Shown here in pieces: positions 1-64,000 of a DNA stretch of 64,000 bases. Under the pieces are notes generated by a model. It worked only from the letters and a program-made list of their open reading frames with translations. It did not search any database and was not told the origin of the DNA. The stretch is taken from assembly GCF_009727055.1 (NCBI RefSeq), contig NC_052350.1:27344866-27408865 (forward strand), in the 5' to 3' direction. How positions within the stretch are numbered: the stretch's first letter is position 1; every line of letters begins with the position of its first letter. The DNA is from Benincasa hispida. Taxonomy: Eukaryota; Streptophyta; Magnoliopsida; Cucurbitales; Cucurbitaceae. Made by a program: the position numbers and the translations under genes.

Positions 1-480
1 GATCGTGTAGTATTTACTAAATGATCATGCTAAATGATTGGATAAATCGTTCACTTTATCGCGTAGCGTTGGTTGCCCGATCATGTAGGCGTTGGAGGTA
101 GACGATCGTAGTGGGATCATTTGATGCTCATTGTTTAGTAAAAGGCGCGCGCTAAACGATCATGTAGTTAGCAAGCCTCATCGTTTAGTTACTATTTACA
201 CGATCATGTGATATATGATACTAAGGTGTTCGCTAAGCGATCGTTTATGCGATGGTGCTTTGTCGCATCGTAGTCATTTAGACAATCGTGTAAGACATGT
301 GTTGTGCACAGTGCGCTAGAAGATCGCGTACCTCGGGCTTCATCACTTAGTAAAAGGTACACGATCATTGCTAAACGATCGTTTAACCCTGGGAGCGTTG
401 TTAAGCGTTAGAGAGAAGTGTTTGTTTTATCGTGTAGACGATTGTGGGGAGTTTGGTACACGATGGTTGGAGACGCGTTG
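1..480 (+). repeat. ACGATC palindrome array in the Copia-1 leader
   Basis: This is a degenerate array of short units such as CTAAACGATCGTGTAG, spaced irregularly by 10-40 bases. The unit is close to its own reverse complement (CTA, ACGATCGT, TAG). The same array occupies the equivalent leader position in Copia-3 (13975-14690) and, reversed, in Copia-4 (59270-59655), and a shorter one is in the Copia-1 LTR. No coding signal is visible. The small open frames here are chance. Confidence 0.7.
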
Positions 481-2194
481 CTTTGCCCGAGCGGTTCAAG
501 ACTCGGTTCGTCTGTTTGAACCGAAGACTTCTTGTTTTTGTAATAGTTAGCTTTAATTTTGTGGTTTTAAGGCAATTCTACCTGGTTCATCAAATTTTGT
601 TAATTCTACATGTGATGTATGGTGCTTATATGGCAAAGTGTTTCATATAGTTTAAAAACCCACCTTAGGTCGTACAATTATTCATGCATCATGTATTATA
701 AATGTTATAATCGAGCATGAAGAAATTACATGAAAGCTTGCGCATGCATCATGAAATACAAGAGTTATATTTTGCATGCAGTGAGCATATTCATGCATCA
801 TCCTTTTATTATAAGTGTTATAGTCTAAGGGTGAATGGAAGCATGTTATGTTTGTTTCATTACTGTTTCGTATAAGTGTTATATAAAAGAAGTAGCAATG
901 AATGAACAATGCATTGAGCATGACACTTAGGCTGTTATAATCGTTATGAATGCCTTGCATGTCTTAGCTTAGCATTGTGGTTTTGGTTGTTTCCGTTTAT
1001 AAGTGTTATAAAGGAAATTAGAACTAAAATTAATAAGAAAGAGTTGCATGCGGACTTAGGGTAAACTCAAGTTTTTTAAAAGGGTTTTAAAATTGAATTG
1101 AGATAGACCTAAGTTCAAAAGATTCTAAAGAGTTTAGTAACCTAGAATAATCTTTTAAAATCGGTTTAATAGGATTAAATTGGTTGGCATAAAAGATTAA
1201 ATTTGTTTTAAATCTATCAATAAGGGACCTTTTGTCTAAGGCGGGTTTTAGCTAGGCTGGGGTTCTTAAGTTGACGAAACCTAGAAAGGTGAATTAGATA
1301 GATTTTCTACAAGCATGCGACAATTTGGTCAAAAACTCAGTTAAAGAGTTTAATGGATGATGATCAAAAGTTGTTTAACTATCGAAGGTAAAAGTTACTC
1401 TTGGGCAAACCTAAAAGTCACTTAGTTAAAATCCTCAGCCGTTTTTTTCTAAGTAAACTAAACCCTAGGTTATAAAATACTCAACGGGAGGAAGAGATGT
1501 ATCTGCTATGTCTATGATTCTACTCACGTTTCTCCTTGAATGTTCACACCGTGAGATTCATGCTTGGCCTCGTGGTGCCCTGAGAGCATCCCCTTTCGGA
1601 TGGTGTTTGCATGAGTCAATATCAAGGTGGATGGAGAGAGTGTTTATAGTAAGTGGGTGAAGGGTGTGTGTCAACACATCCTATAGTCTCTGTCATTGGT
1701 TCACACCGTGAGATCATTTTGTACTCCCATGTGGCGCCCTGGGAGCATCCTCCTTCGGATGGGTTTTACGCAGTTGGTCAAGATCAAGGTGAACTCCAGA
1801 AATGGATAGGCTCACTTTAGGTTTTACCCCAATCGGATTTTTCCCTTCGGATTGGCTGCTTGGGGCCGATCTCTAGGGCCTAAAATAGTGGGTCACACTT
1901 ACGGGAGATTGTTAAGTAAGTTAATTATCTTTGGCCAAATCAATGATGGCTAATCATTCTAGAAGCAAGAGTTATTATGGTATTAATGACTAGTTGAGAA
2001 CTTCTTAATTCAGAGGAGGAATAATTGACCTCCCTTTGGCGGCTTTTGTCCTAAACCTTTGAAGTGTCATCATTGCGAAACTAGATGTCACACGGTTTTC
2101 ATATTAGTTTTGTTGAAACCTTATTGGATATTGTTTGTTTTACAACGGGTATTTGCTTAAACACTAACGTAGTTCAATGTGTTTTTTTTTTCAG
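481..2194 (+). other. Untranslated leader of Copia-1
   Basis: This is non-coding DNA between the palindrome array and gag. It resembles the Copia-3 leader (14700-16340) and the reversed leaders at 57673-59270 and 19623-20640. Shared landmarks are the phrase around TTTTTGTAATAGTTAG at 530-550, the paired 'heading' motifs containing CACCGTGAGATTC near 1545-1560 and 1680-1720, and AT-rich spacers rich in ATAAGTGTTATA. I see no conserved reading frame. Confidence 0.65.
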
Positions 2195-2714
2195 CAACTC
2201 ATTAGTATTTTCGTTTAATGCTTTTAATATGACCGAATACAGATAGTGGAAAGAATCGTGTGAAATGTATTTCGTGGCAAATGACCTCAAATTTGTCATG
2301 GTTGAGGAATGTTCTTAAGTCCCAACCCTTGATGCATCGCGAAGTGTTCGCAATGCATATGAGGTGTGGATGAAGGCTAATTCGTTGGCCCCACTTCACA
2401 TTTCGGCTAACATACCTGATGTTTTAGCCAAAAGGGTTGAGAACATGGTCATTGCATGCGAGATCATGGACTCGTTGCAAGATTTGTTTGAACATCACTT
2501 TTTACTTGTTGAGCACAAAGGGATGTATGACGAAACCAGTAGTGTCAATTGTTCTGACACTGATTCCACTACTCTCCAAAAGAGGAAGAAAGACAGTAAA
2601 TCTAATTTATTGGCTTTGGTGATGTGTTTGGTAGAGAATGATGATTCTTCTTGGATCCTTGATTCAGCTGCTACCAATCATGTCAGTTCCTCTTGCCAAG
2701 GATTCAGTTCCTAA
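2195..2714 (+). pseudogene. gag: Copia-1 gag remnant and start of the aspartic protease
   Basis: The frame begins near 2195 and reads the usual copia gag N-terminus, but with an in-frame TAG before the conserved Trp (near 2248) and a TAA after the Glu-Glu-Cys motif near 2317. It continues through the conserved block resembling NAYEVWMKAN and DVLAKR at 2350-2440. The central gag and the CCHC knuckle are missing: the frame runs from the LQDLF block straight into a Lys-rich linker. The protease motif WILDSAATNH follows at 2651-2680. Ala replaces the usual Gly of DSGAT, leaving DSAAT. The capsid is non-functional. Confidence 0.8.
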
Positions 2715-2735
2715 CAAACGTTGCCATAAGAAGAG

Positions 2736-3164
2736 ATGACTCTAAGAGTCGATACTAGTGAGGTTGTTTCAGCTGTTGCTGTAGGCAGGCTGAAGTTATT
2801 TGTTGACAAGAAACTTTATCTGTTATTAGATAATGTTTTTATAGTTCCTCATATTAAGAGGAACTTAATCTCGGTTTCTTGTCTCATTGAACAAGGGTAT
2901 ACTGTCTCCTTTTTTAAGAATAAAGTGTTTATTTTCAAGAATGGAATAGAGATTGGTTATGGTTCAATGGAAAGTAACTTATATGTACTAAGACCGTTAG
3001 TCATAAAAGCCTTGTTTAACACTGAAATGTTCAGTACGGCAATAACTAAAAGACCAAAGGTTTCTCCAAAGGAAAATGTCCATCTTTGGCATCTTAGGTT
3101 AGGTCACATCGACCTCAATAGGATTGAGAAGTTGGTGAAAAGTGGACTTCTAAAGAGTTTATAA
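2736..3164 (+). pseudogene. pol: Copia-1 protease C-terminus and GAG-pre-integrase domain
   Basis: A 142-codon open segment. Its first half matches the copia protease tail, with the block around VPHIKRNLISVSCL at about residues 37-50. Its second half ends in the GAG-pre-integrase signature HLWHLRLGH (about residues 117-125), which supplies the two histidines of the integrase zinc site. A TAA at 3162 ends the frame. The zinc-site cysteines follow downstream at 3180-3200 (CESC), so this stop splits the HHCC finger. Confidence 0.82.
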
Positions 3165-3920
3165 GAAAACTCATTGCCAGTATGTGAATCATGTCTCGAA
3201 GGCAAGATGACCAAATGACCTTTTATTGGAAAAGGTTACAGAGCCAAGGAAACCTTGGAGCTTGTACATTTAGACCTCTGTGGTCTGATGAATGTTAGGG
3301 CTCGGGGTGGGTATGAATTTTTCATCTCTTTCATAGATGATTATTCAAGGTACGGGTATTTCTACCTAATGCAACGTAAGTCTAAAGCCCTTGACAAGTT
3401 CAAAGAGTATAAGGTTGAAGTTGAAAACTTGTTAGGTAAGAAGATAAAAATACTACGATCTGATCGTGGTAGAGAGTATATGGACCTCTAATTCTAGAAC
3501 TATGTGATAGAATATGGGATTACGTCCCAACTCTCGGCCCCTAGTACACCTCAGTAGAATGGTGTATCAGAAAGAAGAAACAAAACCTTGTTGGACATGG
3601 TTCGGTCTATGATGAGTTATGCTCATCTTCCAGACTCGTTTTAGGGTTTTGCAGTGGAGACTGCATGCTATATCCTAAACAGCGTTCCCTCGAAAAGTGT
3701 TTCTAAAACACCTTTTGAGCTATGGAGAGGCCGTAAAGGTAGTTTACGCTACTTTAGAATTTGGAGCTGTCCGGCACATGTGCTCGTGATTAATCCAAAG
3801 AAGTTGGAACTGCGTTTGAAGGTTTGCCTTTTTGTAGGCTACCCAAGGACACGAGAAGTGGATACTTCTATGATCCGAGTGAGAACAAAGTGTTTGTTTC
3901 TACAAATGCTATCTTCTTAG
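3165..3920 (+). pseudogene. pol: Copia-1 integrase core
   Basis: The CESCLEGK cysteine pair is at about 3183-3206, followed by a TGA near 3217. The catalytic core starts at 3255: first Asp in the HLDLCG block, second Asp in the LRSDRGREY block (about 3457-3483), and the catalytic Glu in the NGVSERRN block near 3560-3580. The DDE residues are therefore still encoded, but stops fall before and inside the core (3489 and several more up to 3645) and a Trp codon is TAG near 3642. The C-terminal block (PSKSVSKTPFELW, then the IWSCPAHVL segment) reads to 3918. Confidence 0.83.
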
Positions 3921-4099
3921 AAGAAGACCACATTTGGGATCATAAGCCATGAAGTTCTCGTTTTGCGTGAGATTTCAAGTGAGATTGAAACTACTAAGGT
4001 TCAACAAGAGTTGTTGAATAGGCCGACAGATCAACAAGGGTTGTTAAGGTCGGAACTTCTAGTCAACTGACTCAAGAGTTGAGACTGCCTCGACGTAGT

Positions 4100-4990
4100 G
4101 GGAGGGTTATGAACCCACGGATCACTACATGGGTTTGACTGAAGCCCAAAACTTCATTTCGAATGATGGGGTCGAGGATTTGTTGTCTTTTAAGAAAGAA
4201 ATGGAGGATGTTGACAAAGATAAATGGATTAAAGCCATGAGCCAGGAAATGGAGTCTATGTACTTCAATAACATCTGGGATCTTGTTGATCTACCTGATG
4301 GGGTAAGACCTATTAGGTGTAAGTTGATCTATAAGCGAAAGAGAGGTGTAGATGGAAAGATTCAAACCTTTAAGGCTAGACTCATGGCAAAGGGTTATAC
4401 CTAGGTCGTGGGAATTGACTATGAGGAAACTTTCTCACCTGTTGTCATGCTCAAGTCTATCAGAATTCTCTTGTCCATAGCCACATTTTATTATTATGAA
4501 ATATGACAAATGGAGGTCAAGACTGCCTTTCTTAATGCTAATCTTGAGGAAACCATCTATATGACTTAACAAGAGGGTTCACAGTTCCAGATCAAGAGCA
4601 AAAAGTTTGCAAGCTTAATAGGTCCATTTAAAGCATCTAGATCATGGAACATAAGATTTGACTGCGGTCAAATCGTTTGGCTTTGATCAAAACGTTGATG
4701 AGCCTTGTGTCTACAAAAAATCATCAACAGCTCAGTAGCTTTCCTGGTACTGTATGTGGATGATATCCTATTCATTGGGAATGATGTAAGGTATCTGACT
4801 GATATTAAGAAATAGCTAGCTGCCTAGTTTCAAATTAAAGATTTGGGTGAGGCACAGTATGTTCTAGGGATCCAGATCATTCGGGATCGTAAGAACAAAC
4901 AGTTAGCCCTGTCTTAGGAATTGTACATCGATCAAATGTTGATCAGGTACAGGATGTAGGATTCCAAGAGGTGTTTATTACCCTTTAGGC
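4100..4990 (+). pseudogene. pol: Copia-1 reverse transcriptase
   Basis: The RT N-terminal block starts at about 4129 (WIKAMSQEMESM, then the KLIYKRKRG segment, where Leu replaces the usual Trp of CKWIYK) and reaches a TAG at 4402. The finger and palm blocks follow in broken frames (SPVVMLKSI near 4428-4455; KTAFLNA near 4520). The catalytic YVDD is intact at 4753-4764. Stops surround it and a frameshift occurs between about 4560 and 4700, so no full RT can be made. Confidence 0.85.
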
Positions 4991-5783
4991 ATGGAATCGT
5001 TTTGTCTAAGGATCAATGTCCTAAGACACCTCAAGAAGTTGAGGAGATGAGACGAATTCCCTATGCTTCAACTGTAGGAAGCTTAATGTATGCAATGTTG
5101 TGTACCAGACCCGACATTTGCTATGCAGTAGGGATTGTCAGTCGGTATCAGTCCAATCTAGGATTTGATCATTGGACGGCGGTCAAGATGATCCTCAAGT
5201 ATCTTCGGAGAACGAGGGACTACATGCTCGTGTATAGAAATAAGGATCTGATCCTTACAGGATACACGAACTCTGACTTTCAGACTGATAGATTCTCGCA
5301 AATTGACATCGGGGTCCATTTTTACTCTAAATGGAGGGGCTGTAGTGTGGCGAAGCATCAAGCAAGGATGCATCGCAGACTCCACTATAGAAGCCAAATA
5401 TGTAGTCGCTTGTAAAGCAACTAAGGAAGCTGTTTAGTTAAGGAAATTCTTTTTAGATTTGGAAGTTTTTCCAAATATGGATTTGCCTATCACAGTTTAT
5501 TGTGATAACAGCGGGGCTATGGCAAATTCAAAGGAGCCTCGGAGTCATCGTCGGGTAAGCATATAGAATGGAAATACCACTTGATCAGGGAGATTGTGCA
5601 TCGCAGTGTGTGATAGTCACGAAGATCGCATCGGAGCACAATGTTGTTGATCCCTTTACAAAGGCTCTCACGGCTAAAGTGTTCGAGGGTCACTTGCAGA
5701 GTTTGGGTCTAGTGGGAGATGATACTGGGGTACGCCTTAGTTTATTGTATATTGTACATGTTTTATATTGTATTGTACATTAG
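4991..5783 (+). pseudogene. pol: Copia-1 RT thumb and RNase H
   Basis: The open segment 5002-5415 carries the conserved block SKDQCPKTPQEVEEM, then YASTVGSLMYAM and TRPDICYAVG (residues about 22-45), then the LKYLRRTRDYMLVY block. Near 5330 the frame shifts: the true RNase H frame (WRSIKQ, then DSTIEAKY) continues in another phase. The tail is recovered at 5568-5700, ending in the NVVDPFTKAL and HLQSLGL blocks that normally close copia pol. No usable product is expected. Confidence 0.83.
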
Positions 5784-5802
5784 TCTTCAGACGCATTAGG
5801 AC

Positions 5803-5812
5803 AAGTGGGAGA
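5803..5812 (+). other. Polypurine tract of Copia-1
   Basis: The sequence AAGTGGGAGA lies directly before the 3' LTR. This is the standard copia plus-strand primer position and composition. Confidence 0.75.
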
Positions 5813-5813
5813 T

Positions 5814-7939
5814 TATTGAGAATAGTGTCCTAATTCTCCCGGAATCTCATTGTTTCTAATGATACACATTGTTTTATGAATAAAATAATTGTTATTGCAT
5901 TCTAGCATTTACACATATCCAATAAACAAAGCTCCATAGTTATCTTATGTAAACTTAATCATGTATATGTGATATACAAGTAGATCATGCCTTATGTGAT
6001 AACCTAAACAGGTCTGTAGTATAAGGATTAAGGTGGGATACCTGATCCTGGTGACACTACAGATACGACTCGCTTTGTAGAGGTTTGCAAGTGTTGTAAA
6101 CTAACTACAGATGGTAGATCCTGATCATTCATGTAGAGACATGCGAGCGGGGGTGTCCTATACAAAGAGTTTGTATAAGACTGGACCACGAGATGACTAG
6201 ACTCTATATATAACATCATTGATACTAGAGACTTACATCTCACCTAAATAACCATAGGTGACAAGACCTCAATCCTGAGTGTTTAAGGAACTCCAGCCTT
6301 TGAGAGCGGTCCTTTGATTAGTATGGGTGAGAGTGGCCAGATTACCAACTCAACATGCCTACCTTTTTGGGGACTTGTCTGATTTGGGAACCTGGAACTC
6401 ACTTACATAAGATGGAATTCACTCCTTTCTCGAAGCAGGGATAAGTAGAGAGATTGCTCCCTTAAGGGTTGATTTAGGGGCTTGAACATAATGGTCACAG
6501 CTTCTCTTTGGAAGAGAGGACTTAGTCATAGTAGGACTATGACTTATGTTCATTAGATGATTCAGTGGTACTTAAGGAGTTAGATGTAACTACAGGGGTA
6601 TAACAGTTATTAGCTGAGTTGTACTTATAAGTGATCTGTGAAGGGTTTTCACACTATTGATTGGTTAAGATGGACACATAATATATCTGTGGTAAGGAGA
6701 GTTTAGCTATCGGTCTTTGGTAGAGTGTCTAGCAGTTAACGGATGGTGGATCCCATGACTAAAAAGTTTAGTCAGTTATTCACGTACCATTGGAGCTTCA
6801 AGCTACAGGTCCATAAGGTCCCCTAGGTAGCTCAGTGGATTCAAGTTGAGGATCAGTTCTTGGTGTTGATTTGAAATGTTCAAATTGACAAGAGGTAATT
6901 CGATTATATATGATATGATCGGTATGGTGTATGAGATACATCTAGTGGAGGATTAATGTAAATGAGATTTACGTTAAGTGCTATGAAATAGAAAAAAAAG
7001 CTATGGTTTGTATGTTTCATGAGATGAAATATTAAAACTATAGCTTATAAATATAGTATGATAAGTTAGTTATCATTTATATTTATAATAATATTAATTA
7101 TTGGATAATTATCTCTTTTTCTCTAATAACCAATCGAGTGGGAGGTTATTTGTGGTTTCATGATAACCGCGAGTTAAGAGGAAAAATGTTTTCCTAATTT
7201 TAGTAAGTTTTTTGTAAGGTTGGTAAAATTAATGTTTTGAGAATTCCAATCTTGGAATTACTCACGGAGAGTTGTCAAGTAAATTAGATTTACTAAGTGA
7301 CAGCTTGGAGTTAGCTAAACGATCCTGGAATGTTAGTAGGTGACAGACACTTAGCTAAGCGATGAGCTAAACGATCACATAGCTTTTGCTAGACGATCAC
7401 TTACCTTTTCCTAAACGATTGGGCATTGACCTATACGATAGGTTCTTCCATCTCCCACTTGCTCAATCATTTACACGATTGTGTTTCCTCCATTTTTCTG
7501 CCTCAATCCAAGACCACATAGAACCCACCCTTTGGATTCTCACATAGAGAATACCAAAGTAGCCTTATTGGTTGTGTTATACTCAACTCGACACTGTCGA
7601 GGTTTTGTGGAGGTCGTTCGTGTTGTTTGGGGTGTTCGTGACCAAGGCAATCGCTTAGTTCGAGCACGTGGTGTTTGTGCATTGTAGCGGTCGTGTGGGA
7701 TGAGCGTTCGTGTGTTGCTGTGTAGCAGTAATCAAGCATTCGTGATCAATGAGCTTTGTGATGAGTCTACAAAAGTGTGTTACTCTTGTCCTTGATCATT
7801 TGTATAGCATGCTGTAATTTATGTATTTTTGCATAACCGTGTGTTTCATTTTTTTATTGTAATCGTAAAGTTCATATATGATTTAATTTGGAAAGTTCTT
7901 TTCGCTACTCATGGAAATCCTCGTGTTCGATTTCCTTCA
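5814..7939 (+). repeat. Copia-1 3' LTR (about 2.13 kb)
   Basis: It starts just after the polypurine tract with a decayed TGTTGAGAA (here TATTGAGAA) and ends in ...GATTTCCTTCA at 7939. The 3' end resembles the CCTTCA terminus of the Copia-2 LTR at 21091, so the two are probably the same family. It contains AT-rich U3/R stretches (7040-7130), an ACGATC array (7310-7475) and no coding signal. The small open frames at 7481-7739 are chance. Confidence 0.75.
7310..7475 (+). repeat. ACGATC array inside the Copia-1 LTR
   Basis: At least seven copies of a GCTAAACGATC-like unit occur here, e.g. at 7315, 7358, 7368 and 7389. The same motif family is otherwise found in the element leaders, so here it has spread to, or was captured by, an LTR. 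Confidence 0.6.
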
Positions 7940-9080
7940 CTTAAGACACTATTCCTTAGACAAAGAAACTCCATGCCTGAAAGGTAGTAAGCCTCTCTTT
8001 GAGTTTTATACCAAATACTTGACAAGCATCTTGTCAATGTATGATGCCTTAGACAAGGCCAACGTTTTATTCTCTTGATCCTTAAAGATCTGAATACCCA
8101 GAACAAATTGCACCTCTCCTAAATCTTTCATTTGGAATTGGGTTGCCGGCGAATGTTTAATTTAAGTCAGTAGACTTACATCATTCTCAATGAGTAGATA
8201 ATATCTATGTACAACACTAGAAAAGCTACTGAACTATTGATGATTTTCTTGTAAACACAAGGCTCATCAACATTTTGATCAAAGCCATAAAATTTGATCG
8301 CAGTCTCAAATCTTGTATTCCAAGATCGAGAAGTTTTTTTCAATCCATAAATGGATCGATTAAGCTTTCAAACCTTTTGCTCTTAACCTTGGGTTATGAA
8401 TCCCCTAAGTTGTTGCATATAGATAGTCTCATCAAGATTGTCATTTAGAAAGGCAGTCTTTACGTCCATTTGCCAAATCTCATAGTCATAATATGAGGCA
8501 ATGGATGGGAGTATCCGGATAGACTTCAACATGGCAACAGGTGAGAAAGTCTCCTCATAGTCGACTCCTTCAACTTAGGAATAACCCTTTGCCACAAGAC
8601 TAGCCTTGAAGGTTTGCACCTTCTCATCAGCACCCCATTTCCTCTTATAGATCCATTTGCAACCTATAGGTTTTTCCCCATTAGGTTGATTTACAAGATC
8701 CCAAACCAAATTAAAGTACATAGACTCCATTTTGATATCCATAGGTTTGGTCCATTCATCTTTATCAACTTACTCCATTGCCTTCTTATAGGACAATGGA
8801 TCTTCAATGTCGCCATCAAATATGACAGCTAAGGTTTTTGTAAAACCCATATAACGAATAGGCGGGTTCGCAACCCTCCCACTATGTCAAGGCGACCTTA
8901 ATGGTTGAGGTGGATGTGACTTACTAGATGAACTAACTTCAAAAACTCTTGTTGAGGTATTTGGCTCTTTAACAACTCTTGTTGTAGGTTCAGTAGTTTC
9001 ATTGGAAAACTCAATTAATACTATCTTACTGTGTAGTTTATGCTCCTTTATGTTGTCCTCTTCTAAAATGTAGTGTTTTT
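7940..9080 (-). pseudogene. pol: Copia-2 reverse transcriptase with altered active site
   Basis: Minus-strand copia RT. The 3' end at 7940 reads the conserved GVSLSKE block and stops where Copia-1 is inserted. The polymerase motif that should be YVDD reads Tyr-Ile-Asp-Ile at 8200-8211, so the second catalytic Asp is lost. Finger blocks, complementary to those in Copia-1, lie at 8440-8830. Several stops and shifts break the frame. Confidence 0.78.
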
Positions 9081-9900
9081 CGACACAAATATTTTATTAT
9101 CTTTATGATCGTTGAAGTAATCACCTCTCATTCATTTGGGGTAGCCTACAAATAGGAATAATTTTGAACGAGGTTCCAACTTCTTTGGATTAGCTTTAAG
9201 CACGTGTTCCAATAACACAACTCCAAAGGTGTTCCAGTAACACTCTTGGATGGAACATAGTTTAAAATATAGGTTGCAACTTGTATTGCATAACCCCAAA
9301 ATGAGTCAGGTAAGGAAACATACCTCATCATAGATCGAACCATGTCTAACAGGGTTCGATTTCTCCTTTCTGATACACCATTCTGCTGAGCTGTACCAGG
9401 TGCTGAGAATTGGGATACAATTCCATGTTCTATCAAATAGTCTTGGAATGTCAAATCCATATAATTTCCACATCGATCAGATCAAAATGTTTTAATTGTT
9501 TTACTTAATGCATTTTCAACTTCAGCCTTGTACTCCTTGAATTTTTCAAGGACTTCAGACTTATATTGCATTAAATAAACATACCCAAACCTTGAATAAT
9601 CATCATTGAAGATGATGTTCATATTCAAATCTTCTTCTTACCTTAACATTTATAGAACCACGGAGGTTCGAATGTATAAGTTCTAAGGGCTCATTGGCTC
9701 TATGATCTTTTCCAGTAAAAGATCTCTTTGTCATTTTGCTTTTAAAGCATGACTCACATACAAGTAGAGATTTTTTTTTCTAACTCATTTAGAAGTTCAT
9801 TCTTAACCCGTCTCTCAATTTTATTGGGGTTTATATGACCTAATCTTAGGTGCCAAAGATGAGCATTTTCTTTAGGAGAAACTTTCTGCTTTTATTTTGA
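9081..9900 (-). pseudogene. pol: Copia-2 integrase
   Basis: The best segment is 9146-9460 (104 codons). It contains the block AQQNGVSERRNRTLLD, so the third catalytic acid (Glu) is kept, followed by LPDSFWGYA and the PSKSVTGTP segment. Upstream parts, up to the zinc-site region near 9750-9880, are recognisable but interrupted by stops and shifts. Confidence 0.8.
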
Positions 9901-10437
9901 GTTACTGTAGTTTTAAACAGTTTAGTATTAAAGAGGGCCTTTGTTACTAATGATTTTAGCACATAAAAGATTATCTTCTAACTTAGCAGAACAAAAATCT
10001 GAACAACATTTTTGTAAATAAATACTTTATTTACAAAAAAAAAAAAGTTTATCGAATAAGATTGTTCAATTAAACACTTTATAGAAATTAAGTTCCTTTT
10101 CAAATCAGTAACAAACATATGCATTTTCCAATAAAATATACGATTTCTATAAAGTAAGTCGAAGTCCTCTCATTGCCTTTACTAAGAGGATGTGCCCAGT
10201 TTTAACACACATCATCATCTCACCAGTTGCCAGCTACCACTAGGAATCAATTCCTTGAAATGAAGAACAAATGTGGTTAGTGGCGCCTGAATCTATTATC
10301 CAAGCCGAATCATCATTTTCTACTAAGCAAGTTTCCAACACAAGTAAATCATATTTACCTCGCTTGACATTCTTCTTCTCAGGCAAGTATTTAGGACAAT
10401 TCATCTTCCAATGTCTCTGTTGGATGCAATGGAAACA
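9901..10437 (-). pseudogene. pol: Copia-2 CCHC zinc knuckle and protease
   Basis: A perfect retroviral-type knuckle, CFHCIQQRHWKMNC (CX2CX4HX4C), is encoded at 10393-10437. It is followed by a Lys-rich linker and by the protease motif AWIIDSGATNHIC at about 10271-10310, with the catalytic DSGAT intact. Protease decay follows downstream: two stops come soon after the active site and an A-run lies near 10027-10046. This is the only fully conserved copia gag knuckle in the window. Confidence 0.82.
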
Positions 10438-11016
10438 TATTCCCTCTACAGTCTTGAACTTCTTGCCTCTTTGGGTAGCAGCTGGTGGGTTAGTCTTCCC
10501 CTGGCCTCCCTTCTTCTTCTTCTTCCGCTTTTTTGGTGCTGGAAAAAGAGGTTACAGACTTGGTTCTAGAGGTCGAATCTTTGTAGAACTTATTTGAGGA
10601 TGAGGCAAAATTAGCCTCATCCTTCTCTTCCTTGACTTTCATTAAGGATTAGTAAGTCTGTAGCTCATTAAGCAAGGTGTCAGGTTATAGTCAATCATGT
10701 TCATAACAACATTGCTATGGAACTGTAGGAAACTTTCAGGTAAAGTTTCTAAGATGAAACTAACCTGACTAGCTTCATCAATGACAGACCCATTCATCTC
10801 CGCCACATTAAAGTGAACCATCATGCCTAAGCTAAGTAGATAGTTGTCCAAACATTCCCCTTAGGGATACCATGATCTCAAGGGCAGTGAGCATAGGGTC
10901 ATGCTTCTTGGCCAAGACCTCAGATAGGCTTGCTAAGATGTACACTCGGGCCTTTTCATTTTCCCGAACCCAACGTTCATATGCCTCTCGAATATTTCGA
11001 GTGGCATTGACAAGTG
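10438..11016 (-). pseudogene. gag: Copia-2 gag (capsid) fragment
   Basis: Two overlapping minus-strand segments (10642-10851 and 10832-11016) encode the copia gag core: NATRNIREAYERWV, then ARVYILASLSEVLAKKH, then MVHFNVAEMNG, ASQVSFILETLPESF and the NVVMNMIDYNLT block. They are in different frames, so there is at least one shift near 10840. The N-terminal 40-50 residues are absent because the sequence changes to an LTR at about 11016. Confidence 0.82.
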
Positions 11017-12012
11017 GGGTTGACTTACTAATCAGGGTTATATTGAGTTGACATAACATATCTACAGTGAAGGGAGTTCAACTATGGGCTTTAGTGGATT
11101 GACCCATTAGTTAACAAATGGGGGTTAGATCGGTCTAATGAGTTTAGTTGATTAATCTCGGATCGTTGGAGCCCATGATCTGTAGGTCCATGAGGTCCCC
11201 CTACTAGCTTGAAAATGGTTAAGCTCTAGAGTAGCGTGATAGTTAATTTGAAACGTTCAAATTAGAATCAAACGAAATTGGAGAATATATATTTAAATAT
11301 GATTTATATATGAAGATGGATTTTTGTAAAATTATTTAATATTGGATATTAAATTAATTAGAATTATTTAAATTGTTTAAATAATTATTTATTAATTTTA
11401 TTAGAAAATTAATTTATGAAATTAATTTGTAAAATTAATAAATTTTGATTTTAGAAATAAAATATGATTTTAAAATCATTTTTGGATTTTGGAAATGGAA
11501 AATTACACAAAATGAAAAATGAGATTTTTCATCTTCATCTTCATAGCTGCTCACAAAGAACCCACTTCTTCAACCTTCAATTACTCCAAGCATGAGCTGC
11601 ATCCCTTGCAGCAAATCTCTTTGCATGATAGTCTGCAATATATTGAAGAGATTGGAGTGATTTTGGTTTGATGCAACCGAATGAATTTTTCTAAAAAATT
11701 CAGGTAGAAAAAGAGGTTCTTCATTTGGGTTGCTGCTGTAAGCATTCTCCAAGTTCCCTTTGATTCCAGCTTATTTTGAGTCCCATAACTTAATCTAAAG
11801 CACCAAAAGAATTATAGGAAAGATCTTATGGTGGTTTACACAAAGATTTGGTGGAATTTGCAGCTGGAAATTAAGATTTCAACGGTTCTTTAAAGGTATG
11901 TCATGAAACCTATTAAATTCTGTTTAAGCATGTTTTCGTTTCTACAAATTTAATCAATTAGAGTGCTTATCGATCCTCATCGCTTCCGCTGCGTGCTGGA
12001 ACCAGTCCAACA
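11017..12012 (+). repeat. Copia-3 5' LTR, 5'-truncated
   Basis: It matches the 3' LTR from 18621 onward (shared start GGGTTGACTTACTAATCA) and ends in CCAGTCCAACA at 12012. The first 837 bp found in the 3' LTR (17784-18620) are absent. The AT-rich block 11280-11480 is shared by both LTRs. A 60-codon minus frame at 11570-11752 is LTR sequence, not a gene. Confidence 0.83.
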
Positions 12013-12014
12013 AT

Positions 12015-12026
12015 TGGTATCAGAGC
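12015..12026 (+). other. Primer-binding site of Copia-3
   Basis: The sequence TGGTATCAGAGC lies 2 bases after the LTR end. It is complementary to the 3' end of plant initiator Met-tRNA, the usual copia primer. Confidence 0.9.
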
Positions 12027-12256
12027 ATCATATAAGCATTCATTTCAGATTAATTTCGGTTTGATGGGTGTTTTATATGAAAATATGAAACTGCTGTACT
12101 GATATTTTTTCTGAGTTTTGGTTTTTATTTTCTCTTTAATTTCTCATTTAAATTTGTAATTGGCTCTTGTTTGATGAGTTTATATGTCATTCCAAGAGTC
12201 TGTAATTTATTTGGAGTCATTAGAGTTGAAATTAAGCTGTAATTTGAAGAAACAAG

Positions 12257-13908
12257 TGATAATAGGCAGAAATGCACGTTATCATAGTGCTAAGTTCTTA
12301 AACAATGTTGGATTGCATTGATAGAATATGTTAAATTGTGTCCATTAAGCATAAATTTTATACTTGCGGTTGCATGTGTCCAACGCATTAGAGCAGTTGA
12401 TCTCTATGTTTTTTTTGCAGAATAATGCGTTAACGTAGTGCAAAGAATGCGATCATAGGAATACATCAGTCGAGTGCAACTTCATCGCAAGACTTTGCAT
12501 TGATCGTGCTCGCAAACATTCATCCAAGAAGAATCATCGTAACCTGGTTGGCACAAATGGGGAGCGCATCCAAACGAAAGGACAACTAAGATCGATGGAA
12601 CAGAAAGCTGACAGCAGTCGGATCTAAATTTAGTTGACAGCCGATAACGGTCACAAGTACATCCAGCTTTATCGGTGACAAATATCTGGGGCGTCAGTCA
12701 GGAATTAAAGCTGTCCTATCAGTACAACCTGGAGAGAGAAACCTTCTTTCGCTTTTGATGCCCTATAAATACCAAGTGCATTCTTCAGTTAGGGGGTAAA
12801 GCAGTCGATTACTTCAACTTCTTACAAGTTCACACCTCTGTGCATAGTTTTCTTTACCATTTTACAGCAGAGCTAGAGAAGAGTATTGATGCCAGAGATT
12901 GACCAAGGTAGCTCGAGAGAGAACCTTGGGGCGTAAGAGCAGAGAGCGGGCTGACTCTCGCGAAAGCGAGAATATCTTTAGAGCACGAGTAGAAACAGTG
13001 TAATGCCTGGTGGCAAGAAATTGCTTCAGACTCTTACTTTACTTGCATTGTTATTTTGTACTTCATCTTATATCTATTCCATGGAAGTTCTATTTCTACA
13101 TTTATTCACTCTCTTAATACGCATGAGTAGCTAAACTAGCTAAATGGGTTGAGAGGAACTAAGCTAACATGATCTAGGAAGTTCATCGCCTGTGATTGTC
13201 CTGTTTTATGTTGTGCAAAATACCCCTTTAGAGTTACTCGAGAGAGAATCTAAAGAAAGAACCTAATGTCTCGAGAGAGCTAGGTTAAAATCTGGACTCG
13301 AAAGAGCAAGATTAGGCTTGCATAAACAAGAGATAGGGACTTAGAGATAAGCTCTGTTTGCCAACTTGCATCGCATGCATCCTAGGAATAGGAGTGATAT
13401 TATGTGGTCGCATGTTTGTGTGAATGTCATGTTGTCATCGCATAAATAAAGATAGAGGTTTATGTGTAAACCCTGTAGACTTATCGCATATTTATCACAT
13501 GCGTTCTAGCCTTAGAAGCTGTGGCATTCATGCCGAGAGGTGGCTTACTATTGTATGCATGTTGCATGATCGCAAAGCATGAATGCATCCTAGTGAGTGT
13601 TAGCCGAATCCCTTCTCAACCTGTTCACCGCATATTCATCGTATTTCCCATTTACCATCTCTTTTCGAACTCTTCCGCATTGTTATTATTTTCATCAACG
13701 CAACAACAACGCAACACTTGTTTATTTAACCGGTTACCGCAAGTTTTCATAAAAATCTCCAACACAACTATTTTCACAAGTCCCTGTGTTCAACCCTGGA
13801 CTTACAAGGAAACTTAGAGGAATTTACACTTGGATTCCACTGGGGAAACTTGAGTGCAGAACGCTATCCATCACACATATCATCCATAATTCCACACCTC
13901 GTAAAAAT
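12257..13908 (+). mobile_element. Probable solo LTR inserted in the Copia-3 leader
   Basis: The Copia-4 leader (reverse, near 59710-59740) runs without interruption through a position where Copia-3 has about 1.65 kb of unrelated DNA. The insert starts TGATAATAGG and ends near ...CTCGTAAAAATA. It contains a TATAAATA box at 12764-12771 and a pyrimidine run with GCAG near 12410. I see no gag or pol, so a solo LTR from a different family is the simplest reading. The exact right end and the target duplication are not clear. The 98-codon frame at 13521-13817 has no recognisable domain. Confidence 0.55.
12764..12771 (+). promoter_or_regulatory. TATA box of the inserted LTR
   Basis: TATAAATA inside CCCTATAAATACC, centrally placed in the insertion, as expected for an LTR promoter. 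Confidence 0.45.
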
Positions 13909-13974
13909 AAGAGGCCGAGTTGCAGATTCCAGAAAATCAGCCTCTGTTCGTATCGTCGTTGAGCTTCAGTAGCT

Positions 13975-14690
13975 AAACGATCATTTAGCATCATGTGTTA
14001 CACGATGTGAAGAAAAGCTAAACGATCGTGTAGCTTCGGGCATTGATCATTTAGGTATTGTGCACTAGACAATCGTGTACTTGTGGGAGATAGGCAATGC
14101 GTTGTATTGCTATATGATGGCACTACACGATCCTGTAGCTTCGGGTGGGAGCTAAGTAATGTGGTGAAGAGATATACGATAGCGTTGCACGATCACTTAC
14201 CATAATCATTTACCTTTGATCGGGAGCTAAACGATGCGTTGAGTTGCTATGCGATAGCAATAAGCGATCGTTTACCTCTATGCGGCAGCTAAGAGATGCA
14301 TTGAAATGCTAAGCGATAGCATTACGTGATCGTTTACCTATGCACGGCAGCTGGGCGATGTGTCGAGAGCTATGCGATAGCACTAAGTGATCTCTTACCT
14401 TTGTGTGTGCGCTAAACGATTAAGACATGGTGCTAAACGATGGTGCTAAGCGATCGTGTAGTAAAATGTCCATGCTAAACGATGGAGCTGCAGGATAGTG
14501 TTGGACACTAAGCGATCGTGTAGCGTCCTTTGGCACTAGATGATGACACTATACGATTGAAGGCAAGCACTACACGATCATGTAGCTTTGTTAAGCGATA
14601 TGCGATAGTTGCTAAATGATCAAGCAAACACTAAACGATCAGGAAAAAGCATGACGATGGTTGTTAATGCTAAACGATCAGCCTTAGTGA
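13975..14690 (+). repeat. ACGATC palindrome array in the Copia-3 leader
   Basis: About 700 bases hold more than twenty units of the type CTAAACGATCGTGTAGC or a variant, spaced irregularly. Variation concentrates on the central CGATCG and the outer GCTA/TAGC arms. The array is followed by a GGTTCGAGCGGTT-rich tail (14715-14850) that is likewise shared with the other leaders. Confidence 0.7.
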
Positions 14691-16340
14691 GATTTTGAGC
14701 GAGAGCAAGAGCAGCTGGTTCGGCCGATTCTCTTGAGGTCTAGTTCGATTCAGCTTTAAATGGTTTTTAGCTGGTCCAGTTCAGAATCTGTTGGTCAGGT
14801 TCAGACAGTTTGGGTCTGGTTCAAGCGGTTTAGAGCGGTTCGAGCGGTGTTGAAGTTGTTTTTGTAATAGTTAGGTTTTTGCTTTCTTGTTTTTGCCAAA
14901 ACTAAAACCATATCAGTTCTTGTTTAATTATTTGTGTATTGGATTTATGTTATAATTAAATGAATTTTGTATGTGCATACAGTATGCCATTTAGATTTAA
15001 AATCCCACCGTTGAAAGCATGCAACATGCATTGAAAGTATGTTATAATTTGTTACAATATATAGTATGCATGTTAGGGTTTCTTGTATTTAATATAAGTG
15101 TTATATTAGATATTCAATGTCTGTATGTTGTGGATGTTTAGCATGTCTAAAGTTTTATAATTTGTTATAAAATTGGGTTAGATATTTAAAATCCATAACA
15201 AAGAACAATTGAATGCTCACGTAGGTTAACCGCTTGTTTTAATAGTTAAAATAGGTTGTTAAACTTGTAAAACTTGGTTACAAACTCAACTGGTATATAA
15301 TTCTGTCAAAGACTGGGGGTATTTAAGTTGACGGTATACGAACACTTCCTACCTGGGGATTATAGCCGAATAATTGAGCATTGGTAACTGGTTTTATAAG
15401 TATTCGTGAGCAATGTAAGGTAATGAAAAGGTTTATCACCTAGACATCGTAGGTTTAAGTCCATTTATAAGTGTTATACTTGGATAAGTCATATAGACTT
15501 AGTGTTGTTTTTATTAGCCGTAAAATAGCCTAAGTATAATTTTACCAAAAAATTAGAACATTTCAGTGGTAGTCAATAACTTCTATATGATAGAGTTATT
15601 AGAAAACTTCAGCGGGAGATTAATAACATACATGATATGTTATTCTTAGCTCTCGCGTCCCTAAGAGTTCACAGTCTGCATTTAAGCAGTACTTCATATC
15701 ACCCTGGGAGTGACCTTCCTACGGAAAGTATTTTTTAGCTTAAATTTAGATTCTGGTGAATAAAGGGAAGTTGTTCGAACAGAAATCCAATGTACAATTT
15801 CAACTGCCACATCTCCACATAGTTCACATTGTGAGATTCATATGACGCTTCGTGTCACCTTGGGAGTGACCTCCATTCGAAAAGCGAATGTATGCGTCAA
15901 TATCAAGGTGAACGAGGGATGTAGTTCATAGTAAGTGGGTGAAGGAAATGTGTCAACATATCCTACGGTCTCCTCCATAAGTTTGAACCGTGAGATTCCT
16001 ATGTTGCACCTGCTGGTTAGCTTTAAGTGGTCCTTGTTTAACGACGGCTATCCCCACGAAGGGTTGTAACATAGGATTCGGAACAACTCAAGCTCCATAA
16101 AGGGATAGGATTTCTTAGGTCTTAGTGACCTCCAACGTCTAAAAATGTTGGGTCTACACTTACATAATTATTAAGTGTTAATAATTTCTGACAAAAAGTG
16201 GTACCTAAATGACTATCGAAATATGAGTTATTCTGGAGATAGTTTTAGACAAGAATGTCTTGTTGTAGTATCGTTGCAAAAGAATAATCTTGGGTACAAT
16301 ATTAAAATTGCTAAAACTTGATTGGATTTAAAATTTCAAA

Positions 16341-17130
16341 ATGATGAGTTCAATAATACAAGTGTTGGCATCAGATAAACTTATCGGGGGTAATTATGTG
16401 ACTTGAAAATCAAATTTGAACACGTTACTTGTGATAGACGATTTGCGGTTTGTCTTGAATTAAGGATTGTTCTCCCATTCCTAGCTCTAACACAAACCGA
16501 AATGTTCAGGATGTGTATGACAGATGGGTCAGGGCTAATAATAAAGCCCATGTTTATATCCTCGCCAGCTTATCTAATGTCTTGGCGATGAAGCATGAGG
16601 ATATGAGTACTGCCAAAAGAGATTATGGAATCTCTGTGAGGGTTGTTTGGACAACCGTCCTTCACCCTAAGGCATGATGTCGTCAAGTACGTTTATAACA
16701 GTCGCATGAAAGAGGGAACCGATGTTCATGAACATGTCCTGAACATGATGGTCCACTTTAATGTGGCAGAAGTAAACAATGTTGTCATGGATGTGAGAAG
16801 TCAAGTTGGTTTTATTTTGGAATCTCTTCCAAAGAGTTTTCTACAATTCTGTACGACTGCATTGATGAATAAAATTGAATACAGCTTGACTACTCTACTA
16901 AATGAGCTATAGGCTTACCAAACAATGTTAAGAACAAAGAGTCTGGAGCCAGAAGTAAATGTTACTACTGCCATGAAGAGAGGAATGTCCTCCAAGCCTG
17001 ATGTTGCTTCCTCTTCGAAGAGTAAGAGTGTTCCTGTGAAGAAAGGAAAAGGGAAAGGGAAGAAGAACCCTCCTGGAAAGAAAGGCAAGGATAACGTTGT
17101 AGATAAAGGAAAGTGCACTGGAAGAGAAAC
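16341..17130 (+). pseudogene. gag: Copia-3 gag
   Basis: The ATG at 16341 opens the copia gag N-terminus (SSIIQVLASDKL), but an in-frame TGA replaces the conserved Trp codon near 16399. At least one shift lies between 16440 and 16640. From 16643 to 16912 the core is open: FGQPSFTLRHDVVKYVY, then MVHFNVAEV, SQVGFILESLPKSF and the ALMNKIEYSLTTLLNEL block, ended by TAG at 16910. A basic Lys/Gly-rich tail follows to about 17130, normally the region before the zinc knuckle, but the knuckle itself is lost. A 135-codon minus frame over this region (16915-17322) is a shadow. Confidence 0.82.
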
Positions 17131-17783
17131 TGCCCTCAGTATCTTGCCGAGAAGAGAGCAGAGAAAGGTAATAAGGCTAACTAGTCCCTGGGACCGTTTG
17201 CTTAGCTCATCCAGTGGGAGATGTTGCTGCTTGTAAATAACAAATTGTATATATTTTTGTGATAATGAAGTGTTCATTTTTAAAAAATTATGATTGTTCA
17301 AGCAACTTCTGTTAAGAATCAAATTGCTAAAAGCTATTTGTAAATATTTAGATATTTAAAATGGCTAGATCAAAGTATAGAAAGTTTAAAATTTTCTACA
17401 TCTGATTGTTAACAAGAAGTTGTTAAGACAGGTCAGATGCATCTTACTCAAAGAGTTGACAGTACCTCAATGTAGTGGAAGGAAAGTGTGCTTCTTGGAC
17501 ATTATTAAGAATCAATCCCATATAGTTTTATCAAAAGCCTATTGTATACTAACTTATTTACAATGATTCTCTCGGCTAAAGTATTTGAGAATCACCTAGT
17601 AGGACTAGGAATGCCAGATAACCTAGGGCAAGTGGAAGAAATATCGGTTATGGAATACCAAATGGTAAAAGATGGGTATGGGATGCCCTTGTTTTTATTG
17701 TATTTCTCTACAAAACTTAGAAACTCGGTCTTATATATCAGATGTATAAGTTACCACTGGAGTTTTAGTCAAAGTGGGAGTTT
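17131..17783 (+). pseudogene. pol: Copia-3 pol remnants around a large deletion
   Basis: Only scraps remain. There is an AT-rich segment of uncertain origin at 17237-17400, a short stretch resembling the linker between integrase and RT (around TCAAAGAGTTGAC, 17450-17510), and the terminal pol block AKVFENHLVGLGM at 17570-17615, which normally closes RNase H. All catalytic domains are missing. The polypurine-like AAAGTGGGAG at 17772-17781 precedes the LTR. Confidence 0.7.
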
Positions 17784-19622
17784 GTTGGATTTTATGTTCT
17801 AAAACTCGTGGTTTGTAAACAATGTAACTTATTCTGAAAGTTCAATAAGGTGTTATTGAGTAGATGTGTTGCTTGATAGAAATCCAATAAACCTAAAAGT
17901 CCCTTGACTATTGGATGAATACTTGAACTTTATGTGGAGACATAAAAGTGGATTAGGTTCGAGTAAATAGTTAAAATGATCTATAATATATGAATAGGGT
18001 TGAGCACCTTATTCTGGTAAAACTATTGGATACAGCCCGCTCTTTAGTTGTTACAAAGAGTTGTAAAGTGCTACAAACGAAGTGATCATAATTCGTTCAT
18101 GTTGGGACATAAGAAGTGGGGGTGTCCTTGTGCAAAAGGGTTTGTACAAGATCAGACCACAAAATTAGTCACTCTTACTTTATAACGCTGTTTACTGTTT
18201 AAGACTGACTATTTCAAAGCGATGACCTAGGTAACTTGACCTTAATCCTAAGCTAACTATGAACTCCTGTTTATTTGGAATTATCCTTAGATTTTCATAG
18301 GTGAGGGTTGGCTCAACAGCTCTGAGTCAATAAACCTCCCATTTCAGGGGTAAGATCGGATAGATAACTGTGGACATAGGGTGCAATACAAAATTCACTC
18401 CTACATGCTTTTAGGGATAGTAGAGAGGTTATTCCCTTAAGTGCTGATTTTGGGACTTGAACAAGGGCCCTGCCCTCTCATTGGCCCGAGAGGGACTCGG
18501 TTTTGTTGATTGGATCACAAAACAATTGTTCATTAGGGGATCAGTGGGGACTTAAGGAACAAGAGGTAATTTTGGGTAAAACAGAGATTTGACCCGACCT
18601 TATTACGAACAACCTGTGAAGGGTTGACTTACTAATCATGGTTATATCGAGTGGACATAATATATCTATAGTGGGGGGAGTTCAACTATGGACTTTAGTG
18701 GAGTGACCCATTAGTTAACAAATGAGGGTTAGATCGGTTTAATGAGTTTAGTCGATTAATCTCGGATCGTTGAGACCCATGATCTATAGATCCACGAGGT
18801 CCCCCTTCTAGTCGAAAATGGATTAGTTCTAGAGTAGCGTGACATGTTAATTTGAAACGTTCAAATTAGAATCAAACGAAATTGGAGAATATATATTTAA
18901 ATATGATTTAAATATATTGAAGATGGATTTGTGTAAAATTAATTTAATATTGGATATTAAATTAATTAGAATAATTTAAATTGTTTAAATAATTATTTAT
19001 TAATTTTATTAGAAAATTAATTTATGAAATTAATTTGTAAAATTAATAAATTTTTATTTTAGAAATAAAATATGATTTTAAAATCATTTTTGGATTTTGG
19101 AAATGGAAAAATACACAAAATGAAAAATGAGATTTTTCATCTTCATCTTCAAAGTTGCTCACAAAGAACCCACTTCTTTAACCTTCAATTACTCCAAGCA
19201 TGAGCTAGATCCTATGCAGCAAATCTCTTTGCATGATAATCTGCAATATACTGAAGAGATTGAAGTGATTTTAGTTTGATGCAACCGAATGAATTTTTCT
19301 AAAAAAATTCAGGTAGAAAAAGGTGTTCTTCATTTGGGTTGCTTCTGTGAGCATTCTCCAAATTCCCTTTGATTCCAGCTTATTTTGTGTCCCACAACTG
19401 AATCTAGAGCACCAAGAGAATAGTAAGGAAGATCTTGTGGTGGTCTACACAAAGATTTGGAGGAATTTGCAGCTGGAACTCAAGATTTCAACGATTTTTC
19501 AAAGGTATGTCATGAAACCCATTAAATTCTATTTAAGCATGTTTTCGTTTCTGCCAAAATTAATCAATTAGAGTGCTTATCGATCCTCGTCACTTCCCTT
19601 GCATGCTGGTACCAGTCCAACA
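17784..19622 (+). repeat. Copia-3 3' LTR (1.84 kb, complete)
   Basis: It is bounded by the short inverted repeat TGTTGGA at 17784 and TCCAACA ending at 19622, directly after the polypurine tract. It shares long AT-rich blocks and several conserved segments (e.g. 18630-18850) with the Copia-4 LTRs in reverse, so the two are related families. The small frame at 19323-19571 is LTR sequence. Confidence 0.88.
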
Positions 19623-21076
19623 ATTATTGTTCATTAAATGCTTTAATAAACTTTAATCAATTCTTGCATGCTTGTAACAAATCTATCTAATTCACCTTCC
19701 AGGTCAGTTCCCAGGTAGGGTTGTTCCATTTTCGTCATCTTAAATACCCAGCTTAGACAGAACCGACCTTAGACAAAGGTCTCTTATAGATTCATTTTTT
19801 ACAAATTTAATCTTTTAATATTAACTAATTTAATTCTATTAAACTGATTAAAAGATTAAACTTATTTCTAATCTTATTACAAATAATATGATCATAGGTC
19901 TAAAGTGAATCATATTTTAAACTATTTAAAAAATGATTTTAACTCTATGTGAGCATGCAATTCTTTATTATAGATTTTAATTTCTAATTTCACTTATTTA
20001 TAGCTATTATAAAGAATAAATGAAATAAATTAGAACCTAAGATTGCATCTAATGGCATACTTTGTAAGATTATAACATTTATAAATTACCTAAAGTAGTG
20101 TCATGCTTCATGCAATCTCATTTTCAGTACTTGACATACATAATATTTATATACTAAAGTAATGAATTTTTTTTTTTTTTTTTATCATCCATACATACTT
20201 ACTATATATTATAACCATTAGAATATAAATAATGCATGGTAATGTTATTAATGCATGCATTCATATATTATAAATCTTATATTAGATGATGCAAGTGCAT
20301 GCTATTAAGTAAATCGTGCAACTATATTATAATATTTATAATAATCATGATGCATAACCTATGATGGATTTTCTCTATATGACATACAATATGACATGTA
20401 TCATAAAATAAATCATACATTCGATGCATACTTTTTAAAAAAAAATAAGCGCATTTTGGACCAGGATTGACTTGCTAGCAATTAATTAAATTAATTAACA
20501 TTTATATTAATTTAATTAATTAAAAACTAATTATTAAAATAATAAATAAAGAAAATAAGCTGCTGAACCGCCTGGGAAAGAGTCAAACCACCCGCGAACC
20601 GAATCTTGAATTGCAAACCGCTGGTGAACTGGCTCCAACACACATGTCCTTCGTGTCTTAGAGCGTCGCGACACTACGAAAACTCCTTTCCATTGCAGCG
20701 TCGGAGAGTCACGACGCCAAGGTACAACGTCGTGACACTGCTATACAGAAAGCTTATGTACAACGCGTTTCTACTCTAATTTTCCTTCATTTTGGCCTCG
20801 AAACCTCTAGATCGTCGCCAAAAACAAAAGAGCCCTTACTACCGAACAACTTGAACTTAACAAATTACAGACTCGATTACAATTATGCCCAAAAACAAAA
20901 GGGCTCTTACATATCGAATTGTAAAAAAAATGGTAAACTAAAGTCAATCCCAATGAAAACATCCAAAAATTTGTAATCAACACATTCATCACATAAATAC
21001 ACATAAAACATATAAATCCCACCATAATTCTGAATTAATTTAAAAAATAATTAACATTGGGACTAAAAAAACGTTC
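19623..21076 (-). other. Copia-2 leader (minus strand), cut by Copia-3
   Basis: Read on the minus strand, this matches the leader type seen at 480-1440 of Copia-1, e.g. the block around 19690-19790 complementary to 1210-1300. It starts at the Copia-3 right end and runs to the PBS at 21077. Near 20650-20740 it carries a different short repeat (GCGTCGCGAC / CGTCGTGAC) where the other leaders have the ACGATC array. A run of 17 T lies at 20167-20183. No coding signal is visible; the frame at 20807-21025 is not supported. Confidence 0.68.
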
Positions 21077-21088
21077 ACTCTAATACCA
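21077..21088 (-). other. Primer-binding site of Copia-2
   Basis: The minus strand reads TGGTATTAGAGT, one mismatch from the initiator Met-tRNA complement, 2 bases from the LTR end at 21091. Confidence 0.78.
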
Positions 21089-21090
21089 AT

Positions 21091-22717
21091 TGAAGGTTTG
21101 TGAAAACTCTAAGAAAGCGTGATCAGATCCCAATTTCATTTATTTTACATAAATAAAATAATTCAAAGACGAAAACAAATTATACATTCAAAAAACAACA
21201 TGCTTTAAAACAAAACATAACAAAAAGAAAAAAAAAAAAAAAGAAGAGGAATTAGGGTTAGGATAACACTTACCCCTATAGTCACAAAACCCTTCAGGAA
21301 TTTCTCTCCAATTGATGATCTCAACGAACTCTCTAAAGACTTCTTGGATCACGAACACACTAAAAAGATAGCAACCCAAATCTAATTTGGTTGAACACCA
21401 CCACAACGGAAACCACAGTATTCTCCTTTGGGTGAGAATCAAAGAGGGAGTTTGTGGGTTTCTCTTAATTTTTGGGAGAGGGAATCAGAGAGTTTTTGGG
21501 AGGAATTTTCTGTAGATCAATAGAATGGTTCAGAGAGAGAGCGGGAAAAAATCCTCCTACGTAAAAAACCAAGAAGCAGTAAACCACTCACCAAAATTGC
21601 TCTTTCATCCCATGATCCTCAAGAGAATTAAGGGAGGAGGTTATAATAACTCCCAACCTTTTAAAAATCAGATTTAAATTAAAATTTAAAACTAATTTTG
21701 ATTTAATTAATATAATATAATTATATAATAATTAACTTATCATATAATAAATATTATACTATATGTTATATCAAATATAACATATGACCTATAGTTTATA
21801 TTATATCAAATATAATATAATATATAGTTTGAAATTCTCTCATTAAATCTATGGTATTTAATATAAATCAAATTCATATTAAATTTAACTTATAGTTTTT
21901 ATATGAATCCAATTCATATAAGTAATATTTGAATCATATTCAAATATTTATTTCCTCTCAAATTAAACTTTATATTATAATGTATCAAATACATTATATT
22001 AATTATATCACATATAATTAATTCCCTTAATTAATTTGAACAATACAACTTAGTCCAAAATTAATTTGATTCTCAATAATCCTAGTTGAGCTACCGAGGA
22101 GACCTTATGACCCTATAGATTGAAGCTCCAATAGTACTTGGTTAATTAATTAAACTTTTAAATTACCCAACTTTCATTAACTGTCGGTCACTCCACTAAA
22201 GAACGACAGCTACACTCTTTTGCACTACAGACATATTTCTATATCCATTGGATATAACCAATCAACGGTGCGATGATCCTTTACAAATTGCTCGTAAGTA
22301 TAGCTAGGCCAAATTTACTATTTTACTTTTGTAGTCACATCTAACTCCTTAAGTACCATTGATCCCTCTAATGAACAATAAGTCATAGTCCAACTATGAC
22401 TAAACCCGTTTTGGACTAGGAGAGGGTGTGGCGCTACATTGTTCAGTCCTGGAATCAACCCTTAGGGGAGCAATTTCTCTGCTTACTCTAATTATAGAGA
22501 ATGAGTGAATTCTTTTTGTATAGTTGCGTTCCCAACTCCCCAATCAGACAAATCCCCAAAATGATAAGCATATTGATTTGGTGAATTGGCCACTCTCACC
22601 CTATGTAGATCAAAAGACCGCCTTCACAGACAGGATTTTACAATTCACTCAAGATTCAAGTCAAGTCACTTATGGTCATCTTGATGAAATGTAAGTCTTT
22701 TCTACCAACGGTGTTAT
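21091..22717 (-). repeat. Copia-2 5' LTR, 3' portion
   Basis: The LTR end reads ...CCTTCA on the minus strand (TGAAGG at 21091), next to the PBS. The LTR continues rightwards until Copia-4 interrupts it after GTTAT at 22713-22717, and resumes at 62987. Its content is U5 then AT-rich U3/R blocks (21700-22080). It is related to the Copia-1 LTR. The A-run near 21226-21241 is a simple repeat. The small minus frame at 21188-21442 is LTR sequence. Confidence 0.75.
22713..22717. other. Target site duplication of Copia-4, left copy (GTTAT)
   Basis: GTTAT here and GTTAT at 62982-62986 flank the Copia-4 ends exactly, although they lie 40 kb apart. Host LTR sequence continues on both outer sides. Confidence 0.85.
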
Positions 22718-23171
22718 TGTGAGAGTGTATCAACATGCAGCGGAAGCAACAAGGATCAATATGCATTCAAATTTACTAATTTTGGCAGAGACTAAAAAAT
22801 GTTCATCAAATATAAGAAGGTTTGTAGTCATACCTTTGTAGAACTCTTCAAGATCTTGATCAATAGTAGTTGTTTTCTTCAAAGAACACTGCGAAGCACC
22901 TCAAGATCTTCCCCACTATCCTCTTGGAGCTTTAGAACAAGTTGTGGGACTTAAGAACATCTTGAAGCAATAGAAAACAAGAGAAAAGCTTACTGCACTA
23001 GCATTGTTAGAAGAACTCTTCTTCAACCCGAAATTTTCTCTAAAATTTCTATTGAATGCATGCCTCAAATTCACTCAAATCTTCTTTATTTATTGCAGGT
23101 GAACATGCAAAGAAGAACACTACCTAAGTTGGAGCTCATGCTTGGAGTAAGGAGGAAATGGTGTTTGTGTG
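22718..23171 (-). repeat. Copia-4 3' LTR, outer piece
   Basis: Starts TGTGAGAGTGTATCAAC at 22718 (LTR 3' end on the minus strand) and runs to the gypsy insertion point. The last five bases, GTGTG at 23167-23171, are repeated at 48376-48380, where the LTR resumes. The uninterrupted version of this site is visible in the 5' LTR at about 61630-61645. Confidence 0.88.
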
Positions 23172-25742
23172 TGTGAACCCTGAATCCTAATTTCTCTACT
23201 TAAGTATGTTCCCTACTAAGACCAGTGTGGTGAGTAGGTCGATGTAGAAACTAATTTGTAATGGTAGAGAAAAGGGTGAAAAATTAGAAAAAAAAGTGTG
23301 AATTTGGAAGCTTGACTTTTGGGGAAAACTTGGAAAATTGGCTAAGTATAACCTATGTGATGGATACGTTGGATGATGGATGCGATGGTATGCGTCCATA
23401 CGGTTAAAGGAAGACATCTGAAGGTGATGCGTTGGGGTGGCACGAGGGCAGGCGATGCAAAGGGTATGCGAAGGTCATGTTGGCTGCGATAGATGCATTG
23501 GACCAGGAAAGCGCCCCATGTGTCGATGCCAAGCGCCCCATGCGTCGATGAAGAGCGACCATCTTATGCGTCGATGTCGTGCGACCGTGCTATGCGTTGG
23601 AAGTTAACGATGGCATGCATGATGGATATGGTCGACGCGACAACTCTGCTAAGGCATAGGCCATGCGATGAGCTAGGTTGGATGCATGGTGGCTGGCTCT
23701 TGCGATGGTTAAGGCTTGCGGTGACTAAGTGAGTTGGGTTACGTTGTAGAAAATGCAATGGTGGTGAGTTGAAAACCAAGGGGAGCCAAGGGTTGCTATG
23801 CGTTGATTATAGACTATGCGTTGATATTCAAGGCTAGCAATATGCATTGGAGAAGAGGTGTTGATCATCACCCTAGTTGAACGCAATTGAGTAGGATGGA
23901 CGCATTTGAAGGATGAGCTCATATGGAGGACGTAATCAAACATGTGGCTTCTTGGGAAGAAACCTTAAGCCTTAAGCAAATGAGGTGGTTGCACAAGAGG
24001 ACATGCAAAATTAATCCCCATGCGTTGGCTATGTAGGAGAAGGACACCTAAAGTTGCATTGATCAAAAGTTTCATTGATAGTGTGAGGAAGAAACATTTG
24101 GACATGCAGTCAAGTAGGAGGTGTCGACCTTGGAGAGTTTCTAGATGCCTATAAATAGAGCCAAGGACTTATTTTCATATCACAATTCAAAATACATTAA
24201 GAAGAGTGGGAAAGCTGAGTAAAAATTGTGTTGATAGCAAAATACATGCGTTGATCATAAAGCTTCAAGGGGGACGCAGTAGACAGTGAAGTCTGGAAAC
24301 AACATCAACTTGGGACAAGGAGTTCTCCCAGTTTACTCGTGCGTTTGGAGTGATTCCAAAGCCACCTAAAAGCTCTGCAAGTCTAGTTTTCAGGGTAGGC
24401 CTGCCAGAGAAAAAGCTCTAAGGGATCAGGCTGGAACTAAGAAAAAGACAGAAGGGTCAGGCTGTCGGGTAAGTTTGGGCTAGTCTTGAAGATTTTGAGA
24501 TTCCGGCCAAATCAAGAAAAGTTCTCAGCTTAGATTTTAGTGTAAGCTGCCTGAGATATTTTTGCAGAAGGAAGTATCTTAAGGCTTTGAACTATGAGTA
24601 TCCGAGTTTTAAATTGAATCTAGATTTTAGGGGTATAAAAGGGAGCCCGAGGTAAACAAGGAACTTTTAGAGTGAAAAGTTCCTAGACAACAAGGTAAGT
24701 GACTAAAATAGTTACAATGTTTTAAAGAAAGCATGTTTTAAAGAAAGATTATTCTCATGCCAGCTAGTTTTACAAAGTAATTTCCATGCAAACCATGAGT
24801 TATGTTATAAATACATGCATGTATGAAAAGTTTATTGAAAAGCTATTATGCGTGTTAAATACACCCAACATGCGTTAGTATCTTTAAAGACGTGTTTTAT
24901 ATGTGTTATACTTTACATGCTTTAAAGAGAAAGTCATTTATGACTACTTTTACTTAAAACGCGATATCAAAAGACATTTGAGAAGGTATCCGACCAACTT
25001 GATACCGAAGGACGTTTGAGAAGGTACCTTAGCAGCTCGATACTGAAGGACAAGTTTTGAGAAGGTATCTGAGCAGAAGGGCCCAAGGTATGATGGTACT
25101 TAGTATGGCCACGTGCACGTAGGTAGTTGAAGTCAGAGATTGAGCAAAAGGGTTCTCTCTTGACTAGCAGTTGGTGTTGGGATTTAACCGCAGTAGGGTT
25201 ATTCTTAACTCAGAAACAGTTTTAATATTTTCTGATAAAAACAACATTATATGTTTTATGCTTGGAAAATGTTTATACAGCCAAGGTTACTGTAGAAGTT
25301 TATATTTCAGTTTAATCTCTTTATTGAGACTTTTGCATGAGAATCAGTTATCTTTCTTAAGTGACTCACTGGGCTAGCAAGCTCACCCCGTTTTCAAATG
25401 TTTTCCTTTCCCCAGGTAGCGGTCAAATTCTCAGGAGATAGCTCTGCGTCTGCTCTACCACTAAAAGGACAAAGATATTGTAACTCGTATGTTTAGGTGG
25501 TTACTGTAAATATTGTACACATGTTATAGTTGTTCATATATGGACGAGGGTTTTGGGCACTAGGACTTGTGAATCTATTGATGTAATTACTCTAAACATG
25601 TTATGTGTTTGAATTAATAAATTTTGGGCCTACAAGGCATCCGCTGTATATGAGTTATATGTTGGTATCAGAGTTATTTCGCAAGAGTTATTAGGCAGTA
25701 AGTGTCAACAAAAGGGTTGATAACTGCTGCAGTCATGTCCTT
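23172..25742 (+). repeat. Gypsy LTR, forward copy 1 (left end of block)
   Basis: Begins TGTGAACCCTGAATCC and follows the order seen in all copies: GCGTTGATGC-type repeats (23440-23840), TATAAATAG at 24150-24158, the GAAGGACATTTGAGAAGGTATC tandem region (about 24965-25090), and a PBS-like TGGTATCAGAG at 25663-25673. It stops at CATGTCCTTTG, about 55 bases before the LTR end preserved at 48375. Small open frames here (e.g. 23493-23732) arise from the repeats and are not genes. Confidence 0.85.
24150..24158 (+). promoter_or_regulatory. TATA box of the gypsy LTR
   Basis: TATAAATAG, kept at the same LTR position in the other copies: 36882-36889, 43176-43184 and 46759-46767 on the plus strand, 27275-27283 on the minus strand. 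Confidence 0.6.
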
Positions 25743-25767
25743 TGGTAATTACAACACTAGATTCAAA

Positions 25768-28320
25768 AGCACTCATATACAGCGGATGCCTTTTACGCCA
25801 AAAGTTTTATTAATTAAAAAACATAACATGTTTAGAGTAATTACAACACTAGATTCACAAGTCTCGATGCCCAAAACCCTAGTCCCTATATGAACAACTG
25901 TAACATGTGTACAATATTTACAGTAACAACCTAAACAGACGGGTTACAATATCCTTGTCCTTTAGTGGCAGACCAGATGCAGAGCTATCTCCTGAGGATT
26001 TGACCACTACCTGGGGAAAGGAAAACATTTGAAAACGGAAGGAGCCTGCTAGCCCAGCGAGTGACTTAAGAAAGATAATTGATTCTCATGCAAAAGTCTC
26101 AATAAAGAGATTAAACTCAAATATAAACTTCTACAACAACCTTGTACTGTAGTATAAACATTTTTCAAGCATAAAACATATAAAGCTGTTTTTATCAGAA
26201 AATATTAAAATTGTTTCTTAGTTGAGAATAACCCTGTTGCGGTTAAATCCCAACAACAACTACTAGTCAAGAGAGAACCCTTTTGCTCAATCTCTGACTT
26301 CAACTACCTACGTGCACGTGGCCATACTAAGTACCGTCATACCTTAGGTACTTCTACTCAGATACCTTCTCAAAACTTGTCCTTCAGTATCGAGTTGCTA
26401 AGATACCTTCTCAAATGTCTTTCGATATCAAGTTGGTCGGATACCTTCTCAAATGTCCTTTAATATCGCGTTTTAAGTAAAACTAGTCATAAATGACTTT
26501 CTCTTTAAAGCATGTAAAGTATAACACATATAAAACATGTCTTTAAAGATGCTAACGCATGTTGGGTGTATTTAACACACATAATTGCTTTTCAATAAAC
26601 TTTTCATACATGCATGCGTTTAAAACATAGCTCATGGTTTGCTTGGAAATTACTTTGTAAAACTAGCTAGCATGAGAATAATCTTTCTTTAACACATGCT
26701 TTCTTTAAAACATTGTAAATATTTTAGTCACTCACCTTGTTGTCTAAAAACTTTTCAATCTAGAAGTTCCTTATTTACCTCGGGCTCCCTTTTACACCCC
26801 TAAAATCCAGATTCAATTTAACACTCAGATTACTCATAGTTAGAAGCCTTATTATGAGATACTTCCTTCTGAAAACATGTTCTAAAATATCTTTGGAAGC
26901 TTACCTAGAACTTCTCGTGGTTTGGCCGGAATCTCAAAATCTTCAAGACTGGCCCAAGCTTACCCGACAGCTTGACTCTTCTGTCTTTTTCTCTGTTTCC
27001 AGCCCGATCCCTTGGAGCTTTTTCTCCGGCAGCCTTACCCTGAAAACTAGACTTGAAGATCTTTCAGGTGGCTTTGGAATCACTCCAAACGCACGAGTAT
27101 ACTGGGAGAACTCTTCGTCCCAAGTTGATGTTGTTTCCAGAGTTCACTGTCTACTGCGTCTCCTTTGAAGCTTTATGATCAACGCATGGATTTTGCTATC
27201 AACGCAATGTTTACTCAGCTTTCCCACTCTTCTTAATGTCTTTTGAATTATGATCTGAAAAGAAGTTCTTGGCCCTATTTATAGGCATCCAAAAACTCTC
27301 CAAGGTCGACACCTCCTACTTGGCTGCATGTCCAAGTGTTTCTTCCTCACATTATCAATGCAACTTTTGATCAAAGGAACTTTAGGTGTCCTTCTCCTAC
27401 ATAGCCGCATTGGGCTTAATTTTGCATGTCCTCTTGTGCAACCACCTCATTTGCTTAAGTTTTAAGGTTTCTTCCCAAGAAGCCGCATGTTTGATGACGT
27501 CCTCCATATGAGCTCATCCTTTATATGCATCCATCCTACTCAATATGCATTCAACTAGGGTGATGATCAACATCCCTTTTTCCAATGCATATTGCTAGCC
27601 TTGAATATCAACGCATAGTGTACCATCAATGCATAGTAGGTCATCAACGCATAATCTATAATCAACGCATAGCAACCCTTGGCTTTCCTTGGTTTTCAAC
27701 TCACCACCATTGCATCTTCTACAATGCAACCCAACTCACTTAGTCACCGCAAGCCTTAACCATCACAAGAGCCAGCCACCATGCGTCCAACCTAGCTTAT
27801 CGCATGGCCTATGCCTTAGCAGAGTTGCTGCGTCCAACATATCCATCGTGCATGCCATCATCAACTTCCAACGCATAGCATGGTCGCACAGCATCGATGC
27901 ATAGGACGGTCGCTTAGCATTAACGCATAGGATGGTCGTTCGTCATCAACGCATGGGGCGCTTGGCATCGAAGCATGAGCACATGCCTAGTCTAACGCGT
28001 CCATCGCGACCAACGCAACCCTCACATACCCTTTGCGCCGCCTACCCTCGTGCCGTCCCAACTTTCAAACGCATCACTTTCAACTTTCTTCCTTTAGCCG
28101 TATGGATGCATACCACCCTTCTAACGCATCCATCATATAGGTTATACTTAGCCAATTTTCCATGTTTTCCCCAAAAGTCAAGCTTCCAAATTCACACTTT
28201 TCTTCTAATTTTTTACCCTTTTCTCTACCATTACACATTAGTTTCCACATCAACCTACTCACTACACTAGTCTCAGTAGGGAATATACTTAAGTAGAGAA
28301 ATTAGGATTTAGGGTTCACA
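25768..28320 (-). repeat. Gypsy LTR, reverse copy 1 (3' LTR of the reverse element)
   Basis: A near mirror image of the preceding forward LTR, joined to it tail to tail. A roughly 24-base filler at 25743-25767 duplicates 25835-25859. The LTR ends AGGGTTCACA at 28320 (minus-strand TGTGAACCCT), directly followed by a purine-rich (minus strand) tract. Frames at 26854-27168, 27689-27904 and 27932-28270 come from LTR repeats. Confidence 0.85.
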
Positions 28321-28324
28321 TTTA

Positions 28325-28335
28325 TATCCCCCTTA
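28325..28335 (-). other. Gypsy polypurine tract, reverse element
   Basis: The minus strand reads TAAGGGGGATA next to the LTR start. The intact form AAGGGGGAGGTAAA is at 35850-35863 on the plus strand. Confidence 0.65.
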
Positions 28336-28371
28336 TGAAAATTTCATCCTCGAAATTTCACTACAAGTCCG

Positions 28372-29700
28372 TCAATTAAACAACTGCGAATACTTGTTTC
28401 TGATTTTCTCTTCGGCTTCCCATGTTGCTTCATCCATGCTATGGTTTCGCCATAGTACCTTTACCAATGGGATTGTTTTATTTCTTAAGACTTGTTCTTT
28501 TCTGTCAAGAATCTCCACTGGTTCTTCCTCGTAAGACAAATTCTCTCTCAACTGTACTGGTTGCTCAGGAAACACATGGGTAGGATTTGGCACATACTTT
28601 CTAAGCAAAACACGTCATGGATACGAGATCACTCTGAAGGTAAGTCCAACGATACGCCTATTGGGCCAACTCTTTCTATTATCCCGTAAGGTCCAATATA
28701 CCTCGGGCTTAATTTTCCTTTCCTACCAAACCTGAGTATTCCTTTCCATGGAGATAATTTAAGAAATACTTTATCACCAACATCAAATTCCAATTCTCTT
28801 CTCCGCTTATCGGCATAACTCTTTTGCCTATCTCGAGCTGTCTTAAGATTATCTTTTATAATCTTAACATTGTCTGATGTCTGTTGCACAAGTTCTGACC
28901 TAGTAATTTTCTTTCACTGACTTTATCCCAACATATCGGAGTTCTACATGGTCTTTCGTATAGTGCCTCATACGGTGCCATTTCGATACTCGAATGGTAA
29001 CTGTTGTTATATGCAAATTCGATCAACGACAAATGCGTATCCCAACTACCCTTGAATTGCAATACATATGTTCTCATCATGTCCTCTAATGTCTAGATTA
29101 TCCACTCAGACTAACCATCTGTCTGTGGGTGAAAAACGGTACTAAAATATAACTTGGTGCCCATAGCTTTCTGCAAATTAGGCCAAAATTTCGATGTAAA
29201 CCTAGAGTCTTGATCTGATACAATTAAAACTGGAGCTCCAAACTGACTCACAATTCAATCAACATACAGCTTAGCTAATTGGTCTAGGGTAAAAGTAACT
29301 TTAACAGGTAAAAACTTAGTTGTTTTTGTCAATCTATCCATGATTACCCATATACATCATAGCTCACTAGTGTCCTAGGTAACCCAAACAAGAAATCCAT
29401 CGTAACATGCTCCCATTTCCACTCTGGTACTGGGAGTGGATTAAGTAATCCTGCTGGCCTCTGTCTTTCTGGCTTAACTTGTTGACATATTAGACACCTG
29501 TCAACATACTCTGCTATTTCTTTTTTCATACTAGGCCACCAGTACGATCTCTTTAATGTTCTGTACATCTTCGTACTACCCGGATGCATAGCATAAGTCG
29601 AACTATGTGCCTCTTCTAGAATAGCTTGTTTAAGTGCTAAGTTATTAGGTGTGCACACCCTACCTTCTTTTAATGGCACTTTGTCTGTTCTTAGTTGGTA
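28372..29700 (-). pseudogene. pol: Gypsy integrase with GPY and chromodomain-like tail, reverse copy 1
   Basis: Overlapping minus segments in different frames. 29344-29679 holds the HHCC finger (EEAHSS, then MHPGS, then CLIC) and the first catalytic Asp (TMDFLFGLP). 28856-29080 covers the end of the core (SLIEFAYNNSYHSS). 28629-28889 holds the DVGDKVFLKL block and the GPY motif (RYIGPYGIIERVGP). 28372-28608 is the C-terminal domain ending VLWRNHS, ATWEAEE, LFN, typical of plant chromoviruses. The frame changes at each join, so the enzyme is broken. Confidence 0.86.
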
Positions 29701-31152
<1,452 letters not shown>

Positions 31153-32711
31153 TGTCACACCTCGCCCCAGACCACCTCCGAGCCTTGGAGAGGGCGTGAT
31201 TGACAGTAGTTATCAACCCTTTGGTTGACACTTACTGCTAATAACTCTTGCAGAAATAACTCTGATACCAATGTACAAATTTAACAACCAACTGATTAAG
31301 TAGGCCTATTTTATATTATATAATGTAACGTTTATACAACTGAAAGACTTAACAACAAAGTTACAACAACAACTGTAAAACTCTTCGGAAGTGTAACTGT
31401 GGCATTGGCAAGCCTTGACCATAGCAGCATCCTGGAACTCCTCACCTTTCCGCTACCTGGGGGGGGGGGGGGGGGGAGGAATTAAGAAAACATTTTTGAA
31501 GAGTGTGAGCTACTAAGCCCAGTGAGTGGTATATTTTTATAAATGAAACCTGTGTCTTATCAAAAATAAACTTTTGGGGAAAACAACATGCAATCAACAA
31601 CACATTAATACCATTTCAAAGTCATTTCCTCAGCCCAAGCCGCTGAATCATTTCCTGTTAACGGTCAACTACTGTCAACCTAACAACATGACAACAACTT
31701 TATGGAAACTTTCCTTATACCCCATTTTCCCACGACATTTCTTCCTGCTAGTTATGCTTAGGTAACTTGGCCATATTTTCCTGTCGGTCGCCCACTGACT
31801 ATCGTTTCCCGCCAACTGAAGCCATCTGCCAACCAAAATTATCTTAATTTGCATGTAATCTCAACCGTACACCACCTACTTAAGTTGATAAAAATCTTCT
31901 TACATGTAATCTCCTTTTGCCACTTCATTTGCTTAATTTCTGATTTATTTATCCAAATTACAATAAACGCAATCCATTCTCTTCAAATGCGTCCATTTGT
32001 CCCAATCTCGCTGGTTTCGCTCTTGTGGCTCTCGCTCTCTCCAACTTTCTCGCTGGTTTTGTTCTCGTGGCTCTCGCTCTCTCCCACTTTCTTGCTCAAA
32101 CTCTCGCTCTCTCCCATTCTCTTTCTCTCTCCACTCTCGCTCTCTCCCATTCTCTCGCTCTTCTCCAATCTCGCTCTCGCTGATCTCGCTCTCAACGATC
32201 TCGCTGATCTCACTCTCAACCATCTCACTCTCAGTGATCTCGCTAATCTCGCTCTTAGCTACTGCGAGCGTCGTTTACCTCCGTGCAATTACTACACGAT
32301 CGCCCACCTCATCCTATCGCGCTGCTTATATACTAGACAATTGTCTACCCAGTGCCTTGCACACAACATTTCGCTTTCTCTGCTCTTGCTCACGCATACC
32401 CAACGTATGAGCAAACCTTGGCAATGCCTTTTGCCAACACTTCGGCCAATCATGCGTTCATCCCTACGAACGCAGGTCGCCTTTCTTCTCATCTTATGTG
32501 TTAATGTCTCTTAACGCATGGTTCATTTTTTACTTTACACTTAGGCAAATTTCACTACAATTTCATCAATCAAAGCTCAACTTAAATTACTCAAGGAAAA
32601 TCTACTAAACACTTAGAAATTTCCTGCCCTTTAATATAGGATTTAACTTTCACTTAGTTAATTCCTTTTAACACCTGCTTAAGTAGGAAAAATGGAAACC
32701 TGGGTTTCACA
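31153..32711 (-). mobile_element. Solo LTR inside the gypsy RT
   Basis: Bounded by TGTCACACC at 31153 and TTTCACA at 32711 (minus strand TGTGAAACC ... GGTGTGACA), so it lies in minus orientation and belongs to a gypsy LTR family related to the block's own. Flanks GGTGT (31148-31152) and TGTGT (32712-32716) match at 4 of 5 positions. The RT sequence is continuous across the site when compared with 41861-41890. It contains an 18-base G run (31459-31476) and the CTCGCTCTCTCC repeat (about 31995-32270). The 221-codon plus frame at 31849-32514 and its minus counterparts are products of that repeat. Confidence 0.83.
31995..32270. repeat. CTCGCTCTCTCC simple/mini-satellite
   Basis: A pyrimidine-rich run with irregular units such as GGCTCTCGCTCTCTCC and later ATCTCGCTCTCA. 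It opens long frames on both strands with Ser/Leu- or Glu/Arg-rich translations. These should not be taken as proteins. Confidence 0.75.
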
Positions 32712-33420
32712 TGTGTTGTACCTGGAACTAACTCAATAGTAAACTCTATTTCCCTATCAGGTGGTAAGCCTGGTAACTCGTTAGGGAATACATCTAAGAA
32801 TTCTTGTACCACAGGTACATCGTCAGGTCTCAGCTTCTTATTTTGTGAACTGCTATATAGGCTAAATAGGCTTCACATCCCTTACTCAACAGCTTTCTAG
32901 CCTTCACTGCTGATATTAAATTTCCTGGAAGTATTCTTTTACTTCCTACCAGGGTTATCTCTTTTTCACCTAGTTTTCTAAATACTATTTCTTTCTTAAA
33001 ACAATCCATAGTGGCATAGTGTTTACTTAGGAAATCCATACCTAAGATAACATCAAACTCTAGTAATTCTAATAGAATCAAGTCAACCTATGAACTCCGA
33101 TTTCCTATAATTACTTCACGATTCTTGTAATATTCATGTACAACTAGAGTATCTCCTACAGGTGTAGAGATAAACAAATTCTCATTCATACGCTCAGGCA
33201 CTCTATCTATATGCAATGCACACATGCTAGATATGAATGAGTGCGTATCACCTGGATCGAATAACGCATAAGCGGACTGGTTACATAAAGTTATCGTACC
33301 AGTTACGACATTTGGATCATCTTCCACTTCCTGGTGTGTCACAATGTATACTCTACCCTGCTGTTGCTGTTGTTGTTGTCTATTGGGGTCGTCCAACTAC
33401 CCCTTTCTGCTTAGCTGCAC
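32712..33420 (-). pseudogene. pol: Gypsy protease and RT linker, reverse copy 1
   Basis: Two minus segments. 33088-33396 begins with a Gln run (residues 6-12) and reaches the protease active site, which reads Asp-Pro-Gly-Asp-Thr-His-Ser-Phe instead of the expected Asp-Ser-Gly-Ala-Thr. The catalytic Asp remains but the loop is altered. 32830-33081 holds the second protease signature (LLEFDVILGMDFL) and the start of the linker to RT. A stop at about 33085 separates them. Confidence 0.8.
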
Positions 33421-34618
33421 TGGATTCCTCACCTCTAGTTCCGGTCGCTCTGGGGTGGTCTATAATCTGGGTAACTCATCTCTGTTCACTTTGTGCTCCA
33501 TGACCTAACTGGGGACAATCTTTCTTGAAGTGCCCCGCTTGTCCGCACTGAAAGCACAGATTCATGTTGCTGTAACATACTTCTGAATGGTGCCTACCAC
33601 AGTTTACACATAATGGTCTCCTTTCTGTACTAGCTACTGACTCGCTAGTACGACTTGATACTAATCTACCACTCGGTCCAGTTGTAGGTCTTGACCTCTT
33701 TTTACTTGAACCTTGTTGACTCGTGCCTCCAACACTTCTCATACCTGACTATCCAGAGAACGGGGGTCTAAAACTCTTACCTCTCATTTACCAGGCGTCT
33801 TGAACTGTCCCACACTTGGCTGGAGTATATCTTCCGTCGCTACACTCCACTCAACTCTGATAGCGGTCTTAACTAACTGAGTGAAATTCACTCAATTAGA
33901 TGTAGAGGTAACGGGTGTACGTATCTTTCTTCTTAGGCCATTCTCAAATCTTCTACACCTCTCCTTCTCCTCCGCAATGATCGAAAGGGCATAGTGAGAT
34001 AACTCAGTAAATCTTTGCTCGTACTAAGAAACAGTCATCAATCCCTGAGTTAGCCTAAGAAACTTCTCCCTCTTTGCTTCTTTAAAAGCACTAGGGTAGT
34101 ATTTATCCTCAAATACTTGTCTGAACTCAGGCCAAGTCATCGTTTCCGAACTACTCCTTCTGGCCTCTATCACTTTCCACCATTTCTTAGCCCCTTTCTA
34201 CAGCAAGAATGCCACTAACCCAACCTTACAGTCCTCAGTGCATCTCATAACCTTAAAACATTTCTCAATCAAGTTCAACCAGACCTCACATCTACTGGAT
34301 CTGTGGCTCCATTGAACGTCGTGGCACCTAAAGCTTTCAACATCTCGACACCAAATTTCTTCTCTGGATCGGTCTGAATCGATCCTACACTAGTCGCCAA
34401 TCTCTAGCGATTATATCAAATACTCGATCCTCCATCTGGGGATCTATATCTACCCGTGGGGTACTCGACTCATTTGTAGAAGTCGCTTTCTACTCTACTA
34501 AGTCTCTAACTCTCTTCCCCTTTGGATCTGGGTCCTGTCTATCTTCAGGACCTTTGCTGGTAGGGTCAACATTCCTCTCCTCAGTCTGCTTACTCAGCCA
34601 TCCACTTCTCCTCAGCAT
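33421..34618 (-). pseudogene. gag: Gypsy gag with two zinc knuckles, reverse copy 1
   Basis: The start codon on the minus strand is at 34618, just after the leader. The first ~90 codons are acidic/polar and contain stops. The retrotransposon gag core is spread over 33780-34400 in changing frames. 33476-33742 is open and encodes a basic Ser/Arg-rich linker and two knuckles: CVNCGRHHSEVC and CFQCGQAGHFKKDC (CX2CX4HX4C). The paired knuckles fit chromovirus gag. Confidence 0.8.
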
Positions 34619-34792
34619 TTTTACCTAATTATTAAGTACACATGTTAGAGACTTACTTATGGGACTTAATTTAATGCATGAACTCTCTCTTTCACCCCAA
34701 ATCTCATGCTTTACTACTAAGCTAGTATAAACTCAAACTTTACACTCAAACCTTTCCCAAGTTTTACGTATACCTTTACTCTGATACCAAGC
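34619..34792 (-). other. Gypsy leader and PBS, reverse copy 1
   Basis: A short leader of about 160 bases separates gag from the PBS. The minus strand reads TGGTATCAGAGT at 34778-34789, an initiator Met-tRNA match, 3 bases after the LTR end. This fixes where the gypsy LTR really ends and shows that the TGGTATCAGAG inside the LTR is not the functional PBS. Confidence 0.8.
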
Positions 34793-35311
34793 TCTCACAC
34801 CCCGTCCCAGACTACCCTTTGAGCCTAGGAAAGAACATGACTGTAGCAGTTATCAACCCTTTGGTTGACAATTACTGCCTAATAACTCTTGCGGAATAAC
34901 TCTGATACTAACATATAACTCATATACAGTGGATGCCTTTTAGGCCAAAAGTTTTATCAATTAAAAAATATAACATGTTTAGAGTAATTATAACACTAGA
35001 TTCACAAGTCCCGATGCCCAAAACCCTAGTCCCTATATGAACAACTGTAACATGTGTACAATATTTACAGTAACCACCTAAACAGACGGGTTACAATATC
35101 CTTGTACTTTAGTGGCAAAGCAGATGCAGAGCTATCTCCTAAGGATTTGACCGCTACCTGGGGGAAAGGAAAACATTTTAAAATGGGGTGAGCTAGCTAG
35201 CCCAATGAGTGACTTAAGAAAGATAACTGATTCTCATGCAAAAGTCTCAATAAAGAGATTAAACTCAAATATAAACTTCTACAATAACCTTGTACGTAGT
35301 ATAAACATTTG
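34793..35311 (-). repeat. Gypsy 5' LTR fragment, reverse
   Basis: The 3'-terminal ~520 bases of the LTR, next to the PBS. It ends abruptly at about 35311, where RNase H sequence (minus) begins. The small frame at 35205-35453 spans this artificial join and is not a gene. Confidence 0.8.
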
Positions 35312-35537
35312 TACAGTTATAATATTTGATCAACTCGATCCATCTTCTTTGTCTCAAGTTCAGTTTCTTCTAATTAAAGATATACTTCAGACTTTTATGA
35401 TCAGTGAATATATGACATCGCTCACCAAACAGGTAATGCCTCCACAACTTTAGAGCCAACTCTTAATCGTGCGTAGGGTAGTTACATTCATGCTTCTTTA
35501 ATTGTCGAGAAGCATAAGCTACTACCTTTCCTTCCTT
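35312..35537 (-). pseudogene. pol: Displaced gypsy RNase H fragment
   Basis: A minus-strand copy of the sequence at 29975-30200 (TDHKS and RHYLFGE region), out of context between an LTR fragment and forward integrase. It ends in CCTTCC, sharing about 5 bases with the forward sequence at the next join. Confidence 0.75.
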
Positions 35538-35811
35538 CAGACTTATCTCGTATCCATGACGTGTTTCATGTGGCAATGCTTAGAAAGTATGTGCCAGATC
35601 CTACCCATGTGTTGCCTGAGCAACCAGTACAACTAAGAGAGAATTTGTCTTACGAGGAAGAACCAGTGGAGATTCTTGACAGAAAAGAACAGGTCTTAAG
35701 AAATAAAACAATCCCATTGGTAAAGGTACTATGGCAAAACCATAGGACGGAAGAAGCAATGTGGGAAGTCGAAGAGCAAATCAGAAACAAGTGTCCGCAG
35801 TTGTTTAATTG
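35538..35811 (+). pseudogene. pol: Gypsy integrase C-terminus (forward) with chromodomain-like tail
   Basis: The frame 35561-35812 reads [20 protein letters not shown], then the IPLVKVLW block, and ends LFN-stop. This is the only forward gypsy coding piece in the block. It is followed normally by about 50 bases, the polypurine tract (35850-35863) and a forward LTR, so it is the intact 3' end of a forward element whose remaining coding part is missing. Confidence 0.85.
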
Positions 35812-35863
35812 ATGAACTTGTATCAAAATTTTGAGGATGAAATTTTCATAAGGGGGAGGTAAA

Positions 35864-38437
35864 TGTGAACCCTAAATCCTAATTTCTCTACTTAAGTATG
35901 TTCTCTACCGAGACCAGTGTGGTGAGTAGGTTGATGTGGAAACTAATGTGTAATGGTAGAGAAAACGATGAAAAATTAGAAGAAAAGTGTGAATTTGGAA
36001 GCTTGACTTTTATGGAAAACTTGGAAAATTGGGTATGTGATGGATGCGGTGGTATACGTCCATACAGCTGAAGGAAGACAACTGAAGGTGATGCGTTGGG
36101 GTGGCACGAGGGCAGGTGGTGCAAAGGGTATGCGAGGGTCGCATTGGCTGTGATGGACGCATTAGACCAGGCAAGCACCCCATGTGTCAATGCCAAGTGC
36201 CCCATGCATCAATGCCAAGCGACCCATGCGTCGATGCCGTGCGACCGTGCTATGCGTTGATGCTAAGCGACCGTCCTATGCATCGATGCCGTGCGACCGT
36301 GTTATGCGTTGGAAGTTGACGATGGCATGCACGATGGATATGTTGGACGCGGCAAATTTGCTATGGCATAGGCCATGCGATGTGCTAGGTTGGACGCATG
36401 GTGGCTGGCTCTTGCGATGGTTAAGGCTTGCGGTGACTAAGTGAGTTGGGTTGCGTTGTAGAAAATGCAATGGTAGTGAGTTGAAAACCAAGGGGAGCCA
36501 AGGGTTGCTATGCGTTGATTATAGATTATGCGTTGATGACCTACTATGCATTGATGGTCCACTATGCGTTGATATTCAAGGCTAGCAATATGCATTGGAA
36601 AAGGGGTGTTGATCATCACCTTAGTTGAACGCATATTGAGTAGGATGGACGCATATATAGGATGAGCTCATATGGAGGACGTCATCAAACATGCGGCTTC
36701 TTGGGAAAAAACCTTAAGACTTAAGCAAATGAGGTGATTGCATAAGAGGACATGCAAATTAAGCCCCATGTGTTGGCTATGTAGGAGAAGGACACCTAAA
36801 GTTGCATTGATAGTGTGAGGAAGAAACACTTGGACATGCAGCCAAGTAGGAGGTGTCGACCTTGGAGAGTTTTTGGACGCCTATAAATAATGCCAAGGAC
36901 TTATTTTCAGATCACAATTCAAAATACATTAAGAAGAGTGGGAAAGCTGAGTAAACATTGCATAGATAGCAAAATCCATGCGTTGATCATAAAGCTTCAA
37001 GGGGGACGCAATAGACAGTGAAGTCTGCAAACAACATCAACTTGGGACAAGAAGTTCTCCCAGTACACTCGTGCGTTTGGAGTGATTCTAAAGCCACCTG
37101 AAAGCTCTACAAGTCTAGTTTTCAGAGTAGGGCTGCCGGAGAAGAAGATCTAAGGGATCGAGCTGGAAATGGAGAAAAAGACAGAAGAGTCAGGCTGTCG
37201 TGTAAGCTTGGGCCAGTCTTGAAGATTTTGAGATTCCGGCCAAATCACGAGAAGTTCTGAGCTCCGATTTTAGAGTAAGATTCCTGAGATATTTTAAAAC
37301 ATGTTTTCAGAAGGAAGTATCTCAGAATAAGGCTTTGAACTATGAGTAATCTAAGTTTTAAATTGAATCTAGATTTTAGGGGTGTAAAAGGGAGCCCGAG
37401 GTAAACAAGGAACTTCTAGAGTGAAAAGTTCCTAGACAACAAGGTGAGTGACTAAAATATTTACAATGTTTTAAAGAAATCAAGTTTTAAAGAAAGATTA
37501 TTCTCATGCCAGCTAGTTTTACAAAGTAATTTCCAAGCAAACCCTGAGTTAGGTTTTAAACACATGCATGTATGAAAAGTTTATTGAAAAGCTGTTATGT
37601 GTGTTAAATACACCCAACATGCATTAGTATCTCTAAAGACATGTTTTATATGTGTTATACTTTACATGCTTTAAAGAGAAAGTCATTTATGTCTAGTTTT
37701 ACTTAAAACACGACGTCGAAGGACAATTGAGAATGTATCTGACCAACTTGATACCGAAGGACATTTGAGAAGGTATCTTAGCAGAACTACCTAAGGTATG
37801 ATGTACTTAGTATGGCCACATGCACGTAGGTAGTTGAAGTCAGAGATTGAGCAAAAGGGTTCTCTCTTGACTAGTAGTTGGTGTTGGGATTTAACCGCAG
37901 CAGGGTTATTCTCAACTAAGAAACAGTTTTAATGTTTTCTGATAAAAACAACTTTATATGTTTTATGCTTGAAAAATATTTATACTACAGTACAAGGTTA
38001 CTGTAGAAGTTTATATTTGAGTTTAATCTCTTTATTGAGACTTTTGCATGAGAATCAGTTATCTTTCTTAAGTCACTCACTGGGCTAGCAAGCTCACCCC
38101 GTTTTCAAATGTTTTCCTTTCCCCAGGTAGCGGTCAAATCCTCAGGAGATAGCTCTGCCACTAAAAGGACAAATATATTGTAACCCGTCTATTTAGGTGG
38201 TTACTGTAAATATTGTACACATGTTACATTTGTTCATATAGGGACTAGGGTTTTGGGCATCGGGACTTGTGAATCTAGTGATGTAATTACTCTAAACATG
38301 TTATGTTTTTGAATTAATAAATTTCTGGCCAACAAGGCATCCGCTGTATGTGAGTTATATGTTGGTATCAGAGTTATTTTGCAAGAGTTATTAGGCAATA
38401 AGTGTCAACAAAAGGGTTGATAACTACTGCAGTCATG
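35864..38437 (+). repeat. Gypsy LTR, forward copy 2
   Basis: Starts TGTGAACCCTAAATCC right after AAGGGGGAGGTAAA. It has the same internal order as copy 1, with TATAAATA at 36882 and the PBS-like site near 38371. It ends at CAGTCATGT (38437), lacking the terminal ~60 bases. Open frames at 35888-36634 on both strands are LTR repeats. Confidence 0.84.
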
Positions 38438-38625
38438 TTCTTCTCCGGTAGCCCTACCTTGAAAACTAGACTTGCAGAGCTTTCAGGTGGCTTTGGAATC
38501 ACTCCAAACGCACGAGTATACTGGGAGAACTCCTCGTCCTAAGTTGATGCTGTTTCCAGACTTCATTGTCTACTGCATCCCCCTTGAAGCTTTATGATCA
38601 ACTTTAGGTGTCCTTCTCTTCGGCT
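38438..38625 (-). repeat. Patchwork of reverse gypsy LTR pieces
   Basis: 38438-38598 matches an internal part of the reverse LTR (compare 27020-27185). The next ~20 bases match another LTR site (compare 27380-27405). The sequence then switches to the integrase tail, with CCTACATAG of LTR origin embedded in it. Several short templates are stitched together. Confidence 0.65.
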
Positions 38626-40130
38626 TCCTACATAGCTTCTTCCGTGCTATGGTTTCGCCATAGTACCTTTACCAATGGGATTGTCTTATTCCTTAAGACC
38701 TGTTCTTTTCTGTCAAGAATCTCCACTGGTTCTTCTTCATAAGACAAATTTTCTTTCAACTGTACTGGTTGCTTAGGCAACATATGGGTAGGATTTGGCA
38801 CATGCTTTCTAAGCATTGCCACATGAAACACATCATGAATATGAGATAATTTTGGAGGTAAATCCAATCTATATGCCATTGAACCAACTCTTTCTATTAT
38901 CTCGTAAGGTCCAATATACCTTGGGCTTAATTTCCCTTTCCTACCAAACCTGAGTATTCCTTTCCACTGAGATAACTTAAGAAATACTTCATCACCAACT
39001 TCAAACTCCAATTCTCTTATCCGCTTATCGACATAACTCTTTTGCCTGTCTCGAGTTGTCTTAAACTATCTCTTATAATCTTAACACTGTCCGATGTCTG
39101 TTGCACAAGTTCTGGATCTAGTAATTTTCTCTCACCGATTTCATTCCAATGTATCGGAGTTCTACATGGTCTTCCGTATAGTGCCTCATACGGTACCATT
39201 CCTATACTCGAATGGTAACTGTTGTTATACGCAAATTCGATCAACGACAGATGCATATCCCAACTGCCCTTGAATTGCAATACACATGCTCTCAGCATGT
39301 CCTCTAATATTTGGATCGTCCGCTCAGACTGATCATCCGTCTATGGATGAAAAGTGGTACTGAAATATAACTTGGTACCCATAGCTTTTTGTAAACTAGG
39401 CCAAAACTTCGATGTAAACCTGGAGTCTTGATCTGATACAATTGAAAATGGAGCTCTAAACTGACTCACAATTCGATCAACATACAACTTAGCTAATTGG
39501 TCTAGGGTAAAAGTAACTTGAACAGGTAAAAACTTAGTTGTTTTTGTCAATCTATCCATGATTACCCATATACCATTATAGCTCACTGGTGTCCTAGGTA
39601 ACCCAAACAAGAAAACCATCGTAACATTCTCCCATTTCCACTCTGGTACTGGGAGTGGATTAAGTAATCCTACTGGCCTCTGTCTGTCCGGTTTAACTTG
39701 TTAACATATTAGACACCTGTTAACATACTCTGCTATTTCCCTTTTCATACCAGGCCACCAGTACGACATCTTTAATGTTATGTACATCTTTGTACTACTT
39801 GGATGCATAGCATAAGCCGAACTATGTGCCTCTTCTAGAATAGCTTGTTTAAGTGCTAAGTTATTAGGTACGCATACCCTACCTTCTTTTAATAGCACTT
39901 TGTCTGCTCTTAATTGGTAGTATGTCCCCAATCCTTTACCTACTTCTTCAGCTAACTTTTGAAGATCAGAATCCTTTAACTGTTCACGTAGAATATCTTC
40001 TATTAGAGTAGGGCGTACTTGAAATGAAGCTAGTAAACCTCCTGTTTGACCAATTGATAATGCTGCCCTAGCACTATACAACTCTTGTATTAGTGCATCT
40101 TTCACTGAACAGATACTAGCTCTAGCTTAT
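38626..40130 (-). pseudogene. pol: Gypsy integrase, reverse copy 2
   Basis: Four minus segments: 39701-40105 (N-terminal HHCC finger ending CLIC, then a stop in place of the next codon), 39341-39619 (core, with the second Asp in [12 protein letters not shown]), 39017-39298 (rest of the core, SLIEFAYNNSYHSS) and 38628-39011 (EVGDEVFLKLS, RYIGPYEIIERVG, then the VLWRNHSTEEAM tail). The last residues of pol are replaced by the patchwork. Stops lie between segments. Confidence 0.85.
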
Positions 40131-40803
40131 CTGGTCTTTCAACTTAGAGCGTTAGCTACCACATTTGCTTTACCTTGTGGTAATCAATTGTACAGTCATT
40201 TGATCAACCCGATCCATCTTTTCTGTCTCAAGTTTAGCTCCTTCTGATCAAAGATATACTTCAGACTTTTATGATCAGTGAATATATGACAATGCTCACC
40301 AAACAGGTAATGTCTCCACAACTTTAGAGCTAACACAACTGCTGCTAACTCTAAATCGTGCGTAGGGTAGTTACATTCATGCTTCTTTAACTGTCGAGAA
40401 GCATAGGCTACTACATTTCCTTCCTGCATCAGCACACATCCTAACCCTTATCGGGATGCATAAACCTCAAACTCTTTACCTGGTGTAGGTAAAGTTAATA
40501 CTGGTGCTGACACTAACCTCTGTTTCAACACTTAAAAAATGTGCTCGCATTCTGGCGACCACTCAAACTTCCCATCTTTTCTGGTCAGGTTTGTTAATGG
40601 CAGAGCTATCTTAGAAAAACCCTCCACGAATCTCCTGTAGTAACCTACTAAACCCAGAAAATTGCGTACTTTTGTTACATTCAAGGGTTATTCCCAGTTG
40701 ACAATTGCTTCTATCTTTTGGGAATCTATGCTAACTCCGTCAGCTGAAACTATATGCCCAAGGAATACAACTTGGTTTAACCAAAAATCACACTTACTAA
40801 ACA
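40131..40803 (-). pseudogene. pol: Gypsy RNase H and RT C-terminus, reverse copy 2
   Basis: 40196-40435 encodes [18 protein letters not shown], then [20 protein letters not shown] and [12 protein letters not shown], the canonical Ty3 RNase H. The RT C-terminal (connection) part follows up to about 40803, where homology stops. The same RT region is repeated at 41047-41322, so this is the end of one copy abutting the middle of another. Confidence 0.8.
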
Positions 40804-41034
40804 TGTCTAGCACTGTCAATGCGTCGATGTTCCTAGTTCTGAATGTAGCGAAAATTGGCTAAGTAACTTTAACAGGTAAGCGTTGATCATATACTGCTAG
40901 CCTAAGGATTTGAGTCTAGGGTTCACATCCCAGTAAATAGAAAGGAAAGGACATGACTGCATTTAATTTCTGACTATGCCAACCGCCCATGCGTTGATGC
41001 CAAGTGCCCATGCATCGATGCCAATACTTCTCTA
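40804..41034. other. Short patchwork between two RT copies
   Basis: About 230 bases that interrupt the RT homology. It contains fragments resembling LTR repeats (ATGCGTTGATGCC at 40990, ATCGATGCC at 41013), a GGGTTCACA LTR-start-like string at 40919, and pol-like scraps (AACTTTAACAGGTAA, 40865). No gene. Confidence 0.55.
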
Positions 41035-41970
41035 TCATGAGAAATGAAAACTGTGCTCGCATTCTGGCGACCACTCAAACTTCGCATCTTTTCTAGTCAT
41101 GTTTGTTAATGGCAGAGCTATCTTAGAAAAGCCCTCCACGAATCTCCTGTAGTAACCTGCTAAACCCAAAAAACTGCGTACTTCTGTTACATTCATGGGT
41201 CGTTCCCATTTGACTATTTCTTCTATCTTTTGGGAATCTACGCTAACTTCGTTAGCTGAAACTATATGCCTAAGGAATACGACTTGGTTTAACCAAAAAT
41301 CACACTTACTAACCTTGGCATATAACTTCTTTTCTCTTAGCATCTGCAACACGATCCTCAAATGTTCTTTGTGCTTCTCTATGCTACTAGAATATACTAG
41401 TATATCGTCTATGAAAACTATCACAAACTGATCTAGATAAAGATGAAATATCCTATTCATCAAGTCTATAAATACCACAGGAGCATTCGTCAATCCAAAC
41501 GGCATTACTAGGAACTCATAATATCCATACCTAGTTCTGAATGAAGTCTTTGGAACATTTGTGTCTTTCACCTTCAACTGTTGATAACCTGATCTCAAAT
41601 CTATCTTAGAGAACACTGTGGCTCCCTTTAACTGATCGAGGAGATCATCTATACGAGGCAATGGGTACTTATTCTTAATGATCACCTTATTCAACTGTCT
41701 ATAGTTTATGCATAATCTAAGAGTATCGTCTTTCTTCTTGACAAATAAGACTGACGCTCCCCAAGGCAACACACTGGGTCTAATGTACCCCTTATCTACA
41801 AGTTTCTGTAACTGAACTTTTAACTTCTTCAGTTCTATTGGTGCCATCCTATATGGTGCCTGGGTTATAGGTGTGGTACCTGGAACTAACTTAATAGTAA
41901 ACTCTATTTCCCTGTCAGGTGCTAAGCCTGGTAACTCTTCAAAGAACACATCTAAGAATTCCTGTATCAC
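41035..41970 (-). pseudogene. pol: Gypsy reverse transcriptase, open for 311 codons
   Basis: The longest clean coding segment in the window. The protease-RT linker is residues 1-45. The finger and palm blocks are [13 protein letters not shown] (60-72), [11 protein letters not shown] (84-94), YPLPRIDDL (102-110), [12 protein letters not shown] (120-131, with the first catalytic Asp at 124), MPFGLTNAP (156-164) and the active site FIDD at 186-189. The thumb/connection follows to about 305. F-IDD instead of Y-VDD is usual in plant Ty3 elements. It lacks the protease upstream (the sequence breaks at about 42050) and the true continuation into RNase H, so it is only a fragment of a polyprotein. 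Confidence 0.9.
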
Positions 41971-42137
41971 AGGTACATCCTCAGGTTTCAGCTTCTTATC
42001 CTGTGAAACTACTACATAGGCTAAATAGGCTTCACATCCCTTACCCCAATTTCTCTAACATGTGTACTTTAAGCATGAGACTACCCCGTCCCAGATATTC
42101 CTAGTCTGGAGTTATTAGGCACGGGGTGTGATACCTT
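41971..42137. other. Broken join between RT linker and forward LTR
   Basis: The minus pol homology continues to about 42048 (compare 32870-32890). The next ~85 bases hold leader- and LTR-end-like scraps (ACATGTGTAC, ACCCCGTCCCAGA, and GGCACGGGGTGTGAT ending at 42132). Then the forward LTR starts. No gene. Confidence 0.55.
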
Positions 42138-44817
42138 CGTGAACCCTGAACCCTAATTTCTCTACTTGAGTATGTTCCCTACTGAGACCGGTGTGGTGAG
42201 TAGGTTGATGTGGAAACTATTGTGTAATGGTAAAGAAAACGGTGAAAAATTAGAAGAAAGGTGTGAATTTGGAAGCTTGACATTTGAGGAAAACTTGGAA
42301 AATTGGCTAAGTATAACCTATGTGATGGATGCATTGGAAGGGTGGTATGTGTCCATACGACTGAAGGAAGAAAGTTGAAAGTGATGTGTTGGAAGGTTGG
42401 GATGGCACGAGGGTCAACGGTGCAAAGGGCATGCGGACGCAAGGGTATGCAAGGATGCGAGGCGGTGGCATGCGTCGATGCCAAGCGCCCCATGCGTTGA
42501 TGCAAAGCGAGCTATGCATCGATGATGAGCGACCATCCTACGTGTTGATGCTAAGCGAGCGTCCTATGCATCGAGGCCGAGTGACCGTGCTATACGTTGG
42601 AAGTAGACGATGGCATGCACGATAGATATGTTAGATGCGACAACTTTGTTAAGGCATAGGCCACGCGATGAGCTAGGTTGGACACATGGTGGTTGGCTCT
42701 TGCGATGGTTAAGGCTTTCAGTGACTAAGAGAGTTGGGTTGCGTTGTAGAAGATGCGATGGTGCTGAGTTGAAAACCAAGTGGAACCAAGGGTTGCTATG
42801 TGTTGATTGTATACTATCCATTGATATTCCAGACTAGAAGTATGCATTGGAAAAGGGGTGTTGATCATCACCCTAGTTGAACGCACATTAAGTAGGATGG
42901 AGGCATATGAAGGATGAGCTCATATGGAGGACGTCATCAAACATGTGGCTTCTTGGGAGGAAACCTTAAGCCTTAAGCAAATGAGGTGGTTGCACAAGTG
43001 GGCATGCAAAATTAAGCCCCATGCGTTGGCTATGTAGGAGAAGGACACCAAAAGTTGCATTGATGGTGTGAGGTGAAGACATCTCAAGCAGGAGGTGGAG
43101 AAGGCTGGAAGTTAACAGACGTTAAGGAAAACACTTGGATGAGAAGATGTCAACCTTGGAGAGTTTTTGGACGCCTATAAATAGGACCAAGGACTTCTTT
43201 TCATATCACAATTTAAAAGACATTAAGAAGAGTGGGAAAGCTAAGTAAACATTGCGTTGATAGCAAATCCATGCGTTGATCATAAAGCTTCAAGGGGGAC
43301 GCAGTAGACAGTGAAGTCTTGAAACAGCATCAACTTGGGACGGCGATTTCTCCCAGTGTACTCGTGCGTTTGGAGTGATTCTAAAGCCATCTGAAAGCCC
43401 TGCAAGTCTAGTTTTCAGGGTAGTGTTGTCAAAGATGAAGCTCCAAGGGATCGGGCTGGAAACTAAGAAAAAAACAGAAGGGTCAGGCTATCGAGTAAGC
43501 TTAGGCCAGTCTTGAAGATTTTGAGATTCCGGCCAAACCACGAGAAGTTATGAACTCAGATTTTTGGGTAAGCTTCTGAGATATTTTAAAACATGTTTGT
43601 AGAAGGAAATATCTCAAAATAAGGCTTATAACTATGAGTAATCTGAGTTTTAAATTGAATCTGGATTTTAGGGGTGTAAAAGGGAGCCCGAGATAAACAA
43701 GGAACTTCTAGAAAGAAAGGTTCCTAAGCGATCAAGGTGAGTGACTAAAATATTTACAATGTTTTAAAGAAAGCATATGTTAAAGAAAGATTATTCTCAT
43801 GCCAGCTAGTTTTACAAAGTAATTTCCAAGCAAACCATGAGTTATGTTATAAATACATGCATGTATGAAAAGTTTATTGAAAAGCTATTATGTGTGTTAA
43901 ATACACCCAGCATGCGTTAGTATCTTTAAAGACATGTTTTATATGTGTTATACTTTACATGCTTTAAAGAGAAAGTCATTTATGACTAGTTTTACTTAAA
44001 ACGAGATACCGAAGGACATTTGAGAAGGTATCCGACCAACTTGATATTGAAAGACATTTGAGAAGGTATCTTAGTAGCTCGATACTGAAGGACAAGTTTT
44101 GAGAAGGTATCTGAGTAGAAGTACCTAAGGTATGACGGTACTTAGTATGGCCACGTGTACGTAGGTAGTTGAAGTCAGAGTTTGAGCAAAATGGTTCTCT
44201 CTTGACTAGTAGTTGGTGTTGGGATTTAACCGTAGCAGGGTTATTCTCAAACAGTTTTAATGTTTTCTGATAAAAATAGCTTTATATGTTTTATGCTTAG
44301 AAAATGTTTATATTGCAGTACAAGGTTACTGTAGAAGTTTATATTTGAGTTTAATCTCTTTATTGAGACTTTTGCATGAGAATCAGTTATCTTTCTTAAG
44401 TCACTCACTGGGCTAGCAAGCTCACCCCGTTTTCAAATGTCTTCCTTTCCCCCAGGTAGCGGTCAAATCCTCAAGAGATAGCTTTGCATCTGTTCTGCCA
44501 CTAAAAGGACAAAGATATAACCCGTCTATTTAGGTGGTTACTATAAATATTGTACACATTTTACAGTTGTTCATATAGGGACTAAGGTTTTGGGCATCGG
44601 GACTTGTGAATCTAGTGATGTAATTACTCTAAACATGTTATGTTTTTGAATTAATAAATTTTTGGCCTACAAGGCATCCGTTGTATATGAGTTATATGTT
44701 GGTATCAGAGTTATTCCGCAGAAGTTATTAGGTAGTAAGTGTCAACAAAAGGGTTGATAACCGCTTTAGTCATGTCCTTTCCTAGGCTCACAGGGTAGTT
44801 TGGGACGGGGTATAACA
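42138..44817 (+). repeat. Gypsy LTR, forward copy 3 (most complete, 2.68 kb)
   Basis: Starts near 42138 with CGTGAACCCTGAACC (first bases altered from TGTGAACCC) and ends GGGACGGGGTATAACA at 44817, followed by GCTTGGT, the start of the expected PBS. It gives the full LTR length of about 2.7 kb. TATAAATAG is at 43176. The 40-base tandem region lies around 44000-44130, with a PBS-like site at about 44698. Confidence 0.84.
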
Positions 44818-44857
44818 GCTTGGTGCTAGCCTCGAATATCAACGCATAGTGTAACAT

Positions 44858-44895
44858 CTGTCTCTTATACACATCTAGATGTGTATAAGAGACAG
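44858..44895. other. Nextera/Tn5 mosaic-end junction adapter (library contamination)
   Basis: 44858-44876 reads CTGTCTCTTATACACATCT, the 19-base Tn5 mosaic end. 44877-44895 reads AGATGTGTATAAGAGACAG, its exact reverse complement. Together they form a perfect 38-base palindrome identical to the junction adapter of Nextera mate-pair libraries. The conceptual minus translation across it gives SYTHLDVYKRQ, a well-known adapter artefact in protein databases. The LTR sequence around it is partly repeated on the two sides (CATAGTGTA at 44845-44853 and again at 44898-44906). It is not natural plant sequence. Confidence 0.98.
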
Positions 44896-45235
44896 CACAT
44901 AGTGTACCATCAATGCTTAGTAGCTCATCAATGCATAGTCTATAATCAATGCATAGCAACCCTTGGCTCCACTTGGTTTTCAACTCACCACCATTGCATC
45001 TTCTACAACACAACACAACTCAATCATCGCAAGCCTTAACCATCGCAAGAGCCAGCCACCATGCGTCCAACCTAGCTCATCACATGGCCTATGCCTTAGC
45101 AGAGTTTTCGCATCCAACGTTTCCATCGTGCATGCCATCGTCTACTTCCAATGTATAGCACGGTCGCTCGGCCTCGACGCACAGGACGCTCACTTAATAT
45201 CAACATGTAGGATGGTCGCTCGTCATTGACGCATA

Positions 45236-45386
45236 GCTCGCTTGGCATCACCGCATGGGACACTTGGCATCGATGCATGGGTGCTTGGCATCGACGCATG
45301 GGCGCTAGGCATCGATGCATGGGCGCTTGGCATCGACACATGGGTGTTTGGCATCGATGCATGGGCACTTGGCATCGACGCATGCC
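45236..45386. repeat. 21-base minisatellite in the reverse gypsy LTR
   Basis: About seven tandem copies of TTGGCATCGATGCATGGGCGC with small changes. Other LTR copies have only one to three related units (e.g. 36185-36240, 42470-42500). The unit is a multiple of three, so it yields seven-residue repeats in open frames on both strands. Confidence 0.85.
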
Positions 45387-45742
45387 ACCCTCTAGTGAAT
45401 GCCTTGCCCCGCATCCTCGCATACCCTTGCGTTCGTGTGCCTTTTGCATCGCCGACCCTCGTGCCATCCCAACCTTCCAATGCATCACTTTCAACTTTCT
45501 TCCTTCAGCCGTATGGACGCATACCAGCCTTTACTCCACCATTCAATGCATCCACCACATAGGTTATACTTAGCCAATTTTCCAAGTTTTCCCCAAAAGT
45601 CAAGCTTGCAAATTCACACTTTTCTTCTAATTTTCCACCCTTTTCTCTACCATTATACATTGGTTTCCACATCAACCTACTCGCCACACTAGTCTCAGTA
45701 GGGAACATACTCAAATAGAGAAATTAGGATTCAGGGTTCACA

Positions 45743-46722
45743 TTTACCTCCCCCTTATGAAAATTTCATCCTCGAAATTTCGCTACAAGTCCATTAATTA
45801 AACAACTGCAAATACTTGTTTCTGATTTGCTCTTCGGCTTCCCACGTTGCTTCTTCTATGCTATGGTTTTGCCATAGTACCTTTACCAATGGGATTGTTT
45901 TATTTCTTAAGACCTGTTCTTTTCTGTCAAGACTCTCCACTGGTTCTTCCTCGTAAGACAAATTCTCTCTCAACTGTACTGGTTGCTCAGGCAACACATG
46001 GGTAGGATCTGGCACATACTTTCTAAGCATTTCCACATGAAACACGTCATGGATATGAGATAACTCTGAAGGTAAGTCCAATTGATACGCCATTGGGCCA
46101 ACTCTTTCTATTATCTCGTAAGGTCCAATATACCTCAAGCTTAATTTCCCTTTCCTACCAAACCTGAGTATTCCCTTCCACGGAGTTAATTTAAGAAATA
46201 CTTTATCACCAACTTCAAATTCCCATTCTCTTCTCCGCTTATCGGCATAACTCTTTTTCCTGTCTCGAGTTGTCTTAAGATTATCTCTTCTAATCTTAAC
46301 ACTGTCTGATGTCTGTTGCACAAGTTCTGGACCTAGTAATTTTCTTTCACCGAATTCATCCCAACATATCGAAGTTCTACATGGTCTTCCATATAGTGCC
46401 TCATACGGTGCCTTTTTTATACTCGAATGGTAACTGTTGTTATACGCAAATTCGATCAACGACAAATGTGTATCCCAACTGCCCTTGAATTGCAATACAC
46501 ATTCTCTCAGCATATCCTCTAATGTCTGGATTGTCCGCTCAGATTGACCATCCGTCTGTGGGTGAAAAGCAGTACTAAAATATAACTTGGTACCCATAGC
46601 TTTCTGCAAACTACACCAAAACTTTGAAGTAAACATGGAGTCTTGATTTGATACAATTGAAACTGGAGCTCCAAACTAACTCACAATTCGATCAACATAC
46701 AGCTTAGTTAATTGGTCTAGGG
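45743..46722 (-). pseudogene. pol: Gypsy integrase core and chromodomain-like tail, reverse copy 3
   Basis: The polypurine tract lies at about 45749-45757 (minus). The open segment 45794-46636 has 280 codons: TSKFW (the second Asp lies just upstream), then HPQTDGQSERTIQTLED with the catalytic Glu at about residue 34, SLIEFAYNNSYHSS, EVGDKVFLKL at about 141-150, the GPY motif at about 171-183, and the chromodomain-like end (IPLVKVLWQNHSIEEATW). It starts inside the core because homology continues upstream in another frame to 46722, where it joins a forward LTR. Confidence 0.87.
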
Positions 46723-48375
46723 TGCATCTGAGTCGACCTTGGAGAGATTTTGGATGCCTATAAATAGGGCCAAGGACTTCTTTTCATATCACAATTCAAA
46801 AGACATTAAGAAGAGTGGGAAAGCTGAGTAAACATTGCGTTGATAGCAAAATCCGTGCGTTGATCATAAAGCTTCAAGGGGGACGCAGTAGACAGTGAAG
46901 TCTAGAAACAGAATCAACTTGGGACGAGAAGTTCTCCCAGTATACTTGTGCGTTTAGAGTGATTTCAAAGCCACCTGAAAGCTCTACAATTCTAGTTTTC
47001 AGGGTAGGGCTGCCAAAGAAGAAGCTCTAAGGGATCAGGCTGTTGGGTAAGCTTGGGCCAGTCTTGAAGATTTTTAGATTCCGGCCAAACCAATAAAAGT
47101 TCTCAGCTCAGATTTTAGTGTAAGCTGCCTGAGATATTTTAGAACATGTTTGCAGAAGGAAGTATCTTAAAACAAGGCTTCGAACTGTGAGTAATCTGAG
47201 TTTTAAATTGAATATGGATTTTAGGGGTGTAAAAGGGAGCCCGAGGTAAACAAGGAACTTCTAGAGTGAAAAGTTCCTAGACAACAAGGTGAGTGACTAA
47301 AATATTTACGATGTTTTAAAGAAATCATGTTTTAAAGAAAGATTATTCTCATGCCAGCTAGTTTTACAAAGTAATTTCCAAGAAAACCACGAGTTATGTT
47401 TTAAACGCATGCATGTATGAAAAGTTTATTGAAAAGCTACTATGTGTGTTAAATACACCCAACATGCGTTAGTATCTTTAAAGACATGTTGTATATGTGT
47501 TATACTTTACATGCTTTAAAGAGAAAGTCATTTATGACTAGTTTTACTTAAAACATGATACCGAAGGACATTTGAGAAGGTATCCGACCAACTTGATACC
47601 GAAGGACATTTGAGAAGGTATCTTAGCAGCTCGATACTAAAGGACAAGTTTTGAGAAGGTATTTGAGCAGAAGTACCTAAGGTATGACGGTACTCAGTAT
47701 GGCCACGTGCACGTATGTAGTTGAAGTCAGAGATTAAGCAAAAGGGTTCTTATTTAACTAGCAGTTGGTGTTGAGATTTAACCGCAGTAGGGTTATTCTC
47801 AACTAAGAAATAGTTTTAATGTTTTCTGATAAGAACAACTTTATATGTTTTATGCTTGGATAATGTTTATACTACAGTACAAGGTTACTGTAGAAGTTTA
47901 TATTTCAGTTTAATCTCTTGAGAATTTTGCATGAGAATCAGTTATCTTTCTTAAATCACTCACTGGGCTAGTAGGCTCACCCCGTTTTCAAATGTTTTCC
48001 TTTCCCCCAGGTAGCGGTCAAATTCTCAGGAGATAGCTCTGCATCTGCTCTGCCACTAAAAGGACAAAGATATTGTAACCCGTCTCTTTAGGTGGTTACT
48101 GTAAATATTGTACACATGTTACAGTTGTTCATATAGGGACTAGGGTTTTGTGCATCGGGACTTGTGAAAAATAGTGATGTAATTACTCTAAACATTTTAT
48201 GTTTTTAATTAATAAATTTTTTGCCTACAAGGCATCCGTTGTATATGAGTTATATGTTGGTATCAGAGTTATTCCGCAAGAATTATTAGGCAGTAAGTGT
48301 CAACAAAAGGGTTGATAACTACTGCAGTCATGTCCTTTCCTAGGCTCACAGGGTAGTCTGGGACGGGGTGTGACA
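46723..48375 (+). repeat. Gypsy LTR, forward copy 4 (right end of block, 5'-truncated)
   Basis: Starts about 1 kb into the LTR (GTCGACCTTGGAGAG at 46732). It has TATAAATAG at 46759, the tandem region 47560-47670 and a PBS-like TGGTATCAGAG at 48258-48268. It ends GGGACGGGGTGTGACA at 48375, followed by the GTGTG duplication, so this is a genuine outer LTR end. Confidence 0.87.
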
Positions 48376-49720
48376 GTGTGAGCATGTAGAAGATGGGTAA
48401 TGAAAAAACTCATTTTTCCATTTGTGCATGTTTTTCAACTTTTCAATTTTCTAAAAATCAAATAAGATTTCAAAATTCAATTTTGATTTTAAAACTAAAA
48501 ACATTACTAATTTTCTAATAAAATTAATAAATAATTATTTATATAATTCTAATTAATTTAATATCAAATATTAAATTAATTTTTACACAAATCCATCTTC
48601 ATATATTTAAATCATATTTAATTCTCCTATACCGTTTATTCTAATTTGAACGCTTCAAATTAATTTCTCAAGCTACTCTAAAGCTTATCCATTTATCAGC
48701 TAGTAGGGGGACCTCGCGGACCTACAGATCATGGTCTCCAACAATCCGAGATTAATCGGCTAAACTCATTAGACTGATCTAACCCTCATTCGTTAACTAA
48801 TGGGTCACTCCACTATAGCCCATAGTTGAACTCCCCTCATTATAGATATATTATGTCCACTTTATATAACCATAATCAGTAAGTCGATCCTTCACAGGTT
48901 GTTCGTAATCACAGCTGGGTCAAGATAATCGTTTTACCCCTGTGAATACATCTTGTTCCTTAAGTTCCCACTAACCCTCTAATGAACAATTTTGATTCAT
49001 AAACCCTATGAATCAAATCCTTTCTCTATCATGAGAAGGCGGGGCCCCAATTGTTCAAGATCTGAAATCAGTACTTAAGAGAATAACCTATCTGCTAACC
49101 CTAAATCGGGTAGGAGTGAATTCCATCTTGCAGGGCTATGTCCCCAGCTATTCACCCGGTCTTATCCCTAAAATGGGGAGGCTTATTGAGCAGTACTATT
49201 GAACTACTCTCATCGTTTGCAGATTAAAGGATAATCCCAAACAAACAGGAGTTCATAGCTAGCTCAGGATTAAGATTGAGATAACCTAGGTTATTTAGAA
49301 AAAGAAGTAGTCAATTTTAATAGTAAACGGTCATTATAAAGAAATGTGACTATTTTCGTGGTCCAGTCTATATGCAAACTCATTGCATAGGATGCCCCCA
49401 CTCACATGTCTCAATATGAATGATCCGTGGATCACATCGTTTGTAGCACTTTACAACTCTTTGTAACAACTACGAAGTGGGCCGTATCTAATAGTGTTAC
49501 CAGGATGAGATATCAAATTTCATCCATATACTTATTAGACCATTTATGCTATATACTGTTAACTTGATCCTGTTTATGTCACTACATAAAGTTACAGTAT
49601 TCAGGCTATATCCATGGATATGTTTATTGGATTTTCATAATAGAATGCAAAATCAGCAACTTGTTTTATTGATAAATAGAATGTTTAACACGAACTATGA
49701 ATTCTAGGACATTCCCAACA
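48376..49720 (-). repeat. Copia-4 3' LTR, inner piece
   Basis: Continues the LTR left at 23171 and ends TCCCAACA at 49720 (minus-strand TGTTGGGA), next to the polypurine tract CAAGTGGGAGAT (minus, 49721-49732). It is highly similar to the 5' LTR at 61635-62981. AT-rich 48440-48640. No genes. Confidence 0.87.
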
Positions 49721-49799
49721 ATCTCCCACTTGGACTAAAACTCTAGTGAGAACAAATATATACAATATAATGTTGAGAAACATAATGGGAAAATACAAT

Positions 49800-50580
49800 A
49801 AACTAGGGCATCCATAATACCATAGATATTCTCCCACTTGCCCTAGATTACACTACTTGGACACTTTAATCGAGAGGGCCTTTGTAAATGGATCAACAAG
49901 GTTGTCTTCAGATGCAATCTTTATGACGATCATATCTCCTTTGTGCACTATCTCCTGGATGAGATGGTACTTTCTTTCAATGTGTTTTCCACGTTTGTGA
50001 CTCTTTGGTTCTTTTGAGTTGGAAACAACACCACCATTGTCAAAATACAGTGTGATAGGCAGGTGCATATCTGGAACTACTTCCAAATCAACCAAGAATT
50101 TGCGTAGCCACACTGCTTCTTTAGCAGTTTCACATGCAACCACTTATTCTGCTTCCATTGTGGAGTCAGCGATACAACTTTGCTTAATGCTTCTCCAAAC
50201 TATAGCTCCTTCGTTAAGAGTGAAAACTGATCCCGAAGTAGATTTCCTGGAATCTACGTCAGTCTGAAAATCAAAATCAATGTATCCTATAAGGATCAAA
50301 TCCTTAGGTCCATACACAAGCATATAGTCCCTCGTTCTCCTTAGATACTTGAGGATGCTTTTTACAGCAGTCCAATGACTATGTCCTAGATTGGATTGGA
50401 ACCTGCTGATGATTCCAACTACAAAGCATATGTCAGGGCATGTACACAACATGGCATACATCAAACTCCCAACTGAGATGCGTTTGGATTTCTTGTCATT
50501 TCCTCAACATCTTGAGGTGTTTTAGGACATTGTTCCTTCGAAAAATGAATTCCATGTCTAAAAAGTAGATGCCTGAGATA
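49800..50580 (-). pseudogene. pol: Copia-4 RNase H
   Basis: Two open minus segments. 50144-50464 (MMYAMLCTCPDICFVVG, LKYLRRTRDYMLVY, SGSVFTLNEGAIVWRSIKQSCIADSTMEAE) and 49853-50143 (the rest: KEAVWLRKFL, DNGGVVSNSKEPKSH, KHIERKYH, NLVDPFTKAL) are contiguous but separated by a stop between MEAE and the next block. The expected GLGL end is truncated after AL. Confidence 0.84.
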
Positions 50581-50584
50581 GTGC

Positions 50585-51584
50585 TCATGTTCTATTCTTT
50601 TGATTCTGAAAGATTTGTATTCCTAGAACATACTGAGCATCACCCAAATCTTTCATTTGGAACTGTGTCGCTAACCATCTCTTTACGTCAGCAAGGAAAC
50701 TTGTCTCATTCCCAATGAGCAAGATATAATCGACATAAAGAACTAAGAACGCCACAGTCTTGTTGACTATCTTCTTATGCACACAAGTTTCGTCAACATT
50801 CTGTTCAAAGCCATAAGATTTGATCGCGGTGTCAAACCTTATATTCCAGGATCTGAATGCTTGTTTCAATCCATAAATCGATCGAATAAGCTTACAGACT
50901 TTCTGTTCCTATCCTTTTTTTCGTTGAACCCTTCTAGTTGAGACATAAAAATACTTTCATTAAGATAGCCATTCAAAAAAGCTGTCTTGGCATCCATTTG
51001 CCATATTTCATAGTCATAATATGTGCCAATAGAAAGACGTATTCTTATTGACTTTATTATGGCAACAGGAGAAAAATTTTCTTCATAATCAACTCCTTCT
51101 CTTTGGGTAAAACCTTTTGCCATGAGTCTGGCTTTATAGGTATGCACCTTGCTAGTTTGGTCTCGTTTCCTCTTGTAGATCCATTTGCAACCTATAAGTA
51201 TAACCCCATATGGTTGATCTACAAGTTCCCGGACAGAGTTGAAGTACATAGACTCCATTTCATCGTCTATGGCTTTTTCCACTGTTCCTTGCCAATATCT
51301 TCCATTGCCTTCTTAAAGGTTAATGGATCCTCCAAACCATCATCCTGTATGATATTTTGAGTTTCTGTTAAACCCATATAGCATTCAGGTTTTTTAATAA
51401 ACCTCCCACTACGTCGAGGCATCCTCAACTCTTGAGATGGACGTGACAGGACAACAACAGTTTTTGATGGACCTACTTGATCAACAACTCTTGTTGATGT
51501 TTCTGTAGCATCTTTAGTCATTTCTTGCAATATTAGTTTACTGCGAGGTAGATGATTTTTAATATGATCCTCTTCCAAGAACAC
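50585..51584 (-). pseudogene. pol: Copia-4 reverse transcriptase with mutated active site
   Basis: 51267-51584 is the linker (SRPSQELRMPRRSGR) and RT start. 50866-51282 holds the finger/palm (CKWIYKRKRD, YKARLMAKGFTQREGVDYEENFSPV, DAKTAFLNGYL). 50585-50869 holds the palm end. The catalytic motif reads Tyr-Val-Asp-Tyr at 50726-50737 instead of YVDD, which would abolish metal binding. Shifts at about 50870 and 51275 break the frame. Confidence 0.86.
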
Positions 51585-51589
51585 AACGT

Positions 51590-52358
51590 TTTTGTCAATA
51601 CAAATACTTTATCTTCTTAAGGATTATAAAACAATCCTCCTTTTGTTTCTGTGGGGTATCCTACAACTAGGCATAATTTCGAACGTGTTTCCAATTTCTT
51701 AGGATTTTGTACCAACACGTGTGCTAGACAACCCCAAATACGGAAATGACGTAAACTTGTTTTGCATCCTTTCCATAATTCATATGGTATTTCCAAAACA
51801 CTTTTTGATGGAACAACATTAAATACTACAGTCTGTAATGCATACCCCCAAAAGGATTTAGGTAACTGAGCATAACTCATCATAGACCGAACCATGTCCA
51901 ACAAAGTTCGATTTCTCCTTTTTGCAACATCATTTTGCTGTGGTGTTCTATGTGTTGTGAGTTGGGATTGAATTCCATGATCTACTAGATAGTTCTGGAA
52001 TTGCAATCCATATACTCACCACATTGATCAAATCAAAGTGTTTTTATTCTTTTACTTAACAGATTTTTCAGTCTCAGCCTTAAATTCTTTGAACTTTTCA
52101 AGAGTTTCAGACTTATGACTGATTAAGTAAATGTAGCTATATCTAGAGTAATCATTAATAAAACTGACGAAATACTGATAACCTCCTCGAGCTTTAACAT
52201 TCATCGAACCACATAGGTCTAAATGTATAAGTTCAAGAGGCTCTTTGGCACGAAGACCTTTATCAGAAAAAAGATCTTTTAGTCATTCATTTTTCCCTCA
52301 AGACATGATTCACACGGAGGTAGAGAACTGTCTTCTAACTAATTTAGATGACCGTTTT
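51590..52358 (-). pseudogene. pol: Copia-4 integrase, catalytic Glu replaced
   Basis: 51617-52006 holds FQNYLVDHGI, PQQNDVAKRRNRTLLD, LPKSFWGYA, PSKSVLEIPYELW and the WGCLAHVLVQNPKKL block. In the block that normally reads NGVSERRN the catalytic Glu is Lys (NDVAKRRN). The region with the first two Asp residues (52010-52300) is recognisable but in broken frames. Inactive twice over. Confidence 0.82.
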
Positions 52359-52981
52359 TTACCAATCTCTCAATCCTATTGAGATTAATGTGACCAAGTT
52401 TGGGTGCCAAAGATAGGCATTAGGGGAAATTTTCCCCTTCTTATTATGAGTCTCAGCTGTTTTAAACATCTCTATATTTAAAATGGCTCTTTCTTCAGTT
52501 GGTTTTAATATGTACAAGTTATTTTCAAGTCTTGCAGAACAAATATGAAGACCTCTTGAATAAATTAACACTTCATTACATTCAAAAGATATACTGTATA
52601 TATTTTCTAGTAGACATAAAATGGAGATCAAGTTTCTTTTCATTTTAGGTACATAAATACATTCCTAAGTAAGATGAATGAGTCTCCAAAAAACAACTTG
52701 GCATCTCCCATTGCTGCAGCTGAAATGACTTCACCCGTTCCCACCTTGAAAGTCATCTCTTGTTCAGAAAGTCCTCTCCAAGAACTAGTTTCCTGAAGAA
52801 AAGTGCAAACATGATTAGTGGCGCCTGAATCCAAAATCCAGGTAAGGTGAGAATTCTCCACTAGACATGTTTCAACAACTAGTAAATCAGATTTACCTTG
52901 TTTTTTCTTTTCTGCTTTCTTCTTAGCCAAATACTTTGGGCAGTTTCGTTTCTAGTGCCCAACTTTTCAACAATGGCAACA
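52359..52981 (-). pseudogene. pol: Copia-4 zinc knuckle, protease and GAG-pre-integrase
   Basis: 52640-52930 encodes a Lys-rich linker, LTWILDSGATNHVC (protease active site intact) and the MTFKVGTGEVISA block. 52359-52643 continues with MKRNLISILCLLEN and ends in the GAG-pre-integrase domain (AYLWHPNLV, with one of the two His changed). The knuckle at 52937-52981 keeps all of CX2CX4HX4C but has two stops inside it (TGA and TAG). Confidence 0.82.
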
Positions 52982-53291
52982 TTTTTCTTTGGGAGTTTTG
53001 TTTTTCTTAACAGTGGCTTTCTTTTTCCCTTTTTATTTCTTCTTCATTTGTACGGTTTTGTCTTTAGAAGAAGAAGGACCAGACTTCATATCATCAGTGG
53101 GTTTCGCTCCTAACGTAGACCCCTTATAAAACTTCTTTGGTTTTGAAATAACATTTATTTCTTTTTCCTTCAGTTTCATCATTGATTGATAAGTCTGTAA
53201 CTCATTCAACAAAACTGTCAAATTATAAGTGATTTTGTTCATAACAGTATTTCTTCTGAATGACAGATAACTCTCCATGAGAGATTTTAAT
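52982..53291 (-). pseudogene. gag: Copia-4 gag, C-terminal part
   Basis: Reads LKSLMESYLSFRRN, then TVMNKITYNLTVLLNELQTYQS, then a basic tail up to the knuckle. The upstream gag continues at 55148 on the other side of a solo LTR. A 140-codon frame at 53033-53455 fuses this gag to LTR sequence and is not a real start. Confidence 0.82.
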
Positions 53292-55147
53292 TGTAGGATT
53301 GTATCAACAGCAGCAGAAGCACAAGGATCATCTAAGCATTCAAATTCACTAATTTTGGCATAATATAAAGCATGATTCTGTAGAAAAATGGGTTTGAAGA
53401 CATACCTCTTGTAGAACTTCTTCAAAGTTTCTTCTCCAGCTGCAATCTTCTCCATATCTTGTTGTAGAAAACCTCAAGATCTTCCCCACTATTCTCTTGG
53501 TGCTCTAGATTGAGTTGTGGGACTCAAAACAAGCTTGAATCAAGGGATGAAGAAAAAAAACTTACTGCAGCAACCTATGTTGAAGAACCTTTCTTCAAAC
53601 CGAATTTTCTCTCATAATTTTGTAGATTGCATGCCGATTTTCACTCTAATCTTCTCATTATATTGCAGATCAACATGCAAAGAGAAGAGCTGCATGAGTT
53701 GAGGCTCATGCTTGGAGAAGACAAGCAAATGGTTGCTTCATGTGTGAGCTACTTCAAAGATGGATAATGAAAAACCCCATTTTTCCATTTGTATTTTAGT
53801 TTTCTTTTCTTTTTTCAATTTTATCTAAAAATCAATTTTTTATTTAAAAAATTTATTTGATTTTAAAAATGAAAAATTAATTAATTTCATAAATTAATTA
53901 TTAAATAAAACTTAATTAATTTAATTATCCAAATATTTAATTAATTTAACACATATCCATCTTTTATATATTTAAATCATATTTAAAATATAAATTCTCC
54001 TATTCCATTTAATTCTAAAATTAAACATAATTATATCTCATATAATCACTAATTTTCTTAATTCTAATTGAAGGTTTCAAATTAACTTATCACGCTATTC
54101 TAGACTAGTCCGTAACGAGCTAATAGGGGACCTCGCAGACCTACAGATCATGGGGCTTCAACGATTCGAGATTTTAATTGGCTAAACTCATTAGACCAAA
54201 TTAATCTCCATTTTTTTAACTAATTGGTCACTCCACTAAAGCCCGTAATTGCACTCTCCTCACGTAGATATATTATGTCCACATGATTTAACCATAATCA
54301 GCAAGTCGACCCTTCACGGGTTGTTCGTAATAACGGCTGGGTCAAATATATGTTTTACCCCCGAGATTACGTCTTATTCCTCAAAGTCCCTACTGATCCT
54401 CTAATGAACAATTTGTTTGTGATCCAATCACCAAACCAAACTCTCTCAGCCTAGTGAGAGGGTGGGGCCCCTTGTTCAAGACCTGGATTCAGTACTTGAG
54501 AGAACAATCTTTCTCCTATCCCTAAATCGGGTAGGTGTGAACTCTGTCTTGCAGCCTATGTCCCCAGCTATCTATCCGGTCTTACCCCTGAAATGGAAGT
54601 CTTATTGAGCCAGTGTTGTTGAGCCAACCCTCAACTATGCAAATCTAAGGGCAATCCCGAATAAACAGGAGTTCATAGTTAGCTCAAGATTAAGATCAAG
54701 TTACCTAGGTCATCTAGGTGAAATAGTCAGTCTTAAATAGTAAACAGCGTTATAAAGTAAGAGTGACATATTTCTTGGTCCTGATCTTATACAAACTCAT
54801 TACATAGGACGTCCCCACTCCTCTTGTCATAACATGTACGAATTAGACATCATATGTAGCACTTTACAACTCTTTGTAACAACTACAGAGTAGGCCGCAT
54901 CCAATGGTGTTACCAGAATAAGGTACCCAACCTCATTCATGTACCATAGATCATTTTGACTATTTACTCGAACCCGATCCAGTCTTATGTCTCCACATAA
55001 AGTTCAAGTACTCATACAATAGTTATGGGTCTTAGTTTATTGGATTTAGACTTTCATACAATTTATAAGATCAATAACAAGTATATTAATAATAGAAAAT
55101 GTTTATCATTTTACAAACTGCGAGTTTTTAGGACATAAAACCCAACA
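53292..55147 (-). mobile_element. Copia solo LTR inside Copia-4 gag (1.86 kb)
   Basis: Bounded by TGTAGGATTGTATCAAC at 53292 and AACCCAACA at 55147 (minus-strand TGTTGGGTT ... ACA), the same LTR family as Copia-3 and Copia-4. Flanks TTAAT (53287-53291) and CTAAT (55148-55152) agree at 4 of 5 positions, and gag resumes in frame across the site (QVSMIL | KSLMES). Loss of one LTR and the interior by recombination is the usual origin. Confidence 0.85.
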
Positions 55148-55533
55148 CTAATATCATGCTTACTTGACTCGTCTCATCTATCATCACCTCATGAGTCTCC
55201 GCAACATTAAAATGAACCATCATATCGAGAACATGTTATCTTACGTTGGTTCTATCTTTCATGCGCGTAACGTAGACATACTTAACAGCTTCATGTCTAA
55301 CAGAAGATGACGGTTTCCCGAACATCTCCTGTAATTATGCCATTATCTCACGGGTGGTGAGGATGACCTCATGTTATTGAGTACATCACTAAGATATTGG
55401 CCCGAGCTTTCTCATTTGCCCTCACCCATCTATCATAGATGTCCTGAACATTTCGGTTGGCTGTTGAACTGGGAACTGGAGGACATTCCTCCATCAACAA
55501 AAACCTCAGATCGTCTACAACTAATATCGTATT
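55148..55533 (-). pseudogene. gag: Copia-4 gag, middle part
   Basis: Minus frames give DDLRF, MEECPPVPSS, then NRNVQDIYDRWVRANEKAR, FGKPSSSVRHEAVKYVY and MMVHFNVAE, TSQVSM, joining the gag parts on either side. Shifts occur near 55370. An 88-codon plus frame at 55371-55637 is a shadow crossing into the LTR. Confidence 0.8.
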
Positions 55534-57589
55534 TGTCACACCCCCTCCCAGATTACCCTTTTAATCTGGAAGAGGATATGACCGTGGTAGTTACTAGCCC
55601 TACTGCTAGCAACCACCACCCAAGCCTTCTAATCTAAATACCAACCTACTGAAAACATTAATAATATACGCATACAACAAACCTCCTTTAAGGTTCTACA
55701 AAGATTACATAAATACATGCATACAGCCAAGACATTACTTTTATAGAAAAATATTCATAGATGGCCCAAACATTTCTAAAGAAGCCCTAGTCCCTCTCGA
55801 AACATGTGTACATAAATAGGTCATCAACCTAAGTCTTCTTAATCAGCCGAGTCTTTCGTGGCAAGCAGCAGCAGGAATTAACCTTGAGAAAACTGATCGC
55901 TACCTGAGAAGGGAAAACACAGAGGTTCTATGAGCTTAAAGCCCAATGAGTGGCTATAACATCGTATAGCATTGTGCATTATATTACTATAAACATGTAA
56001 ATATATTAATGAGTGTTTCAAGCAATTGTCGCTAAATGTAGCTTTACACCATTCTTAGATATCATCAAACATCATTATTTCCTAGTTGAGAACGAGCCTA
56101 AATGACCTAGCTCCCAACGTTTATTACCGACCAAGCGACCTATATTTTGGCCTCTCATTCAGAACTGCCTACGTGCACGTGGCCATACTAAGTACCATCA
56201 TATCTTAGGTACTTCTGCTCAGATACCTTCTCAAATTTGTCCTTCGATATCGAGCTACTAAGATACCTTCTCAAACGTCCTTCAGTATCAAATTGGCCAG
56301 ATACCTTTTCAAATGTCCTTCGGTATCAAATTGGCCAGGTACCTTCTCAAATGTCCTTTGGTACTAAATTGGTTAGATACCTTTTCAAATATCCTTCGAT
56401 ATCAAATGTGTATTTTGTAACATCAAATTAAGTTCCATTGCCTAGTATTTACACAAGAACTATTCCATTGCCACTCATTTACACAAGATCTCATTCTCCC
56501 ATAGCCTTCCTCTAGGAAGCATATATCAAAATTAGAACATAGCTTTTGTAATGGTTACACGACATACCTTGGCCTGTGTTACACACATACAAGCAGGAAA
56601 CATGCATTAAGTTATTCTCCCACCATTTGTTGCTTGAAGAAGTATAATTTCATGATTAATGTCACTGTGCTTTACTTGATTATATATGCATGAGTAATGA
56701 AAACCTTAAGTTTACTTAGTCACTCACCGCTCGTCAGGCTCTTAATAGTTTGTACGCTTCCTCTAGCTCTTCTTGGCCTGAAAAGATATAATTCCCGATT
56801 AAACTACTTAGAACTCTTAGTAAAATAACTCAATTAATTCATTTATTAAAAGAACTTTCATTAACACAGATAGCTTTATTGGCGAGATCCCCCTGAGCGA
56901 TGCTAGCGAGATTTCCTTTTAGAGCAAGATTGGTGAGATTCTCTAGAGTGATACCAGTGAGATTTCCTCTATAGGTGAGATCCTCATCCCCTCATCTCAC
57001 TATAACTCCCACGGTGAATTGGTTGTTTGCAACCCAAGCAGTTGTCTGCTTATTCACCGTTTCCCTGTTACAACTTTAAAAATTCATCACTCAAAATTCA
57101 GAGCTCTTTTCAAGAAACTTCCTTCTACAAACTTGTTTAGAATTGAGTATATTTCTTACCTTAAAATTTCAGCCAAGAATTCCTTCTAGTTTGGCCTGGA
57201 ACTTCCAATCTTCACCTCGAGCTCTGATTAACCCAAGATTCTGCCTCCTCTGTTCTTTCTTCACTTCTTGTTCTTTTTCTTGTGCAAACTTCCTCCAGCA
57301 AGATAACCTCGCAAACTAGCTTCTCTCAATTTTCGAATGGCACTGATTTTACTAAAATTTGCTCATGTCAATTGCCGAAACTATATTTTTGATGTTCTTC
57401 TTCCAAAAACTTCCCACTGCCTCCAGAGTTCAAGGATTAACTGCCACGTCACCCCTCACTTAGTATATTTTTCCTTCCCTTCCATCATACTCCTACAGAC
57501 AAACATGAATTGCTACTTAATAAATATATAATATGACATTCCTTTGGCTAAACATGCTTATCTAGGAAACCTAGAGTTCGGGGTTTACA
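55534..57589 (-). mobile_element. Gypsy-type solo LTR inside Copia-4 gag (2.06 kb)
   Basis: Bounded by TGTCACACCCC at 55534 and GGGTTTACA at 57589, in minus orientation (TGTAAACCC ... GGTGTGACA). Perfect GTATT duplication at 55529-55533 and 57590-57594. It shares with the block's gypsy LTR the terminal GGGGTGTGACA and the tandem GATACCTTCTCAAATGTCC repeat (56215-56405, about five 38-base units), but otherwise differs, so it is another subfamily. Frames at 56237-56431 and 57337-57531 are not genes. Confidence 0.9.
56215..56405. repeat. 38-base tandem repeat in the solo LTR
   Basis: About five units beginning GATACCTTCTCAAATGTCC and ending near ATCAAATTGGCCA. A homologous array of two to four units occurs in every gypsy LTR of the block (reverse complement around GAAGGACATTTGAGAAGG at 24965, 37735, 44010 and 47565). 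Confidence 0.82.
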
Positions 57590-57672
57590 GTATTGATGTT
57601 TGATTTTCAGTTCGAATATCCCTCTCCATTAAATTTATCAGAAGCTAGCAATTGTATGATTGAGTTCGACAT
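57590..57672 (-). pseudogene. gag: Copia-4 gag start
   Basis: The minus-strand ATG at 57672 begins MSNSIIQLLASDKFNG, the copia gag N-terminus. A TGA stands in place of the conserved Trp near 57610. The solo LTR interrupts within the SNINT block. This is the best-defined gag start in the window, and it fixes the leader length. Confidence 0.83.
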
Positions 57673-59948
57673 TGTTGAAATATTTTTAAATAAACTCTAT
57701 TAAATATGCATCTAAATCCATTTTCAGCAAAAATTATAAAGTACCCAATAAATCTTTATTTATTTGCAACGATACTTTAGTGATTTAGAACAATTGCTAC
57801 CGAGGGCCAGTCAAGAATTCCTTCACAGAAGCAAGACAGTTCTTGACTAAATACTATCTCTAGAATAACTCATATTCTAATTGTTCTTTTGGTTATCATT
57901 TTCGATCAAGATCTTTACTAACAATTAGTAATTCTTCTAAGTGTAACCTGCCATTTTCAGATTTTATAGAACGGTATGAATATGCCTCCGAAATAAAAGA
58001 CAATACCCAAGACGGAACTATAAGACCCTATTCATTTTACTGAAGCTTGGGTCGTTCTGAATCCTATGTTACAACCCTCCGAGGGGATCGCCACGGTTAA
58101 TGACTAGCTAGTGTTGCCTAAAAACGACAACAGATGCAACATAGGAATCTCACGGTTCAAACTAATGGAGGAGACCGTAGGACAATGTTGATACATTTCC
58201 TTCACCCACTTACTATGAACTACCTCCCTCATTCACCTTGTTATTGACTCATGCAAACACTTTCTGAATGGAGCAGTCGCAGTAAAAGCCATACGAAGCC
58301 AACCATGGATCTCACGGTGTGAACTCTTCAAGACGTGAGACCTAATAACTATATATCGAATATATTGTTAATCTCCCACTGAAGTGTTCTATGTGTTTGG
58401 GTATTTACTTAGGTGTAATGGCTAAATATAAACAATCTAAGTCTAAGAGGTTTATCTAAGTATAACGCTTATAAATGGATTTTACCTACAATGTCTAGGT
58501 GATAAACCATTTTAGTACCTCACATCGCTCACGCAAGCTCATAAAATTAGTTTACAACACTCAATCTTTCGGTCATAATCCCCAAGTAGAAGGTGTTCCG
58601 TAAACCGTCAACTTAAGTACCCCCCAGCCTTAGACAGGTTTATGAACCGATAAGAGCTTGTAATCAGATTTTATAAGGTAACAATCTATTTTAATGATTA
58701 AAATTAGTTGTTAACCTAAGTGAGCATGCAACTGTTCTTTGTTATGGATTTTAAATGTCTAACCCAATTTTATAACAGCTTACAAAATTTTAGACATGCT
58801 AAACATCCACAACATTTAACAAAGGCATTCAATATCTAATATAACCATTATATTAAATATAACCCTAACATGCATACTATATATTATAACGATTATAACA
58901 TACTTTTAATGCGTTAACATGCTTCCTACGGTGGGGTTTTAAATCTACATGGCATACTATATGCATATACATGAATTATGTAATTATTACATACATCACA
59001 TGCATAAACAATTAAATACTAATTGATATGGTTTTAGTTTTGGCATAAACATGTAAACAGAAGCCTAACTATTACAAACAGCTTTAAAACCGTCTTTGAA
59101 CCGCTCCAAACCGAACCCAAGCATCTTAAACCAGACTGGATTTGAACCGGACCAACAAAGTCTGAATCGAACCAGCCAAAAACCCTTTGAGGTTGAACCA
59201 GATTGGACCTTGAGAAAATCGATCGAACCGGCTGCTCTCAGTCCAACCTCAAATCTCACTAAGGCTGATCATGTAACACTGAAGGCTATCGTCTAACGCC
59301 ATCACCTAGTGTTGAGCAGAAGTACACAATCGCTTAGTGTCTTCTGTCTATCGCATAGTGTGAAGGTTTAGCTCTTAATGCATCGCTTAGCACTTCAATG
59401 CATCGCTTAGTGTGCGTCACAACTACACAATCGTGAAGTGTCGTGTAGCACCTCCAACGCATCGTTTAGTTCCCACACAAAGTTACACAATTGCGTAGTG
59501 CTATCATATAACATTTCAATGCATCGTTTAGCTCCCACAGGTACACGATCGTCTAGCTCCCAACATCACAACGACTAGTGCCCATAGCTATATGATCGTC
59601 TAGATTTTCTTCACATCGTGTAACGCCTGGAACTAGAAGATCGTTTAGCATCTGAACCTCAACGACAATTTTAAGCAGAAGCTGAAAAAACTGGAACAGC
59701 AGCTCGACCTTCTTCACTTGTTTCTTCAATTACATCTTAATTTCAACTCTAATGACTCCAAATAAATTACAGACTCTTAATAACACATATAAGCTCATGA
59801 AACAAGAGCCAATTACAAATTTGATTGAGAAATTAAAGAGAAATAAAATGCCAAAACTCAAAAAGCCATATCAGAGCATCAGTTTCATATATCTGATGAA
59901 AAAACGCCCACCATACCAAAATTAAACTGAATTGAATGCTTATATGAT
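57673..59948 (-). other. Copia-4 untranslated leader
   Basis: Minus-strand counterpart of the Copia-3 leader, including the ACGATC array at 59270-59655 and the heading motifs near 58140-58330. Length is about 2.28 kb without insertion. The 64-66 codon frames near 59065-59296 (both strands) are low-complexity leader, not genes. Confidence 0.75.
59270..59655 (-). repeat. ACGATC palindrome array in the Copia-4 leader
   Basis: Reverse-strand equivalent of the arrays at 1-480 and 13975-14690, with units such as CGATCGTCTAGCTCCC and CATCGCTTAG. Copy number and spacing differ from the other leaders. Confidence 0.68.
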
Positions 59949-59960
59949 GCTCTAATACCA
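59949..59960 (-). other. Primer-binding site of Copia-4
   Basis: The minus strand reads TGGTATTAGAGC, 2 bases from the LTR end at 59963. One mismatch from the Copia-3 PBS. Confidence 0.87.
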
Positions 59961-59962
59961 AT

Positions 59963-62900
59963 TGTAAAAGTGTATCAACATGCAGCGGAAGCAACAAGAA
60001 TCAATAATGTCACACCCCGCCCCGAGCCCGCACTCCTGAGCCCGAGGAGAGGTGTGAGGGACCACAGATACCACCCTTTTGTGATACCTACTGTCCAACT
60101 GAACCTCTTTACTACACTCAATAAACTTTTAAGTCAAGGAGATAATAATAACTGATTAAGTAAGCCTATTTTATATTACAACAATGTAATGTTCATACAA
60201 CTCCAAGACTTAATTACAAAGTTTACAACAACCATTCTTAAAACCCTCAGGAAGTGTAATTGTGGCTTGTGGCAAACCTTGACTTTAGCAGCACCCTGGA
60301 ACTCCTCACCTTTCGCTACCTGGGAAGAAAAACATGAAAGAAAAGAATGAGCTTTACAAAGCTCAATGAGTGGTAAGCAACTTATAGAGTCTATTTCAAC
60401 TCATAAATAACAAGCATATCATAAATACGAGGTTACATTCAAACCTCATCCTTGAATAAGTTTGTTCTTAACTCTATCTACACGTACGGTAGATAGCTAA
60501 ATGGATAACTACTTAGAATGAGCCTATTCATGAACACTTACTCTGCTACGTTCCCTTTTGTTCCCAATGCCTCCTATGTGCACATGGCTCCCCGCTCATG
60601 GGCTCAGAAGCTAGGCCCATCGGCCCTCTAACCATCCCATGCGAGGATCCTCCTATAGGCTCAGGAACTAGACCTCCCGATCCCCTGACCATCCCGTGAG
60701 GTTTTGCTTTCGGGCTCAGAAACTAGGTCTATTGACCCCCTGACCATCCCGATCACATAATCTCATTCTCATGCTAGATACTCATTCATAACATAAGTAT
60801 ATACTATTTACTCTAAAAGATATGCTTTAAGACTTAAAGGAAATTATCACTCACCTTGGTAAGGATATGAATCTTCCTTTCTAGAAGTTCCTTGATCACT
60901 CACTGAGCTTTGTGAAGCTCATTCTTTTCTTTCATGTTTTTCTTCCCATGTAGCGAAAGGTGAGGAGTTCCAGGGTGCTGCTAAAGTCAAGGTTTGCCAC
61001 AAGCCACAATTACACTTCCGAAGGGTTTTTAAGAATGGTTCTTGTAAACTTTGTAATTAAGTCTTGGAGTTGTATGAATATTACATTGTTGTAATATAAA
61101 ATGAGCCTACTTAATCAGTTGTTGTTATCTCCTTGACTTAATGTTTATTGAGTGTAGTAAAGAGGTTCAGTTGGATAGTAGGTCTCACAAAAGGGTGGTA
61201 TCTGCGGTCCTTCACGCCTCTCATCGGGCTCGAGGCGGGGTGTGACAAATAAGCATTCAAATTCACTAATTTTGGCAGAAACTAAAGCATGCTCATCAAA
61301 TATAAGAGGGTTTGTAGTCATGCCTTTATAGAACTTTTCAAGATCTTGATCAACAGCAGTTGTCTTCTTCAAAGAACACTGTGAAGCACCTCAAGATCTT
61401 CCCCACTATTCCATTGGATTTTTAGAACAAGTTGTGGGACTAAATAATAGCTTGAAGCAACGGAAAACCAGAGAAAAGCTTATTGCACCAGCACTGTTTC
61501 TCTAAAATTTCTATTGAATGCATGTCTCAAATTCACTCCAATCTTCTTTATTTATTGCAGGTGAACATGCAAAGAAGAAAATTGCATGAGTTGCAGCTCA
61601 TGCTTGGAGTAAATGAAGAGGAGGAAATGGTGTTTGTGCGAGCATGTAGAAGATGGGTAATGGAAAAACTCATTTTTCCATTTGTGCATGTTTTTCAACT
61701 TTTCAATTTTCTAAAAAACAAATAATATTTCAAAATTCAATTTTAATTTTAAAACTGAAAACATTACTAATTTTCTAATAAATAATAAATCATTATTTAA
61801 ATAATCATTTAAATAATTCTAATTAATTTAATATCAAATATTAAATTAATTTTTACACAAATTCATCTTCATATATTTAAATCATATTTAAATATATATT
61901 CTCCTATTTCGTTTAGTTCTAATTTGAACGTTTCAAATTAATTTTTCAAGCCAATCTAAAACTTATCCATTTACAAGCTAGTAAGGGGACCTTGCAAACC
62001 TATAGATCATGGACTCCAACGATCCGAGATTAATCGGCTAAACTCATTAGACCAATCTAACCCCCATTCATTAACTAATGGGTCACTCCACTATAGCCCA
62101 TAGTTGAACTCCCCTCATTATAGATATATTATGTCCACTTTATATAACCATAATCAGTAAATGATCCTTCACAGGTTGTTCGTAATCACAGCTGGGTCAA
62201 GATAATCGTTTTACCCCTGTTAATACATCTTGTTTCTTAAGTTCCCACTGACCCTCTAATGAACAATTTTGATTCATAATCCCTATGAATCAAATCCTTT
62301 CTCTATCATGAGAAGGCGAGGCAGCGATTGTTCAAGACCTGAAATCAGTACTTAAGAGAACAACCTATCTGCTAACCCTAAATTGGGTAGGAGTGAATTC
62401 CATCTTGCAATGCTATGTCCTCAGCTATTCATCCTGTCTTATCCCCAAAATGGGAGGCTTATTGAGCAGTGTTGTTGAACTACTCTCACTATTTGCAGAT
62501 CAAAGGATAATCCCAAACAAACAGAAGTTCATTGCTTGCTCAGGATTAAGAACGAGTTAACCTAGGTTATTTACTAAAAGAAATAGTCAGTTTTCACAGT
62601 AAACGATCGGTATAAAGAAAAGTGACTATTTTCTGGTCCAGTCTATATGCAAACTCATTGCATAGGATGCCCCCACTCACATGTCTCAACATGAACGATC
62701 TGTGGATCACATCGTTTGTAGCACTTTACAACTTTTTGTAACAACTACAAAGTGGGTCGCATCCAATAGTGTTACTAGGATGAGATACCCAATTTCATCC
62801 ATATACTTATTAGACCATTTAGGCTATATACTGTTAACTTGATCCTGTTTATGTCACTATATAAAGTTACAATATTCAGACTATACCCATGGATTTTCTA

Positions 62901-62981
62901 ATAGAATGCAAAATCAAAAACTTATTTTATTGATAAATAGAATGTTTAACACGAATTGTGAGTTCTAGGATTTTCCCAACA
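59963..62981 (-). repeat. Copia-4 5' LTR, carrying the foldback insertion
   Basis: Bounded by TGTAAAAGTGTATCAAC at 59963 and TTCCCAACA at 62981. Without the 60008-61247 insertion it is about 1.77 kb, matching the 3' LTR. The outer flank GTTAT (62982-62986) equals the left flank at 22713. Its intact segment at 61630-61645 shows the empty site used by the gypsy block in the other LTR. The frame at 61483-61725 is LTR sequence. Confidence 0.88.
60008..61247. mobile_element. Foldback element with gypsy-LTR-derived arms (1.24 kb)
   Basis: Ends TGTCACACCCCGCC at 60008 and GGCGGGGTGTGACA at 61247, flanked by perfect AATAA (60003-60007 and 61248-61252). The arms, about 60008-60374 and 60895-61247, are inverted copies of each other, more than 90% alike by eye, and both correspond to the 3' end of the gypsy LTR type seen at 31153-31460. 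The middle holds a three-unit tandem repeat (60590-60755, units around GGGCTCAGAAACTAGG). No coding capacity. It is not a typical MITE: the target duplication is 5 bases and the ends are LTR ends. Confidence 0.85.
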
Positions 62982-62986
62982 GTTAT

Positions 62987-63360
62987 ATAGTGAGACTATT
63001 CATTTCATGGTCCGGTCTTATACAAACTCTTTGTATAGAACACCCATGTTCCCATGTCTCCACATGAATGATAAGGATCACATCATTTATAGCACTTTAC
63101 AACAATTGTAACAACTACAAAGCGGACCGTATTCGTAGTATCACTAGGATAAGGTACCCTCCCAGTCTTATCCATTTACTAAGGATTGTATAGGTTATCA
63201 CTTAAACACGATTCACCTGTATGTCTCCACATACATGTTTAATTACAGAAGATAACCTTAGATCTTAGTTTATTGGTTTTGTGGGTTATTACTACTAAAT
63301 GTGAAATAAAATGCCTTAAATTTTATTAGATAAATAAATTGTTTGTACATTACACTTACA
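62987..63360 (-). repeat. Copia-2 5' LTR, 5' portion
   Basis: Host LTR sequence resuming after Copia-4, similar in layout to the Copia-1 LTR start (compare 5860-6200 in reverse: 'scaffold' segments with cold-spot AT runs and paired ATCATTC/TGTAACAAC blocks). It is cut at 63361 by another LTR before its own TGTT... start is reached. Confidence 0.65.
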
Positions 63361-64000
63361 TGTAAGGATCGGATCCCGCAGCGGAAGCGTTTCCACGAGG
63401 AATGCCTTACATCCTGCAATTGTTACACTAAACAAAATAAATAAACATGTAAATTAGCATACTTTTAGGGAAAGGGTCAGAACGATTCTTACCTTTGTAG
63501 ATTCCTAATGCCATGAACAAGTCTCTCCAAGGCTCCAACGAACGGGTCTCCAAACGATCTTGATCACAAACAACTCCTTGAACGATCTCGAACACTACCA
63601 CAAGAGAAACCTCGTTATTCTCTTATGATTCCAATAGAGGATAGGTGGTATCCAACTATTGGGAGAGGGAGAGGAGAATAGAGTTGTTTGGAAAGTAGAG
63701 AGGCTTAGAGAATTTTGCATAATAACATTAGGGAGTTGTGTATTGTCAGAGTTTTTGTACAATGAAACTCTATTGTGTGTTTTGCAAAGGGTCATAGGGA
63801 AATCTTTATATAGGGAAGGACCAAGGCTTTTCCTTAATATATTTTCTTTTTCCTAATATATATTTTCCATTTTTGTAATTAATTAAATAGCACTTATTTA
63901 ATTAATTAGCCCATTTAATTAAATAGAACTTATTTAATTAATTAGCTCATTTAATTAAATAACACTTATTTAATTAATTAGCCCAATTAAATAACACTTA
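63361..64000 (-). repeat. Start of another minus-strand LTR, running out of the window
   Basis: TGTAAGGATCGGATCCCGCAGCGGAAGCG at 63361 has the CCGCTGCG(GG)-type 3' LTR end seen in related copia LTRs (minus strand). A minus-strand TATA-like TATATAAAG lies at 63805-63813 and AT-rich U3 follows. The left boundary is an abrupt change from Copia-2 LTR. The 65-codon frames at 63595-63856 are not supported as genes. Confidence 0.55.
63881..64000. repeat. 36-base AT-rich tandem repeat
   Basis: Three full units and part of a fourth of AATTAAATAGCACTTATTTA plus TAATTAGCCCATTT: 63881-63916, 63917-63952, 63953 onward. The array continues beyond the window. Confidence 0.85.

Follow-up and report, generated by a model that had tools for sequence, protein, structure and literature searches.

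The mosaic end of Tn5 is an engineered mosaic of the outside and inside ends (PMC6201506), and hyperactive mosaic ends have replaced the natural outside and inside ends, whose activity is lower (PMC4248319). A mosaic-end oligonucleotide is printed as Tn5MErev in PMC4248319, where it is the same 19-mer as the one described below, and a mosaic-end oligonucleotide is also printed in PMC3046479. Two library systems are the closest described relatives of the locus reported here. In Nextera Mate Pair (Illumina) libraries, tagmentation puts biotinylated junction adapters on the fragments, and these adapters are trimmed later (PMC6298255); reads were likewise clipped of the Nextera Mate Pair junction adapter in PMC5066668. 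In PMC7357533, a biotin-labelled ring adapter is used for the circularisation of fragments of about 4 kb, and the full 38-mer of this adapter is printed.

In the 64-kb stretch of plant DNA analysed here (the window), the same 38 bases as in the ring adapter of PMC7357533 were found inside assembled sequence. That ring adapter is joined by T4 ligase to ultrasound-sheared fragments of about 4 kb and is not delivered by a transposase. The likeness to Nextera Mate Pair lies in Tn5-borne junction adapters that sit on the fragment ends and are removed before the reads are used, and ligation of two mosaic ends at their inner ends would give this 38-mer, judging from the oligonucleotide in PMC4248319. 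The passages of PMC6298255 and PMC5066668 on the junction adapter carry no printed 38-mer, and the adapter of the window differs from the adapters treated there in lying within the assembly and not within a read. The features of the locus are listed in Table 1.

Table 1. Positions of the adapter, its two halves and the adjoining sequence in the window
Feature	Position	Strand	Basis
Circularisation (mate-pair junction) adapter, synthetic, palindromic	44858..44895	.	Exact string; published ring adapter; unrelated assemblies
Tn5 mosaic end, copy 1, AGATGTGTATAAGAGACAG, outer end toward left flank	44858..44876	-	0 mismatches; 19-base oligonucleotide in PMC4248319
Tn5 mosaic end, copy 2, AGATGTGTATAAGAGACAG, outer end toward right flank	44877..44895	+	0 mismatches
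Left flank (34 bases from the repeat family), last base equivalent to 27626 in the 27.6-kb copy	44824..44857	+	94% to 27593-27626; 91% to 36587-36554
Right flank, same family and orientation, beginning about 15 bases before the stop of the left flank	44896..45257	+	Similarity and joint alignment
18-bp minisatellite CATAGTATATCATCAATG, 3.3 copies	44898..44956	+	Tandem Repeats Finder; alignment

Identity of the 38-base string

Positions 44858-44895 of the window read CTGTCTCTTATACACATCTAGATGTGTATAAGAGACAG, which is identical to its own reverse complement. The arms of this palindrome are exactly 19 bases long, the flanks add no further pairing, and no other perfect palindrome in the window has arms longer than 8. 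The window contains two exact matches to the 19-mer mosaic end and no third match at up to 3 mismatches, while the shuffled-sequence control gave a mean of 0.06 matches and two matches in 0 of 100 shuffles. The two mosaic ends are separated by 0 bases and are oriented with their inner ends meeting and their outer ends toward the genomic DNA. None of ten further adapter or linker sequences (TruSeq, P5, P7, two Nextera tails, SMRTbell, ONT, a NEB-type string, loxP and a 454 linker) was present in the 64 kb when up to 2 mismatches were allowed, and N characters were also not found. The 38-base string is not present in the four other window copies of the repeat family to which the flanks belong.

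An exact-string literature search for the 38-mer returned a single paper, PMC7357533. Because the mosaic-end oligonucleotide and the complete ring adapter are both printed in the literature and Nextera Mate Pair libraries are described as carrying such junction adapters, the 38-mer is identified as a circularisation adapter of mate-pair-type libraries, and this identification holds alike for a transposase-delivered adapter and for a ligated ring adapter. The sequence at 44858-44895 is thus synthetic DNA left in the assembly and not a genomic or biological feature, and an untrimmed adapter in an assembly is an already known kind of artefact.

In the preliminary description, the string had been taken as two head-to-head 19-base Tn5 mosaic ends forming a perfect 38-base palindrome and as a circularisation-junction adapter. 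The first point is borne out by the exact string, arms of 19 and 0 mismatches, and the second by the identity of the 38 bases with a published circularisation adapter, the engineered nature of the mosaic end and the presence of the string in unrelated assemblies. The peptide SYTHLDVYKRQ had been added there as a known artefact. The translation itself is correct, one frame of the 38 bases giving VSYTHLDVYKRQ; the full-text literature search for the peptide as an artefact returned 0 papers.

Occurrence of the adapter in other assemblies

The exact 38-mer was found in 7 viral-contig stretches, in at least 120 stretches of GTDB genomes (19 organism titles among the matches listed, counted by eye) and in 5 of 72,556 plasmid records. 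Searches of 20,395 E. coli and 50,697 phage records did not find it, and adapter contamination is therefore uneven. Two controls run on the viral contigs, the two mosaic ends in opposite order and a shuffled 38-base palindrome, each gave 0 stretches. The sequences flanking the 38-mer are unrelated among the unrelated assemblies of the viral contig, GTDB and plasmid sets. In all of these bacterial, viral and plasmid records the string is identical to that of the window and is likewise embedded in assembled contigs; the hosts there are prokaryotic, viral or plasmid, whereas the flanks of the window adapter overlap imperfectly inside a tandem array.

The PLSDB plasmid records with the adapter belong to Klebsiella (2), Serratia, Cronobacter and Escherichia. 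The adapter is counted at 14 places in all in these five plasmids, where the two strands of the palindrome were probably counted separately.

Flanks of other embedded junctions

A comparison set of 127 fetched stretches with 154 junction sites was assembled (147 of the sites were used in one count). Most of the set comes from a small number of heavily contaminated genomes (two Enterococcus, Ideonella, Scytonema and some others), and the counts that follow are not independent. Exact end-to-start duplication of the flanks, over 6-95 bases, was observed at 19 of 120 sites (23 sites with N and 11 short ones being dropped) compared with 4 of 14228 mismatched pairs. By local alignment with a score of 12 or more, direct flank duplication was detected at 22 of 113 sites (7 short sites, 24 with N and 10 with another mosaic end nearby being dropped) compared with 0 of 1116 mismatched pairs.

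At 27 of the 123 sites kept for this test, a flank end recurred almost identically (at least 98% over at least 40 bases) 0.3-5.2 kb away in the same stretch. Counted as sites per category, the distant copies lay in the direction predicted for mate pairs at 23 (right flank upstream at 13, left flank downstream at 10), in the opposite direction at 9 (5 and 4, respectively) and on the opposite strand at 1. Since both outcomes occur in the comparison set, the presence of an adapter alone does not tell local from distant flanks.

The stretch L088 has a 10-base duplication around the adapter that starts at 3506. The sequence recurs in that stretch without an adapter, and there its two flanks overlap by the same 10 bases. 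The adapters of L065 (start 7830) and L088 (start 3506) lie between exact direct repeats of 9 and 10 bases, respectively, as expected if the two ends of one Tn5 cut, with its 9-bp stagger, had been rejoined.

Sequence on the two sides of the adapter

The adapter of the window sits at the edge of the 18-bp minisatellite, and in the alignment the left flank ends in bases similar to one further unit of it. The similarity of the left flank switches between sets of copies at a boundary just left of the adapter, at about 44819-44824. In two paralogues of the window, at 27.6 kb (+ strand) and at 36.6 kb (- strand), the left-flank sequence passes into the right-flank sequence as an unbroken stretch. 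The right flank was 85% identical to the 27.6-kb copy (44898-45257 versus 27614-27977) and 85% identical to the 36.6-kb copy (44898-45287 versus 36566-36172). In coordinates of the 27.6-kb copy, the left flank extends to 27626 and the right flank begins at about 27612; the corresponding positions in the 36.6-kb copy are 36554 and about 36568. With the adapter removed, the focal copy is about 15 bases longer than its paralogue, which corresponds to one 18-bp unit less 3 bases.

When the flanks were adjoined, one 15-base gap was needed against the 27.6-kb copy and gaps of 14 and 1 against the 36.6-kb copy, and the score of 170 was a small gain, after gap costs, on the 166 (27.6-kb copy) and 164 (36.6-kb copy) that the right flank reached by itself. 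Two other copies, near 23.8 and 42.8 kb, carry fewer units of the 18-bp repeat; when the adjoined flanks are optimally aligned to these, the left flank is omitted. The overlapping 15-base pieces match at only 13 positions and so do not form a clean duplication of a single stretch; they may represent adjacent 18-bp units lacking 3 bases, a pair of alleles or a pair of paralogues. The exact end-to-start overlap at the focal junction is 0. The local-alignment score of its flank ends is 10, which was also reached by 8 of 1116 mismatched pairs and so does not by itself go beyond the null; their best direct match is a further unit of the 18-bp array.

A register within 25 bases of that at the focal junction was obtained for 21 of 12788 sampled 60-mers (window, both strands). 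A search of the 64-kb window at 95% or more yielded no further copy of either flank. For the left flank, the best copies reached 94% over 34 bases and 93% over 123 bases, and for the right flank the best was 91% over 173 bases. Four other family copies in the window are 87-91% identical to the right flank over 173-202 bases.

Origin of the junction and alternative explanations

Since the flanks are collinear with two paralogues, since a register as close as this was obtained for so few of the sampled 60-mers, and since neither flank has a second window copy at 95% or more, local continuity across 44858-44895 appears to be the better reading of the sequence, the number of repeat units and the identity of the copy being left aside; its support comes from comparisons within the window and from a left flank with just 34 bases of the family. 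The probable explanation of the locus as a whole is that an adapter was left untrimmed and was assembled as if it were genomic, with locally continuous flanks and an error of about one 18-bp unit plus the 38 synthetic bases. We infer both that the flanks are true neighbours and by what route the assembler took in the adapter. Along that route, a fragment with a Tn5 mosaic end at each end, or with a ready-made ring adapter, would have been closed into a circle for mate-pair sequencing, and the adapter, staying untrimmed in the reads, would have turned into a false high-copy repeat. The left-flank contig and the right-flank contig would each run into the adapter inside the short tandem array, and contigs that are true neighbours would be merged through it, often with a short true overlap left duplicated. 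Merging of this kind would explain why flank ends are exactly duplicated in the comparison set, and also the imperfect duplication in the tandem array of the window.

Two other explanations agree with local continuity in taking the 38 bases as an adapter and differ from it in where the flanks come from. The assembler may have switched between copies of the repeat family at the same position by way of the adapter, so that the flanks are in register and yet stem from different loci. Partners for such a homology-guided chimaera would have been available in the four other family copies with 87-91% identity to the right flank, and the overlapping 15 bases do differ at two positions; however, plain adjacency within the 18-bp array explains these two differences equally well, no observation is specific to another locus, and we regard a switch of this kind as unlikely. 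A misjoin over kilobases, with the flanks being the end and the start of one circularised fragment and the right flank really lying several kilobases upstream of the left, has the geometry that mate-pair junctions have in principle, and the 27 junctions with a distant flank copy, with their excess in the predicted direction, show the pattern that it would give elsewhere. At the focal site, however, both flanks belong to one family and lie on the same strand, and their family coordinates agree to within about 15 bases; this register was seen with few of the sampled 60-mers, and a near-identical shadow copy of either flank was not found in the window. With the flanks in register with two paralogues, this misjoin was set aside as a leading reading, and we consider it quite improbable here. 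The preliminary description had held that the flanks could come from points several kilobases apart and that continuity was lost at this place. That warning is sound in general, as the junctions with distant flank copies illustrate, but it is not supported at this site.

The remaining explanations dispute that the 38 bases are synthetic. The string does consist of transposase end sequences, as an insertion into the plant genome by natural Tn5/IS50 or by an engineered mosaic-end transposon would supply. The ends found here are, however, exact engineered mosaic ends and not natural Tn5 ends (PMC4248319, PMC6201506), and the 0 bases between them leave no transposon. Tn5 insertion makes a 9-bp target duplication (PMC4248319), whereas the adjoining 9 bases, GTGTAACAT on one side and CACATAGTG on the other, differ and share an exact overlap of 0. 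A genuine insertion was rejected on these grounds, its probability being negligible. A palindrome arising by chance or native to the host is practically inconceivable and is ruled out by the arm length, 19 against 8 for the next longest in 64 kb, and by exact identity to a printed library oligonucleotide (PMC4248319); the string is also missing from the four other family copies.

Handling of the locus and related junctions

The locus is a matter of quality control, and the 38 bases should be masked before a repeat library, a gene model or a palindrome survey is built. It had been predicted that any gene model or repeat consensus from this place would carry synthetic sequence, and this is upheld, the 38 bases being adapter. 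Because the flanks look locally continuous, there is no need on present evidence to break the locus apart. Given its presence at this locus, the 38-mer may also occur in further contigs of this assembly. As a tentative generalisation, which we put forward as possible rather than probable, adapters embedded in assemblies may be markers of contig merges through a false high-copy node, with short tandem arrays favoured and with embedded junctions falling into two classes (local with duplicated ends, and distant-flank), the focal site being a degenerate member of the local class. Junctions of both classes were seen in the comparison set.

Retrotransposon surroundings

The ORF at 41035-42054 (- strand) encodes an RVT_1 reverse transcriptase domain (2.3e-33), and the ORF at 45794-46675 (- strand) encodes SH3_Tf2-1 (3e-27) together with a chromo domain match under the curated cut-off (21.4 versus 25.1 bits). 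Among the best 120 of 7937 matches to the protein of the latter ORF (the integrase end), identities were 42-78% and none was near-identical; the named relatives among them were mostly from plants (Cucumis, Gossypium, Olea, Tanacetum and others), and the plant relatives were named as reverse transcriptase, integrase, transposon polyprotein or hypothetical protein. Coding sequence of an LTR retrotransposon (RVT_1, SH3_Tf2-1) is thus present around the adapter, in agreement with the gypsy block proposed earlier, and the surroundings fit a putative Ty3/gypsy chromovirus-type element in a plant, both of these names being read from domain matches and relatives.

The highest identity among the best 120 of 7937 matches, 78% over 90% of the integrase-end protein, was to a UniRef protein (P0039) filed under Picosynechococcus sp. 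PCC 7002, which is possibly a plant sequence filed under a cyanobacterium. The region 23172-48376 is densely filled with nested direct and inverted LTR-retrotransposon copies of about 78-94% mutual identity, for example 25771-28640 versus 38355-35534 (inverted, 88%). A second minisatellite, with 8.1 copies of the 21-bp unit ATGGGCGCTTGGCATCGACGC, is located at 45212-45384, close to the 18-bp array.
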